Shown here: one piece after another, positions 1 through 64,000 of the stretch
Position numbering within the stretch: position 1 is the first letter of the stretch
Layout of the letters: the number at the start of each line of letters is the position of its first letter
Origin: Thermoplasmatales archaeon
GTDB lineage: Archaea; Thermoplasmatota; Thermoplasmata; Thermoplasmatales; Thermoplasmataceae
Length of the DNA stretch: 64,000 nucleotides
NCBI GenBank assembly: GCA_026127925.1
Contig: JAJSLM010000002.1
Coordinates: 186,001-250,000 of the forward strand
Reading direction: 5' to 3'
Program-made: the position numbers and the translations under genes
Notes under the pieces: model-generated
Database searches by the model: none
Told to the model about the DNA's origin: nothing
Seen by the model: the letters and a program-made list of their open reading frames with translations, nothing else

Positions 1-1
1 C

Positions 2-2125
2 GCTCCGTTCCAGAACTTCGCCTTCGCTGACAGAAACACTATCGGAGATATATCTGCAGGGATGTATCCAATATTTTCTTCATCCAGCGGCATTCCTTAC
101 AACCCTGCCGGGGTTATGCCAGGGAACGGCGAAGAGTACATCTCAGGTGAAATTCCTTACAGCATGATACCGCATGCGGTCAATCCGCCATCTGGATACA
201 TTGTATCCTCGAACCAGAGGCAGGTGGGCCCGTCATATCCCTACTGGCTCGGAAACACGCTCACCAACAGCCCCGGTTACAGGGCAGAGCTTGAGGCGTC
301 ATATCTCGCTACGCACCCGAAAGTGAGTGTGCAGGACATGATGAATCTTCAGCTGAAGAACTTCACAGACTATGAGGCTGTCCTGGCGATGCCCTACATT
401 CTCTCCGATCTTCCTCATACCGGCTATTCCGGTGCGGTATCGAGCATGTTCTCCTCGTGGAACGATAGCATGTCGCCCTCCTCGAAAACTGCGACAGTAT
501 GGTTCTTCTTTTACGAGAACCTCTTCAACGATACATTCATACCCTATCTCACAGAGAAGGGATGGATACCCTCATACGAGAATGTCCTTGGATATCCGTC
601 GGGCCTGAGCGGAAGCCTTCCCAACACTTCAGGATACTCACCCATGGACATGGTCATGCTTCAGGTGATCGAACAGGGAACCGCAAAGCCATTCTCGAAT
701 ATGAGCGTGGCTTCGCTCATGTCCGAGGCTGCAAACCAGACCATGTCGTATCTTAACTCGAATTTCCCCAGCGGGAACTACACATGGTCGAATTTCTACG
801 GCTTCGTCTTTCCGAATCTGTGGGGCATATCTCAGTTCAATGTCGGCCCTCTCGTGACAGGTGGAGATTTCAACACACCGAACGACGCAGGCGGAATATC
901 CCCGGACTTCCCGCAGGGTGGCCAGAGCTGGGTCATGGTTGCGAACCTCTCGAACCTCTCGAATTCATACGGTGTATACCCCGGGGGGCAGAGCGAGAAC
1001 CCCGAGAGTCCGCTATATGCGAACTATGTCAGTGACTGGGTATCCGGCGATTACCTTCACCTCCTCTTTGTTTCCAATTACACTCTCTTTTCCTCAAGCG
1101 AGGTCATGGATCGTTCGCTCTTCGTTCCTGACAGTGTGCCCGGCGATATGACAGCTAAGATTGTTGCATATTCGGGCGAGATCATCACCGGAACGGTGAA
1201 CGCCACAGGATACGACTTCGGTGTGTACATCGAACCGGGCGTGACCAACGTCTATGTATTCCACGCCCGTGTTTTCGGAGCCAACGATCAGGGCATAATT
1301 GCTGTGGACACACATGGCATATTCATCGTCGACAGCAATATAAGTCACAACGATCTCCATCCGAATCCGGCCATACCTCTTAACACAGGCCTCGGCTTAT
1401 ACGGTGTATCCGATTCATACGTGATCGGTAATATCGTGACCTATGACGGAGCCGGAGGCATCGTTGTCGCGAACACTGGAAAGATACCCACGGGACTCCC
1501 GTTCCCTCAGGAGAACATGTCAGCGAACAACAACTTCATCGCGCAAAATTACGTTGCCTATGACGCAGACGGATGCGGTATCGTCATAGCGGCGTTCAAC
1601 GCAGGATCGACGGTTGCAAACAACTGGGTCTTCAATAACACGGTCATGGGAAGCATGCAGCTCAACAACGGAACCTTCACTGGACCGTATGTCGGTACCA
1701 TCGTGGTTGCTGCAGACACACCCGGTACGATGAACACAGGAACCGTAGTTCTGGACAACACGGTGATCGGAGGTCTCGAATCGAGCATAGTCGTCAACGC
1801 CCAGGCTCCAACAGCTGAGGTTAATGGTGTGGATATCATAGGGAACGTCCTGATACATGGTGGATTCCAGAGGGTCAACGCACCACCCTTCAGCAATGCT
1901 TCCGATCTCAACCTCCCACCTGCTCCTAATGCGATCGCGGTCTACGGGAACTACCAGCCAGGCATGCCCTTCTCACCTACAGTTGTGAACGTCTTCGCCT
2001 TCGACAACACAATCGAGGATCAGGGTATCGGCATATGGGTTGCCAACTCGTACCACGATGTCTTCGAAGACAACGTATTCCAGAACGTTACGACGGAGTT
2101 TGAATCGTTCTACGGTGTAGGATAA
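2..2125 (+). CDS. Penicillin acylase-family hydrolase fused to a C-terminal beta-helix (5-prime end outside window)
   Basis: The reading frame is open from base 2, upstream of the first ATG at 62, and the upstream residues (APFQNFAFADRN) already match the family, so this is a gene cut by the window edge. The visible first ~340 residues match the C-terminal half of the penicillin amidase family of Ntn hydrolases: NPPSGYIVSSNQ, then YWLGN, and near the end GGQSENPESPLY followed by the WVSGDY block. The catalytic N-terminal Ser/Asn region lies outside the window. From about visible residue 390 onward the protein changes to Asn/Gly/Val-rich repeats (for example SNISHNDLH, NNFIAQNYVAYD, NNWVFNNTV) typical of a right-handed parallel beta-helix. 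Many N-x-S/T sequons suggest an exported glycoprotein. The family cleaves amide bonds of acyl-amides or acyl-homoserine lactones; the substrate here is unknown. Confidence 0.85.
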   Translation, partial: APFQNFAFADRNTIGDISAGMYPIFSSSSGIPYNPAGVMPGNGEEYISGEIPYSMIPHAVNPPSGYIVSSNQRQVGPSYPYWLGNTLTNSPGYRAELEASYLATHPKVSVQDMMNLQLKNFTDYEAVLAMPYILSDLPHTGYSGAVSSMFSSWNDSMSPSSKTATVWFFFYENLFNDTFIPYLTEKGWIPSYENVLGYPSGLSGSLPNTSGYSPMDMVMLQVIEQGTAKPFSNMSVASLMSEAANQTMSYLNSNFPSGNYTWSNFYGFVFPNLWGISQFNVGPLVTGGDFNTPNDAGGISPDFPQGGQSWVMVANLSNLSNSYGVYPGGQSENPESPLYANYVSDWVSGDYLHLLFVSNYTLFSSSEVMDRSLFVPDSVPGDMTAKIVAYSGEIITGTVNATGYDFGVYIEPGVTNVYVFHARVFGANDQGIIAVDTHGIFIVDSNISHNDLHPNPAIPLNTGLGLYGVSDSYVIGNIVTYDGAGGIVVANTGKIPTGLPFPQENMSANNNFIAQNYVAYDADGCGIVIAAFNAGSTVANNWVFNNTVMGSMQLNNGTFTGPYVGTIVVAADTPGTMNTGTVVLDNTVIGGLESSIVVNAQAPTAEVNGVDIIGNVLIHGGFQRVNAPPFSNASDLNLPPAPNAIAVYGNYQPGMPFSPTVVNVFAFDNTIEDQGIGIWVANSYHDVFEDNVFQNVTTEFESFYGVG

Positions 2126-2271
2126 TTCAAGAGAAATTCGTCAGACGATGTATGACGGAAAATAAAAAAACATTTTTCTCCTTTTTTTTATTAGACTTAT
2201 AATGCGCAGATAAACATAATGCGGTATTTTCAACACACGAACAATGAATTTTCAAAGAACAGAATGTTCAA

Positions 2272-2290
2272 ATAATTTATATATAACCAC
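2272..2290 (+). promoter_or_regulatory. TATA box of the surface-protein gene
   Basis: An uninterrupted TTATATATAA-like box at about 2277-2286 lies roughly 30 bases before the ATG at 2312, preceded by an AT-rich stretch. This fits an archaeal promoter with a very short or absent leader. Confidence 0.6.
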
Positions 2291-2311
2291 GGTATGACAC
2301 TCTGATAGAAA

Positions 2312-5300
2312 ATGGAACATAAAGTTCTAGCTATAATAGTCGTGACTATTATGGTGCTGTCTGGGTTGGCTGTGCTGGGAGGCACTGTTGCAGCCCAGCC
2401 GTCACCAGGTGGCCACACAGCAACCGCCCTTGCGACAAGTTCATCGCCTGGGCAATCGAGCCACGTGCTCTCTACACCAACACCGAACATAGCATTTTCG
2501 CCAAATGTTTTGACAGCAACTCAGGTCGATGGTCAAACGACTATAACGCCAAGTGTTTATAATGTTGTTCTAGTCTCAACCACATCCATATCGGATTCGA
2601 GTTCATCGAATATATACTTCTACTGGGCCACCGGTCCGTACACAAAGGACATATCCACTGGAGCAAGTTTTGAATTTGTACCTTACGCGGGTGAAACCTC
2701 AATGCCAGCTGGAACTATAATAACACCTACCAGTACGTCCGGTCCATCAGTCAGTCCAGGACAGACTGTTTATCTTATCGCATCGTTTGATTCTTCCTCG
2801 CCTACAAGCGCAGTAGGCTTCGCTCAGTTCACGATCTCGCCGCTGACACCAACGCTTCTGTTATCCTCATCGCTAACAGGAACACCAGCTTCAAGCGCAT
2901 CAATAGCATCCGGAGCAACCGTTTATGTATCCGGTGGCGGTTACAGTCCGACCACTAGCTCAGTGCCGATCTACTTTAATTATGACGGTTCCTCGATCAT
3001 GCTCGGGACTGCAAAGGCAGTTGCCGGTACGATAGCGCCGCAGCCTTTCACGGTTCCAATAAACCTTCCCGCTGTCTACCATTCTTCGGCACATTCACTA
3101 GGGCATTATGCCTTGGTTGCTGTTGACAGCACAGGCGTCACAGCAGTTGCCGCACTTGAGATAACACCCTCCATAACGTTATCGCAATCTGTGTTGCAGG
3201 CTGGTGCTAAGAACACAATAACTGTATCTGGAACAGGATTTGCTGCGAACCAGTATATTCAGGCCAACAGCATAACTGCAGCAGGATCTGCAGGAACAAA
3301 CTCCTTGGTTACGGTTTCAAGCTCTGGATCGTTTAGCGTTAGCTTTACCACGCCAAAGCTCTCATCGTTCAGTCCTACTCTGTCGAACGATATAGTAAGT
3401 GTGTCGGTGACAGAGAGTTATTCATCGTCGGTTTCTTCGACAGGAATAACCGGCGCTTCATCAATATTAACGTCTGCATATGTCTCTTCGCCGACATATA
3501 ACGAGATGGGTGTGGGAGTTACGAAAGGAGCCTCAAGTTCTGATTTGGTTCATTCCGGTGCTACGCACACTTATGTCGCACTCGGCCTACCCGCATCAAC
3601 GACTTTCGAGCTCATGGTAGGTCCAGATAGTGTCCTTTCTTTCACCTCTGACGCCTATGGCGGTGCAGTCGGTACTTTCACTGTCCCGACAAACCTTCCA
3701 GCAGGTACTTACAGCATGACCGTTGCCAACCCGACCTATGGATTGTCTGCACAAATCATGGTATCACTTACAATAGAGGGATCAGCCACGAGTTCCATGG
3801 TGAGCTCAGGTTATTCTTTCTTGCCACCAGGATATCTTGCAGGTGAAACAGGATCTGGGTCGTTCGTTATCGCTGGAACCGGTTTTCCATCTGACGCTTC
3901 GATAAGCGTGACTGCATTATCGCCACCTGGTGCATCGATAGGTGATTTTAGTATAGCCTCACCCGCAATGACATCTCTGAACGGTTCCTTCAACTACACG
4001 GTAACTGTCTCTTCTGACAACGGCTTTTCCACTGGGGTAACCACTACCTTATACCTGAGTGTTGGAGGAGCATCCGCTACGTTGAGCGATGTCTTTACGC
4101 AGTATGTATCTCCTTTAGTGGGTTCATTCAGTAGTCAGATCGGAGCTTCGTCAACAAGTACGGTACCTGATAATGTTTCCCTGCTAATCGGTTCATCATC
4201 GCAGGCGCTCCTTTCTGGTGGTTCATACACCCTTATGTTCGGAACGATGGCCATAGTGACCTTTGTTCCTTCATCCTCGGGCGTTAGTGTCACCAGTGAG
4301 TTGCCAGGAACCGCAGTTTCAGGCACAACAAGTGGAGTAACCGTACACTTCCTTATACCTACTGTCTCATCCGGTCAGTATCCAATAAACCTTGAACTCG
4401 ACACAAAGGAAATAGGCCAGACAAGCTATATTGGTAGCTTCTTCCTTGTAACGAACTCAGGTGGAACACCGACAGTCGAAATACAGGACGTTAACGCATT
4501 AGAAGCAGCTGCCATTGGAACAAATTACATCGCTTCTTCTTCTGGAGCTGGTGTTGGCATGGCGCAGGGTGCAGTCAGCTCAGCAACAGACTCAGTGCCT
4601 GACTCCGCGTATGTCTTCGCATTCGGGTATCCAACTATATCTTCGCCTACAGGATCCGACTATACACTGTTTTCCGCCGGCTCCTTGATAAGTCAGATGA
4701 CTGCAACTTCCGGAGACTATAGTGCAAATGGCGCGTGGTTCTCCTTCGTAGGTTTAAACGTCGTTCAGGGCGGAAAGTACTTGATAGACGTCAACGACAC
4801 TTTTACGCAAGCATCTTTGAGCAATGCTGCATACTTCACTGTATCGGCTGCATTCAGTTCGCTCTCGTACTCTGGAAACATAGGCTCAACTGTGTCATTC
4901 AGTGTATCTGGCCTCATGCCCAACACGAATTACGTGCTTGAGGTTAACGGGACAGTTTTGATGTCTAGTGGTGCTCCAGTGACATATCTTTCCTTGGGTG
5001 ACGGTGCAGTGTCTGGATCATTTGTCATCCCAACATTGCCTGTCAGCCAGTCCGTTGGATTTACGGACTATCCACTTGCCATTGCCCTTGCATCAAACCC
5101 GTCATCGGTGGTAGCATCATCTGTGCTCAGCGTAACTTTCCCAAACACAACAACCCTATCACCGGGATATGCCGCATTCCCAACTGAACCTGTGTCGTTC
5201 TCCTGGCTACTTGCCTCCGGAACATACAGTGGCAGTACACCAATGAATCCATCGACACCTGGAGCTGGTCCGATACAGGTAACAGTGTATCTGGACGGAT

Positions 5301-6292
5301 CGCCTATAACGACGGTTCAGGCCATGTACTCTACCGGTCCAACACTCAGTGGAACATTTGCCATGCCTAATGGAGTTGCCGGAACTGTATACAACATAAG
5401 CTTCAGCTACTCGCAGAGCGTTGCTTATTCAAGCGGTTCGTCATACACACCCTACGGTTCAACTGAGTATCTATCCGCGTCTTCGATATATGGTGCGCCT
5501 ATAGTGCTCTCCACTGGTGCCGGTGCTTTCGTAGTGAGCATCTCAACATCGACCTTGGTGGCTACAATACAGACAGCTATAGGTAACGCAATGAAGGTTC
5601 CACTTGCACAGCTGAACGCATCTATAAAGGCAATCAACGGAACAGCAGTACTGATCAGCACAAAGTTCGGTGAGATGAACACGACTCTCGGAATAATGAA
5701 CGCGTCCATATCTCAGATACTGCAGAACTCCCTGGTCCTCACAACGGATCTCGGCCACGTGCAGGTAACACTCTCTCAGATAGATGCTCAGCTTGTCTCG
5801 TTTAACTCATCCCTTGCGGTGATAAACACAACCGCGGGCCAGTTAAAGGTTGATATCGCGAACCTTAACGCTTCGCTGGCTGCTTTCAACGGCAACATAA
5901 TATCCATAAAGACATCCATTGGAACGATGTCCGGAACCCTTGCAAGCATCAACGGAACCGTTGCAAGCAATGCAGCTGGCATAAGCACCCTTGTGGGATC
6001 GACAGCTACAATATCCACTAACCTTGGAACAATAAGTGGAACTGTAACAAGCATTTCCAACGGCCAGGCTACCATACAGACAAAGCTAGGCAATCTCACA
6101 ACTGCAGTCGGAAACATACAGACGAAGACGAGCAGCGTCTCCTCATCCTTGAGTAACACGCTCATCTTTGAGATCGTCATCCTCGTCCTTGTTGTGATAA
6201 CTCTCGCTCTGGTCGCAGTTGTGATCATGCGTGGAAGAAAGCAGTCACCGCCAAAAGAGTACAAGGAAGAGCCAAAACAGCCAAAACAGTAA
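2312..6292 (+). CDS. Giant surface (S-layer-like) protein with signal peptide, coiled stalk and C-terminal membrane anchor
   Basis: 1326 residues. An N-terminal signal peptide (hydrophobic core IIVVTIMVLSGLAVL, then an Ala-rich cleavage region) is followed by about 1000 residues rich in Ser, Thr, Gly and Val that look like successive beta-sandwich modules (repeated PxxFTVPTNLPAG-type segments). Residues ~1080-1270 hold regularly spaced Leu/Ile/Val with many N-x-S/T sequons (LNASIKAING, MNTTLG, INGT), consistent with a helical stalk. It ends with one membrane helix (FEIVILVLVVITLALVAVV) and a short basic cytoplasmic tail rich in Lys, Pro and Gln. This is the architecture expected of a major archaeal cell-surface protein. 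The S-layer role is inferred from architecture; no named domain was recognised. Confidence 0.75.
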   Translation: MEHKVLAIIVVTIMVLSGLAVLGGTVAAQPSPGGHTATALATSSSPGQSSHVLSTPTPNIAFSPNVLTATQVDGQTTITPSVYNVVLVSTTSISDSSSSNIYFYWATGPYTKDISTGASFEFVPYAGETSMPAGTIITPTSTSGPSVSPGQTVYLIASFDSSSPTSAVGFAQFTISPLTPTLLLSSSLTGTPASSASIASGATVYVSGGGYSPTTSSVPIYFNYDGSSIMLGTAKAVAGTIAPQPFTVPINLPAVYHSSAHSLGHYALVAVDSTGVTAVAALEITPSITLSQSVLQAGAKNTITVSGTGFAANQYIQANSITAAGSAGTNSLVTVSSSGSFSVSFTTPKLSSFSPTLSNDIVSVSVTESYSSSVSSTGITGASSILTSAYVSSPTYNEMGVGVTKGASSSDLVHSGATHTYVALGLPASTTFELMVGPDSVLSFTSDAYGGAVGTFTVPTNLPAGTYSMTVANPTYGLSAQIMVSLTIEGSATSSMVSSGYSFLPPGYLAGETGSGSFVIAGTGFPSDASISVTALSPPGASIGDFSIASPAMTSLNGSFNYTVTVSSDNGFSTGVTTTLYLSVGGASATLSDVFTQYVSPLVGSFSSQIGASSTSTVPDNVSLLIGSSSQALLSGGSYTLMFGTMAIVTFVPSSSGVSVTSELPGTAVSGTTSGVTVHFLIPTVSSGQYPINLELDTKEIGQTSYIGSFFLVTNSGGTPTVEIQDVNALEAAAIGTNYIASSSGAGVGMAQGAVSSATDSVPDSAYVFAFGYPTISSPTGSDYTLFSAGSLISQMTATSGDYSANGAWFSFVGLNVVQGGKYLIDVNDTFTQASLSNAAYFTVSAAFSSLSYSGNIGSTVSFSVSGLMPNTNYVLEVNGTVLMSSGAPVTYLSLGDGAVSGSFVIPTLPVSQSVGFTDYPLAIALASNPSSVVASSVLSVTFPNTTTLSPGYAAFPTEPVSFSWLLASGTYSGSTPMNPSTPGAGPIQVTVYLDGSPITTVQAMYSTGPTLSGTFAMPNGVAGTVYNISFSYSQSVAYSSGSSYTPYGSTEYLSASSIYGAPIVLSTGAGAFVVSISTSTLVATIQTAIGNAMKVPLAQLNASIKAINGTAVLISTKFGEMNTTLGIMNASISQILQNSLVLTTDLGHVQVTLSQIDAQLVSFNSSLAVINTTAGQLKVDIANLNASLAAFNGNIISIKTSIGTMSGTLASINGTVASNAAGISTLVGSTATISTNLGTISGTVTSISNGQATIQTKLGNLTTAVGNIQTKTSSVSSSLSNTLIFEIVILVLVVITLALVAVVIMRGRKQSPPKEYKEEPKQPKQ

Positions 6293-6420
6293 AATAGGGG
6301 AGATCCCCCATAATCTTTTTTTTAAATTTTTTATTTAATTTTTCTTGCAATTTTTTACCTATAATTCTTTGAGTATATTTTAGTTCTTACGAAATTTTCA
6401 TAAGTCTTTAATTTCAGGCG

Positions 6421-8370
6421 ATGAACCTTGCGCAATCTTATAGTATAGAAATGTATTCAGTTTCGCATATGGTGCATCGTATAAGGGAAAGGCTGCCCGG
6501 GATAACAGTTTCGCTCTTTTCCGCACTCTACATCTCCTCCATGCTTTATATATCGCTCTTAAAGTATTACACGTTCCATGCGGACTTCGTCGATCTCGGC
6601 ACTGAGAACCAGGTCTTCTGGCTCCTCAGCCATGGATACCTATATCAGTTTCTTCACCTCTACCATTATGGCGCCGAGCTACAGAAGCCGATACTCTTCG
6701 TCATTCTTCCTTTATACTATATTTTTCCGAGCCCGTATCTCCTCATCACGTTGGAAACCATCGCCCTAGGTCTCATCCCTGTGCCGATATACCTCCTCTC
6801 GGTAAAGCTCACAGGGTCGAAATGGCTTTCTGCAATCCTGGCCTCACTCTCGATATTCTATTTCCCGCTGGTCTCCGCTAACCTCTTTGATTTCCATATG
6901 ATGACCTTCTCCCCAGTCCTGTATCTTTCAATGGCTGCCTCATGGGCCCTCGGCAAAAGGAGATTCACGATTTTCTTCGCCGCACTCTCCGCAATGACGA
7001 ATTCACTCGTCCTCCTCATGGTCATATTCTTCCTCGTCTACGCGATATACATCGAACTCAGGGATCGCGGGATAAAGGCCACGCGCAGTTTGGTTGTCGT
7101 TCATTCTGCGATGATCGCAGTCCTTATAGCGGTCATCCTTGTCTATACTCATTTCGGCCTCTACACGTCAGGTGCCGCACCTCCGGGTGTTCCGATTGGC
7201 AGTGTAACGACGTTCGGCCTTTCATCGAAGATTGAGCTTTTCATTTATCTTTTTGGTAACACCGGCTTCGTCCCACTCCTCGAGCCATGGACTCTGTTCT
7301 TCATGCTCCCCTTCATAGGCTTCATCTTCCTCTCTTCGAATGTCATAAACTACACTCTCTTCGGCCTGATGTTTCCCGTTCTCTCAGCAGGGCCGATGTT
7401 CCTCGGTCTCGTCCTGGCAGTATCAAAGCTCGTCAAGTGGAGCGGCTACTTCAAGGATTACGAGAGAAGATTTTCCTTCAAGGGCTTAGTAAGAAAAGCG
7501 CGGGAACCTTCAGGAAGGGTCATGATACCATTCGTTATCGCCATGCTTGTTTTTGCTGCAGTATATTTCCCTCTGAGCCCACTGAACTCAGATATCGGTG
7601 GATTCTATGGGGGGTACTACAACGGCAACCATCAGGTCGCAAATGACACAACGATCAACGAGAATGTGGTTTTCCTCCACAGCATCCTTGGCCTCATACC
7701 GCAGGACGGTTCGGTACTTACACAGGACAACATTCCGCAGCTCTCCGGAAGGGAGTATGTTCAGCCACTAATAACGAGCTACAATTCCGACATACCTTAC
7801 GACTATCTTCTCCTGGACCTCCCGCTCAATTACTTTGCACAGCCCGGGTTCCTGATACCGATCGCCAACGCTGATATGGCCTCGTCGCATTTCAGGATTC
7901 TCGCGGAAGGTAGCGGTGCTCTTCTGCTTGAAGCCAACTATTCCGGCCGCCCGATGATATTCAGACCGATGAATGAGAACATAACAGGATCTCAGATGAC
8001 ACCTGAAGGATCCGGATACATCTCTGGCACCGATCTGTCAAACAACTATGCGGTCAACTCCTCCGAGATGTTCTCCGGCCCGGGTATTACGCTCCTTCCA
8101 GGATCGTATAATGTTACGTTCTACATATCTTCAAGGTCGGTAATTCCCATGAACAGTACAATCCTAAGCCTCCAGGTTTACTCTCAGGGCCAGAGGCTCG
8201 GGATCTATGACATATTCCAGGGCAACTTCACCACACACGCCGTTTATGCCTTCACCGTTCACTTCACCACAGGCATCGTTCTGCAGAATGTGGACTTCAT
8301 GGGCATCGGGCCCTCCAGGGATTCGAGTATTACGCTTCACTGGATATCCATATCCCAGCTGTCTGCCTAG
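6421..8370 (+). CDS. DUF2079 family polytopic membrane protein
   Basis: 649 residues. The N-terminal ~420 residues carry about ten membrane helices and the DUF2079 signatures: FHADFVDLGTENQVFW near residue 52, HYGAELQKPILF and a SANLFDFHMMTF block. The C-terminal ~230 residues are soluble, probably outside the cell (residues from ~400 include DNIPQLSGREYV and LLLDLPLNYF). DUF2079 proteins resemble GT-C-type glycosyltransferases in topology but have no proven reaction. A TATA-like element near 6390-6400 sits about 26 bases before the ATG. It lies between a surface-protein gene and a PNGase A-like gene, which is compatible with a cell-surface glycan role (inference). Confidence 0.8.
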   Translation: MNLAQSYSIEMYSVSHMVHRIRERLPGITVSLFSALYISSMLYISLLKYYTFHADFVDLGTENQVFWLLSHGYLYQFLHLYHYGAELQKPILFVILPLYYIFPSPYLLITLETIALGLIPVPIYLLSVKLTGSKWLSAILASLSIFYFPLVSANLFDFHMMTFSPVLYLSMAASWALGKRRFTIFFAALSAMTNSLVLLMVIFFLVYAIYIELRDRGIKATRSLVVVHSAMIAVLIAVILVYTHFGLYTSGAAPPGVPIGSVTTFGLSSKIELFIYLFGNTGFVPLLEPWTLFFMLPFIGFIFLSSNVINYTLFGLMFPVLSAGPMFLGLVLAVSKLVKWSGYFKDYERRFSFKGLVRKAREPSGRVMIPFVIAMLVFAAVYFPLSPLNSDIGGFYGGYYNGNHQVANDTTINENVVFLHSILGLIPQDGSVLTQDNIPQLSGREYVQPLITSYNSDIPYDYLLLDLPLNYFAQPGFLIPIANADMASSHFRILAEGSGALLLEANYSGRPMIFRPMNENITGSQMTPEGSGYISGTDLSNNYAVNSSEMFSGPGITLLPGSYNVTFYISSRSVIPMNSTILSLQVYSQGQRLGIYDIFQGNFTTHAVYAFTVHFTTGIVLQNVDFMGIGPSRDSSITLHWISISQLSA

Positions 8371-8448
8371 AGTCACGCAGATATTTCATAGACAGATCGA
8401 TCCCGCAGGGAATAAAAATCTTTTTAAACTATTATGGTTTATGTTTTT

Positions 8449-10176
8449 ATGCGAAAATTGACAGTCTTAATAGCAATTTTGGTGGCGGTTGCCATGAGCC
8501 TCACATTTTTTGGCTTCAACGCGCCATCTGGAATGCATGCGGTCTCTCCTGCGGAGGTGCAGAGTGCGAATTCTTCTGCCCCTGTAACTGTGATGGCCAT
8601 AAACCATGAGTATGTATCACACAATACAACAGCTGAATCCTACGGTACGGTAACCTTCCCGTCTGGCCCATTCTCAAAGATCGTCGTGTATTATGAGAAC
8701 TTCTATGTCTCGAATCCGTGGGACTACAGTTACCAGGTCAAGGTCAACGGTGTGCAGATAGCTTCTGGAAATACAAATGAATCCCAGAACACAACGGTGC
8801 ACCAGGACGTGACAGAATATTATTCCGTCATCGTCGGTCATAAGGTGAACGTCACAGCTTACACTGCAGAGTGGGAGCCGAATTATTCGGCGTACCAGAG
8901 CGTATGGTTCGTTCTCTATCCAGGAGCCAGACCGAACGTGCCGAATGTGGTCATACCGGTGCCCATAACGAAGAGTTTCGCCCCCTCGAAGAACGCTTTT
9001 CCGCATAACGTCTTGATACCATACAATACATCGCAGGTTTTCAACGTAACATTTCCCTCTAACGTAACATCGGGGCACATCAATTTCTATGCGCTCCAGA
9101 ACGGAAATGATGAGGGTTGGTATGCTAACCAGCCCCCATTCAGAGAGTTCATAGTGTCGATAAACGGCACAACGGTTGCGGAGATGTGGCCGTATCCAAA
9201 TGTCCAGACAGGTGGATGGGATCTCTTCCTCTGGCAGCCTATAACCGCGATAGGGGCTCTGCTCGATCATCCCTACACCTTCAACCTAGATCCGTATGTT
9301 TCACTCCTACACGGCACGAAATCGGTAAATATAACCGTGGTCAATAATGAGGATCTGTGGATAAGGGTCGCACTAAACTTCATGCTCTACACAACGAATT
9401 CCACAGTTAACAGCACTTTCACAAGCAGGTGGACGGAGATGAACGTATACAACCAGACGCCTGCAACAAACATGACGACAGAGAGCATACCCACATCCGC
9501 TGAATGGCTCAATGACTCACAGCTTGTCAAAGAGGATCTAAACGCATCCTCCATGACATCCTACGGTTCTGTAGTTGCGAAGAGGAATTACAACATAACA
9601 AACTATTTCAGCGCATACAGCTATGAGTTTGATCCAAGCGATAACATAGTTGTCCCCTACGGCTCCGGCTATCTCCTTGAGTACAATCAAACATTTGGAT
9701 ACGTCGATATGATAAACATCACAACTACAGGGATCATAACCGATGGTAATGTGGTCACGCACACATCGAGTTCAGAGCACCTGATCTATGCAGTATCAAT
9801 GGTGTTCACTGAAGATCTCGTTCTCAGTCACAACGGCTCGCTCGTTGCTATAATTATTAAGGACAGTGCGCAGCAGAGCAGGTACGAGTTTGACCAGCTT
9901 TCAAGGATCACCAACAGTAGAGTGTACGTGAAAACTGTGATAGATGACGCTGCCCTTGCGGGCTACGGTGCATTTGATGGGCAGATAGTGAACGGTGTGA
10001 TAACGAAGATGTACTACAACCATGCCTCGACATTTAAGACCGAGATACACTCAGATTCTGTATACGACAATGGATCGATGCACTCTACAGGGTATGAAAG
10101 GATGCTCTATGCCGTTAACAATTCAGTAATAAGCAGGGATGGCATAATGATCCTCGATAAATACATAATGCTGTGA
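8449..10176 (+). CDS. Secreted peptide-N4-asparagine amidase A-like protein (PNGase A family)
   Basis: 575 residues. The start was placed at 8449, not at the in-frame ATG 8434, because the TATA box TTTTTAAAC at 8421-8429 is about 25 bases upstream and because MRKLTVLIAILVAVAM is then a normal signal peptide. Family features are the early motif FYVSNPWDYSYQVKVNG, then DVTEYYSVIVGHKVNV, FVLYPGARPNVPNVV, REFIVSINGT, ending in a region of paired beta-strands. Characterised PNGase A enzymes are acid-active glycoamidases that remove N-glycans from Asn; homologues occur in acidophilic archaea. The protein carries many sequons of its own. It precedes a thermopsin gene, so a joint role in degrading external glycoproteins is plausible. 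Confidence 0.8.
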   Translation: MRKLTVLIAILVAVAMSLTFFGFNAPSGMHAVSPAEVQSANSSAPVTVMAINHEYVSHNTTAESYGTVTFPSGPFSKIVVYYENFYVSNPWDYSYQVKVNGVQIASGNTNESQNTTVHQDVTEYYSVIVGHKVNVTAYTAEWEPNYSAYQSVWFVLYPGARPNVPNVVIPVPITKSFAPSKNAFPHNVLIPYNTSQVFNVTFPSNVTSGHINFYALQNGNDEGWYANQPPFREFIVSINGTTVAEMWPYPNVQTGGWDLFLWQPITAIGALLDHPYTFNLDPYVSLLHGTKSVNITVVNNEDLWIRVALNFMLYTTNSTVNSTFTSRWTEMNVYNQTPATNMTTESIPTSAEWLNDSQLVKEDLNASSMTSYGSVVAKRNYNITNYFSAYSYEFDPSDNIVVPYGSGYLLEYNQTFGYVDMINITTTGIITDGNVVTHTSSSEHLIYAVSMVFTEDLVLSHNGSLVAIIIKDSAQQSRYEFDQLSRITNSRVYVKTVIDDAALAGYGAFDGQIVNGVITKMYYNHASTFKTEIHSDSVYDNGSMHSTGYERMLYAVNNSVISRDGIMILDKYIML

Positions 10177-10182
10177 GCAAAG

Positions 10183-10235
10183 GCGATCTGGCCCGCACCA
10201 AGAGTCCGGCCAGATTGCTTAAACATCATTTTTTT
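10183..10235 (+). terminator. Hairpin plus T-run after the PNGase A-like gene
   Basis: Eleven-base arms at 10183-10193 and 10208-10218 pair with one G-T mismatch around a 14-base loop, and a run of seven T follows at 10229-10235. The site begins 6 bases after the stop codon. Confidence 0.55.
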
Positions 10236-10587
10236 CATCTGCCATCCGAAGGACCATTTTTTCGCTGAAGCCTCCGTGCATGAATTTTCCGTATCGAAAG
10301 AAATATGCGCTGCGCATCGGACTGTTCACTCGTCGTGAGGTCGTTCCAGTTAACGCTGTTACGAGTTTTATGAGCAGCGTATAGATGTAAGAATGTGTGA
10401 ACGAGATATTGTAGCGTATAATCCATCTCCCCGGGGGATTCCGGTAATTATCGCGCTGCCTCTCAGATCCCGGTTATCGATTGTCGGGTGTACCGTTCAT
10501 GACACCCAGAAGGTCCGTGCGAAGTAGCTGGGTTTGGATTCAAGCCGGTACGGAAATGTTTATCTATATTACTTCATTATCTATTTT
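10236..10587. other. Intergenic stretch ending in the thermopsin promoter
   Basis: About 350 bases with base composition closer to coding DNA than other gaps. A 63-codon minus-strand frame at 10235-10426 shows no recognisable motif. The only element supported is a TATA-like sequence (TTTATCTATA, about 10559-10569) about 25 bases before the thermopsin start at 10588. Confidence 0.4.
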
Positions 10588-12813
10588 ATGAAAAAAGTAA
10601 TTGTAATTTTACTGAGTTTGGTATTTGTTGCAATGGCTTTTGCAGTTTTAACCCCTGTATCCCATTCACAGGATGCAAAAACCGTCGCAACTAGCCCGGA
10701 TATTTCTGCTGTGCCACTCAAGAACACGATAATGAGTGAACTGAGCGCCAGGGGAATACCGGCAAAGTATGCAAGTCTTCCGAATCTTAATGTCCCGGCT
10801 AAGTTCCACGATGGCTTGGTCTCTCCTTCCTATACTTCGTCTCCAGCTCCCATGGGTATAGGCTACTACGGGACGGAGAATGTTTCTGGGCACATGATTT
10901 CTATGAACACCACAACGAGCAGCGTTATGGCTTCTATAAACGTTTATAACTTCTCAGACTTCTATCTCCTGAACGATGGTCCGCAAAGCGTCACTTTTCA
11001 GCTTAACTCCGTTCTGAACAATGTCACGCTCTTCGGAAACAGCAGTTACACATTCTGGACTCAGAACGTTGTCTTTTATTCCGCGAGAGTTCACCAGCTG
11101 ACGTTCCTGGACAACATATGGAACTTCTCCAGTCCCGCGATATATATGAGCCCCAATGCACTCTATTCATACAACGGTAACCTCGTCTCTCCTGTTTATT
11201 ATTTTGATGTAGGCCCAACAATCAATGTGACCTATCCTTTCCATCTATCCCTTTACCTTAATTCTTCCGTTGTTGACAACAGGACAGCAATGTTTTTCAA
11301 TTACTCCGTAACGACCGGCGGCAAGTCCATGTCGGGGAGTTACGATCAGGTTCTGTTCAATTCAACCTACGGCATGCCTGCCAGCTATTCCGCACCGAGT
11401 CCGAAGTATCTCGCCAGTGGGACACAGATAACCCCGACAGGTTACATTCCATATGATTTTGAGATCATGGTTGGTGGCCCGGGAGGTGGAAGCACTTCAT
11501 CCCTATACTCGCTCAATGCGACTATGAACTTGATGTATAAGAGCGGAACAAGCTACGTTAACGTTCCGTCTGCTTACGATGTGGGTTCTGAAACAGGTGA
11601 GACCTCTGAAGGAGTCTCTGTTTCCTGGATTGGTTCGACAGCCCATCTTTCAGCCGGTCCCTCTTTGGTTTACGGTATGTGGAACATCTCTACCGTTTCG
11701 TCCATGACAACGTTCACAGGCAGCATCGCACCTTCCAACGCCTTCGCCTTTGTGAGTCCTGCACCTTTTAACGTATCAATGGCAGCCTGGTTGCCGCTTT
11801 CAAGCAGTGGTTCATATGATTTTTCACTTCCCAGCGGCTCTTACGCCGTTGAGGTTCTAATGAGCGATTATTCTCCGGTGAATATGACCCTTGGGTCTTC
11901 CATGAGTATCTCACTCGTGAGGGACAACGCAATGGGCATTTATGCACCACTTTTCGCAATGAATAACAACCAGATCAAGAACATTTCTCTCAAGGGAACT
12001 GGAACGACTTCAAATCCATATGTCATCGACAATGTACAGAATATGCCTATAAATCCGATATTCGGTGAATTTAATGACTTCGGCTTCCCGGTTTTCTACG
12101 GCCTGCTCCTGATGAACACGAATGCCCATGTCCTGATAGAACACATGCCTTCCCTCCTGATCAACTATACCGACAGCGCCTATTCCGGTCTCCTGGCATT
12201 TTACCAAGTTCCGAAATACAATTACCTCAACTATGAGTTCTACAATACTTCCAATGTCTCCATGTGGCAGAATTACCACATCTCAGGCTGGTTCACTTAC
12301 GAACAGTCAGGATTTCCTGTCGCTAACATCGTTGTGTGGAACTCAACCTCTGTTCTCGTTGGATCAAACGCAATGAGTGTTATGGATAGCGGTCTTCTTG
12401 TATATGGAAGCCCGAATGTGACCATCTGGGGCAACTACATCCTTGAATCATCAGAGGTCTTTGTAAACAGTACTTTCTATGCTCACACGAATATCTGGGG
12501 TGCACCTCTTGGTATTGCAGAGTATAGTTCCGGTGACGTGATCTACAACAACTTCTTTGCTGTTCAGTTCAACGCATATAGCCCGAACTCAAGCATATAC
12601 AACGGTCTGCCTGCAGTTTACATGAACGCCTGGAACATAACTAAACAGTCCGCATCAGTTGTGCACATGTTCAACGGATTCGCCCTATCCGGGAGCATCA
12701 TCGGGACAAGCTACCAGGGTGGTAACTTCTGGTGGAACTTCAATGGAACTGCTCCCTACAACAACTACGGCCTGATATACTACGGCGGCGATTACGCACC
12801 GCTGTTTTATTAG
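10588..12813 (+). CDS. Thermopsin (peptidase family A5) with C-terminal extension
   Basis: 741 residues from the ATG at 10588, chosen over the earlier in-frame ATG at 10534 because a TATA box lies about 25 bases upstream and MKKVIVILLSLVFVAMAFAV is a signal peptide. Thermopsin features follow in order: PAPMGIGYYGTENVSG, NVYNFSDFYLLNDGP, FWTQNVVFYSA, NIWNFSSPA, FEIMVGGPGGGS. Thermopsins are pepstatin-insensitive acid proteases secreted by thermoacidophiles. After about residue 410 there is a PASTA-like or PEGA-like beta segment (LPSGSYAVEVLMSDYSP) and then repeated Asn/Gly-rich strands that resemble a beta-helix, so it is longer than the ~340-residue Sulfolobus enzyme. Sequons are frequent. 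Confidence 0.88.
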   Translation: MKKVIVILLSLVFVAMAFAVLTPVSHSQDAKTVATSPDISAVPLKNTIMSELSARGIPAKYASLPNLNVPAKFHDGLVSPSYTSSPAPMGIGYYGTENVSGHMISMNTTTSSVMASINVYNFSDFYLLNDGPQSVTFQLNSVLNNVTLFGNSSYTFWTQNVVFYSARVHQLTFLDNIWNFSSPAIYMSPNALYSYNGNLVSPVYYFDVGPTINVTYPFHLSLYLNSSVVDNRTAMFFNYSVTTGGKSMSGSYDQVLFNSTYGMPASYSAPSPKYLASGTQITPTGYIPYDFEIMVGGPGGGSTSSLYSLNATMNLMYKSGTSYVNVPSAYDVGSETGETSEGVSVSWIGSTAHLSAGPSLVYGMWNISTVSSMTTFTGSIAPSNAFAFVSPAPFNVSMAAWLPLSSSGSYDFSLPSGSYAVEVLMSDYSPVNMTLGSSMSISLVRDNAMGIYAPLFAMNNNQIKNISLKGTGTTSNPYVIDNVQNMPINPIFGEFNDFGFPVFYGLLLMNTNAHVLIEHMPSLLINYTDSAYSGLLAFYQVPKYNYLNYEFYNTSNVSMWQNYHISGWFTYEQSGFPVANIVVWNSTSVLVGSNAMSVMDSGLLVYGSPNVTIWGNYILESSEVFVNSTFYAHTNIWGAPLGIAEYSSGDVIYNNFFAVQFNAYSPNSSIYNGLPAVYMNAWNITKQSASVVHMFNGFALSGSIIGTSYQGGNFWWNFNGTAPYNNYGLIYYGGDYAPLFY

Positions 12814-13100
12814 GTCCACATTCCTCCCTCATCTAAAATTTTTTCTGAATATTTTTCTATCCGCCGGTATGTGAGCATTGCAAAAATCCACATCTCTTTC
12901 TTTATTAATTGAAGATTTTATTTTTTTCAATTAACGTTACAAATGTTCCAGAGTACATTCATATTTCTTCTGGATGGATGAGTGTTATCCATATGGGGCT
13001 GCGACATACAGGGGTGTAAGAGTCATGTTATTCCTCATATGACAAGGAATATGGTATGAGGACAGAATCCTTTAAATATAAACTAAGGTTTAATTGTACG
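12814..13100. other. Intergenic region with T-runs and a promoter
   Basis: T-rich stretches just after 12830 (ATTTTTTCTGAATATTTTTC) suit termination of the thermopsin transcript. A TATA box TTTAAATATA at 13071-13080 lies about 25 bases before the ATG at 13101. No other gene was found. Confidence 0.45.
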
Positions 13101-13622
13101 ATGACCTATGCAAATATCGCTCTGTATGTAGGGTTTGCCATATCCTTGGTTTCCCTCATCGTTCTAAGCACCATTTACAAGAGGGTACATTCGAAGATTG
13201 CCCTTCTTCTCTTCTTCCTTTTTTTTATTGTGTTCTTTGCCCTTCAAATAATGAGTTCATACTACAGGAGTGTAGCGAATGTGGCGATAGTTTTTGAAAC
13301 GCTTGCCTTTCTCTCCCTCTATTATCCCTATCTAAAGAAGGAGATCGTTTTCATCGCTCTACCGCTCGCACTTATAGGCACGCCTTTTTACATATTGTCC
13401 CTGTATTTCGTATCCTATGATCTGTTTGTGATGCTCAGACGTGCAAGAACAGGAAGCAGTTTCATAGTCGGTGCACTGACTGTTTTTATGATATCCGTGA
13501 TCATGTCCATCGTGAATCTCGCGGTTTTCTCCCAGGAACTGGCGGAGATCTCCTTCGCCGTCCTTGATGTTGGCCTGCTATTGTTTTCCGTTCCTCTCTT
13601 TACTGTTACCTTTGGCGATTAG
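13101..13622 (+). CDS. Small polytopic membrane protein of unknown function
   Basis: 173 residues from ATG 13101 (MTYANIALYVGF). An in-frame ATG at 13056 exists, but it lies upstream of the TATA box at 13071-13080, so 13101 is preferred as a leaderless start. About six hydrophobic helices cover nearly the whole length, with a short basic loop (MLRRARTGSS) in the middle. No family was recognised. It is followed one base later by a winged-helix gene, so the two are almost certainly co-transcribed, which suggests a membrane sensor paired with a DNA-binding protein (inference). Confidence 0.7.
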   Translation: MTYANIALYVGFAISLVSLIVLSTIYKRVHSKIALLLFFLFFIVFFALQIMSSYYRSVANVAIVFETLAFLSLYYPYLKKEIVFIALPLALIGTPFYILSLYFVSYDLFVMLRRARTGSSFIVGALTVFMISVIMSIVNLAVFSQELAEISFAVLDVGLLLFSVPLFTVTFGD

Positions 13623-13623
13623 A

Positions 13624-13896
13624 ATGAGAAAGCTCAGAACAGAAACTGAAATAATGGTTGATATACTCAGCCACATTTCCTCCCAACAGTGCACTGTGAG
13701 CGAGATAGTGAAGGAGATAAATGTACCTTATTCCAGGGCATCTGAATATGTTAGTCTTCTGATATCAAAAAGATTGGTTTCCATTTATGAAGATAAGGAA
13801 AAGAAATTTATAAACATAACAAAGGAAGGAAGTGAGTTTCTCTCAGAGTACAGGAAACTCAGGCACCTGCTCGACATATACGGCCTGAAGCCATGA
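13624..13896 (+). CDS. Winged-helix DNA-binding protein
   Basis: 90 residues, starting one base after the stop of the membrane protein gene. MRKLRTETEIMVDILSHISS, then a helix-turn-helix (CTVSEIVKEINVPYSRASEY), a wing (RLVSIYEDKEKKFINITKEG) and a final helix with SEFLSEYRKLRHLL. This matches small archaeal winged-helix regulators of the HTH_45/PadR-like kind. The C-terminal helix probably dimerises. Target genes are unknown; autoregulation of the two-gene unit is possible. Confidence 0.8.
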   Translation: MRKLRTETEIMVDILSHISSQQCTVSEIVKEINVPYSRASEYVSLLISKRLVSIYEDKEKKFINITKEGSEFLSEYRKLRHLLDIYGLKP

Positions 13897-13947
13897 TCCT
13901 TTCAGGATCCGGAGAACATTCGCGCACACGTCAGAAATTTTTTCGCC

Positions 13948-14220
13948 TCATCGTTTTCCAAGAATCAAACTCATCCTTGATCTTTTTTTGTATTCGTTGA
14001 CTTCTGTTTTCTTGGTCATAGTTTCCTCATAAAGGTCTTCGATCCAGCTTCTGAAATCCGTATCTATCTTGTGGTTTCTCTTTAGATATACATAGTCCTC
14101 AATCAACATTCTAGTGAATTCGGGCACACTCAGCTTAAGATCATTCGCAAGGTCATCGAGAAATTTATAATCTGATTCCGGGAGTTCAATATTGATCTTC
14201 CTTAGCTCTTTGGAATCCAT
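13948..14220 (-). CDS. Ribbon-helix-helix (CopG-like) DNA-binding protein
   Basis: 90 residues from the ATG at 14220 (MDSKELRKINIELPESDY); an in-frame ATG at 14235 would add five residues, but a TATA-like element near 14246 favours 14220. The strand KINIELPESDYKFLDDLANDL followed by SVPEFTRMLIEDYV is the ribbon-helix-helix fold. The remaining 50 residues are charged and helical (WIEDLYEETM, then a Lys/Arg-rich end). No toxin-like partner lies next to it, so it may be a stand-alone repressor. Confidence 0.72.
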   Translation of the reverse strand: MDSKELRKINIELPESDYKFLDDLANDLKLSVPEFTRMLIEDYVYLKRNHKIDTDFRSWIEDLYEETMTKKTEVNEYKKRSRMSLILGKR

Positions 14221-14440
14221 GTTAGATGATCTCATTGTAGCTTATGGTTTTTTCCATCTCGGCTTCTAGACGGTGTGACTAGGATAGCGGTCTGGGATTC
14301 CGCAGTAAAATGCAATGTGATCCAGCTTACGGAAAATGCAGCTCTTTCCTGCGCTGCCAAGGTTATTATGTTTTCCGATCAGAATGGTTCCAAATCGGTA
14401 TTCGGACAAAATTTATATACCGTTCTATCTGTAACACATT

Positions 14441-14548
14441 ATGAATAAAGAGTTAAAAATTGTCATCGTGATAGTTGTTAGTATTGCACTCGGTGCCGTT
14501 GGAACAGTTCTGGGCATAGCTGCATTATTGATACGAAGGAAAAAATAA
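14441..14548 (+). CDS. 35-residue single-span membrane miniprotein
   Basis: A 36-codon ORF: MNKELK, one hydrophobic helix (IVIVIVVSIALGAVGTVLG), then LLIRRKK. A good TATA box (ATTTATATAC at 14411-14420) lies 26 bases before the ATG, the spacing seen for leaderless genes here, and a T-rich tract follows the stop from about 14550. Positive charges at the end indicate the C-terminus inside. Function unknown; it could be a small subunit or regulator of a membrane complex. Confidence 0.6.
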   Translation: MNKELKIVIVIVVSIALGAVGTVLGIAALLIRRKK

Positions 14549-14656
14549 TTCTTTTATTTTTATACTATTTTTTCGTTTTATAGTTACACAAATATAGATG
14601 TTTTGACGTTGCTCTGTGGATGTACATCATGTTTTGGAGAAGGATAGGCTATGGTA

Positions 14657-16315
14657 TTACATCTCATCCAGAACTCTAATACCGACAATCTCTGACGCGT
14701 CTTTCACAATTTCCCTGTAAGACCTTATGAGAAGCATCCTCCTGCTCCTTACCTCCTTTTCCGAATTAATCACGGGGCAGTTTGTGTAAAAATCGTTGAA
14801 GCTCCTAGTTAGGTCGAGAAGGTAATTGGCAATAGTCTCGGGTTTTAGGTTGGCTACAGCATCCTTCAGAACATTGGCGTAGAAGTACATCTTCTTTATG
14901 AGTCCTCTCTCAATTTCATCATAGTATTCAGAAATGTCACCCTCCACATCCTGAGCCTTCTTAATTATGCTAGTCGACCTCGCGTAGGAATACATTATGA
15001 ATGGAGCAGTGTCGCCTTCAAAATCTAGTGCCTCAGACCACCTGAATACTATCTGTTTATTGGCGTTCAATTTAACAATGTGAAACCTTATAGCAGAAAC
15101 AGCCACAGCCTCAGCTATCTCCCTTAAGTGCTCCTCTGAAAGCTCTGGGCGTTTCTCCTTCACAATCTTGTAAGCCTCATCCCTGGCTCTTTCAATTAGG
15201 TCATCAAGCAGTGCACCCACACCTTTCCTTGTGGCCATCTTTCCGCTCTCAAGGGAAACATAAGAATAGAAAACAAAGTCAATTCTTTGCTCATATCCAA
15301 GGATATTCTTGAATACCTCGAGTATATGTTTTGAATAATCTTTGTGGTTCTCGCCTAATACGGTGATGCACCAGTCATAATACTGGAATTTGTACAGGTG
15401 ATAGGCAATGTCTCTTGAAAAGTACAAAGAGGTACCGTCATCTCTGGTCAGAAAAACCTTCTTCCCGTCTAGAGTTATGAATTTTGCTGAGCCTTCACTC
15501 TCGACGTGATCTCCAAGAAGATCCAGAACCTGCTCTATGTCCTTATTCTGTACAAGATCGGATTCCCAAGTGAAGTCATCAATTTTAATATCGATTTTAT
15601 TCAGGGAGGCCATTACTCCGTCTATGATCACTTTGCTGACATTCTTGATACCTGAAAGCAACTCCGGGTCTCCGTTTTCATATCTTCTCATTATGTCGTT
15701 AACTTCTTTCTCGGCAGAAGGATCCACCTCGATTTCTTTGCTGATTTCTTGGTACGCCTTCCAGAGGGAATTGACGGTAGGGTTCGGAGATCTATCATAT
15801 TTGGTATAACCAAGATATAATGATGCAACCTGCCTTCCGGAATCATTAACGAAATACTGTGTAGTCACTCTGTAACCGTACCGGGACAACAAGCGAAAAA
15901 GGGAATCCCCAATTATAGAATTCCTGGTTCGTCCGATGTGTATCGGCCCCGTTGGATTCGCACTCGTATGCTCGATGCTAACTCTCTCCGGGTCCTGGAA
16001 TGTATCTGGGAATCTGCCTCCATGCAGAATCTGTTCCGCGACTGCAGACATCATTGCCGATGGTTTTATCATAAAATTTACGTATCCGCCATTAAATTCT
16101 ATGTTTTCTATGTAAGGTACATTCAAAAAAGCATTGTTAATTTTCGATCTAATTATATCCGGATTCATCTTTGATTCTTTGGTGATCCTGAAAGTCCTGA
16201 ATGTTACATCTGAATGTCCTGTATGGTCTATTCCGATATCGCTCTCCCTATAATCTGGAAACTGGTTTTTAAGCTCATCCGAAATCTTTTGCAGATAGTC
16301 CTCAAATATCAGCAT
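14657..16315 (-). CDS. argS: Arginyl-tRNA synthetase
   Basis: 552 residues, class I aminoacyl-tRNA synthetase that charges tRNA-Arg in the cytoplasm. The N-terminal ~90 residues form the Add-1 tRNA D-loop-binding domain. The HIGH motif reads HIGR in SANPTGPIHIGRTRN near residue 120, the KMSKS-like motif reads GKMATRKG near residue 360, and the C-terminal DALR anticodon-binding domain ends the protein. Length is normal for the family. It is a single-gene unit. Confidence 0.95.
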   Translation of the reverse strand: MLIFEDYLQKISDELKNQFPDYRESDIGIDHTGHSDVTFRTFRITKESKMNPDIIRSKINNAFLNVPYIENIEFNGGYVNFMIKPSAMMSAVAEQILHGGRFPDTFQDPERVSIEHTSANPTGPIHIGRTRNSIIGDSLFRLLSRYGYRVTTQYFVNDSGRQVASLYLGYTKYDRSPNPTVNSLWKAYQEISKEIEVDPSAEKEVNDIMRRYENGDPELLSGIKNVSKVIIDGVMASLNKIDIKIDDFTWESDLVQNKDIEQVLDLLGDHVESEGSAKFITLDGKKVFLTRDDGTSLYFSRDIAYHLYKFQYYDWCITVLGENHKDYSKHILEVFKNILGYEQRIDFVFYSYVSLESGKMATRKGVGALLDDLIERARDEAYKIVKEKRPELSEEHLREIAEAVAVSAIRFHIVKLNANKQIVFRWSEALDFEGDTAPFIMYSYARSTSIIKKAQDVEGDISEYYDEIERGLIKKMYFYANVLKDAVANLKPETIANYLLDLTRSFNDFYTNCPVINSEKEVRSRRMLLIRSYREIVKDASEIVGIRVLDEM

Positions 16316-16797
16316 ATTAGCAGTTGATCTTAAAGCGTTATAAAAGAGTTGGTAGGGAGCATCGCTATACAGGAGTGGATTCTTGCGTTAAAACTAAAAT
16401 AATTGCGCGTGTAGATCTGTTTTAGTAGTTTTAGGCAATAGAAACCGCAGATCATCAGTTTATATGGGGAATTCAACGTATGATTTTCTATTCCATAACA
16501 GTCCTGGAATGAGCGCACAACAAATGCAGTCCAGGTATATAAACAAGGAGAGGGTTTAATTTCAGTTTTCGTGGGCAGAGGTGTCTACAAGGAGAACAAG
16601 ATCATGCTCTAAGAATCAACATTTATGAGTCGAAATTTGCTAGATACATAAATGGTTCATCGAAATTCGTCAGTAAGGTAGGGAATGGAGAATATTGCGA
16701 GGCAAAGCAGAAATATAGAATTCCACGATGGAATGTGCGTATGTGTCACAGCATGACTTTAAGAATACCATGCTAATACCGACAGTCAAGTACGTCT
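16316..16797. other. Noncoding stretch between argS and the GH15 gene
   Basis: About 480 bases. It holds a TATA-like TTTATATGG near 16459 followed by a 31-codon ORF at 16464-16559 that matches nothing I recognise, and fragments further on are broken by stops in every frame. It may be decayed coding DNA. A CTTTAAGAAT element near 16758 could be the promoter of the GH15 gene. Confidence 0.35.
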
Positions 16798-18663
16798 ATG
16801 TCTTTCCAAGTCACACGTAAATACAATGATCTGAAAGTGGATGGTTATCTTAAAATTGCGAACCATGGTTTTATAGCAAGCAACCGAACCGGTGCATTAG
16901 TCGGTATCGAGGGGACTATAGACTGGGCATGCCTACCGAATTTCAATTCACCCCCGATATTCGACCAGATCCTGGATAAGAATAAGGGCGGATATTTTAC
17001 TATACGGCCACAGGGATATGAAGATTTGGAGTTTATCCAGTATTACAAGGAGTTAACGAATATACTTATTACCGAATTTACTTCAAACGGGAAAACCGTT
17101 ATGAAGATCACGGATTTTATACCCACTTCCGAATATTCTACTATAAAGTTTCCCGAAATACACAGGCTTGTTGAAACAAGGTCTGCGGATGTCAAAGTGC
17201 ATCTTGAATTCAGGCCAACAATTAATTTTGGAAGAACTGCAGTTACCATAGAAGAGCGCAAGAATGGATTCATTTATAGCTCGGATGGTACAAATGTCGG
17301 TATGGTCAGTGAATTGCCACTGAGGCAGGAAGGCAATCTCATAGTAGGGGACAAGCTTGTTCCAAGACACACATCATTATGGTCCATAGTACTTGAAGGG
17401 ATTACACATCTTGACAAGGTTGAGGATTATAAATCTCTCCAGCGGCTTGAAGAAACAACAGAATACTGGCTTAGATGGAGCAGCATGGGCACCTATAACG
17501 GCCTGTATGGTAACGATGTAAACAGATCTGCCCTCATATTGAAAGGACTGTTTTTTGAGCCTACAGGGCTCATGGTCGCAGCTCCAACCACAAGCCTTCC
17601 GGAGGTTCTCGGTGGTGAGCGGAATTGGGATTACAGGTATTCATGGATTCGCGATACTGCTTATGTTATCGAAGCTCTGGCCAAGATAGGCTACAAGAGA
17701 GAGGCCACACGATTCCTTTACGATATAATGGACACCATTGAGAGGGAAAGGAGAATAAGGACGATATATCCTATTACACCCGACAGCAACGTCGATGAGA
17801 TAGAGCTTGATTATGATGGGTATGCGGGCTCGAGGCCTGTAAGGATCGGGAACAAGGCATCAGAACAGCTGCAGATCGACCAATATGCTTCCATAATAAA
17901 CGCAATAGATGCACTCAGCAAGGTGGGAGGCATAATTTCGTCATCTCTCTGGAATTTTGTAGGCGATACCCTGGACACGCTTTCAGAGCTGTGGACATTT
18001 CCAGACTCAAGCATATGGGAATTCCGTAGCGAGCCGAGACATTACGTTTATTCCAAGGTCCTTGCGTGGTCTGCTTTCCAGAATGCTATTGATATGGGTA
18101 AGAGAGAGAACTTATCGGGCCCTTACAGAAAATGGACGGCTATAGCTGAAGAAATCAAAGTCGATGTATTAAAGAACGGCTTTAACAAAGACGTTAACTC
18201 TTTTGTTCAGTATTATGGGGCTTCCGAAACAGATGCAGCCCTCCTGCGTATACCTCTTGTAAATTTCCTTCCCATTACAGATAGGCGTATCCAGGGAACT
18301 ATAGGAAAAATAGAGAATGATCTGAGGATTACCGATCATCTGTTCAAGCGATACAAGAACGATGATGGTCTCAAAGGGAACGACAACGCTTTCCTTCTTC
18401 TATCTTTCTGGTACGTCGAAGTTTTGGTAAAGATGGGGAAGATCAATGAGGCGCGTGACGTTTTCGATTCTCTTATGGATCGCGCGAACCATCTTGGGCT
18501 TTTTTCGGAGGAGATCGATATAACAACAGGTGAACAGCTCGGTAATTTCCCGCAGGCCATGACGCACCTTGGTGTGATAAGATCTGCGGTCATACTGAAT
18601 GCAGCCTTCAGAAACTCAAAGAAGGTCAACGGAAAGATACAGCTGAGAGCGCCAATAGAGTGA
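16798..18663 (+). CDS. Glycoside hydrolase family 15 enzyme (glucoamylase or trehalase)
   Basis: 621 residues, full length for the prokaryotic GH15 type. The N-terminal beta-sandwich (NHGFIASNRTGALVGIEGTI) is followed by the (alpha/alpha)6 barrel: ERNWDYRYSWIRDTAYVIEA near residue 275, YAGSRPVRIGNKAS near 342, IWEFRSEPRHYVYSKV near 405 containing a likely catalytic Glu, and FPQAMTHLGVI near the end. It hydrolyses terminal alpha-linked glucose; Thermoplasma homologues include trehalases, so trehalose is as likely a substrate as starch oligosaccharides. There is no signal peptide, so it acts in the cytoplasm. Confidence 0.88.
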   Translation: MSFQVTRKYNDLKVDGYLKIANHGFIASNRTGALVGIEGTIDWACLPNFNSPPIFDQILDKNKGGYFTIRPQGYEDLEFIQYYKELTNILITEFTSNGKTVMKITDFIPTSEYSTIKFPEIHRLVETRSADVKVHLEFRPTINFGRTAVTIEERKNGFIYSSDGTNVGMVSELPLRQEGNLIVGDKLVPRHTSLWSIVLEGITHLDKVEDYKSLQRLEETTEYWLRWSSMGTYNGLYGNDVNRSALILKGLFFEPTGLMVAAPTTSLPEVLGGERNWDYRYSWIRDTAYVIEALAKIGYKREATRFLYDIMDTIERERRIRTIYPITPDSNVDEIELDYDGYAGSRPVRIGNKASEQLQIDQYASIINAIDALSKVGGIISSSLWNFVGDTLDTLSELWTFPDSSIWEFRSEPRHYVYSKVLAWSAFQNAIDMGKRENLSGPYRKWTAIAEEIKVDVLKNGFNKDVNSFVQYYGASETDAALLRIPLVNFLPITDRRIQGTIGKIENDLRITDHLFKRYKNDDGLKGNDNAFLLLSFWYVEVLVKMGKINEARDVFDSLMDRANHLGLFSEEIDITTGEQLGNFPQAMTHLGVIRSAVILNAAFRNSKKVNGKIQLRAPIE

Positions 18664-18785
18664 TCGGCCTGTAATTTTTATCGTATTATTGAAAATTAAA
18701 CACAGAATGCGTATTTTCAATCATTTCATACATTTTTCAACTGAGCCTTGCCGACTAATATACAATCGATATGTTATGGTCTTTA

Positions 18786-19211
18786 ATGCAGGGCTCTTTA
18801 AGGATATTCCGTACTGGTTCTTTCGACACCAAAAATCTTGGGCAGTTCCTTGAATTGACGCAGGATTACGAAAACCCGCGTCTTCTTGTATCTGACGGAA
18901 TATTGTTGAACACGGGCTCTATAAGGAAGGACCTGGTAATACAGAGAATACTGACATCAAATCAACTGCAAAGAATACTCATAGACATGGACGATTCGCC
19001 ATGCTATATTCTGATTACGTCACCCGTCATAGAATCCTGGAAAAAGATCATTGTTGAGAGCATATATGACATACTGAAAGTAAAAAGCTACCGAGGGGCC
19101 ATAATTTTTATGAATATAGTCGGAAAAAAAGGCATCTTCGAGTTTTATTTTGGTAAACGAGTAATATCAGAGGAGGGATTTAATTTATGGGCCGAACGAT
19201 ACCAACAATGA
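18786..19211 (+). CDS. Hypothetical protein of the PolB2 locus, possibly a degenerate RecA-like fold
   Basis: 141 residues from ATG 18786 (MQGSLRIFRTGSFDTKN). The in-frame ATG at 18771 lies only ~10 bases from the TATA element AATATAC near 18757-18764, while 18786 has the usual 25-base spacing. Predicted alternating strands and helices (CYILITSPVIESWKKI, GAIIFMNIVG, then IFEFYFGKRV) resemble the later core strands of RecA-family ATPases, but there is no Walker A motif. That likeness is weak and is an inference. Its 3-prime end overlaps the next small gene by 25 bases. Confidence 0.6.
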   Translation: MQGSLRIFRTGSFDTKNLGQFLELTQDYENPRLLVSDGILLNTGSIRKDLVIQRILTSNQLQRILIDMDDSPCYILITSPVIESWKKIIVESIYDILKVKSYRGAIIFMNIVGKKGIFEFYFGKRVISEEGFNLWAERYQQ

Positions 19212-19441
19212 GGCAGTCTGTAGAGGAACTTTCTGCACGGATAGAACGTATGGGCCACCTGATGAACAAAGATGAAATGGAGTTGTTGACAAAACTTATA
19301 CTGAAAGGCAGAAAGCACGCTCATGAAGCCTCGTATTCTTCCCTGGACCCAGAATTCTCGTTCGCACTTTCCGTTCTTATAGAAATGGAAAAGGAGATAC
19401 ATGTTATTAGGGAGCGTTTGGAGAGTCTGGAGACGGAATAA
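19187..19441 (+). CDS. Small helical protein of the PolB2 locus
   Basis: 84 residues, overlapping the upstream gene by 25 bases. A purine-rich Shine-Dalgarno (AGGAGGG, about 19170-19176) inside that gene precedes the ATG at 19187. The sequence is almost wholly helical, with heptad-like segments at both ends (SVEELSARIERMGHL and EMEKEIHVIRERLESLE). No known domain. Overlap and order suggest translation coupled to the preceding gene and a function with the polymerase that follows 55 bases later. Confidence 0.7.
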   Translation: MGRTIPTMRQSVEELSARIERMGHLMNKDEMELLTKLILKGRKHAHEASYSSLDPEFSFALSVLIEMEKEIHVIRERLESLETE

Positions 19442-19496
19442 TATAATACGTTCAATAGAATAATTTGTTATATATTTTACGTAGGAAATGGCAACT

Positions 19497-21515
19497 ATGA
19501 AAATCATAATAAATGCAACTGGGTCCGATGCGATAAGATTATGGGAGTGGGATGGCAAGCATCTCACCTTCAAGGATCACAGAAACAAATCATGGGTATT
19601 CGTTCATGGAGTTGAATACGATCTAGACTTTCTCTCCTCGCAACTCGACCAGTCCAGATTCAGGTATTCCGAATCCTCTGGAAATAATGTATATGGCAAG
19701 ATTAGAGGCCTAAAGGTTGAGGCCTATCCATCAAATATGCCGGATCTTATTCACGCCATAGAGACCATAGGTTTTGGAAGAAAATACAGCATGTATAATG
19801 CCGATATAAACCCTGCATTAAGATTCATGGCTGAAACTGACAGGCAATTCTTTTCCATAGAATCTTTATACGCTTATGATCCCGATATACCTGCAGTATC
19901 AATAACAGGGTCCGTGGTGCATGGAAAGCCTGAAACGATATCTATAAACGGCAAGCCCGAAGAGAAAATAAGTTCCAAATCGCTAACAGATATGGTAAAC
20001 GCAATAAATGGTGCTGTTATTATAATATACGACAACACCGATAAGCTGTTTGAAAACCTACTTAAAATTACACATGGTTTGGGGTTTAAGTTACCTTTTA
20101 TTAGAACATTCTCTGCGCAAACTTATGAATCCTACGGCCAGACCCACTATAAGAATCCGCGTGTCAGTCTCTCCGGTAAAATATGCATCTCGTCGGATTC
20201 TTTCGTATACTCCGAATCTGGATTGGCGGGGCTCATGGAAGTATCAAGGATCTCAGGTCTCCCGATAACCACGGCCTCCGTGGTTACTACCGGAACAGCT
20301 GTTTCATCCCTTGAAGAGGCATATGCCATAAAACATAATATTCTGATACCATTGTATAAAGACGATCACGAGAACGAGAAAACCATTGAAACCCTGTACG
20401 AAACAGACAAAGGTGGAATGGTTCTTCAGCCCGAACCTGGTGTTTACAGCGATGTTTACGAAATTGATTTTTCATCGATGTACCCCAGCATAATAGTTAA
20501 CTATAATCTCTCTCCGGAAACCATGAACCTTTCATCAGGTTTTCATGTACCTGATGCACCATACCATATCTCAACCGATCGAAAGGGTTTCCTCTCAAGC
20601 GCGCTTGGCAATCTCCTAGAAATCAGGTTGTTTTACAAAGCAATAAAAAATTTAGATCCAATATATCAGAAAAGAGATGTAGCCTTGAAATGGATGCTCC
20701 TGACATCCTTTGGGTATACAGGTTATAAGAATGCGAAATTCGGGAAAATAGAGATGCATGAGGCCATCACTGCCATAGGCAGGTGGGCACTGATGCGCGC
20801 AATTAGCCTTGCAAAGGATCAGAACTTTAAGATCATTCATGGTATTGTTGATTCCCTCTGGCTAAGTGGCCAGGGAGACATTGAATCCCTGATTGCAGAT
20901 ATAGAGCACGAAACAAGGATAAAAATAGTTGTAGACGGGCATTACCGATGGATTACATTCCTGCCTTCCCGTTCAGGATTAGGTGCCCTCAACAGGTATC
21001 TGGGGCTCAGGTATGATGGATCTTTCAAGGTTAGGGGCATCGAAGCCCGGAGAAGCGATGTGCCTTACATGGCCATAAAATTCCAGATGGATGCGCTGAA
21101 TATACTGCGTGATTGCAAGACCGTTGATGAAATAGTCGAAAAGAGAACGGAAATACTGAACTTGGAAACCTATTATAAAAATAATCTGAGCTCTTTTCCG
21201 AGAAATTACTATAATATCAATTTTCATATAACAAAGCACTTTGAAGACTATGCGTCCAATACAATCCAGAAACGCATCCTGAAGCAGGTTGAAGGCAAAG
21301 GGCGCGAGATCTGGCCAGGGTCAACAGTAAGGGCTGCAGTTGTAGATAAGAAAATGGATATATTCGATTTTGGTGATAATATTTATGACGATATAGACAT
21401 AAAATTCTATGAACAAATATTATCAAGGGCATTTGAGCCAATAAACTTCCTCATGGACTCGGTATGTAAAAAGATAGAGTTCAATATACTAAACAAAAAT
21501 AATATATTGATATAA
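19497..21515 (+). CDS. polB2: PolB2-like family B DNA polymerase homologue with altered motif C
   Basis: 672 residues from ATG 19497; ATG 19488 is also in frame, but the TATA box at 19469-19478 is 25 bases before 19497. Motif A is intact (DFSSMYPSIIVNYN, about residue 323). Motif B is KWMLLTSFGYTGY near 395. Motif C reads HGIVDSLW near 450, where active family B enzymes have YxDTDS, so the first catalytic Asp is Ile while the second is kept. The exonuclease region has no DxE motif. SRISGLPITTASVVTTGTAV and IKHNILIP resemble archaeal PolB2. PolB2/Dpo2 of Sulfolobales is linked to damage-induced mutagenesis. The protein is probably a lesion-tolerance or structural polymerase, not the replicase. 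Confidence 0.82.
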   Translation: MKIIINATGSDAIRLWEWDGKHLTFKDHRNKSWVFVHGVEYDLDFLSSQLDQSRFRYSESSGNNVYGKIRGLKVEAYPSNMPDLIHAIETIGFGRKYSMYNADINPALRFMAETDRQFFSIESLYAYDPDIPAVSITGSVVHGKPETISINGKPEEKISSKSLTDMVNAINGAVIIIYDNTDKLFENLLKITHGLGFKLPFIRTFSAQTYESYGQTHYKNPRVSLSGKICISSDSFVYSESGLAGLMEVSRISGLPITTASVVTTGTAVSSLEEAYAIKHNILIPLYKDDHENEKTIETLYETDKGGMVLQPEPGVYSDVYEIDFSSMYPSIIVNYNLSPETMNLSSGFHVPDAPYHISTDRKGFLSSALGNLLEIRLFYKAIKNLDPIYQKRDVALKWMLLTSFGYTGYKNAKFGKIEMHEAITAIGRWALMRAISLAKDQNFKIIHGIVDSLWLSGQGDIESLIADIEHETRIKIVVDGHYRWITFLPSRSGLGALNRYLGLRYDGSFKVRGIEARRSDVPYMAIKFQMDALNILRDCKTVDEIVEKRTEILNLETYYKNNLSSFPRNYYNINFHITKHFEDYASNTIQKRILKQVEGKGREIWPGSTVRAAVVDKKMDIFDFGDNIYDDIDIKFYEQILSRAFEPINFLMDSVCKKIEFNILNKNNILI

Positions 21516-21524
21516 AAAAATAAT

Positions 21525-21564
21525 GGGTAAACCACTATACGAGCGGTTTCAAGTCCATTTACCC
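21525..21564. terminator. Inverted repeat between convergent genes
   Basis: GGGTAAA at 21525-21531 pairs with TTTACCC at 21558-21564, with an inner AACC/GGTT pairing. It sits between the stop of the polymerase gene (21515) and the stop of the opposing H1-like gene (21580), followed by A/T runs on both sides, so it could end transcription from both directions. Confidence 0.4.
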
Positions 21565-21579
21565 AAAAATTTTCAGTAA

Positions 21580-21735
21580 TTATTTTTTCTTCTTTTTAGC
21601 CGCTACACTCTTTACTGCAGCTTTGCTTGAAGTTGCAGCTTTTGCTGTCTTGCTTGCTGGGGCTTTTGTGGCCTTGCTGGCAGCTGGTGCAGCCTTCTTA
21701 ACAGTCTTCTTTGCCTTTGTTTTTTTCTCAGCCAT
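21580..21735 (-). CDS. 51-residue Lys/Ala-rich histone H1-like basic protein
   Basis: The ORF begins MAEKKTKAKKTVKKAAPA, continues with Ala/Lys/Ser/Thr/Pro only (repeated KAT, KAA, APAS units) and ends with five Lys. There is no aromatic residue and only one acidic residue. This composition matches the tails of eukaryotic linker histone H1 and of bacterial H1-like proteins, which neutralise DNA without folding. A TATA-like TATATAATTA at 21751-21760 (read on the minus strand) lies about 21 bases before the ATG. Thermoplasmatales lack true histones and use the HU-type HTa, so this would be an extra nucleoid protein. The role is inferred from composition and position between polB2 and orc1/cdc6. 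Confidence 0.72.
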   Translation of the reverse strand: MAEKKTKAKKTVKKAAPAASKATKAPASKTAKAATSSKAAVKSVAAKKKKK

Positions 21736-21994
21736 TATATGTGTAACACTTAATTATATATGAATATTTTTATAAACGATTGAGCGAAATCCTGCACAAG
21801 CCTATCTGTTATTCTAAATAAACAATGTATTTTTTTATAAATATTAACAATAATTATCCTGGTTTATACAGGATAGAATATGATATCTATACATACATAT
21901 TTAACAATGTTTAAAATGTATAATTTTATGCAATTTTACTTTCTAAAAACTTCTTATTAAATATATTATATTTATAATAATATGTATAATATAA
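21736..21994. other. Very AT-rich gap beside orc1/cdc6; possible origin region
   Basis: About 260 bases of strongly AT-rich DNA between the start of the H1-like gene and the end of orc1/cdc6. It contains a perfect inverted repeat TATCCTG/CAGGATA (21855-21861 and 21869-21875, 7-base spacer), two AACAATGT direct repeats (near 21830 and 21902) and long A/T tracts suited to unwinding. No canonical origin-recognition box was seen, so the origin role is only a hypothesis. Confidence 0.35.
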
Positions 21995-23101
21995 TCAACG
22001 GCTCAACAAATTGGTAATCTTGGAGGCCAGGACGGATATCGGGACGTCGTTCACGCTCAATAATTTTGAAACTCCTTTCCCCGCTCCCCTGCCAACGACT
22101 CTGCTTTCTATGAGCCCTACGCTTTCCAACTTTGATACTACTCTGTAGGTCTTAGATTCTGCAATGCTGAAACCATACTGTTCCCCCATGACCTTTGAGT
22201 TCTTGAGTACGCAGCTCATTTCTGCATACGGGCCTGATTTAAGGCAGCCACATACGGAAAGAAGAACGACGAGTTCTTCTGGATCGAGTTCTCCAAGTTT
22301 GCTCTCCGTAACGAACGGGTTTATCATTGATTTAGCCGCTCTTACATCATCAAAACTGAGTGCATTTCCATTCCTGTACTCGCACATGTAGGCTGACTTC
22401 TGAAGCAGTTCTATGGCAATTCTGGCGCTCCCGAATTGCGCAGCTATCTCGCCAATGTACCCCATGATACCGTCGTCAAACGCATCCTGCCTTATCGAGA
22501 GCCTGGCACGCTCGGAAACTATACTTACAAGCTCATCCAAATTATACCTGTTAAAGTATATTGAAGAGAAGGCGCCAAGTGATTTGCGATCAATCTCCGA
22601 CATAAAAATGGACGGGTCCTCCATCGATATAAGGAGTGACGATATTTTCGAACCGTATAATTCATTGGACCTGAGAAGGTTATAGAGTCCTTCACTGTCA
22701 CGCCTTATTATATTTGCACATTCATCCACAACTATTAACATATCGGCGCCTTTGTTATTGATTACTCCATTAAGTATTCCGAATATCTCACCATAGCTCA
22801 TGTTCCATGCTGCAGTAATCTTCCCGAATTTTGAAGCTACGTCCAAAAGCAACTGCCTTATAGTCGGGAAGGAGAGTCCATTTTCATAGACTATCTCCAC
22901 GTCGTGTTCTTCCCTAGCTAGGTACTTTACCGTTGAAGTCTTGCCGGTACCAGAATCTCCATAAATTACAGCAGTGGAGCAATTCCCGTTTTGCAGCGGC
23001 AATATGGAAGTCTTTTTTATCAGATCTATCTGGGACTCCCTGAAACGCATTGAACGCGGAATATATGAGAAATCAAGCGGCTGCGGATTTTTGATAATCA
23101 C
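21995..23101 (-). CDS. cdc6: Orc1/Cdc6 replication initiator
   Basis: 368 residues, AAA+ ATPase that binds archaeal origins and loads the MCM helicase. Walker A GDSGTGKTST is near residue 49, Walker B is MLIVVDECANI near 120, sensor 1 lies around SSLLISMEDPS, and a C-terminal winged-helix domain follows (SIAESKTYRVVSKLESVGLI). The protein is a little shorter than many Orc1/Cdc6 proteins. It starts 8 bases after the radical SAM gene, so it is transcribed from that upstream promoter, and its 3-prime side faces the AT-rich gap. Confidence 0.9.
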   Translation of the reverse strand: MIIKNPQPLDFSYIPRSMRFRESQIDLIKKTSILPLQNGNCSTAVIYGDSGTGKTSTVKYLAREEHDVEIVYENGLSFPTIRQLLLDVASKFGKITAAWNMSYGEIFGILNGVINNKGADMLIVVDECANIIRRDSEGLYNLLRSNELYGSKISSLLISMEDPSIFMSEIDRKSLGAFSSIYFNRYNLDELVSIVSERARLSIRQDAFDDGIMGYIGEIAAQFGSARIAIELLQKSAYMCEYRNGNALSFDDVRAAKSMINPFVTESKLGELDPEELVVLLSVCGCLKSGPYAEMSCVLKNSKVMGEQYGFSIAESKTYRVVSKLESVGLIESRVVGRGAGKGVSKLLSVNDVPISVLASKITNLLSR

Positions 23102-23109
23102 GTTCTTGT

Positions 23110-24789
23110 CTACGCGCCGCTAAGCGAGGCCAGAGAGGTGAACGATTTCTTATTCTCGATACCATACCTTTTGACCTTCTCAATATCCACACCCGACTTT
23201 TTCGCAAGGTGTTCTATGAATTTCATCATCAGCATACCGCCACCAGAAATCAGCGTTCCGGTTCCTGCCCTAGAAATGAAATTGCCATGCGTATCCCTAT
23301 ATCCATCCCTATTGGCCATTTTTGCAAGATGCCTGTATGAAGCATAGTACACTGCCAGTTGGTCCACTGTCAGCATATTCTTGTTAAGGTTCCTCGACTT
23401 TATTCGACCCAGCGGGACGTTTACCAATGGGGTAACAGTGAATTCAAACGGTCTTCCAGTTGAATACGAATTGCTTAGCCTGTTGACCATTGCTACAGTG
23501 TCCCATAGATCTTCGGTGGTCTCCCCTTCTTGCCCGACTTGAATTGTGAACGCCGGTCTCCAGTAGTTGGCGGTCTCCACAAAAACGCCTTGCCAGACAA
23601 TCTGCTCCCATGTTCCGTCCGGTCCTATGCGCAGCGGCAGAGTCTTATTCGGCATGTGCCTTTTCGCGAGGGAATCGCTTCCGGTCTCTACGCCGGTTTG
23701 AATGCCGATCCAGTTTGAAGGGCCGGTCTTAAGGATCTTAGAAAGCTTCTCCATCATTTCCGGGTAGCCTACCGGTATTGATATCCTGCCATGTGTCGGG
23801 TTGGAAGTCTTTATTCCCGGTACACCCATCACAGCTGTGAAAAGCTCTGAAAGAGCCTCCTCGTTGGGTGCAAACAAGTTACCATGCTTGTAACCAAAAA
23901 TCTCATCGGAATGAAGCCAGGCATTGGTTATTCCAGCCTGTTGATTTACCTTTATCTCGTTAACAACTGTTTGTACAGACGAATATCTCAGAGGTCTAAG
24001 TGTAACCTCACAGAAATCGCATCCAACTCCGCACCCTCTCATTACCTCAACCATACCCTTCATGGAAGGTCTCACGATTTCTGGGATTTCCTCAAGGCGT
24101 GGATATGCAGACTTTGTGATCCCTCTTGCCAGGAATCGATCATCCTTTTGGAGTATCTTTCTGAAGCGATCATCATAAGTCATATATCCTCTGTAGAACA
24201 TGTTATTGTCTATGTCACCTGTGCTCATCTGATCGAAGAGGTACTCCGCGATATCATCCGTTTCTCCCTGTACAACGTAGTCAAAATGGTATTTTTCAAT
24301 CTCGTCATTCAAGACTGTAAATTCCCAAACTCCTGGTCCACCAACAACAAGTTTGGCCTTTTTTCCAGCTCTAATCCTATTTATTTTTTCAATAAGATGA
24401 TCCCATTCCCATCTTACCCACGCCATCATCTCCCCACCAAATAGCGCGTAATACGACATGGTAGTTGGTCCTATTCCCAAAGGATCCATGGTTGAAACCC
24501 CAATTATCTCGGTATCATCCTTTATAAAATTCTCCAGATAATCCTCATGAGCAACTGCAATATCCTTCTTATCATATTTTCTCAACAATGCAGCTTCAAG
24601 TTTACGAATCGCATATGGAGCGAAAACAAGTTCCCCATTCGGCATCGCGGGTGGGGCAGGGCCTTTTAAAAAACTATAAATTCTGTAAGGAATTGCCTTT
24701 GATGGTGCACATGGCAAGAAATCCAACAACGGGAAATTCCTGTACTCATAACTTAATGTTGAATCTGATACCAATACAAATTTGGTCAT
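23110..24789 (-). CDS. B12-binding-type radical SAM enzyme
   Basis: 559 residues. An N-terminal segment (LVSDSTLSYEYRNFPLLDF, then APYAIRKLEAALL) and a Rossmann-like region (IIGVSTMDPLGIGP, KLVVGGPGVWEF) correspond to the cobalamin-binding-like half. The radical SAM cluster motif is CGVGCDFC near residue 250, followed by the TIM-barrel part with IGIQTGVETGS. Such enzymes perform radical methylations, cyclisations or C-C couplings. Archaeal membrane-lipid enzymes (GDGT ring synthases GrsA/GrsB) belong to this broad type, and ring formation matters to acidophiles, but I cannot assign the reaction. It leads a two-gene operon with orc1/cdc6. Confidence 0.78.
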   Translation of the reverse strand: MTKFVLVSDSTLSYEYRNFPLLDFLPCAPSKAIPYRIYSFLKGPAPPAMPNGELVFAPYAIRKLEAALLRKYDKKDIAVAHEDYLENFIKDDTEIIGVSTMDPLGIGPTTMSYYALFGGEMMAWVRWEWDHLIEKINRIRAGKKAKLVVGGPGVWEFTVLNDEIEKYHFDYVVQGETDDIAEYLFDQMSTGDIDNNMFYRGYMTYDDRFRKILQKDDRFLARGITKSAYPRLEEIPEIVRPSMKGMVEVMRGCGVGCDFCEVTLRPLRYSSVQTVVNEIKVNQQAGITNAWLHSDEIFGYKHGNLFAPNEEALSELFTAVMGVPGIKTSNPTHGRISIPVGYPEMMEKLSKILKTGPSNWIGIQTGVETGSDSLAKRHMPNKTLPLRIGPDGTWEQIVWQGVFVETANYWRPAFTIQVGQEGETTEDLWDTVAMVNRLSNSYSTGRPFEFTVTPLVNVPLGRIKSRNLNKNMLTVDQLAVYYASYRHLAKMANRDGYRDTHGNFISRAGTGTLISGGGMLMMKFIEHLAKKSGVDIEKVKRYGIENKKSFTSLASLSGA

Positions 24790-24998
24790 CTTAATTACCA
24801 GTAGCTTAGATTCGTGATCTGAATAAATACTTTGCTCTGTATTTTCGGTAAAATTTGCATCCCGATGCTAACGCAAGCTTAAAGCTACTGCGATATCGGT
24901 AATAAAATAATACAATGAATATGATTATCAATTCGCCTCCTCTCAAAGTTCTCAGATCTAAAGATTTGCACATCACTGCACTATTTCATTCTCTACAG

Positions 24999-25403
24999 CT
25001 AAACTTGCAGAAGCTGATTCAAAATCCCCTCAATTTTAGAATCGAACGAGCGAGGATCATTATCCATACCAATAATGCCATGTCTTCGAGTTACAAATTC
25101 CAGAGTGCTAAAGTACACAGAGACCCCTGTTGAAGTCTCTCTCACAAGTACCTTGCTTGGAAGATCTATACCTATAGTTTCAGATCGGCTCATGAGCAGT
25201 GTGCCTCCAGAAGGATTTCCAAATATTATAACGGTCGTTGGTCTCAGTTTGATACCAACATTAGATGCAGCTGAAGCGTGGTCAATTACAGTAAAAACTC
25301 TAAATCCATTATCTTCCAGATTTTTTAAAAGGAATTCAACTGTTTCTTCAAAATTTAGTCTCGATTTTATACCAAAAATTCCTTCGGGCAGTTTTTTAAT
25401 CAT
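24999..25403 (-). CDS. DUF302 family protein
   Basis: 134 residues. The family signature is clear: FTVIDHASAASNVGIKLRPT, IIFGNPSGGTLLM, then DLPSKVLVRET followed by the VSVYFSTLEFV strand. DUF302 proteins are small alpha/beta proteins that may bind lipids or metals; their reaction is unknown. A TATA-like AATTAATAACTT near 25425-25436 lies 26 bases before the ATG, indicating a leaderless single-gene unit. Confidence 0.85.
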   Translation of the reverse strand: MIKKLPEGIFGIKSRLNFEETVEFLLKNLEDNGFRVFTVIDHASAASNVGIKLRPTTVIIFGNPSGGTLLMSRSETIGIDLPSKVLVRETSTGVSVYFSTLEFVTRRHGIIGMDNDPRSFDSKIEGILNQLLQV

Positions 25404-25720
25404 GTGGCATTATTCTGGCATAAGTTATTAATTTTCAATGGTGCCGCAGAGGCGTCCTCCACTGCAGACCTCGTTGACATGAGACTCAGCCTAAGCAATT
25501 GATATTTACTGTTTTTCTTAAGCCTCTATCATTTCTTTGAACTATTGCTTAAAGAACCTGGTGGATTATTGAGTAAAATTTAAATGGGATGATTGAATGT
25601 AGATTAAATGACATTGATGCATTTACGATATCATTATTGTACACACATCTTTAGCAATTACAGCAACCCTAACATCTTGAACACGGTTCCTAGAACATTT
25701 CAAATGGAGGAGGTCCTGAG
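25404..25720 (+). promoter_or_regulatory. Promoter and long leader of the MFS-trpB2 operon
   Basis: A TATA-like AAAATTTAAATG near 25575-25586 would place transcription start near 25605, leaving a leader of about 110 bases, unusual in this window. A GGAGGAGGTCC Shine-Dalgarno (25706-25716) precedes the ATG at 25721. An imperfect inverted repeat (CTTAAGC near 25527 and GCTTAAAG near 25548) lies upstream of the TATA box. Confidence 0.45.
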
Positions 25721-27127
25721 ATGAAGAATGGTGATCCACACACCGCATTCTCTGGATCAGAAACGAAATCGTACACGCAACTTACGCAACTAGAAAGGAG
25801 GATTCTTTCCAGGCATCAAAAAGTAATCGTACTATGGAGTATAATCGCCTCATTTGCGTACGCCCTAATCTGGTATTGGCTCCCATCTGTTGATTCCTTT
25901 GTCGGGTCCCAGTTTAATCTCGGAACAATACAGATTAGCCTGCTTATATCGTCTTTCGGTGCAGCGTTCATCCTGACGAATTTCTTATGGGGCCATCTTA
26001 ACGACAAGTATTGGCCTAACAGGATAGTTACGATAGGGCTCATCATTGCAGGTCTCTCAACATTTCTTTTCAGGTATTCCACGGGATTTCAGGAAATGAT
26101 AATATACCGCATTATCGAAGGGGTTTTCAACGGTGCAGCATGGTCTGGAATAGTTAAGACCGTACAGCTATGGTTTCCTATTGAAAAAAGATCGAAGTAC
26201 ATAAGCATATTTGTGGCCATATACAGTTGGGCCATATCTATCGATCTTCTGATGGGGATAACGGTTGCTACTATGAGTTCATGGACAATGTGGGCAGAAA
26301 TTGTCGGTATCATTGGCATAATCGCTGGTGTTCTGGCATATTTCATGGCCAAGCCGTTTGGCCCAATGGTCGGTCTCCCGCTGATTGAATGGGGTGATGT
26401 TTCACCAACAAAGAATATTAAGTTTCTAGGGACGGCCAAGGCTCTGTTCAAGCAAAGATGGATGTTGCTTGCCATATTCTCCGGGCTCGTGGTCATAGGT
26501 GGTGCAAACATAATCTCCGGAATATATCTACAGCAGGTCCTTCCGGTTATACAGAGAGTTCCGATATCCCAGATCGCTATAATAGGGACTGTCTGGGGCA
26601 TCGTTCAGGGTTTGCTGATCCTTATCTTCGGCTATCTCAGTGATACATACAGGAAAAGAGTTCTGTTTGTTAAAATAGGTCTTGCAGCTGCATTCATATC
26701 CATGAGCGCCGTTGTAGTAACAACGATCATACATCCATTGCCTTTATTCGTAATCTATTTAGTTACGATCTCCACGGGCGCGCCGTTTCTCATAGCTGGA
26801 CCAATATTTGCACTTTTGGGTGACAGGTATGGTGTCCTGCTCGTGGGAGCCGCTGCAGCTTACTTCGAGGGTTTCGGTACTGGTGGAGGAGCATTCTTGC
26901 TTCCGTTGGTGATCGGATACATGTCGTCTGTATTCAGTGTGGCTATTGCATGGAGTGCTGTTGCGGCTATATTCTTTGTGGTATTCATGCTATGGTTCCC
27001 TCAGAGGGAATACAGGATCACAGCATCGCTTGTAGATCCTATCGAGCTTGAAAGAGAAAAGGAGGAAAAGAGAATGGAATTTGGAATAAGAGAAGAAAGT
27101 AAAAGCGAGTTGAACGAGGGTGATTGA
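25721..27127 (+). CDS. Major facilitator superfamily transporter
   Basis: 468 residues with twelve membrane helices in two halves joined by a cytoplasmic loop around residues 215-245. The MFS loop 2-3 signature appears as GHLNDKYWPNRIV near residue 88, and a second copy as GYLSDTYRKRVLF near 306. The first ~35 residues and last ~30 (Glu/Lys-rich) are cytoplasmic. The substrate is unknown. Its stop overlaps the ribosome-binding site of trpB2, so the two are translationally coupled; transport of an aromatic or other amino acid is a reasonable guess. Confidence 0.85.
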   Translation: MKNGDPHTAFSGSETKSYTQLTQLERRILSRHQKVIVLWSIIASFAYALIWYWLPSVDSFVGSQFNLGTIQISLLISSFGAAFILTNFLWGHLNDKYWPNRIVTIGLIIAGLSTFLFRYSTGFQEMIIYRIIEGVFNGAAWSGIVKTVQLWFPIEKRSKYISIFVAIYSWAISIDLLMGITVATMSSWTMWAEIVGIIGIIAGVLAYFMAKPFGPMVGLPLIEWGDVSPTKNIKFLGTAKALFKQRWMLLAIFSGLVVIGGANIISGIYLQQVLPVIQRVPISQIAIIGTVWGIVQGLLILIFGYLSDTYRKRVLFVKIGLAAAFISMSAVVVTTIIHPLPLFVIYLVTISTGAPFLIAGPIFALLGDRYGVLLVGAAAAYFEGFGTGGGAFLLPLVIGYMSSVFSVAIAWSAVAAIFFVVFMLWFPQREYRITASLVDPIELEREKEEKRMEFGIREESKSELNEGD

Positions 27128-27128
27128 T

Positions 27129-28499
27129 TTGCCAAGTGGATTTTGCGATATCGATTACGGGGTATCCCTTGATCCGGAAGATATGCCCAGGCAATGGTAT
27201 AACATAATACCAGATCTTCCGCGAAAGCTTGATCCCATGCTTGATCCCGTAACAAAGGAACCCGTTAAGAGGTCACAGATGGAACGGCTTTTTCCCAAAG
27301 AAGTGGTAAGGCAACAGTTCTCTGAGGAAAGGTGGTTTGATATACCTGAAGATGTGCTTGATGCTTATCGTCGACTGCCCAGGCCCACGCCATTATTCAG
27401 GGCAAAAAGACTTGAGGAATACCTGCACACACCGGCAAAGATATTCTACAAAGGCGAGCATGTAACACCTGTTGGAAGCATGAAGCCCAATACTGCTTTA
27501 CCACAGGCTTATTTTGCTAAGAAACAGGGTATAGATCTTGCAGTATCCGAAACAGGCGCAGGTCAGTGGGGATCGGCCCTCTCAATGTCGTGCGCTTTTT
27601 TCGGCTTAAGATCCAGGATATATATGGTCCGTGTGAGTTCCATTCAGAAACCAGGGAGGAAAATCATGATGCAGACTTACGGTTCAGAGGTCCTTGAATC
27701 CCCGAGCAACAACACGGCCTTTGGTAGGAAACTACTATCGGAAAACAGTGAACATCCTGGTTCCCTTGGGATAGCAATAAGCGAGGCGGTAGAAGATGTT
27801 CTTAGCAATGAAAACGCGAGATATCTTTTGGCTTCGTCGTTCAATTACGCACTTGCTCACCAGACGGTAATAGGGCAGGAAGTGAAGAAACAGCTTGAGC
27901 TTCTCGATATAGAACCTGATGTAATGACAGGTGCAATAGGAGGCGGCTCTAATTACTCTGGTTTCATTTATCCGTTCCTGAAGGATCAGATCCACGGTGA
28001 GAAGATAACAGATTTTGTTGCCGTAGAATCATCTGCTGTACCATCTACTACACGTGGGCAATATACTTATGACTATGCGGATACGGCAGAGAGGACACCG
28101 CTTGTGAAGATGTATACAACCGGACACGAATTTGCCAATCCACCAATACATGCCGGAGGCCTCAGATACCATGGGAAAGCACCGAGCCTTTCTCTTCTTA
28201 TCAACGAAGGATACGTTCGATCCGTGTCCTACGGACAGACGCGAGTTTTCGAATCTGCAAAATTATTCGCGCAAACAGAAGGAATATTCACTGCACCGGA
28301 ATCAGCTCATGGCCTGACGTATGCAATTGATGAAGCAATAAGATGCAAGAGAAGCGGCGAATCGAAAGTCATAATCTTTAACAACTGCGGGCACGGCCTT
28401 CTTGACCTCAGCGCATACAACGATTATAACAACGGGTTACTTCAGGACTGGGAGCCAGGGGAAATAAAAGTTCCGGACTATCTGCAGCGAAAGAACTGA
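27129..28499 (+). CDS. trpB2: Tryptophan synthase beta chain-like protein, TrpB2 subfamily
   Basis: About 456 residues. A GGTGAT Shine-Dalgarno at 27119-27124 favours TTG 27129; GTG 27120 is also in frame. The long N-terminal extension (LPSGFCDIDYG) is typical of TrpB2, a PLP enzyme that joins indole and serine and often works without TrpA. PLP sites: Lys in GSMKPNTAL near residue 120, ETGAGQWGSAL with the catalytic Glu, and GAIGGGSNYSGF binding the phosphate. The usual His before the PLP Lys (GSHK) is Met here. No trpA or other trp gene is nearby, so indole salvage or serine deamination remain possible. Confidence 0.88.
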   Translation: MPSGFCDIDYGVSLDPEDMPRQWYNIIPDLPRKLDPMLDPVTKEPVKRSQMERLFPKEVVRQQFSEERWFDIPEDVLDAYRRLPRPTPLFRAKRLEEYLHTPAKIFYKGEHVTPVGSMKPNTALPQAYFAKKQGIDLAVSETGAGQWGSALSMSCAFFGLRSRIYMVRVSSIQKPGRKIMMQTYGSEVLESPSNNTAFGRKLLSENSEHPGSLGIAISEAVEDVLSNENARYLLASSFNYALAHQTVIGQEVKKQLELLDIEPDVMTGAIGGGSNYSGFIYPFLKDQIHGEKITDFVAVESSAVPSTTRGQYTYDYADTAERTPLVKMYTTGHEFANPPIHAGGLRYHGKAPSLSLLINEGYVRSVSYGQTRVFESAKLFAQTEGIFTAPESAHGLTYAIDEAIRCKRSGESKVIIFNNCGHGLLDLSAYNDYNNGLLQDWEPGEIKVPDYLQRKN

Positions 28500-28503
28500 T
28501 CGA

Positions 28504-29244
28504 TCATATGCCAAAAAAGTAAATTACCGGAACTACCATAATAACTATGACAAATGCAGAAAGGAAATTGACCATTCCCTTCGATAGCTTGCCTTTATTC
28601 TCGAATACTGCTCCGAGAATACTATCAATCTGGCATCCAAGGAATCCAAAAGCTGTAATTATGAGAACCTGTGATATAACGAAACCATGTGTGGACAGGA
28701 TGCCGTAAGAAATACCAATAACGAGTGCTCCACAAAGAGCTGCCATTTCACCCAGCAACGAGACCCCTCCGTTTATGCCGGCTTTTGTTGGTTTGAGATT
28801 CGTGATCATACGGACTTTATTATCGAGCACTCCAATTTCGGAGGCAAATGTATCAGAATTTACAACAGCAAGTGATACCGCGAACAATGTAAAATAATGG
28901 AAATACCCAAGGTTTGCAAGAAATGTTGTGCCATTGAGAAATGCAACAAAGAGGCCTATCATACCAGCGTAGACAACATTGTATATCCCTCGCTCACCCT
29001 TCTTTCCTTCCTGGGCATTAATTTTTGATTTCCTGTTAAAGTAGGCTCGTGTGGCAATGAAGGAGCCGGTAGCGAAGATCAGCAACAAAATCAGCCATCG
29101 GTAAGATCCAAAAACAGAGACAACAAAACCAACGACCAGCGCAGCTATGCTGCCCCTAAAATCAAATACGTTGAATGCACGAGAGATTACGAAGAAGATC
29201 AGAAGAATTGCTATTGATATACCTATGTTATCTACTGTAAATAT
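28504..29244 (-). CDS. DUF92/TMEM19 family membrane protein with no standard start codon
   Basis: The best standard start (TTG at 29088) would remove the first conserved helices. The frame is open and clearly coding up to 29247, giving AFNVFDFRGSIAALVVGFVV, a typical DUF92 N-terminus, but it holds no ATG, GTG or TTG. It is preceded directly and in the same frame by the pdxS stop (TAA 29248-29250). An ATA at 29242-29244 is the first possible start. Later motifs: VNSDTFASEIGVL, INGGVSLLGEMAA. DUF92 includes the plant phytyl-phosphate kinase VTE6, so polyprenyl-phosphate metabolism is possible. Conserved part is certain, start is not. Confidence 0.75.
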   Translation of the reverse strand: MFTVDNIGISIAILLIFFVISRAFNVFDFRGSIAALVVGFVVSVFGSYRWLILLLIFATGSFIATRAYFNRKSKINAQEGKKGERGIYNVVYAGMIGLFVAFLNGTTFLANLGYFHYFTLFAVSLAVVNSDTFASEIGVLDNKVRMITNLKPTKAGINGGVSLLGEMAALCGALVIGISYGILSTHGFVISQVLIITAFGFLGCQIDSILGAVFENKGKLSKGMVNFLSAFVIVIMVVPVIYFFGI

Positions 29245-29247
29245 TAC

Positions 29248-30258
29248 TTACCATCCCCTTTCCTGGAGCTTTTGTTCTGGCGGTATGTTCTCGATCTCAA
29301 TGCCAGGCATCCCAACAAGGTTCGATGAAACATCTCCTATAAGTTTGTAGTCTTCATAGTTTTCCACAGCCTCAACAACAGCCCTGGCCATTTTCTCCGG
29401 ATCCTTCGACTTGAATATCCCGCTTCCAACAAAAACACCGTCAGTGCCCAATTTCATCATGAGGGCCCCATCCGAAGGAGTTGCAACTCCACCCGCAGCA
29501 AAATTAACTACCGGAAGCCGATCCAGCCTTTTAATGTCCTTTAAGACCCTGACCGCTTCCTTTTCTATCGTCTCAAATGAAAGTCCGGAGTATAGATCAA
29601 ATTCTCCAAGATAATCTTCGGTGCCAAATAGATCCTTAGATACGTTATGTCTCAATATACTGTAGGACAATGCAATATTCCTCGCGGCTTTAATAAATTC
29701 CTCATTGCTGAGTGTCTTAATGATCTTTATGCCCTCGTTCACCATCCTGATGTGCCTCACAGCCTCAATGATGTTGCCTGTTCCAGCCTCACCCTTGGTT
29801 CTTATCATTGCAGCTCCTTCAAGGATTCTTCGCACGGCTTCCTGAATAGACCTGGCCCCGCATACAACTGGGATTGTCAGATCTTTCTTGTAGATGTGGA
29901 AAAACGGATCGGCTGGGGTTAAGACTTCGCTCTCATCAAGCATGTCAACACCGAGCTGTTGAAGAACCAGACCCTCAGAAAGGTGTCCAATTCTGACTTT
30001 CGCCATGACTGGTATTGATACTGCATTCATTATTTCCTTTATTTTCTCGGGATCTGCCATTCTTGCAACTCCGCCTGCAGCACGTATATCGGACGGAACA
30101 CGTTCAAGCGCCATGACAGAAACGGCTCCGGCCTTCTCAGCAATGACCGCCTGTTCGGCTGTTGTGACATCCATAATCACGCCGCCCTTTGTCATCTTGG
30201 CAAAACCTCTTTTAAGAAGTTCATCTCCGAATCGAAGTTCTGATAAGTTTAATGTCAT
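29248..30258 (-). CDS. pdxS: Pyridoxal 5-phosphate synthase, PdxS subunit
   Basis: 336 residues, TIM barrel that makes PLP from ribose 5-phosphate, glyceraldehyde 3-phosphate and ammonia. Family motifs: [43 protein letters not shown] (catalytic Lys), [27 protein letters not shown], and [16 protein letters not shown] box near 30277-30290 lies about 25 bases before the ATG. The glutaminase partner pdxT is not in this window. The stop is followed in frame by the DUF92 coding sequence. Confidence 0.95.
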
Positions 30259-30446
30259 AATATAAAGTATTCTGTTATGTTATTTATAACTTTATGTGCC
30301 GTTAGTTTTCGGCGCAATCAGCCCATTCTGTTAATTTTTCTATTCATTCATTTTTAGACTCTTAAAAATTAGAAATTTCGATATCGAACATACAACTTGA
30401 TCAAAAAAATTATAAAAAAAATTTAGAAAAAATTAACTCAAATTAT

Positions 30447-31610
30447 TTATCTCTCGTTTATTCGAGTAAATTTTTGAATTCCTTTGCCTACGTATACTGC
30501 CCGCGGCCTTATGAGTCTTTCCTCTTCCTCATCGTATTCTATAAAGTGAGCAGTCCACCCGGTTACTCTGGATAAAGCAAAGAGCGCGGTATATATGTTG
30601 TTCTGCAACGGGAAACCCATTGATAGGTAAACTATCCCGGAGAAGTAATCGGTATTAGGGTAGATCTTCTTTGTTCCATATTTGTTTATTCCAAGCTCTT
30701 CAAGTTTGGTAGCTACCTTAAAGAGATTGCTCGCTTCCTTGCTGTTTTTTACGAGCTTTTCTGCGTATCTCTTGAATATTTTTGCCCGCGGATCATAGGT
30801 CTTGTATACACGATGCCCAAATCCCATAAGTCTCTTTTTTCCGCTAACTATGTTTTCATTGAACCAGTTCTCAACGTTTGATTCAGAGCCAATCTCCTTG
30901 AACTGAGCAATTGATGCCTCTGCCGCCCCACCATGGAGTGGACCTTTAAGCGCTGATAATGCTGATGTAACACCGGAATACATATCAGAAAGAGTTGAAA
31001 CCGTAACGAGTCCCGCAGTCGTAGACGCAGGTACCTCATGATCCGTGTAAAGTATTAATGCGGTATTCATAGCGTCAAGCTCTTCTCTAGAGGGCTCCTT
31101 TCCAAAGGTAGCCTTCAGAAAACTTCGTGCAAAACTATCGGAATGCTCTGGCATTGCTGGTGGTAAACCCATGATATGTCTGTAGACATTAACAGTAATT
31201 GCGGACATTTTTCCTATGATATTTGCAGCAACTTCCCGGTCAGTCTCTTTATTCCATTTAAATCCCGTTTCTGCAGCCGCGATCGAAGCAAATGCGGCCA
31301 TCTGCATAGCAACTGCGTCAGATTGTCTTGGTAGTTTCCTTATTATGTCTACAACATAATCTGGTAACTTATACCCCTTTTCAATGTTCTCCTTAAAGGT
31401 TTGAAGATCGTGTTTGTTAGGCAATTCACCGTAAAGAAATAAGTACTGTATTTCTTCAACGGAAGCTCCGCTGTCAATTATATCATCAACGGAATAACCG
31501 CCATAAAGTAAAACGCCTTTCTCCCCGTCTATCGTCGTAAGTCTCGTCCATTCTATCTCAGCATTCTCAAGACCCTTGTCCACTTCTTCTTTATTTTCAC
31601 CCTTCTGCAT
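30447..31610 (-). CDS. gltA: Citrate synthase
   Basis: 387 residues from the ATG at 31610 (MQKGENKEEVDKGLENAEIE); the longer in-frame ORF to 31736 is rejected because Thermoplasma citrate synthase starts at this point. It condenses acetyl-CoA and oxaloacetate. Visible motifs: EIEWTRLTTIDG, LLYGGYSVDDII, YTDHEVPASTTAGLV with a catalytic His, GPLHGGAAEA, GFGHRVYKTYDPRAK with a second active-site His and Arg, and RVTGWTAHFIEY. It is very similar to the T. acidophilum enzyme throughout, which supports the taxonomic assignment. Single-gene unit. Confidence 0.95.
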   Translation of the reverse strand: MQKGENKEEVDKGLENAEIEWTRLTTIDGEKGVLLYGGYSVDDIIDSGASVEEIQYLFLYGELPNKHDLQTFKENIEKGYKLPDYVVDIIRKLPRQSDAVAMQMAAFASIAAAETGFKWNKETDREVAANIIGKMSAITVNVYRHIMGLPPAMPEHSDSFARSFLKATFGKEPSREELDAMNTALILYTDHEVPASTTAGLVTVSTLSDMYSGVTSALSALKGPLHGGAAEASIAQFKEIGSESNVENWFNENIVSGKKRLMGFGHRVYKTYDPRAKIFKRYAEKLVKNSKEASNLFKVATKLEELGINKYGTKKIYPNTDYFSGIVYLSMGFPLQNNIYTALFALSRVTGWTAHFIEYDEEEERLIRPRAVYVGKGIQKFTRINER

Positions 31611-31855
31611 TTTTATCACAACATAAAGTATGCAATACGATAAGATAACCTGAGTGGTTAATATATTATGGTACATTGCAAAAAGGACTGCAATTAATTT
31701 TGATGTCGCATAATAATACTCCCTCAATGCACTCATTTGGTTTTGCTAAAAGGAAAAAAATTTCAAAAAGTCGTTAGCGTTCAAAAAGGTCGGCGAAAAG
31801 TTCGGGGTCGTCAACCCTAGAATATTCATTTATAGAATGATTCGATCCCCTTCAC

Positions 31856-32845
31856 ATGTCTGATATCCTGGTACTCATAAAATTCCTCGAAATAGTTGGA
31901 GGTGGAATATTTGCCGGGATTATCGGATCGCTTTCCGGTCTTGGCGGCGGGACAGTATTGGTGCCTCTACTCTCGCTTTTCTATGGGATCCCTATAGTGT
32001 ATGCTACAGGAGCAAGCCTGGTATCAACCATAGCCACATCAGCAGGAAGCGGGAGTGGATACACAAAGCACCATATTTCAAATATAAAAATAGGGGTTGG
32101 ACTGGAAGTTGCGACAACTACCGGTGCAATTGTCGGTTCCATCACCGCTTATATAATCTATTCACATGCGCTTGAATTCCTGATCTATATTATTTTTGGC
32201 ATAGTGCTGCTCGGTTCCCTTATACCTACGATAACACGAGGAAAGTACGAAACACCGCCTGATCGAGCTCCGGATTGGACAACTAGGCTCTTTCAGCTTG
32301 CCGGATCCTACCACGATGCACGCCTTAAGAAAAGAGTGGACTATCACGGTGTCAGATGGTGGCTAGCGGAAATAATCATGTTTTTTGCAGGAGTTGTTTC
32401 TGGACTTCTTGGCATTGGGAGTGGTGCACTTAAGGTTCTTGGGATGGACTGGGCAATGAATCTACCTATGAAAGTTACAACAACAACTAGCAACTTCATG
32501 ATCGGAATCACTGCAGCAACAAGCAGTGCAATGTACTGGTATTATGGGTGGATACAGTTTTTCATTGTTGCTGGAACTGCAATCGGTGTACTGGTTGGAG
32601 CGTTCATTGGGGCAAAGCTGCTCGTCAGGATGACGAATAAAGATGTTAGATGGATCTTCTTTGCGATCCTTTCATTTTTAGGAGTTGAAATGCTGCTAAA
32701 AGGCCTTTATCTCGATGCAATAATACATATTGCATTGACGGATCAATTCATAATTTCTATCATAGTTTCTATTGCAATGATCTTTTCATTGTATGTATAC
32801 CACTTAAAGGAGCAAAAGCATGAGGAACGAAAAGGAACCGTTTGA
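31856..32845 (+). CDS. TauE/SafE family membrane exporter
   Basis: 329 residues with about eight membrane helices. The first repeat has AGIIGSLSGLGGGTVLVPLL and TGASLVSTIATS; the second has AGVVSGLLGIGSGALKVLGM and VTTTTSNFMIGITA, the internal duplication typical of this family of sulfite/sulfonate or other anion transporters. A TATA box at 31827-31836 is 25 bases before the ATG. It overlaps the following DUF1634 gene by 26 bases, a pairing common in archaea and bacteria. Confidence 0.9.
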   Translation: MSDILVLIKFLEIVGGGIFAGIIGSLSGLGGGTVLVPLLSLFYGIPIVYATGASLVSTIATSAGSGSGYTKHHISNIKIGVGLEVATTTGAIVGSITAYIIYSHALEFLIYIIFGIVLLGSLIPTITRGKYETPPDRAPDWTTRLFQLAGSYHDARLKKRVDYHGVRWWLAEIIMFFAGVVSGLLGIGSGALKVLGMDWAMNLPMKVTTTTSNFMIGITAATSSAMYWYYGWIQFFIVAGTAIGVLVGAFIGAKLLVRMTNKDVRWIFFAILSFLGVEMLLKGLYLDAIIHIALTDQFIISIIVSIAMIFSLYVYHLKEQKHEERKGTV

Positions 32846-33239
32846 TCAGGATACAGTCTCCAGTTACATACTTAAAACTGGCGTAATGACAAGCATAGCT
32901 CTGATCCTTATTGGAATGACGCTTCTATTCATAAAAGATGGGGGCATGGGATATACTCTTTCAGAAATTTCCAGCTACAACGTAAAATTGCACATAAATT
33001 CAGCTATACTAAACCTTTCAACATTACCTTCTGGCCTCTACCATCTGGACGGAATATACTTTATATCTCTCGGCCTTTGGGTGTTGGTATTCACTCCCGT
33101 CTCTGTTGTCGTAACCGCAATAGTTGCGTTTGTTTGGGTAAGAAATAAACTTTACATAGTTCTGTCAGCAATCGTACTTTTCAATCTCATATTCGCAATA
33201 TTTGTTCTTCATCTTCTTGTAAATATTAAGCCACCCTGA
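32820..33239 (+). CDS. DUF1634 family membrane protein
   Basis: 139 residues, about three membrane helices (VMTSIALILIGMTLLFI, a central FISLGLWVLVFTPVSVVV, and a C-terminal one). The GLWVLVFTPVSVVVTAI segment is the DUF1634 core. The gene overlaps the TauE/SafE gene and probably encodes an accessory subunit of that exporter. Confidence 0.85.
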   Translation: MRNEKEPFDQDTVSSYILKTGVMTSIALILIGMTLLFIKDGGMGYTLSEISSYNVKLHINSAILNLSTLPSGLYHLDGIYFISLGLWVLVFTPVSVVVTAIVAFVWVRNKLYIVLSAIVLFNLIFAIFVLHLLVNIKPP

Positions 33240-33322
33240 TCTTCTCGATATTTTAATGCATTGTTAACCCATAAACTGCTAAATATTTATTATTCCGTGT
33301 ACGATGAACAACAGAATTTATT

Positions 33323-34777
33323 ATGCTTAATTTTGAGAGGGTTAAAATTCGTTCATCATTGCCTGAAGATAGGATGAAGAGTTTTACCTTGGAACCTATG
33401 CTTGGCTACAGTGACAAAGAAGCTGTTGCTGAAGCCAACAGATGCCTTGGATGCAACATATGCACACAAGCTTGTCCGGCAAGTCTTGATATAGCCGGAT
33501 ATATAAGAAGCACCGCTGTTGGTGATCCAGCCCAGACAGTCAGGATTATTTTTGAGAACCTTCCTTTTCCAGCAATAATTGGGCGTGTGTGTACACATCT
33601 TTGTGAGGACATATGTGTCATGTACGACACAGGTGGGCCTATAGCTATCAGACATCTAAAGCGGTATGCGGCCGACGAGTTTGATGACTATGCTCCGGTA
33701 CTTTCCGTTCCAAGGAGGAAATTTATCGGCAAGAAAGTAGCGGTTATAGGGGGTGGTCCGGCTGGTCTCACCCTTGCCTATTATCTGACAATCCAGGGCA
33801 TAAAGATAACACTTTTTGAGAAATATCCAACACTTGGAGGATTCATGAAAACTGCAATTCCAAGATACCGTCTGCCCCAGGAGGTTCTCGACAAGGAAAT
33901 TGGATTCATAGTCTCACAGGGCGTTGACGTTAGACTCGGAACTGAAGTCGGAAAGGACATAAAATTCTCTGACTTGTTGAATACATACGATGCTGTTTTT
34001 ATTGGCGTAGGCAACCAAAAACCGCATATGACAGGTACTCCCGGAAGCGACGCAAAGAACGTTGTTCACGCAACTGAATTCTTAAGGAGAGCCAGTTTTG
34101 AAGAGCATATTGACGTTGGTAAAAATGTCGTGATCATAGGCGGTGGCTTTACTGCAAGCGATTCGGCAAGGACGTCCATACGCCTTGGCGCAACAAACGT
34201 TAAGATATTGTATAGGAGAAGGGACGTCGATAGGCCCGGGTATCCCTCACTAAACGCTGATGAGGAGATGGACGAAGGTGTTGAGGAAAAGGTAGAGTAT
34301 GTCTGGGAGGTTACGCCTTTTGAATATGTCAAGGAAGGAGATAGGGCAGTCAAGCTTCGTTACTGGCAGAATGAAATGCTCATTGAAAAGGGTGGCCGCG
34401 CGAAGCCAGTGCCGAAGAAGGATAAAGTTCTTGAGATGGATGTAGACTATGTTATAGAAGCGACGGGACAGGAAACAGACTACTCTTTCATGGAAGAGGA
34501 TCTGGTACGAAAGTTGAGGCTGACACCACAGGGACAGCCGATAGTGAACGAGCATGGAATGACCTCTATTCCTGGGGTGTTTTCTGGTGGAGACTGTACA
34601 AATTCCGCGAGAGATCTTATTAGTGCAGTAAGGGACGGGGACACAGCCACTCTCGGGGTTCTCTTCTATCTCAATGTAATGGATCAGGTTGTGGAGGAGG
34701 AGCTTCCTTTCCTTGATCGATGGAAGAAGTTTTCTGCCACATCTGCAAAGATGGCGTATGCTGAAAGAATGAAATAG
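33323..34777 (+). CDS. GltD-like NAD(P)H:flavin oxidoreductase with N-terminal Fe-S domain
   Basis: 484 residues, glutamate-synthase small-subunit family. The N-terminal helical domain has CLGCNICTQACP near residue 40 and later Cys in CTHLCEDICVMYD for two [4Fe-4S] clusters. FAD binding: VAVIGGGPAGLTLAYYL near 137; NAD(P) binding: VVIIGGGFTASDSARTSIRL; the FAD C-terminal motif is PGVFSGGDCTNSARD. No GltB partner is next to it, so it could supply electrons to another enzyme, as NfnB-like or DPD-like proteins do. It abuts serS tail-to-tail with no gap. Confidence 0.9.
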   Translation: MLNFERVKIRSSLPEDRMKSFTLEPMLGYSDKEAVAEANRCLGCNICTQACPASLDIAGYIRSTAVGDPAQTVRIIFENLPFPAIIGRVCTHLCEDICVMYDTGGPIAIRHLKRYAADEFDDYAPVLSVPRRKFIGKKVAVIGGGPAGLTLAYYLTIQGIKITLFEKYPTLGGFMKTAIPRYRLPQEVLDKEIGFIVSQGVDVRLGTEVGKDIKFSDLLNTYDAVFIGVGNQKPHMTGTPGSDAKNVVHATEFLRRASFEEHIDVGKNVVIIGGGFTASDSARTSIRLGATNVKILYRRRDVDRPGYPSLNADEEMDEGVEEKVEYVWEVTPFEYVKEGDRAVKLRYWQNEMLIEKGGRAKPVPKKDKVLEMDVDYVIEATGQETDYSFMEEDLVRKLRLTPQGQPIVNEHGMTSIPGVFSGGDCTNSARDLISAVRDGDTATLGVLFYLNVMDQVVEEELPFLDRWKKFSATSAKMAYAERMK

Positions 34778-36106
34778 CTATTTTTCTACGTGATCGAATC
34801 CCGTGTATGGAACAAGTACTTCCGGGATTGAAAATCCTTCACCATCTTCGTCCTGATAATTCTCAATTATTGCGACAATAGTTCTGGTGCTTGCTATGGC
34901 AGTGCTGTTTAAGGTATGCGGAACCTTGTTCCCCTCTGAGGTCCTGTACCTTATGTTAAGCGATCTTGCCTGGTAATCCGTGTCATTTGAGGCTGATACA
35001 ACTTCCCTGTATTTACCCTGTGAAGGGAACCATACCTCAATATCATACTTCTTTGCTGCCAGACTTCCAAGATCTTCAGAGCATATGTTTATTACACGGT
35101 ATGGCAAACCAAGGTTCCTGAACAGTTGTTCTGCATTTCCGAGGATTTCATCAAAGAATCCAGATGAGTGTTCGGGCTTGCAGAAGACAAATTGCTCTAC
35201 CTTGAAAAACTGGTGAACCCTGAATATACCCTTTGTGTCCTTTCCATGGGCACCAGCTTCCCTTCGAAAGCAAGGCGAGACTCCTGCCATCCTGATCGGA
35301 AGTTGATCGGGGTCAAGTATTTCATCCATGTAAAGTGCCGCTAAAGGATGTTCTGCGGTTCCTATGAGATATAGATCCTCTCCATCCATCTTATAAAGCA
35401 TTTCCTTGAAAGTCTCAATATCCGTGGCTCCCTCGTACGCCTTGAAATTCAGCATGAATGGCGGTTCGACAACATCAAAGCCTCTCTCTGAAAGAAAGTC
35501 CATTGCGTAACTTATAAGGGCCTGCTCAAGCTTCACAAGTCTGTTTCTAAGATAATAGAATCTGGCACCAGAAACCTTTGCTCCCCTCTCCAGATCAACA
35601 AGACCGAGTTCGAGTGCGAGGTCGACGTGACTCCTCGGTTTATTCTCAATAAGTATGTAATCACCGCGGTCTCCGCTAGCTTTCCTGAATTCATGCAAAT
35701 CATCACGATAGACTTTTGCTGTTCCATTTACACTGACAAGTACGCTGTTCTCGTCCCCTTTGCATGTCGGGACGCTTTCATCAATAAGATTTGGTATCTG
35801 TCTTGCAAGTTTGTCTCTTTCGTCCTCTATCTCTTTCTGCTTGTTTTCAAGCTCTCCGATTCTTGAATTAATCCCCCTTACAGAGTTTTTTAGGACTTCT
35901 GTTTCCTCCCCCTTTTTTGATAGATCCGCAATTCTAAGGCTGAGCAAATTTTTCTGATGCTTCTGGTCGTTAATCAGCTTCAAATTTTCCCTCCATTCTA
36001 CGTCAAGGTCAAAAAATCTGTCCAGAACTCCGGTGTCAAAGCCCCTTGCCTTGCAGGATTCGTAATAGACCTTGGGGTTGTTGCGTAAGGATTTTACATC
36101 AATCAT
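34778..36106 (-). CDS. serS: Seryl-tRNA synthetase
   Basis: 442 residues from ATG 36106 (MIDVKSLRNNPKVYYES). The frame is open to 36211, but a TATA box TTTTAAAAT near 36126-36134 lies 26 bases before 36106, and known SerRS enzymes begin this way. The N-terminal long coiled-coil arm that grips tRNA-Ser spans about residues 35-105. Class II motifs follow: FRREAGAHGKDTKGIFRVHQ (motif 2) and NSTAIASTRTIVAIIENYQ (motif 3). It is the common SerRS type, not the methanogen type. Confidence 0.95.
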   Translation of the reverse strand: MIDVKSLRNNPKVYYESCKARGFDTGVLDRFFDLDVEWRENLKLINDQKHQKNLLSLRIADLSKKGEETEVLKNSVRGINSRIGELENKQKEIEDERDKLARQIPNLIDESVPTCKGDENSVLVSVNGTAKVYRDDLHEFRKASGDRGDYILIENKPRSHVDLALELGLVDLERGAKVSGARFYYLRNRLVKLEQALISYAMDFLSERGFDVVEPPFMLNFKAYEGATDIETFKEMLYKMDGEDLYLIGTAEHPLAALYMDEILDPDQLPIRMAGVSPCFRREAGAHGKDTKGIFRVHQFFKVEQFVFCKPEHSSGFFDEILGNAEQLFRNLGLPYRVINICSEDLGSLAAKKYDIEVWFPSQGKYREVVSASNDTDYQARSLNIRYRTSEGNKVPHTLNSTAIASTRTIVAIIENYQDEDGEGFSIPEVLVPYTGFDHVEK

Positions 36107-36277
36107 CCTGTCGCAATGTGTAGTCATTTTAAAAACATATCGAACCGATTTTGATCGATCTGCTAGCGGTTCTTTAATGCTGGTGATCTTTAAATCCGGG
36201 GGGCTTTCCACCCAGATAGGAAAAAATTAGTATCGGCGAAGCTTTGTGGCTGGTAACAGTGAACAGCTGCTTGAGTC

Positions 36278-36620
36278 AAGTAAAAAGACCCTAAAATAGA
36301 ATTTGCACACCCTGTCAGATTCCTTAGCGCAGCTCTGTTCAGTAAAGGATTTGTTTAAACCCGTATTTACGTTAACAGAGAAGTGCCATAAAGCTATAAT
36401 TTAGATTCAAACGTAGAAATTGCGAAGTTCTTTTATCAGGAACGCATAAACTCACAACACCTGTCGTCACGATCACTGCAGTATATGTTTCAAGGTCTGT
36501 GAAAGATTTACAGGTCAATGGGCCAATAGTATGGAAATTATTTTAACGACAAGCATCTAGAAAATCAGCAATGAGCCGTCTAGTATGAATAGCTACAAAT
36601 GAAAGTTTTCACTGTAGGAA
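36278..36620 (+). pseudogene. Decayed copy of cbiZ
   Basis: DNA here aligns with the 5-prime half of the intact cbiZ at 47976. Examples: TTTACGTTAACAG followed by GAAGTGCCA at 36366-36390 equals 48085-48109 almost base for base; ACGTAGAAATTG at 36410-36421 equals the intact gene near 48130; and ACACCTGTCGTCACGATCA, near 36458, aligns with the intact gene near 48172. The frame is broken by stops and small indels, for example soon after 36350 and near 36405. The last ~80 bases are only loosely similar, so the end is approximate. Confidence 0.75.
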
Positions 36621-37096
36621 TAATCCGGAAGTACGAAGCGATGACTTGAGGTAAGTGGATAACGATCCTTCAGTAATAGGACTTTTGGATCTCTACGAGA
36701 AATCGTAATGCATGACCAATAACGCGGTTAGACGTAGCATTGTGCTCTCTCTCGGCTACGATTCAGTAAAAGGAAAGCATTGCCCCTCTTGCTGTCTGCC
36801 CAAAATTGAGTCCAGATAACAATGGCCAGAACTTGACATTGATATCGAATAACCTATTAAGCATACACCTTGAAATATCCAACACGATGGGGTTTTTACG
36901 GCTTTGGCAGGAAGTTTATTTATTTGAATATCCGAGGTGAAATCTTCCCGGAATCGTATTATCCTTAGTTTAGGGGCGTTTCGTCTCCCACGCTGAACAA
37001 CCACACTTTCAGCATACAGGGATGTGAGGAACAGTACCCGTCCAATTCTCACATCTTATTATCATCTTTTTCTTGACAAGGTGACTCTTAGCCTAC
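36621..37096. other. Intergenic stretch without a recognised gene
   Basis: About 475 bases between the cbiZ relic and the aro promoter. A 98-codon minus-strand frame (36756-37052) shows no motif or promoter that I trust. It may include more decayed DNA. Confidence 0.35.
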
Positions 37097-37132
37097 AAAT
37101 TTTAAAATAGGAGTATAGCATACCGTGCTATA
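37097..37132 (+). promoter_or_regulatory. Promoter and palindromic operator candidate of the aro cluster
   Basis: A TATA box (ATTTTAAAATAG, about 37099-37110) is followed by the inverted repeat TATAGCA-TACCG-TGCTATA at 37114-37132, which covers the expected transcription start and the ATG at 37132. A repressor bound there would block initiation of the whole shikimate cluster. Confidence 0.55.
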
Positions 37133-37308
37133 TGAAAGCATGTAACATGGCAAATATACTAACAGCATATACAAAACTGATGAATGACAAAGGTAAAATA
37201 CGAAACGCAGTAAAAGAGAATAATAAATTAAGTCAATCGGCGCGGACCCGCAACTCTCTGGAGAAACTTCCAAAAATAGATCCAAAGAAGTTAGTAGATT
37301 TGAAGTGA
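37132..37308 (+). CDS. 58-residue basic protein, first ORF of the aro cluster
   Basis: Starts MKACNMANILTAYTKLMN and ends PKIDPKKLVDLK, with a basic middle part (KGKIRNAVKENNKLSQ). The ATG lies 26-30 bases after a TATA box, as for leaderless genes nearby, and the TGA overlaps the alternative GTG start of the DAHP synthase (37305). No domain was recognised. It has one Tyr and no Trp or Phe, so it does not look like an attenuation leader peptide. It could be a small regulator of the pathway, but function is unknown. Confidence 0.5.
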   Translation: MKACNMANILTAYTKLMNDKGKIRNAVKENNKLSQSARTRNSLEKLPKIDPKKLVDLK

Positions 37309-37313
37309 ATTCC

Positions 37314-38180
37314 ATGGCTGTCTTAAGTTCCGAAAGTTCTATTGATCTGCTAGAGCCCACGAATAACCTGGCTGGTGGACATGAATTTTTGTCACATAGA
37401 GTGTCGAAGAAGAACGATACCGTAGTACAGGTTGGAAATTCCTCGATAGGATCTTACGATGTCCAAGTTGCTGCAGGGCCCTGTTCAATAGATTTCGAAG
37501 GTCTTGCAGATTTTGCGGTTGAACTAAAAAAGGCTGGTGCGAATTTGATTCGAGGAGGTGCGTTTAAACCGAGGACGAGCCCCTACTCATTTCTCGGCTA
37601 TGGCGAAAAAGGGCTTAAAGAACTCCTTAAAGCCAAGGAAGCGGCCGGAATTCCAATTGTATCAGAAATAATGGACAGTTCACAGTTGCCCTTATTTGCA
37701 GATGTGGACATGCTACAAGTGGGCTCTAGAAATGCCCAGAATTTTACATTGTTAAGCAAGCTAGGTGAAATTGATAAGCCTGTACTTCTTAAAAGGGGAA
37801 TGGGCAATACTTTGAATGAACTTCTTGGATCGGCAGAATATATTATGAAGGGAGGAAACAGCTCAGTTGTTCTATGTGAGCGCGGTATTAGAACATTCGA
37901 AGATGCGACCAGATTTACGATGGACATTGGGGCCGTCCCTGTTCTTAGGAGGGAATCCCATCTCCCAATTTGTGTCGATCCTAGTCACGCAGCAGGGCAG
38001 CAAGATCTCGTAATACCACTCGCACTCGCGGCTGTGGCTGCTGGAGCGAATATGCTTCTTATTGAAGTGCATCCAGATCCGAAAAACGCAATGAGCGACA
38101 GTGCGCAACAGTTAACACTGGAGCAGTTCAGAAGTTTAATGATGCGTATACGAAAATTAGAGAAAGCAATGAGGCATTAA
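37314..38180 (+). CDS. aroF: 3-deoxy-7-phosphoheptulonate (DAHP) synthase, type I-beta
   Basis: 288 residues from ATG 37314. It condenses phosphoenolpyruvate and erythrose 4-phosphate, the first step of the shikimate pathway. Motifs: AAGPCSI, GGAFKPRTSPYSFLG, QVGSRNAQNF, LLKRGMGN, CERGIRTFE and CVDPSHAAG for substrate and metal binding. No N-terminal ACT or chorismate mutase regulatory domain is present; the first ~45 residues are short and variable, so feedback control, if any, must come from elsewhere. Next gene begins one base later. Confidence 0.95.
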   Translation: MAVLSSESSIDLLEPTNNLAGGHEFLSHRVSKKNDTVVQVGNSSIGSYDVQVAAGPCSIDFEGLADFAVELKKAGANLIRGGAFKPRTSPYSFLGYGEKGLKELLKAKEAAGIPIVSEIMDSSQLPLFADVDMLQVGSRNAQNFTLLSKLGEIDKPVLLKRGMGNTLNELLGSAEYIMKGGNSSVVLCERGIRTFEDATRFTMDIGAVPVLRRESHLPICVDPSHAAGQQDLVIPLALAAVAAGANMLLIEVHPDPKNAMSDSAQQLTLEQFRSLMMRIRKLEKAMRH

Positions 38181-38181
38181 T

Positions 38182-39234
38182 TTGAAAGGATGTTCCTTCA
38201 GTGTCGGTGCTGTTATGTCTTATGGTATAGTGGGAAACGTATTTTCCAAAATAGATTCTCTACACGGAAAAAAATTGATTTTTTATTCCCGTTCCCTTAA
38301 ATATTTATCACAAAGCATCACTGGAAAGAATGTCTACGCCTATTCACTTGCCGACGGCGAGGACCTAAAATCGTTCAACCATGTAATTTCTATAGTGAAA
38401 ATCATGATGGAAAATAATCTTGGCAGGAACGACTACGTCATCGCTATCGGAGGTGGAACACTTACTGATGCTACAGGTTTTGCAGCGTCCATCTTCAAGC
38501 GTGGTGTCAGATTAATAAATGTACCCACAACTCTTTTGGGTATGATTGACGCAGCAATTGGAGGCAAAACGGCAATAAACTTTCTTGGCACTAAAAACAT
38601 AGTTGGCTCATTTTATTTTCCCGAGTCTGTGTGGGTTGACCTGAGGTTTCTTGACTCTCTCCGTCAAGACAAATACAAGGATGGAATAGCCGAGATGCTG
38701 AAATACGGATTTATCATGGATCCTAATCTTCTGAAATTTATGCTAGCACGAAGGAGTGATCTCCTAGACAGAAAAAAAATGACCTTGAGACGTTCTATTC
38801 TTTCTTGTATGGGCGATAAGGTAAGGATTGTTGGAGAGGATTCTCTGGAATCAAGCAATATCCGCATCACTTTGAACTACGGGCATACCATTGGTCATGC
38901 TATAGAAGCAGCTTCCAACTTCAAAGTGTCACACGGAGAAGCAATATCTGTTGGGATGGTACTAGAGGCTGCATTTTCGGAGCAACTACTTGAATTACCA
39001 GTTAATCTGAGCGTTTCTATAAAGGAAGCTTTAGAATTATTCTCCCTTCCTGTCAGCGTTGACGTTTTAAAAACAAACCTGGACATGGACCTACTGCGGA
39101 ACTCGTTGTATCAGGACAAAAAGGCTGAAGGCGATTGCATTTTCTTGCCGATTCTTCAGCAGATCGGCAAGGCGACTGTAAAAAAGATACCTATGAAAAC
39201 TCTGGAGGATTTCCTTGTCTCGAGCATTGAGTGA
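38182..39234 (+). CDS. aroB: 3-dehydroquinate synthase
   Basis: 350 residues with a TTG start one base after the DAHP synthase stop. NAD- and metal-dependent cyclisation of DAHP to 3-dehydroquinate. Motifs: SLADGEDLKSF, AIGGGTLTDATGFAASIFKR, NVPTTLLGMIDAAIGGKTAI, EMLKYGFIMDP, LNYGHTIGHAIEA. This is the classical AroB, not the archaeal AroB-prime of methanogens, consistent with a normal DAHP synthase upstream. The 3-prime end overlaps aroE by 20 bases. Confidence 0.95.
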   Translation: MKGCSFSVGAVMSYGIVGNVFSKIDSLHGKKLIFYSRSLKYLSQSITGKNVYAYSLADGEDLKSFNHVISIVKIMMENNLGRNDYVIAIGGGTLTDATGFAASIFKRGVRLINVPTTLLGMIDAAIGGKTAINFLGTKNIVGSFYFPESVWVDLRFLDSLRQDKYKDGIAEMLKYGFIMDPNLLKFMLARRSDLLDRKKMTLRRSILSCMGDKVRIVGEDSLESSNIRITLNYGHTIGHAIEAASNFKVSHGEAISVGMVLEAAFSEQLLELPVNLSVSIKEALELFSLPVSVDVLKTNLDMDLLRNSLYQDKKAEGDCIFLPILQQIGKATVKKIPMKTLEDFLVSSIE

Positions 39235-40003
39235 GAAAAAACTCAAATTTGCACTTCTGGGGCATGATATTGGATATGCACTCTCACCGAAGCTCCACAA
39301 ATCCATTTTCAAAAAAGGTGGTGTTTTTGCGGAATATAGTACATTTGATGTTGGCCGAGATAGGCTATCCGCTACCGTCAGACTTTTAGAAGAGGAGTAT
39401 GACGGATTTAACATAACCAAGCCGTATAAGACCGATGTGTTCGAGATGTTAAGTGAGCGTGACACAGAAGCGGTACTGTGTGGGAACGTTAACGTAGCGT
39501 ATAAAGGAATTGGGTACAATACAGACTACAGGGCACTTCTTAAGATAATGAGAGCATCAAAAATCCCCCATAATAGGGGTAAAGCATTAATATTTGGATC
39601 GGGTGCAACCGCAAGAACAACAGCGGTAGCTCTATCTTCTATTGGGGTGCAAGTGACTGTAGTCTGCAGAAACCAAAAGGAAGGATACGCGATTTCAGAC
39701 CATCTCCTTAGAATGGGCCTTCCGGAAATAACTGTTATACCGCTTGATTTATGCCTGACTTGCTCCTCCGACATTGTCGTGAATACTATTTCTTCGTCAT
39801 TCCTAGATTTTCCTACTATAAATTGCAGATATGCAGTAAATTTCAACTATGGAGACAGAGGGATGAATTTTCAGAAACAATTGCAATCCAGACCAGTGAT
39901 CATTACGGGGGAAGAGATACTCTTGCAACAAGTTATTGAAACAGAAACTATCTGGTTAGGCAAGAGAATCGATTTATCATGGGAGGAGACGTTAAATGGT
40001 TAG
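39215..40003 (+). CDS. aroE: Shikimate dehydrogenase
   Basis: 262 residues from a TTG at 39215, supported by TCTGGAGGAT upstream. NADPH-dependent reduction of 3-dehydroshikimate. Substrate-binding motifs: ALSPKLHKSIF, FNITKPYKTDV with the catalytic Lys, and YNTDYRALLKI. Cofactor domain: LIFGSGATARTTAVAL. Overlaps aroB by 20 bases and aroC by 8 bases. Confidence 0.93.
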   Translation: MSRALSEKKLKFALLGHDIGYALSPKLHKSIFKKGGVFAEYSTFDVGRDRLSATVRLLEEEYDGFNITKPYKTDVFEMLSERDTEAVLCGNVNVAYKGIGYNTDYRALLKIMRASKIPHNRGKALIFGSGATARTTAVALSSIGVQVTVVCRNQKEGYAISDHLLRMGLPEITVIPLDLCLTCSSDIVVNTISSSFLDFPTINCRYAVNFNYGDRGMNFQKQLQSRPVIITGEEILLQQVIETETIWLGKRIDLSWEETLNG

Positions 40004-41153
40004 CACGATGGGGAGACACTTCTTGATTACAACATTCGGTGAGAGTGCCAGTAAATACGTTGGAATGGTTGTTGATGGTATCCCCGCAGGCCTCCCGATT
40101 TCGGAAAAGGATTTAGCCTTTGAACTCTCTTTCAGAAAAACAGGAAGAAGGTTTGTTTCTGGGCGGAGAGAAAATGATATACCAGAAATTGTGAGCGGAA
40201 TCTATGGGGGCTACACTACAGGTTCACCCCTGACAGTTTTGGTACGCAACGAGGATCCACAACCGACACTCTATGAAAATGTAAAACATGAGCCAAGACC
40301 TGGTCATGCCGACCTTGCTTTCATAAAGAAGTATGGGAGGGAAAACTGGGATTACGTTGGAGGAGGAAGGAGTAGTGCCAGAGAGACGCTTTCCAGAGTT
40401 ATAGGCGGTACGATTGCGAAGAAGCTCATTCTCCTTCGGGGAACACAGGTTAGCTCGTACTTGAAGTCTATTGGGAATGTCAGTGGTTCTGCTAGTGTCA
40501 CATTTCAACGCGCTGCGAATTCAAAGCACTTTCTCACGAGGGCAGTAAGCGAGAGAATAGACAAAAGATTTTCGAACATTGTAGAAAGACTTTTGCTTGA
40601 AGGAGATAGTGCTGGTGGGATAGTGGAGACAATTGCGACAAATGTACCGGAAGGATTGGGGGATCCAGTTTTCGGAAAACTTAAGGCAGTCCTTGCATAC
40701 GCGATAATGTCCATACCTGCTGTTGTTGGTTTTGAGTATGGACTAGGGTTTGACGGTGCAAAGCTTAAAGGAAGCGAAGCGTCAGATTCCATTGTTAGGA
40801 ATAGCAATGGTACTATTTCGCTTGAACGAAATTTGTCTGGAGGTATCCTTGGCGGCATAACGACTGGATCAGAACTTGTCGTTCGATGCGCCTTTAAGCC
40901 GTCAAGTTCAATAAGGATACCAGCGAAGACCATTGATCTTGACACCTTAGAGGATCGAAAAATTTCCGTTATTGGTAGGCATGACCCAGTTGTCGCGATA
41001 AGGGGTGTGGCTGTAGTTGAAGCGATGGTCTCTATCGTTTTGGCGGATTATTTTCTTTATGAAGGGATTATACCCGCTTCGCGTATCGAGAGGGGGGCTG
41101 CTTTAGAAATGGAGGAGAAATGGAAAAATTACATGAGGGAGTTCACTCAATAG
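39996..41153 (+). CDS. aroC: Chorismate synthase
   Basis: 385 residues (a second in-frame ATG at 40008, MGRHFLITTFGES, could also serve). FMN-dependent elimination of phosphate from EPSP to give chorismate. Motifs: TFGESASKYVGMVVDGIPAG, GRRENDIPEIVSGIYGG, RPGHADLAFIKKYG, GGGRSSARET and a final RHDPVVAIRGVAVVEAM. Overlaps the kinase gene by 34 bases. Confidence 0.95.
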   Translation: MVSTMGRHFLITTFGESASKYVGMVVDGIPAGLPISEKDLAFELSFRKTGRRFVSGRRENDIPEIVSGIYGGYTTGSPLTVLVRNEDPQPTLYENVKHEPRPGHADLAFIKKYGRENWDYVGGGRSSARETLSRVIGGTIAKKLILLRGTQVSSYLKSIGNVSGSASVTFQRAANSKHFLTRAVSERIDKRFSNIVERLLLEGDSAGGIVETIATNVPEGLGDPVFGKLKAVLAYAIMSIPAVVGFEYGLGFDGAKLKGSEASDSIVRNSNGTISLERNLSGGILGGITTGSELVVRCAFKPSSSIRIPAKTIDLDTLEDRKISVIGRHDPVVAIRGVAVVEAMVSIVLADYFLYEGIIPASRIERGAALEMEEKWKNYMREFTQ

Positions 41154-41929
41154 CTCACGGTGGAGTCTCTGTTCTAAACGCAATTCCGCTCAACGTCGGG
41201 TCAACCGTAGCCGTAGACATTGGGGTAGAAGTGCGTTCGAGCGTAAATGAGCATCCTAAACCATCCTTCGGACTTGTAAAAGCAATACTCGATCACTTCG
41301 AGAATCTCACAGGCAACAGATTCGATGCTAGAATAACATCAACAATACCTCCGGCGATGGGGTTGAAGAGCAGCAGTGCTGTATCGGTTGCTCTCATAAA
41401 AGCAATAGCGTTGATTTCTGGGACTAATGTTTTTCCACCCAGACTTTCGGCCGTTATCTCACGTAGGATAGGTATATCTATTACCGGAGCTTTTGATGAT
41501 GCTGTAAGTGCATACTATGGAGGATGTTTCATTACCAATAACGCATCTACGACCATAGAAAAGAGACTTTGTTTTGACCCGGAAACTGTCTTTGTTATTC
41601 TTGCAAACGGCAAGCGACAAACAATTAATCCATTGAACCTCAGAGGTCGCAAAGAGGAGTTTAGGGATGCTCTGAACATGGCTAGAAGAAACGACATTCT
41701 TGGAGCTATGAATCTAAATGGACGACTTGTCGCACAGTTCATGAACTACGACTTGAAACCCATGCTCTTGGCAGAAAAACTTGGTGCCATGGCTTCTGGT
41801 ATTTCTGGCAATGGACCCTCAGTATTTGCACTCTTCAAAAAAGGGGAGGAGGGCCCATTGATCGAAAAATTTTCTGAATTGGGAAGAACTATTGTGACGA
41901 GGCCTGTTGAGTTTGAATGTGAGGATTAA
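41120..41929 (+). CDS. aroK: Archaeal shikimate kinase (GHMP superfamily)
   Basis: 269 residues. Phosphorylates shikimate with ATP, using the GHMP fold in place of the bacterial P-loop AroK. The ATP-binding motif is STIPPAMGLKSSSAVSVAL near residue 75; GAFDDAVSAYYGG and SGISGNGPSVFAL are the other GHMP blocks. Overlaps aroC and aroA on either side, so expression is coupled. Confidence 0.93.
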   Translation: MEKLHEGVHSIAHGGVSVLNAIPLNVGSTVAVDIGVEVRSSVNEHPKPSFGLVKAILDHFENLTGNRFDARITSTIPPAMGLKSSSAVSVALIKAIALISGTNVFPPRLSAVISRRIGISITGAFDDAVSAYYGGCFITNNASTTIEKRLCFDPETVFVILANGKRQTINPLNLRGRKEEFRDALNMARRNDILGAMNLNGRLVAQFMNYDLKPMLLAEKLGAMASGISGNGPSVFALFKKGEEGPLIEKFSELGRTIVTRPVEFECED

Positions 41930-43154
41930 TAGATCAAGAATCTCTGGAAAATTGCGGGCACCACCTTCAAAGAGTCATGCGATAAGGCTCGTAATAGCCT
42001 CGCTACTAACAGATGTCCATCTGAGTAATCTCCCCAAGTCAGACGATTTACTGGTATCGGTTAACACTGTTCGAGAACTGGGTGTGAAAATAAGCGATGG
42101 GAAATTTTCGAAGAAAAAAAATACGCCAGAGATGAAAAAGCAGCTGTGGTTTGGTGGATCAGGGACAACGTTGAGGATGATGCTCCCAATTCTCGCCTTT
42201 CTTGGAGGGGAATTTAAACTTGATGGTGAACAAGCATTGAGAGATCGACCACTTAAGGAAGAAATCATAGCGCTTTCGGAAGCCGGATTAGAATTTTCCT
42301 CACATAAACTTCCCTTGACTATGAAGGGTAGTTATGAAACAGATCGGTTCCGTATTTCAGGATGGGAAAGTAGTCAATCAATCTCTGGTCTGATATATGG
42401 CTTGTTGCTTCTTGGTGGCGGAAAAATAGACATAATTCCGCCAATCACATCCAGACATTATATAGAACTCACTTGCAGTTTGTTAAGATCGCTTGGGGCG
42501 AAAATTTACTTCAAAGAAAATACAATAACAGTGGAGGAGAGTCCACTACAAAAATATTCTGGGAAGGTACCCGGTGATTATTTATTATCTTCATTCTATG
42601 CAGCATCTGCTTACGCAACTGGTGGATCAATTACCATCACAGATCTTCCGGAACCCGATAAATGGTGGGGCGATCACAGCATTATTTCGATTCTTTCCAA
42701 TTCTAATATTGAAAGCAGTTTCTCAAACGGGACATGGAAAGTCTCTTCTGGAAAAGTAGGAGAAGGAATGGAAAGTAATATTTATGAAAGTCCAGACATG
42801 GCAGTAACCATTGCTTCCTTCGCCCCATTCCTGAAAGGAAACACCCGAATGTGCGGAATTGAGAATCTCAGAACAAAGGAAAGCGACAGAATTTCGTCGA
42901 TCATGTCAGTGATGCAAGAGTTTGGTGTTAAATCACGTTCAGGCAAGTTTTTATCAATTTCAGGAAAGCCATCCATAAGAGATGCCACAATTAACACCTT
43001 GAAGGATCACAGAATAGCTATGCTTTCAACAGTGCTTTCTCTATATTCCGGAGGTACCATTATGAATGCCGAATGCGTTGGAAAAAGCAATAGTGAATTT
43101 TTTGCTGATATAATTAAACTCGGAGGAGATGTGAGATTAATAAGAGAACAATGA
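41907..43154 (+). CDS. aroA: 5-enolpyruvylshikimate-3-phosphate synthase
   Basis: 415 residues from TTG 41907; TTG 41913 and GTG 41919 are alternatives. Transfers enolpyruvate from PEP to shikimate 3-phosphate. Motifs: LRAPPSKSHAIRLVIAS, WFGGSGTTLRMMLPILA, LRDRPLKEEI, and late RTKESDRISSI and LKDHRIAML. Overlaps aroK by 23 bases and aroD by 4. Confidence 0.95.
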   Translation: MSLNVRINRSRISGKLRAPPSKSHAIRLVIASLLTDVHLSNLPKSDDLLVSVNTVRELGVKISDGKFSKKKNTPEMKKQLWFGGSGTTLRMMLPILAFLGGEFKLDGEQALRDRPLKEEIIALSEAGLEFSSHKLPLTMKGSYETDRFRISGWESSQSISGLIYGLLLLGGGKIDIIPPITSRHYIELTCSLLRSLGAKIYFKENTITVEESPLQKYSGKVPGDYLLSSFYAASAYATGGSITITDLPEPDKWWGDHSIISILSNSNIESSFSNGTWKVSSGKVGEGMESNIYESPDMAVTIASFAPFLKGNTRMCGIENLRTKESDRISSIMSVMQEFGVKSRSGKFLSISGKPSIRDATINTLKDHRIAMLSTVLSLYSGGTIMNAECVGKSNSEFFADIIKLGGDVRLIREQ

Positions 43155-43792
43155 AACCGATAATTATTGGATCCGTTCCAGTAAGAGAAACGAAGGATGC
43201 GCTGGATGTTTTGTCAAAGCGTGGGCACTCGAGCGATCTCATAGAACTACGCCTAGACTACCTTCCTAGTATAGATTACGGTATATTCAACAAAATTAAG
43301 AATTTCCGCGACATAGTAATACTAACCGTCAGAGCTCAAGAAGAGGGGGGTGTGTACGATATTTCAAGAGATGAGAGAAAAGATTTCCTAATGGAAGCCA
43401 TCGCATCAGGATTCAGAGTAGATGCAGAGATCTCATTGATGTCTGACTTTGAGGATCTTTATCCATTCATTGGATCGGTGCATTTCGTAAATAGAGTGCC
43501 AGACGAAATGTCTGTTCAGAGAAAAATTGACAGTATAAGAGGGAAATGCAGTTATGTCAAAATTGCCTGCAAACCCAACAAAAGAAGCAAAGCAATCATG
43601 CTTGGCCTTTTGTCGAATAACGATAACATAGCAGTAATGGAACTCGGAGGGGAACCTATTAACCGGGTTGCATTTTCTCTCTTCGGATCAAGATTGATAT
43701 ACTGCCATATTGGGGAGCCAACAGCAAATGGTCAGATGGATTGCTTGAGAACTAGGAATATCATGGACTGTTTATGGGAAGATAGCGAATGA
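43151..43792 (+). CDS. aroD: 3-dehydroquinate dehydratase, type I
   Basis: 213 residues. Schiff-base class I enzyme: ELRLDYLPS at the N-terminus, ILTVRAQEEGGVYD, a possible catalytic His in SVHFVNRVPDE, the Schiff-base Lys in YVKIACKPN, and a closing IGEPTANGQM. Last gene of the plus-strand aro cluster, overlapping aroA in an ATGA-type junction. Confidence 0.92.
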   Translation: MKPIIIGSVPVRETKDALDVLSKRGHSSDLIELRLDYLPSIDYGIFNKIKNFRDIVILTVRAQEEGGVYDISRDERKDFLMEAIASGFRVDAEISLMSDFEDLYPFIGSVHFVNRVPDEMSVQRKIDSIRGKCSYVKIACKPNKRSKAIMLGLLSNNDNIAVMELGGEPINRVAFSLFGSRLIYCHIGEPTANGQMDCLRTRNIMDCLWEDSE

Positions 43793-43970
43793 TGCTTTGG
43801 CCTTAAACATACTTTTTTTGAGAAGGTCCATTGTTTCTCCGAAAATGGGACAGCAGAGTATTGTGCCCTGTCTGGCAGAGATCGAATGGCATGTCGGGAA
43901 TAATTGGGACTTCTTCTACAAAACTACATTATGACAGGATAATACGTTAAAAGATTGTGATCTTTGGTAG

Positions 43971-45059
43971 TCAGGTTACTTTATTTCTGCTGTATGATCT
44001 TTTCGCAAAGACCCGTTTCATGTAATCCTCCATCTTGATTTTTCCAATTTTTAGAACTGTTCTTGAATACGGATTATTCTGAGCTATCTCCCTCGCCAAA
44101 AGGTCCTGCTTTTTTATGCTTTCTGCGATCTTGAACATAATATTAAAATTGCTTGTTTGCAGTTTAGAGTATTCTACATCGAGCGATTCTGAAAGAGAGA
44201 CGACACTGTCATAGAATGGAATGGAATACATGTGTCGTAAAACCTGGACGATAGCCATTGTCTTTTCGTGTTTCTCCATGCTTGTTTTTATAAACTCAAA
44301 ACCTGAATCACTCCAAAATTTGGATGAACGGTTAATAGATTCCTTTGACGCATGGATCGGTATAGCGGCAATCTTTCTCGCTTTCGATGTGTCATCTGGT
44401 CCGAATAATGGGTGCAGACTGATATAGTTAAAGCCATTTTCTTTCGCAAGACCTTCCAGGGTTGATATAGAGGAGGATTTAGAGGATAGAATATCGTACA
44501 CCATAGAATTTTTTACGTTGACAAGCATTTTACCGAGGTTTTTCTTTTTAAATGCATTAGATGGAATACATAAAATCACATGTTCACAGTATGGTCTAGA
44601 AGATGAAGATGAAAATTTTGCTCCAAGAGCTCTAGCTAAGTACTTCGCTTTCTTCTTGTCTCTCCCAGTAATGTATACTTTATTTCCGCTATCCACAAGG
44701 GATTTGGCGAGATTTCTGGCCATGCCACCATAACCTATTATCATCACCTTTTGTGGATTGTTGGAAATCTGCAATTGTTTGGAATATTCCAGAATGGAAT
44801 CGATAATCTTACTTGCTAACGATTCAGGGATCCTAAGTTTCTTAGCGTTGTTAAGCCAACGTGAATTAATAATTTCCTCTCTTTTCTGGTCAGCAATAGG
44901 CAAACTATGTAACTCTTTTTCGTGCATTATTACTTTGACAACATTAAACCGTTTCCCTAAAAGTCTCAGAATTTCGCTGTCAATACTGTCAATTTCCTCT
45001 CTTGCGCTCTTTATGTTTTCAGAATTAAAACCGATCAAGTTGTCATTTTTACTAACCAT
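43971..45059 (-). CDS. tyrA: Fused chorismate mutase-prephenate dehydrogenase
   Basis: 362 residues from ATG 45059, preceded by a GAGGTGGATGAT Shine-Dalgarno; the GTG at 45071 lies inside that site. Residues ~15-100 form an AroQ-type chorismate mutase (REEIDSIDSEILRLLGKRFN). Residues ~105-270 form the NAD-binding dehydrogenase (KVMIIGYGGMARNLAKSLV, then ISLHPLFGPD with the active-site His). The C-terminal helical part ends with basic residues. It makes 4-hydroxyphenylpyruvate for tyrosine and is convergent with the aro cluster that provides its substrate. Confidence 0.9.
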   Translation of the reverse strand: MVSKNDNLIGFNSENIKSAREEIDSIDSEILRLLGKRFNVVKVIMHEKELHSLPIADQKREEIINSRWLNNAKKLRIPESLASKIIDSILEYSKQLQISNNPQKVMIIGYGGMARNLAKSLVDSGNKVYITGRDKKKAKYLARALGAKFSSSSSRPYCEHVILCIPSNAFKKKNLGKMLVNVKNSMVYDILSSKSSSISTLEGLAKENGFNYISLHPLFGPDDTSKARKIAAIPIHASKESINRSSKFWSDSGFEFIKTSMEKHEKTMAIVQVLRHMYSIPFYDSVVSLSESLDVEYSKLQTSNFNIMFKIAESIKKQDLLAREIAQNNPYSRTVLKIGKIKMEDYMKRVFAKRSYSRNKVT

Positions 45060-45063
45060 ATTA

Positions 45064-45336
45064 TCATCCACCTCTAGAAATTATCATCGTTCCTGTGCTT
45101 GGATTCAGCCGGTAAAGCGTTGCATCTTTTACGTTGTCTGGAAATGCTCTGGAATTTGTCTTCCCTGCCATATTGTTAGCTTTAACGGCGTCAGAGTTTA
45201 TGACTGTTTCTCTTAAAGATCCAAACGTGGCTCTCCACGTCCATGTGCAAGGATCCAATCCTTGGTATTCAACAGTTTCAATGTCAGCGAAAGATGCTTT
45301 ATTTTGTTCATTGGCTTTGCGTGTTATTTGCCGCAC
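45064..45336 (-). CDS. Small unknown protein upstream of tyrA
   Basis: 90 residues with a GTG start at 45336, whose position 25 bases after a TATA-like TTTATATG (about 45355-45362) supports a leaderless start. Core sequence: VEYQGLDPCTWTWRATFGSL, then RETVINSDAVKANNM and DATLYRLNPSTGTMI. Its stop lies 4 bases before the tyrA ATG and its last codons supply the tyrA ribosome-binding site, so the two are coupled. Family not recognised. The DNA just upstream is a transposase relic, so the promoter may come from the old insertion. Confidence 0.5.
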   Translation of the reverse strand: MRQITRKANEQNKASFADIETVEYQGLDPCTWTWRATFGSLRETVINSDAVKANNMAGKTNSRAFPDNVKDATLYRLNPSTGTMIISRGG

Positions 45337-45399
45337 TTCCTTATTCGGGATTCGACATATAAACTGTGAATTTGATATTTTAACATTGCGGGTAGGGAT

Positions 45400-45638
45400 T
45401 GATAGGGTCAGTTCACCTACTATTCTCTCTCTCTCTCTCGCTCGTTTATCTGTTTCATTAGTGGCTATTCGGAACCTGATTTGCCCTGTTCCATTACAGT
45501 GGCTCCCACCGAGATAAACTCATCTCTCCACTTATAAAATGCAGAAGAGGTCAGGTTGTATTTCTCACATATCTCGGATATAAATTCTGAATTCAAAAGA
45601 GATTCCGTTACAATTCTTGTCGTTTCTTCTTTTAACAT
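45400..45638 (-). pseudogene. Transposase OrfA relic (helix-turn-helix part) with frameshifts
   Basis: From ATG 45638 the frame reads LLNSEFISEICEKYNLTSSA then FYKWRDEFISVG, the standard HTH of IS3/IS66-type OrfA proteins. It stops at TAG 45465-45467 after GKSGSE. The next codons in the same frame (LMKQINERERERE) and, after a shift inside a GA dinucleotide run, RERERIVGELTL in another frame continue the expected coiled-coil tail. The 57-codon first piece is an ORF at 45465-45638. No OrfB follows, so the element is dead. Confidence 0.65.
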
Positions 45639-46226
45639 TTATGGGCGAGAAATCCCACATCGTCCAAAGATGGTAGGATGTCCCGTGCCTTACTACTAAT
45701 AGAACAGGATCTTTGGTGATTCGATCTCAAAGTCATACCATCGACATCCACAGCTGGGTGATTGGTTCCAAAATTATTTAAATATATTTCCCAACGTAGA
45801 CACGAATTTTAAAAAAAGGGATAAAGAGACAGTAAAGTAAGCGCCAAAAGAATGATCAATAAAATATTCATACCATTCCAGTGGTTGCATTTATGAGACG
45901 TGACACGACATAAATGTTATTGAACGCTAGCAAAATAGACATGGAAATGTATGGGTCAAGCGCAAATAAAATTAAAATATATATGCAAAGAGGACTTTTT
46001 ACGTTAACATTCATAAAAATACCCAAGGAATATTATATTCTGGAGCAGCTAACAACACCATTAACGTAGCCATGACGACTACACTCAAAATCCTTGTTTT
46101 TTATTCATATAAGACAAAATGCATTTACATATATCGTTATTACGACAGGTACATTTTTTGTGAATGATAAAAGCATGTTTGCTTACTCAGCGCCTTCTAT
46201 GAAATAAAAGTTCGTTAAGCAAATAC
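45639..46226. other. AT-rich noncoding region before the IS630-type element
   Basis: About 590 bases with stops in all frames. TATA-like runs (ATTTAAATATATTT, near 45775) lack a following ORF of meaningful length. Likely insertion-prone intergenic DNA bordering two mobile elements. Confidence 0.4.
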
Positions 46227-46258
46227 CTAGTATAGTGTTTCCATACTAGACTTACAAT
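46227..46258 (+). repeat. Left terminal inverted repeat of the IS630-type element
   Basis: Pairs with 47422-47453 over 32 bases with about five mismatches. It also contains an internal palindrome, CTAGTAT (46227-46233) with ATACTAG (46243-46249), absent from the right end. Confidence 0.8.
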
Positions 46259-47450
46259 TATTTATACTCTGAACAGATATCTACCAATGGTGTTCAAGCG
46301 TGTTAAGCCACACATAATCCTGACAGGTGATGAGAGAAGGTATCTGGAAAGCATAACAAGATCGAGAACAGCAGAGAGGAGGATGTATGAAAGGGCCAGG
46401 ATAATACTGATGGATTCCGATGAAAGGAATCCGAGTGAGATTGCCCGTGAGCTTGGAACAAACAGAACAAAGGTATATCTGGTAATAAACAAAGCCCTGA
46501 CCCTTGGGATTGAATTTGCACTTCATGACAGGCAGGGAAGAGGCAAGCCCAGATCCATGGGGGATGATGCAAGATCATACATAATCAATACAGCCTGCAC
46601 AAGACCACTGGATCTGGGAATGCAGCAGGAACTGTGGACAAGCCGATCCCTGACTGCATATATAAGATCACATGCCCCATCAGAATATCATCTTCAGAGG
46701 ATATCAAACGGAACAGTCTCCAAGGTTCTGACAAGGAGCAATATCAGACCCCATAAGATACGATACTATATGGAGAAGACCGATCCTGAACATGAAAGGA
46801 AGGGGGCAGAGGTTCTCCATGTATACAGGGATGTAAAGATACTGAGAAATAGCAGTGAAAACAGCCTGATCGCAGTTCTTTCATACGATGAGAAGCCAGG
46901 CATACAGGCCATAGGGAACATATATCCTGACAAATCCCCTGATCAGGATCATGGCTACGTTTCCAGGAATCATGACTATAAGAGGCATGGAACACTGTCC
47001 CTGATGGCCGGTATAGATCTCTTCACGGGTCACATAATACCGCTTGTTGAGGAGAGGCACAGAAGCGCCGAATTCATAAGATGGCTTGACATGGTGGATA
47101 AATACTATCCTGAGGATTATGTGATCACCATAATCCTTGACAACCATTCCATCCATTCTTCCAGGGAAACAATGCAGTACCTCAGCAAAAAACCACACAG
47201 ATTCCGGTTTGTGTTCACTCCCACACATGCATCATGGCTGAACATCATAGAAACGTTCTTCAGCAAGATAACAAGGACAATGCTCAGGGGAATAAGGGCA
47301 GATTCAAAAGATGATCTGAAGAAAAGGATTCTGAATTACATAGAAGAGACAAACAGCGAACCCGTTGTTTTCACATGGAGATACAGGATGGATGAGATGC
47401 CGGGTGGAATAGGGGCATGATATTGTAAGTATAATTAGGAAACGCTATAC
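46230..47450 (+). mobile_element. Complete IS630-type insertion sequence
   Basis: 1221 bases bounded by TA dinucleotides (46228-46229 and 47451-47452), the target duplication of the IS630/Tc1 group. The ends GTATAGTGTTTCC and, inverted, GTATAGCGTTTCC match, and similarity continues about 30 bases inward to CTTACAAT. It carries one full-length transposase gene, so it may be active. Confidence 0.85.
46287..47420 (+). CDS. IS630 family transposase
   Basis: 377 residues. N-terminal HTH (NPSEIARELGTNRTKVYLVI) is followed by a linker and the DDE catalytic domain: first Asp in VLSYDEKPGIQAIG near residue 200, second in IIILDNHSIHSS near 283, Glu in HASWLNIIETFFSKI near 318. All three catalytic residues are present and no frameshift is seen. 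It fills the element between the two inverted repeats. Confidence 0.93.
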   Translation: MVFKRVKPHIILTGDERRYLESITRSRTAERRMYERARIILMDSDERNPSEIARELGTNRTKVYLVINKALTLGIEFALHDRQGRGKPRSMGDDARSYIINTACTRPLDLGMQQELWTSRSLTAYIRSHAPSEYHLQRISNGTVSKVLTRSNIRPHKIRYYMEKTDPEHERKGAEVLHVYRDVKILRNSSENSLIAVLSYDEKPGIQAIGNIYPDKSPDQDHGYVSRNHDYKRHGTLSLMAGIDLFTGHIIPLVEERHRSAEFIRWLDMVDKYYPEDYVITIILDNHSIHSSRETMQYLSKKPHRFRFVFTPTHASWLNIIETFFSKITRTMLRGIRADSKDDLKKRILNYIEETNSEPVVFTWRYRMDEMPGGIGA

Positions 47451-47453
47451 TAG
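47422..47453 (-). repeat. Right terminal inverted repeat of the IS630-type element
   Basis: Begins ATTGTAAGTATAATTAGG and ends CGCTATACTAG, the inverse of the left end; it starts 2 bases after the transposase stop. Confidence 0.8.
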
Positions 47454-47696
47454 TCCATTTCCCCTAAATTTGTCCAGTAAATGCATGCCATATTACTCAG
47501 AATATGAGAGTATAAATAGTTCACCCAATCATTGTGGTATACATATAATCTGCACCGGTATAAACAGCATTTAGCTACTTCCCAAATCTCGGGCATAAGA
47601 TTGCGCTTTTCAGGTTCAAGTGTAAATCTGATTTAATAAAAATTGTAGTTTGGCGGATTGATATTTATTTAAAACCCAATGTGTTTAAAATAAAAC

Positions 47697-47948
47697 CTTA
47701 AGTTTTTCCTAATTGAAAAGTATCTAAAAATTGCTGCAAAAATTTTTGGTTGATAGCTCTCTGTGCCTGAATTAACAATAAGTACGCTTGCTAAGCAATA
47801 CACAAATACTTTTTGGCATTATATCATTCTTGATTTCAACAATACAATTTTATTTCTGCCATGGTAAATCCTTTCTCTTATGCCGTTATAGGATAGTGTT
47901 CGCAATAGTCAAATTGGAAATTTTTTGTTTTGATTAGGAAAAACTTAG
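47697..47948. mobile_element. MITE-like inverted-repeat structure upstream of cbiZ
   Basis: A perfect 15-base inverted repeat, TAAGTTTTTCCTAAT (47699-47713) and ATTAGGAAAAACTTA (47933-47947), encloses 219 bases with no ORF. The inner TTTCCTAATT block is also found in the right end of the IS630-type element 250 bases away, so this may be a non-autonomous derivative. The flanking ORF-free DNA from 47454 shows TATA-like GTATAAATAG near 47515 but no gene. Confidence 0.45.
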
Positions 47949-47975
47949 TATAGATGATTGTTTGCGTAAGATTAG

Positions 47976-48608
47976 ATGGAATACTCATATGAATTGCACA
48001 AAAAGTACTATAAAATCGAATTCCGGCATCCTGTAAGGTTCATCAGCTCGGCTCCATTTAATGGTGGGTTTGGCCACGCGAATATTTACGTTAACAGGGA
48101 AGTGCCAAAGAGTTATAATTCCGATCCAGCCGTAGAAATTGAAAAGTTTCTGCATGAAGAGGATATAAGTGCACCGCTCACCGTGGTTACGATGACAGCT
48201 GTAAACGTCTCAACACTTGAAATGGATAAGCGTGTTGTTGGAGCCCATAGCATGGAGATCTATTTGACAGCCGGATTTGAAAATGCCGTTTCTATTGGCA
48301 ACAGGAATCATCTTTTCGGTACAGTAAATCTATGTCTTGTTACCGATCTTCCGCTCTCAAACGCTGCCTCAGTGAATCTCCTCCAGAGTATGGTTGAAGC
48401 AAAGTCACAGTGCATGAACGATTTCGAAATAAGAGACATGGAAACCGGGAATAAGGCGCCTGGAACCTCCACGGATACCGCCTCAATCTTCATTTCATCT
48501 GAAGAAACAAACATAAAGTACGCCGGGAGAATCACAGAATATGGATATCACGCTTCAGAGCTGGTATACAACGCTTTAACTAGATCAATATTGAAGAACA
48601 AAATTTAA
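47976..48608 (+). CDS. cbiZ: Adenosylcobinamide amidohydrolase
   Basis: 210 residues. CbiZ removes the aminopropanol tail of (pseudo)cobinamide to give cobyric acid, a cobalamin salvage step in archaea. Family features: VVTMTAVNVSTLEMDKR, the Asn-rich strand GTVNLCLVTDLPLSNAASVN, MVEAKSQCMNDFEIRD and the signature PGTSTDTASIFIS. TATA-like TTAGTATAG near 47945-47953 lies ~25 bases before the ATG, at the edge of the MITE-like repeat. A decayed copy lies at 36278. Cobalamin would serve B12-dependent enzymes such as the radical SAM protein at 23110. Confidence 0.85.
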   Translation: MEYSYELHKKYYKIEFRHPVRFISSAPFNGGFGHANIYVNREVPKSYNSDPAVEIEKFLHEEDISAPLTVVTMTAVNVSTLEMDKRVVGAHSMEIYLTAGFENAVSIGNRNHLFGTVNLCLVTDLPLSNAASVNLLQSMVEAKSQCMNDFEIRDMETGNKAPGTSTDTASIFISSEETNIKYAGRITEYGYHASELVYNALTRSILKNKI

Positions 48609-48633
48609 AAAATTTATATGTTAAAATTATGTC

Positions 48634-49290
48634 TTAAAGGTATGTCCAACTTTTAGATTTTTCCTCGTCATCTTCCTCTTCAGGTTGTCCGGCGTGGTAT
48701 TCCTTTAGAGGTTTTCCTTCCAGTCTGACTTTTGGTGCTTTTCGGAAACTGCTGGCCATCCTCTTCTTCGCATATATGACAGACATTGCTTTCTCAGACA
48801 CCTTTAGTTCAGATTGAGCGCCTCCAACAAGGCTGAATATGTTCAGAAGCAAGAGTGATCCTGGTAGTATAATGGCAAGCGATCTTATCGCTGCGTATGA
48901 TGAATATATGCTTCCGAGGATACCATTTACTATCAATCCAGAGCCCGAAAAGTGAAGTACACCTTTGCTGAAGTATGTGCTTGCTATGGCCAGAGGACCA
49001 GATGTATAAGGTACGAGAGCAAGGGTGATCAGAACAATAACTGCAGTGGAAACCAACGAAGATACCAAAGCAGTAGAGGGCTTTCCTGATTTCCTTCCGC
49101 ACATGTAACCTGCTACAGAAGGACCGGCTATCGGGATCCACCAAAGGAGAATTCCAAATAAAAGCCCATAAGCAATGCCACCGTATTGGGAATATATATT
49201 TTCTTCCTTCTCTTTGGGTGGCTCAAATTTGCTCTCGCTCGTCTCTTCGGTTTCCCCCTCATGGTCTTCTTCAAAAGGATGAATTGTCAT
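48634..49290 (-). CDS. Membrane protein of unknown function with charged tails
   Basis: 218 residues. An acidic N-terminal tail (~30 residues, HPFEEDHEGETEETSESK) is followed by about four membrane helices (GGIAYGLLFGILLWWIPIAG, VSTAVIVLITLALVPYTSG, and a late SLAIILPGSLLLLNIFSLVG) and a cytoplasmic C-terminal part ending in Glu/Asp/Lys. A TATA-like ACTTAAATATTT near 49315-49326 precedes the start. No family recognised; similar proteins seem to be a Thermoplasmata type. It converges on cbiZ. Confidence 0.7.
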   Translation of the reverse strand: MTIHPFEEDHEGETEETSESKFEPPKEKEENIYSQYGGIAYGLLFGILLWWIPIAGPSVAGYMCGRKSGKPSTALVSSLVSTAVIVLITLALVPYTSGPLAIASTYFSKGVLHFSGSGLIVNGILGSIYSSYAAIRSLAIILPGSLLLLNIFSLVGGAQSELKVSEKAMSVIYAKKRMASSFRKAPKVRLEGKPLKEYHAGQPEEEDDEEKSKSWTYL

Positions 49291-49443
49291 TTTTTGTCAG
49301 ACACTAATCATGTTCCAAATATTTAAGTTTTTGTTGATGTCTATTTTTTATTTATGTTTACAGAATCTAAACTAAAATACGCCAAAAAATAGTAAGTAGT
49401 GTCAAAAATGTATGGTGTTCATTTGGATTGTTAAATGTATCAA

Positions 49444-50658
49444 TTATGCGCCATACTTCTCGGCTCTGTCTGACAATTGCAAGAGATAGGGTATCACATC
49501 GAGGCCTTCAAGGCTAAACCCAGTGCCAAGACATGAGACCTCATCAAAGAATCTTGTATGATTTCCCAGAATTCCGGAGGTGTTGAACAGTATTGGGACA
49601 GGATCCCCTGAGTGATCCTTGACGGAGCACGGCGTTGAGTGATCACCTGTGATGCATATAACGGCTTCTTCCGGTCTGAAATCCAGATCAGATAATGCAG
49701 CATCGATAGACTCGATAGCTTTCTTCTTTTCTCTGGGCTTCCCATCATGACCGGCAACGTCAGTGGCCTTTATGTTCATAAGTACAAAATCGTATCTTTT
49801 CAAGGCTTGGGACGCTGCTTTAAATTTGTTCCTGAAGTTGCTGTTAAGACTTCCAGTCGCTCCCTCCACCTTCAATAGATCCATTCCGGCAAGCTTTGCT
49901 ATACCGGAGATCATAGGTATCCCGGATATGGCTGCTGCTTTCATGTTATACTTTTCATGGAAAGGCTGAAGACTAGGCGCTTTCCCTGGCCCCCTGAGAA
50001 GCAGGACATTAGCCGGCGGAAGTCCATTCTTTATGCGTTCCAGATTGACATCATGATTTCCCAGTATTTTTTGAGTTTCAGCTAGAAATTTATTGAGTAC
50101 GCTCGCAGAAAATACAGCCTCGTTGTCTAACGCTTTTACGATCTCTGGTTTTCGCCCAAGGTCATGCGGATCCGTATCAGTGACCCTATCGGAAAGGTTA
50201 TCTCCGCGAATCACAAGAGCAGCTCTGTGTTCTACGCCTTCCCTCACGAAGAAGTCCACGCCATCTATATTCATTCTTAGAGCTGAAGCCAATTTATCTG
50301 TTCCCGAATTAATTCTTCCTGCTCGTCTGTCCGTGACGATTCCGTTTTCGTCAATGGTTGCAAAGTTAGCTCTAAAGGCTATATCTCCCGGCCTGACATC
50401 CATTCCAAGACCCATGGCTTCAAACGGTCCTCTTCCAGTGTATACCTCAACCGGATTGTAACCGAGAATCGACAGATGTGAAGTATCCGAGCCAGCTCTT
50501 ATCCCTGGGGTTATGGGAAACAAAATTCCACCCAATCCCTCAGAAACCAGGTGATTCATGTTCGGCCTGAAAGATGCTTGAAGAGAAGTCATGTAATTGA
50601 ACTCTTTATTCGGCCTATCCCCAAGTCCATCCAGTATAACAAGAAGAATATTCTTCAT
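49444..50658 (-). CDS. apgM: 2,3-bisphosphoglycerate-independent phosphoglycerate mutase, archaeal type
   Basis: 404 residues from ATG 50658, behind a GGTGGTGGATT Shine-Dalgarno; the frame extends to 50691 without a better start. Interconverts 3- and 2-phosphoglycerate in glycolysis and gluconeogenesis. Alkaline-phosphatase fold: VILDGLGDRPNKEFN (metal-binding Asp), IRAGSDTSHLSILGY with the phosphoryl-accepting Ser, GRGPFEAMGLGM, DVAGHDGKPREKKKAIE and CITGDHSTPCSVKDHSGDPV. Third gene of the arfC-ahcY-apgM operon, 14 bases after ahcY. Confidence 0.95.
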   Translation of the reverse strand: MKNILLVILDGLGDRPNKEFNYMTSLQASFRPNMNHLVSEGLGGILFPITPGIRAGSDTSHLSILGYNPVEVYTGRGPFEAMGLGMDVRPGDIAFRANFATIDENGIVTDRRAGRINSGTDKLASALRMNIDGVDFFVREGVEHRAALVIRGDNLSDRVTDTDPHDLGRKPEIVKALDNEAVFSASVLNKFLAETQKILGNHDVNLERIKNGLPPANVLLLRGPGKAPSLQPFHEKYNMKAAAISGIPMISGIAKLAGMDLLKVEGATGSLNSNFRNKFKAASQALKRYDFVLMNIKATDVAGHDGKPREKKKAIESIDAALSDLDFRPEEAVICITGDHSTPCSVKDHSGDPVPILFNTSGILGNHTRFFDEVSCLGTGFSLEGLDVIPYLLQLSDRAEKYGA

Positions 50659-50672
50659 TTGAATCCACCACC

Positions 50673-51908
50673 CTAAGTTCCTTCTCTCCATTCGTTCATG
50701 TATCTTATCTGTTCATCCGACAGGTGATCGATTGTTATTCCAAGCGTTCTCAACTTTATGTCAGCAACATATCTGTCTATTTCTGGAGGAACAGGGTAAA
50801 CTTTACGGCTTAATTCTCCATGGTTCTTGACAAGGTACTCCGCAACAAGAGCCTGTAAGGCAAAACTCATATCCATTATCTCTACCGGATGTCCTTGGCC
50901 AGAGGCGAGGTTGACGAGTCTACCGTCAGATATCAAATTTACCAGGTTCCCGTTTTCCAGTTTGTATCTCGTAACATTTTCTCTGACACTCTTCTTTTCT
51001 ATATTTTTTGCTTCAAGATCCTTGAAGGCTATTTCATTATTGAAATGCCCTGAATTTGCGAGCAGTATATTCCTCTTGGCGACGAGCATGTCATCGTATG
51101 TGACTATATCCTTGACTCCCGTTGCAGTAACAATCAGATCAGCGTCCCGGATAGCCCTGTTCATTGGCATGACCTCGAAGCCGTCCATGGCGGCCTCCAC
51201 GGCCTTAACAGGATCGATCTCTGTCACGGTTACCAAAGCGCCCATCCCCTTCATTCTCATGGCTATGCCCTTCCCGCACCAGCCATAGCCCCCAACTACG
51301 ACTCTTTTTCCGGCAATAAGGACATTTGTGGCATTCATTATTCCATCAAGAGTGCTCTGCCCTGTCCCATAACGGTTGTCAAAGAAATGTTTCATTTCGG
51401 CATCATTAACGTCAAACATTGGAAACCTAAGTGCACCACTCTTTTCCATGGCACGAAGCCTCTGGACACCTGTGGTTGTCTCCTCGTTTCCACCTATTAT
51501 ACTTTTTAAAAGTTCAGTCCTCTTGTCGTGAACTATGTTAACGAGATCGCCTCCATCGTCAATGATTATATTTGGCTCAAGATCCAACGCTTTATTCAGG
51601 TACTCGTAGTATTCCTCCTCGTCTTCTCCTTTCTTTGCATAAACTTCCATGCCAAAATCCTTTTTCAAAGATTCGACGACACTGTCATCAGAGCTTAATG
51701 GATTGCAGGAAGCCATTCTGACTTTTGCTCCCCCCTCTTTGAGGAGAAGTGCGAATACTCCCGTTTTTGCCTCTACGTGCAACGCCATAGATATCTTTAC
51801 ATCCTTGAATGGTTTTTCTTTAAGAAAACGTTCGCGTATGCTGGATGTGACGTCCATCCGGTCCCTGGCCCATTCAAGCCTCAAAAATCCTTTACTCTCT
51901 TTATCCAT
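50673..51908 (-). CDS. ahcY: S-adenosylhomocysteine hydrolase
   Basis: 411 residues. NAD-dependent cleavage of S-adenosylhomocysteine to adenosine and homocysteine, restoring methylation capacity. Motifs: ISMALHVEAKTGVFALLL, ASCNPLSSDDSV (family: STQDD), FDVNDAEMKHFFDNRYGTGQ, the NAD site VVVGGYGWCGKGIAMRMKG, and LLANSGHFNNEI. The C-terminal Tyr-containing tail common in bacteria is absent, as in archaeal forms. Overlaps arfC by 28 bases. Confidence 0.95.
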   Translation of the reverse strand: MDKESKGFLRLEWARDRMDVTSSIRERFLKEKPFKDVKISMALHVEAKTGVFALLLKEGGAKVRMASCNPLSSDDSVVESLKKDFGMEVYAKKGEDEEEYYEYLNKALDLEPNIIIDDGGDLVNIVHDKRTELLKSIIGGNEETTTGVQRLRAMEKSGALRFPMFDVNDAEMKHFFDNRYGTGQSTLDGIMNATNVLIAGKRVVVGGYGWCGKGIAMRMKGMGALVTVTEIDPVKAVEAAMDGFEVMPMNRAIRDADLIVTATGVKDIVTYDDMLVAKRNILLANSGHFNNEIAFKDLEAKNIEKKSVRENVTRYKLENGNLVNLISDGRLVNLASGQGHPVEIMDMSFALQALVAEYLVKNHGELSRKVYPVPPEIDRYVADIKLRTLGITIDHLSDEQIRYMNEWREGT

Positions 51909-52534
51909 GATTCTCGTAATAGGTAAGGGTTTAAACTTATAAGAATACCACTTTTCATCATCTGTATGTCACTTATAACATTTGTAATATTTGCATCAAG
52001 ATCGAACAACCTCAGGCCATCTTTTTCGATGAGAACATCGCCCACATACAGGTAAAATTCATCTACATTGCCCGAGGAAACAAATTCACTTATGACTCTT
52101 TTACCACCTTCCACAAGTATCTTCTTAAAGCCAATGGAGCCAAACTCTGTGAGCAAATTATCCACCAGAAGCTCATTTCTTCTTCTTCGCATCATTTCTG
52201 CATTTTGTATCTCGTCGCTTTTTTCTGTAAATACCATGGTTCTCATGGACCCGTCGAAAACGTTTGCATTCCTTGGAACTCTAAGATTCGCATCCAGAAC
52301 AACTCGAGTTGGCAATTTATGCGGGTCATGTTCCACATTGTTTATTGAGAGCTTCGGATTGTCACGTATTACTGTGTTGGCACCCACTACAATGGCATCA
52401 ACGCTCGATCTCAACTTGTAGACCCTTTCCCAGTCGTAAGCTGAGGAAATGTTCACACGTTCTCCTGATTTCCCTGCTATCATACCGTTAAGGCTCATTG
52501 CAACGTTGACGATAACTCTGGGTCTTGATGTCAC
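51881..52534 (-). CDS. arfC: 2,5-diamino-6-ribosylamino-pyrimidinone 5-phosphate reductase
   Basis: 217 residues, GTG start 26 bases after a TATA-like AATTTTATT (near 52555-52565). RibD C-terminal (RIB7-like) reductase of archaeal riboflavin synthesis. Motifs: VIVNVAMSLNGMIAG, VDAIVVGANTVIRDNP, RVVLDANLRVP, and FKKILVEGGKRVISEF binding NADPH. First gene of the operon with ahcY and apgM. Confidence 0.92.
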   Translation of the reverse strand: MTSRPRVIVNVAMSLNGMIAGKSGERVNISSAYDWERVYKLRSSVDAIVVGANTVIRDNPKLSINNVEHDPHKLPTRVVLDANLRVPRNANVFDGSMRTMVFTEKSDEIQNAEMMRRRRNELLVDNLLTEFGSIGFKKILVEGGKRVISEFVSSGNVDEFYLYVGDVLIEKDGLRLFDLDANITNVISDIQMMKSGILISLNPYLLRESWIKRVKDF

Positions 52535-52793
52535 AGTTCATTAACGGTAACGGAAATAAAATTATATTGGTGAATTATGGAACGGGAAAGAGATTCAAAG
52601 GTTTAGTCGTCCGCATAATGTAGCCATCAGTTCTGTGTATTGGCAGTAAGGAAATGTAAAAATCCACTTGTTAATCGGGATGCTTTTTAATTCTGTGGTG
52701 TGGTAAATTTGTATGAACCATTAATACTAGAAACTCTTATGCAGTAGATACTGTAGCAAATTTATTATTTTAAAAACACTATCTTAGGTAGAA

Positions 52794-53492
52794 TTGGAAA
52801 AGATCGATTTATCCGAAAGACAGGAAAAACTTCCCATTGGTGTGAACTGCATAGACGAAGTTATGAGCGGTGGATTAGAGCCTGAGGTAATAACAGAGAT
52901 ATACGGAGAAGGCGGTTCTGGAAAATCGAATCTGTGCATGCAGTTTGCCATATCATCGATAAGAAGTGGGAAAAAGGTGATATTTCTTGACACTGAGGGT
53001 TTTTCAGCCGAAAGGTTTTCGCAGGTCTCCGGCAGAGATATCGAAATGCTTAACGAGATGATGATGTTCAGAATATCATCGCTGGAGGATCAGGAATTAA
53101 CACTCCTAAGGTTATCTAAAATGATCGAGAAGACTAGACCTGTGGGTTTGCTGATCATAGATTCGTTCACAGAATTCTTCAGATTGGAACCATTTCCCGA
53201 TGCATCTTCTAGAGCACTCGCGTTTCAAAGGGAAGTATCATCTCTCACTTCCATACTTCTCAAATTTAAGATCCCGATCCTCATAACAAATCAGATATAT
53301 CAGGACCCCTCGTCTGGTGAACTCCATCCTTTTGGAGGGTACGTGATCGATCATGCAGTCAAGGCAATATACAGCATAGAGAAACTTCCTGAAGGAAAAA
53401 GGCGAATCTCTGTGGTAAAGCACAGGGCAATCCGTGAAGGAAATTTTGCTGAATTTCGGATCACCGATTATGGGATATCGTGTGAGGGATAA
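52794..53492 (+). CDS. radB: RadB recombinase paralogue
   Basis: 232 residues with a TTG start ~26 bases after an AT-rich TATA element near 52762-52774. RecA-family core only, without the N-terminal helix-hairpin-helix of RadA: Walker A IYGEGGSGKSNLCMQF near residue 38, KVIFLDTEGFSAERF, Walker B VGLLIIDSFTEFFRL near 120, and ITNQIYQD. RadB assists RadA in euryarchaeal recombinational repair. It is followed after 2 bases by fen, forming a repair/replication operon. Confidence 0.93.
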   Translation: MEKIDLSERQEKLPIGVNCIDEVMSGGLEPEVITEIYGEGGSGKSNLCMQFAISSIRSGKKVIFLDTEGFSAERFSQVSGRDIEMLNEMMMFRISSLEDQELTLLRLSKMIEKTRPVGLLIIDSFTEFFRLEPFPDASSRALAFQREVSSLTSILLKFKIPILITNQIYQDPSSGELHPFGGYVIDHAVKAIYSIEKLPEGKRRISVVKHRAIREGNFAEFRITDYGISCEG

Positions 53493-53494
53493 AT

Positions 53495-54523
53495 GTGGGG
53501 GTAGCAATATCAGATATATTGGTTAAGCACGAAACAAAACTTAAGGATCACAAGGGAGAACGGGTGAGCATAGATGGTTATAACGTCCTGTATCAATTTC
53601 TCAGCAGTATAAGGCAACCGGATGGCACTGCATTAATGGACCACAATGGCCATGTAACATCTCATCTCTCAGGTCTCTTTTATCGTACGATGAACCTGAT
53701 TGAGGCAGGAATAAAACCCATTTATGTATTTGATGGCAAACCATCTGTGCTCAAAAACAGGACAATAGAGGAGCGACGCCTTATCAAGGAAAAGGCCAGG
53801 ATAGAACTTGAGGAAGCCATTGCTGCGGGTGAGCAGGAAAAGATAAGGAGCCTTTCATCGCGGATAAATTATATCTCGAAAGATATGGTTGACGAATCGA
53901 TAGAGCTCCTGAACTCTATGGGAATCCCCAGCGTAGTAGCTCCTTCTGAAGGCGAGGCGTTCGCATCTGCCATGTGCCTCCAAGGCATTGTAAATGGTGT
54001 TGTATCCCAGGACTACGACTGCCTCCTGTTCGGTGCCCCTCGGGTATACAGGAATTTCACTCTGTTCGGGAGGCGGAAAGTGCCGGGCAGGAGCATTTAC
54101 GTCAATGTCTCCCCTGAAATAATATACCTTGGGGAGAGCCTTGAGGCTCTCGAAATAACAAGGGAGCAGCTCATTTACATTGGCATCATGGTTGGAACAG
54201 ATTTCAATAAAGGTCTCAAAAAGGTCGGTGCGAAAACAGCGCTGAAGTTGATAAAAAAGTACGGAGACATACATTCTGTGCTCAGGGAAAGAAATGAAAC
54301 TATTGACAACCTTGATGACGTTATCGAATTGTTCATGAACAAGCTTGACGTATCCAAAGTCGATATTTCTCTGCGAAAACCCGACAGAGAAAAAATACTT
54401 GGGTTTTTGTGTGACAAACACGATTTCACTCCAGAACGAATAAAGCCTTACATCGAAACACTGGAATCGAGCTTTGGTAACCTTTCGCAAAGTAGCCTTG
54501 ATGCCTTCGGGTCTCCTCATTGA
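53495..54523 (+). CDS. fen: Flap endonuclease 1
   Basis: 342 residues, GTG start giving MGVAISDILV as in other FEN1 proteins. Structure-specific 5-prime flap nuclease for Okazaki fragment maturation and repair. Metal-binding acids lie in VSIDGYNVLYQF, YVFDGKPS, VAPSEGEAFASAM, SQDYDCLLFG and MVGTDFNKG. A helix-3-turn-helix DNA-binding part follows, and the C-terminus has the PCNA-binding box QSSLDAFG. Confidence 0.95.
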   Translation: MGVAISDILVKHETKLKDHKGERVSIDGYNVLYQFLSSIRQPDGTALMDHNGHVTSHLSGLFYRTMNLIEAGIKPIYVFDGKPSVLKNRTIEERRLIKEKARIELEEAIAAGEQEKIRSLSSRINYISKDMVDESIELLNSMGIPSVVAPSEGEAFASAMCLQGIVNGVVSQDYDCLLFGAPRVYRNFTLFGRRKVPGRSIYVNVSPEIIYLGESLEALEITREQLIYIGIMVGTDFNKGLKKVGAKTALKLIKKYGDIHSVLRERNETIDNLDDVIELFMNKLDVSKVDISLRKPDREKILGFLCDKHDFTPERIKPYIETLESSFGNLSQSSLDAFGSPH

Positions 54524-54580
54524 TTCATAATATTATAAAAATACATTAAGTATAAATATTGGAATATATTATATATTTCA

Positions 54581-54751
54581 ATGAATGCCAATAAGTTAAC
54601 TCTTGTAGACATTTCGCACGTCTCAAAGAGAGGTAGTTCATTAAGGATCACCATCCCAAAAAAGGTTTCAGAGAAACTTGGAATAAATCCAGAAGACATC
54701 CTTGGATTCTACTTCGACGGAAGCGAGATGATCATAGAAAAAGTAAAGTGA
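54581..54751 (+). CDS. AbrB/SpoVT-like DNA-binding protein
   Basis: 56 residues: MNANKLTLVDISHVSKRGS, then LRITIPKKVSEKLGINPED, and a final FYFDGSEMIIEKVK. This is the swapped-hairpin AbrB fold. TATA TATAAATATT near 54551-54560 lies about 26 bases before the ATG. It is a stand-alone gene, convergent with tyrS 13 bases away. Archaeal relatives regulate their own and other genes; a target is not evident. Confidence 0.85.
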   Translation: MNANKLTLVDISHVSKRGSSLRITIPKKVSEKLGINPEDILGFYFDGSEMIIEKVK

Positions 54752-54764
54752 TTATAGAACCGAT

Positions 54765-55763
54765 TTATTGGCCGGAATCGGCTAAAAGAACTTTCCTCGC
54801 AGGCGCCACAAGCTTATCCAGTGATATTGTTGCGGCTTCCTTTAAATCTATCGGATGGATATTACCTTCCGAATATTCTTTTTCCAACTCAGAGAATGTA
54901 CCGAATGATATGTCTCCACCTTTTCCGATAGGTCGTTCGATGGTGACTGTACTGTTCCATGGGAATATAATATAGTGAAAAATGTCTAACACGGGGTTGT
55001 TTTCCTTCTGCTTCATTGGGCAGAATGCCTTTTTCATCTTCTCAGAAATTTCCTGTAGTGAATCGGACATCAGGATGGCAGCACCCGGATCACTCTTTGA
55101 CATCTTGACGAATGTATCCATCCTACCGCTTCCTTTCAAGCTGCCCATGAGAGGTGCGTGTGCGCAAACTACCTTCTTTTTCCTGAGCTTATCTGCAACA
55201 TCTCTTGCCAGCATGTGGGCGTGTCTTTGATCCATTCCGCCCAAGGCGATGTCCACGTCAAGATAGAATATATCTGTAACCTGCATTATGGGATATATGT
55301 ACTTGCTGAAATCTTTGTCAGCCTCATCCTCCGTTCGGCCCATTATGGGAAGCGATCTTCTCAGCCGCGTGAGGCTAGAAGCCTTGGCCACCCTGAGGAA
55401 CATTTCCCAGTAGTCAGGATCGCTGACAAGATCCTTGGCCCAGGTGAATTTTATCTTGTCCGACAGGCCCACAGCGAGCATGCTTTTCCTTATCTGCTCG
55501 CCGCTCTTCCTTATCGCTTCCAGATCCCCACCGAGCTTATCATTTATCATTGCGTGCCAGTCCGCCAGGAGAATGGTGAGATCAATACCCATACCAGAAA
55601 CCTCGTTGAACTTCTTTGGCCACATTAGCCCTATGGCGATGTGCGGTATTCCGGAAGGTTCGAAGCCGCAGTAGGCAGTTACTTTTTTTCCGGACAGGTT
55701 GTTAAATTCCTCCGGAGTTATTATCTCGGCCATGTTCCCTGAGAAAGTTTCGAGTGAAAGCAT
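54765..55763 (-). CDS. tyrS: Tyrosyl-tRNA synthetase
   Basis: 332 residues, archaeal/eukaryal-type class I enzyme. Motifs: AYCGFEPSGIPHIAIGLM (HIGH-like), LTILLADWHAMINDKLGG, YPIMQVTDIFYLDVDIALGG, MDQRHAHMLARDVAD, and VKMSKSDPGAAI (KMSKS). Last gene of the smc-scpA operon, starting 8 bases after the Cas4-like nuclease gene. Confidence 0.93.
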   Translation of the reverse strand: MLSLETFSGNMAEIITPEEFNNLSGKKVTAYCGFEPSGIPHIAIGLMWPKKFNEVSGMGIDLTILLADWHAMINDKLGGDLEAIRKSGEQIRKSMLAVGLSDKIKFTWAKDLVSDPDYWEMFLRVAKASSLTRLRRSLPIMGRTEDEADKDFSKYIYPIMQVTDIFYLDVDIALGGMDQRHAHMLARDVADKLRKKKVVCAHAPLMGSLKGSGRMDTFVKMSKSDPGAAILMSDSLQEISEKMKKAFCPMKQKENNPVLDIFHYIIFPWNSTVTIERPIGKGGDISFGTFSELEKEYSEGNIHPIDLKEAATISLDKLVAPARKVLLADSGQ

Positions 55764-55771
55764 TTTCCAAG

Positions 55772-56290
55772 TTATCTCTCTTTTCGTATTAAGCTTTGTT
55801 CGCAGATCTCGTTAAACGAACAGCGCAAGCACCTGACCCTGCTCTGGTGATTCATTATCGGTTCTGCATACTGAGACCGCATTTCATTCAAAACGTAAAG
55901 GAGGCGATCACGTGTGTGCTCATCATTTTTCAGGACAAATGCCCTGTTATTATACTTCAGGACACCGTAAGGGACCTTATATTTTGGATAATTTTCCTCA
56001 AGTATCAGGAAGTATGCGGCCATCTGGAATACGTGCCCCTCCTTGGGGTAATCTGAATTTCCGCTCTTGTATTCGAAAGGTATCATCCTGTGTCGTTTTC
56101 TCTTTATCATGTCTGGTTTGCCAGATACCCCGTACTTTTCCGAGCGAAGAATTTTTCCATTTGAACTGAGGTCCTGGTATATCCTTTTTCCAGCGGGTAT
56201 CGAAAACCTCTTCCTCGCCCTGAGGAGAAAATAAATGGCAATGATCGATAAGAAAAGAACAAAGAACAGTATGAGCAAAAGTAATGTCAA
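55772..56290 (-). CDS. Membrane-anchored Cas4-like nuclease, C-terminal half
   Basis: 172 residues. An N-terminal membrane helix (LLLLILFFVLFLSIIAIYFLL) is followed by a PD-(D/E)XK nuclease: GKPDMI near residue 57 (catalytic Asp), IPFEYKSG near 71 (E-x-K), and the QMAAY motif near 90. At the end are Cys154, Cys157 and Cys163 (CLRCSFNEIC), three of the four ligands of the Cas4 [4Fe-4S] cluster. The fourth, normally N-terminal, is missing here but present in the neighbouring 82-residue protein. ATGA-type overlap with that gene. No CRISPR locus is nearby, so a housekeeping role in DNA repair or segregation is more likely than adaptation. Confidence 0.8.
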   Translation of the reverse strand: MTLLLLILFFVLFLSIIAIYFLLRARKRFSIPAGKRIYQDLSSNGKILRSEKYGVSGKPDMIKRKRHRMIPFEYKSGNSDYPKEGHVFQMAAYFLILEENYPKYKVPYGVLKYNNRAFVLKNDEHTRDRLLYVLNEMRSQYAEPIMNHQSRVRCLRCSFNEICEQSLIRKER

Positions 56291-56535
56291 CGAATCAATC
56301 CAACCAGCACAATGATCGCAGCTGCTGCAACTATAACCAGCGAGATAATGGCTGCTTTAATGAAGCCGTACTTGGCAAGGAGAAATCTATGTCTTCTCGT
56401 TCCTCTCCTGAACCTTTTTGATGTTTCTTTCGATCTCGGGTAACCTTCCTTGTCCATGTACCAGGCAACAGAGCAGAAAACATATTCTGAAATCTCTGTA
56501 GCGCTGATGTAATCCTTATCCGAAGCTTTCTTCAT
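56287..56535 (-). CDS. N-terminal half of a split Cas4-like protein with membrane helix
   Basis: 82 residues. Residues 9-52 (ISATEISEYVFCSVAWYMDK, then the basic RFRRGTRRHRFLL) match the start of Cas4: the first Fe-S Cys (Cys21) and the helix ending in G-x-x-x-H. Residues ~57-82 are one membrane helix. The stop overlaps the start of the nuclease half by one ATGA. Read together, the two make a Cas4 in which a two-helix membrane hairpin separates the first Cys from the nuclease, encoded as two chains. A frameshift in a once-single gene is the alternative. Confidence 0.75.
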   Translation of the reverse strand: MKKASDKDYISATEISEYVFCSVAWYMDKEGYPRSKETSKRFRRGTRRHRFLLAKYGFIKAAIISLVIVAAAAIIVLVGLIR

Positions 56536-57305
56536 AGGATCTTTCTGATCACGATGTTTGAGAACGGACTCTCCTGCTCAAGTGCTATCTTCTTTTCCCG
56601 GGCTAGGAACATGCAATATACAAAGAAGGAGGCAGGGCTGATTTCAAGGTCTTTCCAGACACTTTCCAGCATCAGGCTCTGAGATTCGTAGCTCATTATA
56701 TGCTCATAAACTCTCTCTATTTCTCTGGCAGGTTCCTCAGAATGCAGCGATTCCACAATCTCGTCGAATGACACAGTAACATCGTTGGTCTGTCTGGGCT
56801 TCCTGGAATAGGAGCGTTCGTGTATATATGCCTCTTTCATGGCGCTGAGGAGTTCGATCAGGAACACTTTCCTGTTCTCCCTGTGTCTTACAGGTTCGCG
56901 TATCTCAAGCTCTATTGGTTCTGCAAAATTGGCGTAGGTATCAAAGGCCTGATCATCATCGATAAAATCTTCCTCCTGGACAGTCCTCTTCTCTATGGAC
57001 ATCTCTGATTTCTGCCTGAGAATCTTCCACGCTTCGTAAATCAGAAAGCCTGCTGCTCCAAAATCCCTGAAATCCGCGTCAACAATTTCTGAGAAAATCC
57101 TTGTGAACGATCTTAGGTCTATATTCCATGGATCGATCTTTCCATCCATGCACATTCTGAACAAGGAAGCTATTGTCCTTTCAACAGGATTATTATATTC
57201 AACTATTGTGCCCTCGCTCTCAAGTATGTCTGTGTAGAACTTTGTATCCGTTTCCAAGATTGTTCCCTGCACAATTATACTGTTCATTATTTCTTCCTGA
57301 TTCAT
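56532..57305 (-). CDS. scpA: Segregation and condensation protein A (kleisin)
   Basis: 257 residues. Bridges the heads of the SMC dimer in chromosome organisation. N-terminal region NPVERTIASLFRMCMDGKID, then PWNIDLRSFTRIFSEI, resembles the helical SMC-neck-binding domain; an acidic linker is followed by a C-terminal winged helix (FFVYCMFLAREKKIALEQE) that docks on the SMC cap. It overlaps smc by 4 bases upstream and the split Cas4 gene by 4 bases downstream. ScpB is not in the operon. Confidence 0.88.
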   Translation of the reverse strand: MNQEEIMNSIIVQGTILETDTKFYTDILESEGTIVEYNNPVERTIASLFRMCMDGKIDPWNIDLRSFTRIFSEIVDADFRDFGAAGFLIYEAWKILRQKSEMSIEKRTVQEEDFIDDDQAFDTYANFAEPIELEIREPVRHRENRKVFLIELLSAMKEAYIHERSYSRKPRQTNDVTVSFDEIVESLHSEEPAREIERVYEHIMSYESQSLMLESVWKDLEISPASFFVYCMFLAREKKIALEQESPFSNIVIRKIL

Positions 57306-60300
57306 CCACCCACCTCCGGATCATCTCCGCCATCTATGAATTTTTCAAAAACATCTGTGTTTTCATCATCCATCGTAGTTACGCCTATCACGTTATCTGC
57401 ATACTTTAACATCGCCTTTCTAAGAGAAACAGTGAAAACCTGCGAAGTGAATGAATTGCGCTTAAACATCTTGCCAACCCTTTCTGCATTGGCTCCATCG
57501 AGGAACATGTCAACCTCGTCAAGGTAATATATAGGTGACGGGTTTGTTCTCTGCAGAGCCATAATGAACGACAATGCCGTCAAGCTCTTTTCACCGCCAC
57601 TGAGCGCTTCCACCTTTGAAAATCCTTTGCCCTTCGGATTCGCCCTGATGTATATCTCTGAGTTCAGGGGGTCCTTGTCACTAGAAATCTCCAGAAAAGC
57701 TTCACCCCCATCCGAGATTTCGCGGTATATCTCACTCATCATTCTGCTTATTTTTGTGAACGTTTCCATAAATATGACCCGTTTTTGGTTGTTTAACTTA
57801 TCTGTAAGTGCCTCAAGGCTGGATTTCTCTTCTCTGAATCCAGAGATGTCCTTTTCAATTTCTTCCAAGCTCTTAGTAACCTCGGAATACTCCTCTATTG
57901 CTTTTTGGTTCACTGGACCAAGAGCATTAAGATCAGAGGTGCACGCGTCCATATCCCTCTTGGCCTGCGAATCCGATTTTATCTCCTCCAGCACTTCTCC
58001 GCCGTTTTCCTCCATCTCCCTGTTAAGTTCGGATCTGCGCGACTCCAGGCTGTTCATCTTTATATTTATCTCCAGGATCAAATCGTTCTTTGTAGTCGCC
58101 AGTGATTTTTCCGTCGTTACACGATCTTCTAGGGACCTTATTTCGGAATCAACTTTGTTGATTTCTTCTATCAAGCCTTTATACTGCTCAGAGAGTTTTT
58201 CCTCCACAGATTGTAGTTTGACAAGATCATTTTTCAACTCAGACAACTTAGATTCAAATCCCTGAAGTTCAGACACAGAGTGCACCTTATCCGATTCGAG
58301 CGTATGGATACGGCTATTGAGCTCCTGCATCCTGTCCGTTATGTTCTTCATGTCGGAATCTATCTTTGTCAGTTCAAGTGTAAATTCGCTCACCTGGGCA
58401 CTTAATAAATTCACCTCATCCTGAAGCAATGTCTCTTTCTCTGCAAACTTCGGGGACAGGTCTTTTATCGCCTGGAAAAGATCGTTCTTCTCCAAATCCC
58501 TCGACCTGAGTTCCTCCTTTACTTTCGCAATATCTGCGTCCTTTCCGGAGATTCCAGCATCCAGGTGCTCAAGTTCACGTTTCTCTTTTTCAGTATCTCT
58601 TCTCATATTTTCTATTTGCACCTTTCCGTTCTCAATAATTGATTCCAGTTGCCTGATCTCAGTTGTCTTAGATCCCTCATTCTTTGAACTCTCTCTCAGC
58701 ATCTGTGAGATCCTTTCAAACTCATTATCCTTGAGCTCAATATCCGCGGATGTCTTCTCAAGTTCAGAATTAAGTTCAACAATTCTCGCAGAGAGTTCGT
58801 TTAACCGACCAGTATTGGGTTGGTTGCCCTTTGAGGATTCCGAGTACCCGCCAGTTATGGCACCACTGGCATCAAATATGTCGCCATCGACAGTGACGAG
58901 ACGAACACCGACCATATACTTCCTTGCAGTCTGGACATCCTTCACTATAACTGTGTCCTGGAAGGCATACCATATCGCGCCTTCATACTCAGGATCGTAC
59001 TTTACCTGTTCAAAGACATAACCAACGGCCCCTTCAGAAGAATGTACCGTGATAGCTTTTCCCCTTGGCCTACCAGAAACCATCTTGTTTATGGGAATAA
59101 ATGTGAGCTTTCCAGCTTTCTCCGCCTTAAGGATTCTCAGGCACTCTTCTGCGACCCCGTCGTCATTCACTACCACCGAATTGAGTCTTGAGCCAGCACT
59201 GGATTCGATGGCCTTCCGGTATTGTTCGTCAAATGTGATGAGGTCCCTTATGGTGCCCCTGACGCCGGATAGCCTCCCTGAGTTCCTTGCATCCATTATT
59301 GTTGAAAGCGCCTTTCCGGATGATCCGAGTCTTGATAACGAAACTGCCTGGAGCTGACTGTGTTCGCGTCCAAGTCGGTTGAGCTCATCAAGTATCTGGT
59401 CCTTCTTCTTTCTCAGGTTATCGAGTGCGTTTTTGAGAAGATAGTACTGCTTGTTCACGCTTTCAAAGTTTGTCTTACCTTCGTCATGCTCTTTGCCTAT
59501 CTCTTTCAGTCTCCAGGTTGCGTCCTTTACCTGAAATTCAATGTCCTTGATCCTCTCTTCGCTCGTGCCTAAGCGGGACAATAGCTGCCCCCTCTGATTC
59601 ATCAGCGTCTGTCTCTCTTCCTGGATTTTTTCTATTTGCCGGTTGAGTTCCCTGATCTGGTCGTCCTTTTCCTTTATTTTGTTTTGTTTGTCCAGTATAT
59701 CTGAAGAGTCCATGCTGATCTTCTTTCTAAGTGCTAGGAGCTCAGAATTTCTCTGTGAAAGTTTCTTGTTTAGATCTTCGAGTTTTGAAGAGTTTGAGAT
59801 CTTGTTGGATTCCAACCACGCGATCCTTTTTTTATGGCTTTCTATAGTCTCCTTCGAAGACGATAATTCGTCATCAATCTTCTGTATCCTGTCGTTGAGG
59901 TTATCTATAGAGATTCCCATCTGGGCGATTTCGATTCTCCGGTTCTCAATTGTCGATCGGATCTCTTTCAGTTCGGAGTTCGCTGAACTATCAAGTTGTA
60001 ACTTAAGCTTTTCAAGGTTGATCTTCTTTTCCTCCCTCTTTTGTTCAAGATCTGCGATCCTGGAATTGATGAGCACTATCTCGTTTTCCATGGACTTCCT
60101 GCTTTCTTCAAAGGAGCTGATACTTCTGGCTATGGATACTATCTCAAGGTTCAGTTTTGTTTGCTTTAAATTTTTCAATCTAGTAGAAAGTTCTATGTAT
60201 CTTTCTGCCGCAGCTTTTTCTGATTCTAGCTGATTCCTTCTTATACGAGTCTGTTCAAGCATCACTTCAAGTCTGGTCAAATTATCTTGTATCTTCTGAA

Positions 60301-60850
60301 TTTCACCCTGGGCCTTGTTTATTTCTATATCGAACATTTCTATTCCGGATATAGATTCCAGGAGCTTTCTTCGTTCAAAACCTGTCATCCTGACAACGTT
60401 GTTTATATCCCCCTGCAGTACGAAACTGTAGTTGTCAAGATATATGTGCAGGGAATCGAGAAGAGCCTCAATGTCAAACAAGCGTGCTTTTTTCCCGTTT
60501 ATCAAATAATTAGATTTATAATCGTCGCTATCGCCTATGATCTCCCTGGTTATTACAATCTTCCTATCCATGGGATCTTTGTCTGAGTCTTCTGTATCAA
60601 GAACAACACTTACGCTGGCATAATTCTTTTTACTTGTTCCATCAGGACGCCTGTGAATCAGATCTGAAATTCTTTCCGCTCTCACCGACTTTGACGATCG
60701 TGTCCCCATAACAAAGACAATCGCATCCCCGATGTTGCTCTTTCCGCTCCCATTGGGGCCACTGATAACGGTGAAGCCCTTCCTGAATACAATTCTCCTT
60801 TTGCTACCAAACGATTTGAAATTGTCAACTTCCAGAGATTCGAGGAACAT
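57302..60850 (-). CDS. smc: Chromosome segregation ATPase SMC
   Basis: 1182 residues, full length. N-terminal head with Walker A VISGPNGSGKSNIGDAIVFV near residue 30 and the Q-loop VLQGDINNVVRM; coiled coil to ~510; hinge around 515-660 (SGVRGTIRDLI, GDIFDASGAITGGYSE); returning coiled coil; C-terminal head with signature LSGGEKSLTALSFIMAL and Walker B YYLDEVDMFLDGANA. Forms the ring-shaped dimer that condenses and segregates the chromosome. First gene of a five-gene operon. Confidence 0.96.
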   Translation of the reverse strand: MFLESLEVDNFKSFGSKRRIVFRKGFTVISGPNGSGKSNIGDAIVFVMGTRSSKSVRAERISDLIHRRPDGTSKKNYASVSVVLDTEDSDKDPMDRKIVITREIIGDSDDYKSNYLINGKKARLFDIEALLDSLHIYLDNYSFVLQGDINNVVRMTGFERRKLLESISGIEMFDIEINKAQGEIQKIQDNLTRLEVMLEQTRIRRNQLESEKAAAERYIELSTRLKNLKQTKLNLEIVSIARSISSFEESRKSMENEIVLINSRIADLEQKREEKKINLEKLKLQLDSSANSELKEIRSTIENRRIEIAQMGISIDNLNDRIQKIDDELSSSKETIESHKKRIAWLESNKISNSSKLEDLNKKLSQRNSELLALRKKISMDSSDILDKQNKIKEKDDQIRELNRQIEKIQEERQTLMNQRGQLLSRLGTSEERIKDIEFQVKDATWRLKEIGKEHDEGKTNFESVNKQYYLLKNALDNLRKKKDQILDELNRLGREHSQLQAVSLSRLGSSGKALSTIMDARNSGRLSGVRGTIRDLITFDEQYRKAIESSAGSRLNSVVVNDDGVAEECLRILKAEKAGKLTFIPINKMVSGRPRGKAITVHSSEGAVGYVFEQVKYDPEYEGAIWYAFQDTVIVKDVQTARKYMVGVRLVTVDGDIFDASGAITGGYSESSKGNQPNTGRLNELSARIVELNSELEKTSADIELKDNEFERISQMLRESSKNEGSKTTEIRQLESIIENGKVQIENMRRDTEKEKRELEHLDAGISGKDADIAKVKEELRSRDLEKNDLFQAIKDLSPKFAEKETLLQDEVNLLSAQVSEFTLELTKIDSDMKNITDRMQELNSRIHTLESDKVHSVSELQGFESKLSELKNDLVKLQSVEEKLSEQYKGLIEEINKVDSEIRSLEDRVTTEKSLATTKNDLILEINIKMNSLESRRSELNREMEENGGEVLEEIKSDSQAKRDMDACTSDLNALGPVNQKAIEEYSEVTKSLEEIEKDISGFREEKSSLEALTDKLNNQKRVIFMETFTKISRMMSEIYREISDGGEAFLEISSDKDPLNSEIYIRANPKGKGFSKVEALSGGEKSLTALSFIMALQRTNPSPIYYLDEVDMFLDGANAERVGKMFKRNSFTSQVFTVSLRKAMLKYADNVIGVTTMDDENTDVFEKFIDGGDDPEVGG

Positions 60851-60908
60851 TTTAACACTTGTCCGACACTTGTCAGGTAGTTACCGCATTATAATATATA
60901 ATGATTTT
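60851..60908 (-). promoter_or_regulatory. smc operon promoter with tandem direct repeat
   Basis: Reading toward smc, an AT-rich TATA element (ATTATATATTATAAT, about 60885-60899) is followed by two copies of GACAAGTGT (60865-60873 and 60854-60862) spaced 11 bases, about one helical turn, ending 4 bases before the ATG. This looks like a repressor or activator site in the start region. Confidence 0.5.
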
Positions 60909-60917
60909 TATCGAAGT
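60909..60917 (+). repeat. Target site duplication, smc-side copy
   Basis: TATCGAAGT, identical to 62228-62236, abutting the element end. Confidence 0.85.
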
Positions 60918-60934
60918 GAGTGTGGGACGCTATT

Positions 60935-61966
60935 CTAAGACCTACCCATATTGAACAGATTATGCCACACGCCGGTGCAGAATAAAGCGTTATCTATCCT
61001 GTCATCCCTCCTCTGTGCAACATTCCAGCCAAGCATCTTCTTGTCTGCTGCGAATCCTGATTCTGAATTGCTTCTCTGATGGTACTGTTCCAGATATGGC
61101 ATTGTATTTTCGACAAAATCCCTCATGGTATCCTTCCATTTCTGTGATCCATTGAGTGTCGCATTCTTCTTGGGTATTACAAAAACTTTAGTTCCGCCAA
61201 GCTTGTCCATGTATGAAGGTGATGAATAATACCTGTCCAGACGGATGGAATCCATGTGTATTCGCATAATTGCGAGAAAATCCATCGCCCTGTCATATGC
61301 CTCTCTTTCAGATTTCATTGAAGAACCGAAGGCTATGTAGAGCCGGGATCGCAGATCCATCAGTGCAAAGGAATACGCGAACAACCGTTTCTTATGAATT
61401 TTAGATTTCTTTGTATCTTTACCATGTTCTGGATTCTCCTTTGCCATGTCCTTCAGTTTCTGTGCATACGATTCATAATTCTTCTTTACGGTTAGAGAAT
61501 AACCGGTACCATCACCTGTTGCGTCCGAATTCATTACATCCTTCCTTTTTAATATCAGCGCATGAAGGTTGTGAATTGCAATAATGACCTCATCATCAGA
61601 GTATAATCTTTCAACTGTTTTGTATGATATATCTATTCCGGAAAGCATAGAGAAAACAGCAAGCATGTTCGCAAACATCCTATTTGATTCACCCACAAGC
61701 TGCTTGACCAGGATCAGCTTCACTCTCTGTTCCAGGGTGAGGAGATGCGGGTGACCTGGCCTGGGAATGATCTTTATTGAAGATACAGCTTCCTGTATAA
61801 GGGGATCAAGATCCTTCATTGCTGTTTTGATCCTGGTGGAGAATTCAGGTTCATATGTTCTCCAGTCCCTCTCCTTTTTGGGATGTTCAAGCTTATATTT
61901 CTTTCCCAGTGTGCTGTTGATCTCCTCCAGTTTGTATTGAATATCATCGGACATGATCCTTGGCAT
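60935..61966 (-). CDS. DDE transposase (IS4/IS5-like superfamily, archaeal type)
   Basis: 343 residues, full length for this element. N-terminal helical DNA-binding part (PGHPHLLTLEQRVKLILVKQ), first catalytic Asp in MNSDATGDGTGYSL near residue 145, second in SIRLDRYYSSPSYMDKLGG near 240, and the Glu in QRSNSESGFAADKKMLGW near 305. The stop lies 4 bases inside the left inverted repeat. No frameshift is seen. The exact IS family name cannot be fixed by eye. Confidence 0.85.
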   Translation of the reverse strand: MPRIMSDDIQYKLEEINSTLGKKYKLEHPKKERDWRTYEPEFSTRIKTAMKDLDPLIQEAVSSIKIIPRPGHPHLLTLEQRVKLILVKQLVGESNRMFANMLAVFSMLSGIDISYKTVERLYSDDEVIIAIHNLHALILKRKDVMNSDATGDGTGYSLTVKKNYESYAQKLKDMAKENPEHGKDTKKSKIHKKRLFAYSFALMDLRSRLYIAFGSSMKSEREAYDRAMDFLAIMRIHMDSIRLDRYYSSPSYMDKLGGTKVFVIPKKNATLNGSQKWKDTMRDFVENTMPYLEQYHQRSNSESGFAADKKMLGWNVAQRRDDRIDNALFCTGVWHNLFNMGRS

Positions 61967-62017
61967 GGATGTTCATGCAACGAAAGGTTAAATAGTTATC
62001 TATAGATATCCATATAC

Positions 62018-62212
62018 ATGGTGAGAAGACTGGAATTGAATAACGGTAATCTTATCTTGAATGAGGACGAGATAGAAGGGTTTCTGGAGAGAACAGTGAC
62101 GCCAATAGGTACTTCAGGGAAGGCAGATATTCCCAGAAGATACATAGGAAGAAGGGTTTATGTGATAATCACAAAAAATCCTGGAACTGTTCAGGAAAAG
62201 GGTAAAAAATAA
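62018..62212 (+). CDS. DUF2080 transposon-encoded protein
   Basis: 64 residues: MVRRLELNNGNLILNEDEIE, GFLERTVTPIGTSGKADIPR, then RYIGRRVYVIITKNPG. The GTSGKADIPRRYIGRRV motif is the DUF2080 signature, an AbrB-like small protein found almost only in archaeal transposons. It diverges from the transposase with a 51-base shared promoter region and may regulate transposition. Confidence 0.88.
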   Translation: MVRRLELNNGNLILNEDEIEGFLERTVTPIGTSGKADIPRRYIGRRVYVIITKNPGTVQEKGKK

Positions 62213-62227
62213 TTGCGTCCCACACCC

Positions 62228-62236
62228 TATCGAAGT
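62228..62236 (+). repeat. Target site duplication, enoyl-CoA hydratase-side copy
   Basis: TATCGAAGT, identical to 60909-60917, abutting the element end. Confidence 0.85.
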
Positions 62237-62257
62237 AGCAGAAATAGTGACACGTGG

Positions 62258-63010
62258 TCATCTTTTTGTTCCGGTAAATAATGGTTTCCTCTTTTCAAGA
62301 AACGCATCCACACCTTCCTTGCTGTCCAGGCTTTCAAAAACTTTTCCAAATGCTTCCTGTTCCTCTTTAAACCCATTCCCTGACTTTGTTCGCAGAAGCT
62401 GCTTTATTAATTGGAGAGGCAAACGAGGCTTTTCTGCGAGATCTCTTGCATATTCCTTTGCGCGTGCAAGGTAGTCTTCTGAGACCTCATTTACTACGCC
62501 CAGGACAAGTGCCTCATGGGCATCAATTCTCTTACCGTTTGCAATCATGTCAAAAGCTCTCCCCTCACCGATGAGTGTTTTTAATCTTTGCGTTCCGCCA
62601 AATCCAGGGAGTATGCCAAGAGTGATCTCAGGCAACCCCAGAACTGTTCCGGGCTTTGCTATCCTTATGTCACAGGCGAGGGTAAGTTCAAAACCCCCAC
62701 CGAGCGCGAAGCCGTGTATGGCGGCTATTACCGGCATGCTGTACGACGCGATGTAGTCCATGACCTCGTGTCCCTTCCTTGCAAATTCAAACGCTTCGGC
62801 AGGCGTAAGTCCTTTGAAATCCTTCACGTTTGCCCCAGCAGAGAAAGCTTTCTCTGAGCCAGTAAGTACTATGACTCTCTCTTCTGAAGACTCGATACCA
62901 TTCTTTATTTCATTGAGGATATCAATGCTGAGCGGATTCAGCGCCGAGCCTGTAGCTATAGTAATTATTCTTACTTTTTCTTTATCTTCTATCTTTATAT
63001 ATTTATACAT
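62258..63010 (-). CDS. Enoyl-CoA hydratase
   Basis: 250 residues from ATG 63010 behind a GAGGTG Shine-Dalgarno; the frame extends to 63076 inside the preceding gene. Crotonase family: AFSAGANVKDFKG (oxyanion hole), IHGFALGGGFELTLACDIRI, LPEITLGILPGFGGTQRL with the catalytic Glu positions, and a C-terminal helical trimerisation part. Hydrates trans-2-enoyl-CoA to 3-hydroxyacyl-CoA. Third gene of the thiolase-dehydrogenase-hydratase operon. Confidence 0.92.
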   Translation of the reverse strand: MYKYIKIEDKEKVRIITIATGSALNPLSIDILNEIKNGIESSEERVIVLTGSEKAFSAGANVKDFKGLTPAEAFEFARKGHEVMDYIASYSMPVIAAIHGFALGGGFELTLACDIRIAKPGTVLGLPEITLGILPGFGGTQRLKTLIGEGRAFDMIANGKRIDAHEALVLGVVNEVSEDYLARAKEYARDLAEKPRLPLQLIKQLLRTKSGNGFKEEQEAFGKVFESLDSKEGVDAFLEKRKPLFTGTKR

Positions 63011-63020
63011 ATTCTGCACC

Positions 63021-63857
63021 TCAATACTTATAAAATCCTTCACCAGACTTTCTCCCGAGCTTACCAGAATTAACAAGGTTCCGAAGTATGATGGGCGGTT
63101 TGTATCTGTGATCCCCGAATTCGCGATACAGTACCTCCATTATATCTCTTGTTACGTCTAAGCCAATAAAATCCGCAAGTTCAAGCGGTCCCATTGGGTG
63201 ATTCATTCCCAACTTCATGGTCTTGTCTATGTCTTCCTTTGTCGATACGCCTTGTTCTAAAGTCAACATAGCCTCGTTAAGTAAAGGCATCAGAATCCTG
63301 TTTGATATAAATCCCGGGTAATCACTTGAAACTACGTACTGTTTATCAAGCAATGTTACCAGATTCATCACCTTATTCAGTGTTTCCTCAGAAGTTCTGT
63401 TGCACTTCACGATCTCGACGAGTTTCATCACCGGGACAGGGTTGAAAAAATGCATTCCAACAAACTTTTGTGGGAATTTACAGTAAGCTGAAAGAAGATT
63501 TATGGAGATTGACGATGTATTGGATGCTACTATAGAGTCCGGTCTGGTAACTGAGGAAATGGCCTCAATTACGCCTTTTTTTATTTCCGGTCTTTCTGGA
63601 ACGGCCTCTATGTAAACATCTGATTCGGAGAGAGCAGAAAGCGTAGTTTCTGTCTTTATTCTATTGAGAACGGTCCTAGGATCTTCCTGAATGATGCCCT
63701 TTTTTTGAAGTTTCTCCAGGGACGACTCCATCGTTTTCAAAGCCTTATTTATGGCGTCAGGAAACGTATCAACTAGTGTTACATCATTTTCTTTTTCAGC
63801 GAACATCTGCGCTATTCCATTTCCCATTGTCCCCGCACCTATAACTGAAACCTTCAT
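63021..63857 (-). CDS. 3-hydroxyacyl-CoA (3-hydroxybutyryl-CoA) dehydrogenase
   Basis: 278 residues. NAD site VSVIGAGTMGNGIAQMFAEK at the N-terminus, SNTSSISINLL, the catalytic His in GMHFFNPVPVMKLVEIV near residue 134, and the C-terminal dimerisation domain with MNHPMGPLELADFIGLD and GRKSGEGFYKY. Oxidises 3-hydroxyacyl-CoA. Starts in an ATGA overlap with the thiolase gene. Confidence 0.94.
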   Translation of the reverse strand: MKVSVIGAGTMGNGIAQMFAEKENDVTLVDTFPDAINKALKTMESSLEKLQKKGIIQEDPRTVLNRIKTETTLSALSESDVYIEAVPERPEIKKGVIEAISSVTRPDSIVASNTSSISINLLSAYCKFPQKFVGMHFFNPVPVMKLVEIVKCNRTSEETLNKVMNLVTLLDKQYVVSSDYPGFISNRILMPLLNEAMLTLEQGVSTKEDIDKTMKLGMNHPMGPLELADFIGLDVTRDIMEVLYREFGDHRYKPPIILRNLVNSGKLGRKSGEGFYKY

Positions 63858-64000
63858 TCTTGCACCTCAAGTGAAAGCGAATGCCCGCCACCACCTCCAT
63901 GGCATATTGTGGCAAGTCCTGTTCTTAGTTTCCTTGATCTCAGCGCGTTGAGAAGCGTAACTATAATTCTAGACCCGCTGTTCCCAAGAGGATGCCCTAT
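63854..64000 (-). CDS. Acetyl-CoA acetyltransferase (thiolase), C-terminal end only
   Basis: The last 48 codons are inside the window and match the thiolase C-terminus: IGHPLGNSGSRIIVTLLNAL with the catalytic His, then ATICHGGGGGHSLSLEV with the catalytic Cys. The rest lies beyond base 64000. With the two downstream genes it forms a fatty-acid (or butanoate-type) oxidation operon. Confidence 0.9.
   Translation of the reverse strand: MGHPLGNSGSRIIVTLLNALRSRKLRTGLATICHGGGGGHSLSLEVQE

Follow-up and report, generated by a model that had tools for sequence, protein, structure and literature searches.

The three same-strand genes at positions 18786-21515 (+) of the window, the 64,000-nucleotide stretch of DNA analysed here, lie in the order iRadA, PPB2, PolB2 and constitute a member of the published PolB2 mutasome, a kind of system already described in other archaea. 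With a probability of about 0.86, they specify a PolB2 translesion polymerase holoenzyme. The evidence comes from the genes themselves, their motifs and order, their co-inheritance, a well-supported PolB2 clade, a tied orc1/cdc6 gene, and the RecA-like fold predicted for iRadA. Linkage of PolB2 with arCOG07300, a degenerate RadA, and arORC2 was noted by Makarova et al. 2014 (PMC4104785), and the complex was later modelled, and PPB2 and iRadA named, by Timinskas et al. 2025 (PMC11791011). A preliminary description of the locus had proposed an archaeal mutasome, and this reading matches the holoenzyme model gene for gene in the available part of the latter report.

Table 1. Features of the PolB2 locus in the window.
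Feature	Position	Strand	Description
Degenerate repeat copy	18721..18737	+	TCATTTCATACATTTTT; 65 nt before the iRadA start
TATA-like sequence	18755..18762	+	CTAATATA; near relatives have TTAATATA at the same place
iRadA	18786..19211	+	141 aa; predicted degenerate Rad51/RecA-like fold, without Walker motifs
PPB2 (arCOG07300-like)	19187..19441	+	84 aa; N-terminal arm MGRTIPTMRQ
PolB2	19488..21515	+	675 aa; motif A DFSSMYPS, motif C IVD, D307-K308 loop
Orc1/Cdc6 paralogue	21995..23101	-	368 aa; convergent with polB2; candidate regulator

The longest open reading frame (ORF) for iRadA opens at 18771 (18771-19211, +), but the ATG at 18786 is taken as the start because homologues begin with M-x-G-x-L-R-I. 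The iRadA and PPB2 frames share 25 nt. Genes for a trehalase-like protein and an arginyl-tRNA synthetase lie upstream of the operon, and past the Orc gene is one for a B12/radical-SAM-type protein. The DNA between polB2 and orc1/cdc6 appears to be specific to the lineage of the window, given that the two genes nearly touch or overlap in most relatives; within it is a 51-residue Lys/Ala-rich ORF (21580-21735, -) of histone-H1-like composition. Elsewhere in the order, a single 219-residue ORF at one locus (L112 2321-2980, genome G115) represents an iRadA-PPB2 fusion, a type already reported for PolB2 operons, and PolB2 is split into several frames in G096 (L146) and G109, which may reflect pseudogenes or assembly errors.

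The window polymerase matches NCBIfam NF004416 at 605.5 bits, relative to a cut-off of 516, and also matches Pfam DNA_pol_B, while its scores against other PolB models fall far under their cut-offs. Alignment with the second PolB of the same genome bears out three features read earlier from the sequence: motif A is kept, the first Asp of motif C is lost (GIVDSLW versus GDTDS), and the exonuclease I motif of the second polymerase (FDIE) has no counterpart. The YxxxD stretch likewise does not align, the second exonuclease motif not being displayed separately. The altered motif C runs through the family: all 46 aligned PolB2 rows have IVD or VVD, and all 19 remaining PolB rows, made up of 14 second polymerases and 5 short PolBs, have DTD. 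This split is beyond chance, in a count that leaves out the long-branch row L145. PolB2 rows from the order (n=25) comprise 23 with IVD and 2 with VVD, and rows from a scan of named genomes have IVD in 21 of 21. In a 66-row tree, built by a quick method with SH-aLRT support only, lacking PolB1 and flagged for the long branch L145, 47 PolB2 rows separate from the 19 others with a support of 100, and the 14 second polymerases of the order form one group. The window protein falls within a Thermoplasmatales PolB2 clade (support 100), apart from the other PolB of its genome. The phylogeny suggested in the preliminary description, from which PolB1 is absent, and the NF004416 score are therefore both in keeping with the assignment to the PolB2 group made there.

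Loss of the first Asp of DxD in all PolB2 rows examined, the missing exonuclease I motif, and the origin-type Orc gene adjoining the operon are compatible with an older reading (2008-2014; proposed in PMC4104785, as far as its available text goes), in which PolB2 is catalytically dead and the operon encodes a complex with a structural or regulatory role at origins or stalled forks. This reading is improbable, because Sulfolobus Dpo2, which has a similar change (IID), is reported in the available parts of two papers to be an efficient polymerase (PMC8764526) and the source of targeted mutagenesis (PMC7390963), and because 42 PolB2 sequences show no variation in the motif A Asp or in the fingers region (K401, S407-Y410). 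Beyond the catalytic residues, the window protein has the D(K/R) loop before the palm that belongs to the translesion holoenzyme as modelled. The Asp of this D(K/R)GG loop (here D-K-G-G), D307, is described as contacting PPB2 (PMC11791011) and is invariant among the 42 aligned PolB2 sequences. The predicted structure of PolB2 has a mean pLDDT of 90.5 and matches family-B polymerases at E 1e-33.

PolB2 was matched at better than 1e-50 in 83 of the 117 genomes of the order. A separate search for related loci in genome contigs gave nothing with the window PolB2 as single query and succeeded with an alignment. By our own tally from the listing, these matches are distributed over families as 64/77 in f1, to which the window belongs, 4/5 in f2, 0/18 in f3, 1/1 in f4, 14/15 in f5, and 0/1 in f6. 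Several f3 genomes carry a second PolB of reduced length (about 500-607 aa) that has an intact DTD and forms its own clade (L242-L246 from genomes G006, G021, G019, G011, and G009). Of the 83 PolB2 loci, 61 were examined, that of the window among them. Iterated profiles detect PPB2 in all 61 and iRadA in 56; the five iRadA misses are the f2 and f4 loci, where an unassigned ORF of 182-218 aa fills the same slot. The named-genome scan adds 21 further loci, 20 of them with a PPB2 profile match (L221 among them is the same locus as L141). The mutasome genes thus recur adjacent to each other and on the same strand among the genomes examined, and the neighbourhood survey proposed at the outset finds the small genes accompanying PolB2 elsewhere. 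The window PPB2 carries the signature MGRT and Arg9 of the conserved arm described for the family, with its Arg3 and Arg9 (PMC11791011), and among the 61 profile matches MGR is present in 59 and Arg9 in 58. PPB2 is probably helical, as judged from the published family and from composition. An apparent loss of PPB2 in genus g5 (Ferroplasma-type genomes), suggested by a miss in a single-sequence search, was dropped because the iterated profile found the gene in all six g5 loci examined.

The remaining subunit, iRadA, has no Pfam or NCBIfam match and no P-loop in its sequence, and when the PDB was searched with a profile built from iRadA sequences, one chance-level match and no RecA or RadA chain came back. 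The structure prediction recommended for this 141-residue protein is more informative. The model (mean pLDDT 84.8) aligns best with RecA/Rad51 chains, with Z 10.9 over 142 residues at 3.8 Å for RecA, 10.7 for Rad51, and 10.2 for RadA, consistent with the earlier suggestion of a RecA-like core that lacks Walker motifs. Foldseek on its own gives only E about 1e-3, and other P-loop-like domains (BcsE, FlaH) score like RecA and Rad51 against the model. Because BcsE scores equally well, the predicted fold is described as RecA-like and not as uniquely Rad51. A connection of this operon slot to the Rad51 family is provided by a diverged iRadA in L145 (family f4), an ORF that passes the Pfam Rad51 cut-off (22.9 versus 22 bits). 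Sequence decay has been described for one RadA-like arCOG (PMC4104785, in its available part). A C-terminal WxE in iRadA was considered as a conserved binding motif and rejected, as it tracks gene overlap instead. It occurs in 30 of 36 operons with an iRadA-PPB2 overlap of at least 15 nt and in 0 of 17 without such overlap (L101, L112, and L146 are left out of the count, and the overlap of L132 is mis-measured). Since it is present only with overlap, we attribute WxE to the shared stretch of DNA, whose other frame codes for the MGRT arm.

The Orc1/Cdc6 paralogue of the window has intact Walker A (GDSGTGKT) and Walker B (VVDE) motifs. An orc1/cdc6 neighbour has been published for PolB2 operons (PMC11791011, PMC4104785), and in f1 the association is strict: all 47 loci have a convergent Orc paralogue downstream, compared with 0 of 14 loci of other families. 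Over the 77 f1 genomes, the paralogue (E 1e-60 or better) follows PolB2 without exception, being present together with it in 64 and absent together with it from 13 (Fisher p 5e-15, in a test that ignores shared ancestry and adjacency). Four of these 13 genomes are at least 90% complete. Joint presence and joint absence of this kind might also be expected if operon and Orc, instead of being a core repair system, made up a selfish or mobile cassette that is acquired and lost as a whole. A cassette of this type is very improbable, considering that the PolB2 tree holds f1 and f5 as one clade (100) and that f5 has the three operon genes with no Orc neighbour.

Control of the proposed translesion operon may involve a direct repeat, TCATTTTYTCATTTT, located about 60 nt (60-64 nt) ahead of the start codon in most related operons and considered here a candidate damage-response operator. 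With up to 2 mismatches, TCATTTTNTCATTTT is found upstream of iRadA in 43 of 56 operons. The corresponding figures are 2.3% for dinucleotide shuffles and 1 of 163 for other ORFs at these loci; the scan covered 150 nt, extended to 300 nt for L126, L132, L134, and L138 because their starts are uncertain. The repeat is present in f5 operons, though Orc is not adjacent there, and is absent from PolB2 operons outside f1 and f5 (14 scanned over 1000 nt, best match 3 mismatches). Before the Orc gene itself, it occurs within 2 mismatches in only 2 of 45 upstream regions, with 6 mismatches in the window copy. The copy preceding the window operon has 4 mismatches to the 8-nt-period form and does not exceed what shuffled sequence gives, the conserved aspect being just its position, close to the spacing of relatives; any regulatory claim for the window therefore rests on its relatives. 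The TCATTTT repeat could instead be a core-promoter feature of AT-rich genomes, given its fixed spacing just upstream of a TATA-like sequence and its occurrence in families without an adjacent Orc gene. Its near absence before other ORFs of the same loci and its rarity overall, with just 75 exact sites in 117 genomes versus 1 for the reversed pattern, make this explanation rather unlikely, and an operator is the reading pursued below.

Exact TCATTTTYTCATTTT sites are spread over 46 of the 117 genomes. A looser repeat with an ATG at fixed spacing yields 80 rows in 44 of 117 genomes versus 3 for the control, with the qualification that two rows are alternative ends of one site and that 12 come from G079, a good part of these being copies of one repeated element. 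The fetched DNA contains 67 distinct exact sites. For 33 of them, an ORF that begins with ATG and is 30 aa or longer starts at +60 to +67, relative to 0 to 13 such starts in the other 8-nt bins. The 50 exact sites not tagged iRadA have an ORF at +58 to +65 in 20 cases, versus 2 to 5 in seven control windows. Several exact sites fall within ORFs or precede nothing recognisable, and G072 (86% complete) has repeat sites with PolB2 and Orc not found. In the window genome there is no exact TCATTTTYTCATTTT site, no ORF begins at the expected distance from any of its three one-mismatch sites, and none of the nearest variants of the window's own site lies ahead of repair genes.

The genes behind the repeat are varied. 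They include the Nre repair protein (Pfam Nre_N, Nre_C) in G052 and G057, small ORFs preceding a radical-SAM protein, a small ORF preceding proteins that we take to be isoleucyl-tRNA-synthetase-like, and 60-70 aa proteins that form a family unmatched in Pfam. A distal site is found before radA in 4 of 26 readable loci, all from one genus (4 of 30 loci were unparsed). The 60-70 aa proteins have invariant G, Q, and D residues and sometimes occur as tandem pairs; the repeat precedes them by about 60 nt (L283, L288, L290, L293, L294, L296, L317, L386, L392, L394). When homologues were gathered by protein similarity, 6 of 10 testable loci had the repeat within 2 mismatches (shuffles 0.9%); the 10 remained from 13 loci after two misread ones and one in an operon already found by motif were set aside, and three of the six positives were obtained once the scanned stretch, which had at first failed, was shifted to the leading gene of the pair. 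TnpB/OrfB-type insertion elements (L399 240-1472, L321), with several copies in G079, also have a TCATTTT-type repeat upstream, possibly a damage-linked transposon promoter.

These sites lead to the tentative proposal of an SOS-like Thermoplasmatales regulon. In this scheme, the dedicated Orc1/Cdc6 paralogue, inherited in a four-gene cassette with the mutasome, would bind TCATTTTYTCATTTT about 60 nt before starts and switch on the mutasome along with a lineage-variable set of genes (tandem small proteins, Nre, radical-SAM, radA in one genus, and the TnpB-type element). The sole tie between the Orc protein and the repeat is co-inheritance. Weighing against the scheme are the missing exact sites in the window genome, the confinement of the radA sites to one genus, an Orc gene that mostly lacks the repeat, PolB2 operons outside f1 and f5 that lack it too, the f5 repeats with no adjacent Orc, and the sites in G072. 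A search of the open-licence literature found no described damage regulon for Thermoplasmatales; the shared upstream repeat is the new part and may mark a damage-response gene set.

The PolB2 mutasome presented in the available parts of PMC11791011 and PMC4104785 shares with the window the three genes and their order, the IVD-type motif C, the lost exonuclease motif, the D(K/R) loop, the MGRT arm with Arg3 and Arg9, and the orc1/cdc6 neighbour. Unlike that system, the window has a short iRadA that is unrecognisable by sequence search, and the f1 Orc gene is convergent and one-to-one with the operon. The Sulfolobus Dpo2/Orc1-2 system (PMC7390963, PMC9738581, as partly available) resembles it in having the same polymerase family and an Orc1 paralogue linked to the response. 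Dpo2 is reported to be induced by damage and to account alone for targeted mutagenesis (Feng et al. 2020, PMC7390963) and to act as an extender (Feng et al. 2022, PMC8764526). Orc1-2 binds ANTTTC (PMC9738581), an element readable inside TCATTTTCTCATTTT (as ATTTTC), although short matches like that are common by chance. The Thermoplasmatales repeat is, by comparison, a longer direct repeat that is mostly absent before the Orc gene, whereas Sulfolobus orc1-2 has the element in its own promoter. Pol V (UmuC-UmuD'-RecA) and ImuA-ImuB-DnaE2 also unite a polymerase, a RecA-like partner, and an accessory subunit in damage-induced mutagenesis, but the window polymerase belongs to family B, not Y or C, and its small accessory subunit is of another kind. 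The analogy to ImuA-ImuB-DnaE2 drawn in the preliminary description consequently holds as a functional likeness, not for the polymerase, which is not of family C; the published comparison is with Pol V.

In the proposed holoenzyme, the architecture of which is drawn from published models only, PolB2 would be the catalytic subunit. With its ATP binding lost, iRadA would dock on the PolB2 loop much as one Rad51 subunit does on the next, and PPB2, a small helical subunit modelled as trimeric, would extend its MGRT arm between PolB2, iRadA, and DNA. Following DNA damage, the complex would extend mispaired or lesion-blocked primer ends, allowing survival at the cost of mutation. Polymerase activity, damage induction, and the role in targeted mutagenesis are taken from published Sulfolobales work, and we infer that the Thermoplasmatales version acts like the Sulfolobales PolB2 system. 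The operon adds a diverged, acid-loving group to the range of the published translesion machine and illustrates the degree to which a Rad51-like subunit can decay with the operon still intact. What most deserves to be followed is the possible damage operator shared across the order: if the repeat is an operator, it would give Thermoplasmatales a concrete, testable damage-response element and a list of targets.

Follow-up and report, generated by a model that had tools for sequence, protein, structure and literature searches.

Cas4 nucleases are common outside CRISPR systems in archaea. In the genome of an acid-loving archaeon, two short overlapping genes that resemble the two ends of a Cas4 protein lie directly behind smc and scpA, which raises the question of whether they encode a single enzyme made of two chains, and what such an enzyme would do at this place. 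We refer to the two genes as the N half and the C half, and to the whole stretch of 64,000 nucleotides that was analysed as the window. In our reading, the genes probably encode two subunits of one Cas4-type (RecB/PD-(D/E)XK, iron-staple) nuclease located at the cytoplasmic face of the membrane, with a housekeeping role independent of CRISPR. The anatomy, comprising the split, the motifs and the helices, is strongly supported; the assembly of the two chains and their function we infer.

Together with smc, scpA and tyrS, the two halves form one tight minus-strand run (Table 1), with overlaps of four bases at the first three joints: ATGA between smc and scpA and again between scpA and the N half, and TTGA between the two halves. 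The original prediction had given ATGA both for the joint with scpA and for that between the halves, which is correct for the former, while the latter is TTGA. This overlap suggests translational coupling of the N and C halves. The scpA product scores below the Pfam cut-offs and owes its name to a weak C-terminal match and to its position next to smc. No Rfam matches were found in window positions 54000-61500. Directly upstream of smc lies a 343-aa ORF (60935-61966, minus strand) that looks transposase-like by eye, and a RadB-like and a FEN1-like gene (52794-54523, plus strand) are convergent with the smc operon, an arrangement that recurs in most drawn neighbourhoods of the window's family, i.e. 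the archaeal family to which the source organism belongs.

Table 1. Genes and gene overlap of the smc-tyrS run, in window coordinates.
Feature	Position	Strand	Remarks
smc	57302..60850	-	Operon context, outside the nuclease proper
scpA	56532..57305	-	ATGA overlap with the N half; operon context, not part of the nuclease
N half, 82 aa, ATG start	56287..56535	-	Cys21, Trp25, Gly45 and probable RecB motif-I His49 in the cytoplasmic part; basic stretch; C-terminal membrane helix at about 63-81
C half, 172 aa, TTG start	55772..56290	-	N-terminal membrane helix, basic stretch, PD-(D/E)XK core with D60, E73, K75, Q89 and Y93, then Cys154/157/163
N/C overlap, TTGA	56287..56290	-	The C-half start TTG shares bases with the N-half stop TGA
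tyrS, tyrosyl-tRNA synthetase	54765..55763	-	Directly downstream of the C half; NCBIfam tyrosine--tRNA ligase

The C half is recognized as Cas4 by several models. It scored 68.7 bits against TIGR00372 cas4 (cut-off 65) and 37.1 against PF01930 (Cas_Cas4; cut-off 22.7), was also above the cut-off for PDDEXK_1 (PF12705), and was called Cas4 by NCBIfam and PADLOC models. Profile matches to solved structures included the Cas4 chains 8d3l, 4r5q and 4ic1, and a scan of contigs with the C half as query returned four close relatives. The N half alone gave only sub-threshold matches, which fell on the N-terminal end of the PDDEXK_1 and Cas4 models. By score and motifs the two genes belong to the Cas4 superfamily, and by location they are solo-Cas4. 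They depart from the usual form of Cas4, a single soluble polypeptide, in being two genes with one membrane helix each.

The motifs of the two halves complement each other. The N half contains C21-x3-W25 followed by G45-x3-H49, and all four residues are among those invariant in 19 split N halves, while the C half contains D60, E73, K75, Q89 and Y93 followed by C-x2-C-x5-C (C154, C157 and C163). In a set of 102 non-identical loci that includes split and fused forms, K75 and Y93 occur without exception, D60 and the three cysteines are each kept in 101, Q89 in 100 and E73 in 99, with aspartate in the remaining three. In the Cas4 protein SSO0001, the Fe-S cluster is held by Cys32, Cys188, Cys191 and Cys197, and the metal by His62, Asp99 and Glu113 (PMC4176176). 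The spacing between C21 and H49 is 28 residues as compared with 30 in SSO0001, that between D60 and E73 is 13 as compared with 14 between Asp99 and Glu113, and the C154-x2-C157-x5-C163 pattern is identical to that of cysteines 188, 191 and 197. His49 is the probable RecB motif-I metal ligand, an assignment made by motif order and spacing rather than by structural alignment; the motif-I histidine is missing in a few members of families f3 and f15. Since order and spacing match SSO0001, the N half should contribute one ligand each to the cluster and the metal, with all the others coming from the C half, and the catalytic site, as well as the Fe-S site, should be divided between the two halves, a point that the original prediction had missed. 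These results bear out the original prediction that the overlapping genes are complementary halves of Cas4, and the part of it in which the Fe-S site needs both chains is supported by homology.

A split gene of this kind could arise from a local frameshift or an assembly error, or the two parts could be translated as one protein across the junction, through programmed frameshifting or readthrough of the stop codon, given that the N and C halves overlap and that the corresponding parts form one ORF in other families. We therefore compared the locus among related genomes. Among 41 nearby genomes, 21 encoded relatives, and a profile search detected them in 51 of the 77 genomes of the window's family, mostly as the split pair and in a few cases as a Cas4-Cas1 fusion of CRISPR systems. 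The family yielded 32 non-identical loci, 31 of which are complete on the upstream side, and scpA, the N half, the C half and tyrS are present in all 31, in the order smc-scpA-N half-C half-tyrS. Both the split and the linkage to smc-scpA, whose conservation had been singled out for checking, are thus constant in the complete loci of the family. No fused ORF occupies this site in any of them; the fused relatives belong to other families, lie at other loci and have more membrane helices. The distance from the N stop to the nearest C start varies between -7 and +2 nt across the 31 loci, taking the values -7, -4, -1, 0, +1 and +2 according to genus, and where the gap is 0 the two halves share a reading frame interrupted by a stop codon. 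In every genus, a separate start for the C half lies close to the N stop, be it ATG, TTG, GTG or CTG, the last in a CTGA overlap in one genus, where the start codon is inferred. With such a variable frame relation, one shared slippery site could not work in every genus, which excludes recoding as a general mechanism; a local artefact or assembly error is ruled out by the presence of the split in dozens of independent assemblies. Taken together, we consider a single recoded or misassembled protein exceedingly improbable. Both halves are under purifying selection, with dN/dS values against the nearest relative of 0.094 for the N half and 0.068 for the C half (0.048 for scpA).

Hydropathy analysis revealed one strongly hydrophobic stretch per half, at residues 63-81 in the N half and 1-19 in the C half, in agreement with the predicted terminal helix behind Cys21 in the former and initial helix ahead of the nuclease motifs and the three cysteines in the latter. 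Basic residues flank the helices on the soluble side (KRFRRGTRRHR and RARKRF), which by the positive-inside rule places the soluble parts of both halves probably in the cytoplasm. Folding models were obtained for the separate halves only, from alignments of five rows each. The model of the N half consists of two helices (pLDDT 70.8), and that of the C half was poor (mean pLDDT 52.8); a fold search with the latter gave no significant match, with Cas4 chains at ranks 1, 2 and 4.

A class-wide profile extended the comparison to 400 genomes, 269 of which contained matches, a number that sets a ceiling on the size of the membrane family, since CRISPR Cas4-Cas1 proteins are among the matches. Outside the window's family, most of the matches read are single ORFs of about 330 aa, with usually four hydrophobic helices linking the Cys/His part to the nuclease part, as counted by a crude hydropathy scan whose counts vary. 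Such one-chain relatives occur in many families of the class Thermoplasmata. In families f7 and f20, eight helices are predicted between the two parts; the fused proteins of L151, L152 and L153 from these families are about 540-560 aa long and resemble a duplicated helix bundle.

Further split pairs were found in families f4 (G027), f3 (G333 and G411) and f15, and the genomes G027, G333 and G411 hold a fused copy beside the split pair. Split pairs are also numerous in f15 (L158-L166), whose loci come from GC-rich genomes and make up the second large group. In a tree built on 141 columns, the split proteins of f1 and f3 cluster (97/94), those of f15 stand apart on a long branch and the one from f4 is unresolved. 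One-clade tests neither establish nor reject a common origin of the split forms, with p-AU values of 0.305 for one clade of all split rows and 0.246 for one of f1, f3 and f4. The co-existence of split and fused forms in f3 and f4 suggests that the split form goes back to an old paralogue and did not arise by recent fission in the window's family. The overall pattern looks mainly vertical, unlike that of many defence genes.

The one-chain relatives also suggest how the two halves could be assembled. They carry both parts in one molecule, and since the number of helices between the parts is mostly even, both ends would face the same side of the membrane, which is the reason for proposing a heterodimer. 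In such a complex, the helices of the N half and the C half would pair as a hairpin and bring the halves together on the inner side, and the Fe-S cluster and the metal site would be complete only when both chains are present. With less certainty, the enzyme would be a solo-Cas4 with a housekeeping task, the trimming or degradation of DNA ends at the inner face of the membrane, such as those of entering or broken DNA. This weaker step draws on the membrane location, the conserved catalytic residues, the lack of a tie to CRISPR and the nucleases encoded beside the fused forms.

The position of the pair within the smc-scpA-tyrS run of the window's family may, again less certainly, serve co-expression. 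The original prediction had tied the nuclease to chromosome condensation, and it is indeed conceivable that it partners SMC-ScpA as a membrane-tethered end-processing factor recruited by condensin in segregation or repair, given the invariant gene order with tight overlaps in the 31 complete loci and the FEN1-like and RadB-like genes near most drawn loci of the family. However, among the split and fused loci read, the linkage to smc-scpA occurs only in the window's family. Elsewhere, split pairs adjoin unrelated genes: those of f3 sit behind a 249-aa ORF, that of f4 behind a 162-aa ORF, and those of f15 behind S28e/L24e-like ribosomal genes in 5 of 8 loci read (neighbours named from reading the sequences), while the fused relatives showed no smc-scpA context in 28 drawn neighbourhoods. 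Conversely, genera g6, g10, g18 and g19 of the window's family have smc-scpA but lack the nuclease pair, and complete genomes of the family are among those without it. The operon also includes tyrS, and the gene order may be plain synteny. The related claim that the nuclease takes the place of ScpB proved wrong in its simple sense and was rejected, as ScpB is encoded on another contig of the same genome. With the linkage confined to one family, scpA retained in some relatives that lack the nuclease, and ScpB supplied from elsewhere in the genome, the case for a role in condensation is weak; a partnership with SMC-ScpA appears improbable, and a condensin-specific role is possible in the window's family only.

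The Cas4 label given to the C half by the NCBIfam and PADLOC models could also point to CRISPR adaptation, in which the nuclease would work in trans with Cas1-Cas2 or be a relic of such a system. The window, however, contains no direct repeats of at least 23 bases, and no match to Cas1 was found in the source genome, as anticipated by the claim that no CRISPR array or cas1 is present. The pair lies outside cas loci, in its smc-scpA-tyrS context, and Cas1 is not commoner in the genomes that carry it: among 35 good genomes of the window's family, Cas1 was found in 10 of 18 with the pair and in 14 of 17 without it. Genome G013 encodes a separate 564-aa Cas4-Cas1 fusion in addition to the split pair, and a Cas4/Cas1 gene is likewise part of the CRISPR locus of Cuniculiplasma divulgatum S5 (PMC5155288). 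Finally, all membrane forms in the tree, whether one-chain or split, are set apart from the Cas4-Cas1 outgroup (100/100). A function in CRISPR adaptation is thus very improbable.

The neighbours of the fused forms bring other nucleases into view; they were defined as sequence clusters, with Pfam run on L122, L130 and L104. In eight drawn neighbourhoods, a fused copy lies directly behind a TPD-domain protein, the domain (PF14811) being that of the CDIN1/C15orf41 family. The TPD-domain protein is found at L122:7121-7921 and at seven similar loci, and glmS and a sugar-nucleotide gene often lie convergent to it. At six loci from five families, a fused copy lies directly behind an LTD-PLD-PLD-PKD protein, whose PLD part matches DrmC models (PADLOC). 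This protein (L130:5913-7961, and also L121, L114, L115, L117 and L119) is 650-880 aa long with a C-terminal hydrophobic helix, and may work with the fused membrane Cas4 as a nuclease on the outer face. A necessary partnership with either neighbour is ruled out, since the TPD protein was found in 0 of the 77 genomes of the window's family and the source genome has no match to the LTD model. The membrane-DNA role is for the same reason a suggestion by guilt of association in other families.

With its membrane anchor, and with the DrmC-like protein ahead of the fused form in five families, the nuclease could be pictured as a barrier that destroys viral, conjugative or naked DNA crossing the membrane, acting in some lineages together with the outer-face PLD nuclease. 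The outside location of the PLD protein is, however, read from signal-like and C-terminal helices, the source genome has no such protein by the LTD model, and the inheritance looks mainly vertical, which sets it apart from many defence genes. We regard such a barrier function as unlikely; it is a sharper version of the housekeeping nuclease and not exclusive of it.

For the housekeeping nuclease at the membrane, the wider comparison allows a more general picture, which we put forward tentatively and with somewhat less than even confidence. A membrane-embedded branch of Cas4 would extend through much of Thermoplasmata, several lineages would have cut the gene between the helices, and the metal site and Fe-S cluster would form only when the two membrane proteins meet, giving an assembly-controlled nuclease that guards or processes DNA at the inner membrane face. 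A membrane-bound, class-wide branch limits where the non-CRISPR job of Cas4 can be, namely on DNA at the membrane. The split offers two short, separately expressible subunits, so that mixing experiments can address Fe-S assembly, metal binding and activity. Several lineages have the active site parted between two chains at one and the same point, and the co-existing one-chain relatives can serve as controls.

In the open-access papers searched, we found no description of a split or membrane Cas4. The closest known group is solo-Cas4 (COG1468, PF01930/DUF83), which likewise has the core motifs, the four cysteines, a location outside cas loci and vertical-looking inheritance (Hudaiberdiev et al. 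2017, PMC5704561). Its description leaves Thermoplasma, a split and SMC unmentioned in the main text (PMC5704561). Known Cas4 proteins are one soluble chain, whereas here motif I is set apart from the nuclease core by membrane helices, at which the chain is also cut. SSO0001 and Pcal_0546 (PDB 4ic1 and 4r5q) share the order and spacing of the first cysteine, the motif-I histidine, D, E, the Q/Y motif and C-x2-C-x5-C, but unlike the split pair they are single chains without membrane helices. The one-chain membrane Cas4-like proteins of Thermoplasmata (e.g. L018 and L122) have the same two parts set apart by helices and the same conserved residues; they differ in being one gene, in having usually four helices (eight in f7 and f20) and in their neighbours. 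In AddB and Dna2, an N-terminal cysteine and three C-terminal cysteines clamp a RecB-like nuclease domain. The AddB/RecB and Dna2 iron-staple nucleases share this clamp with the split pair, but they are fused to helicases and are not membrane proteins.
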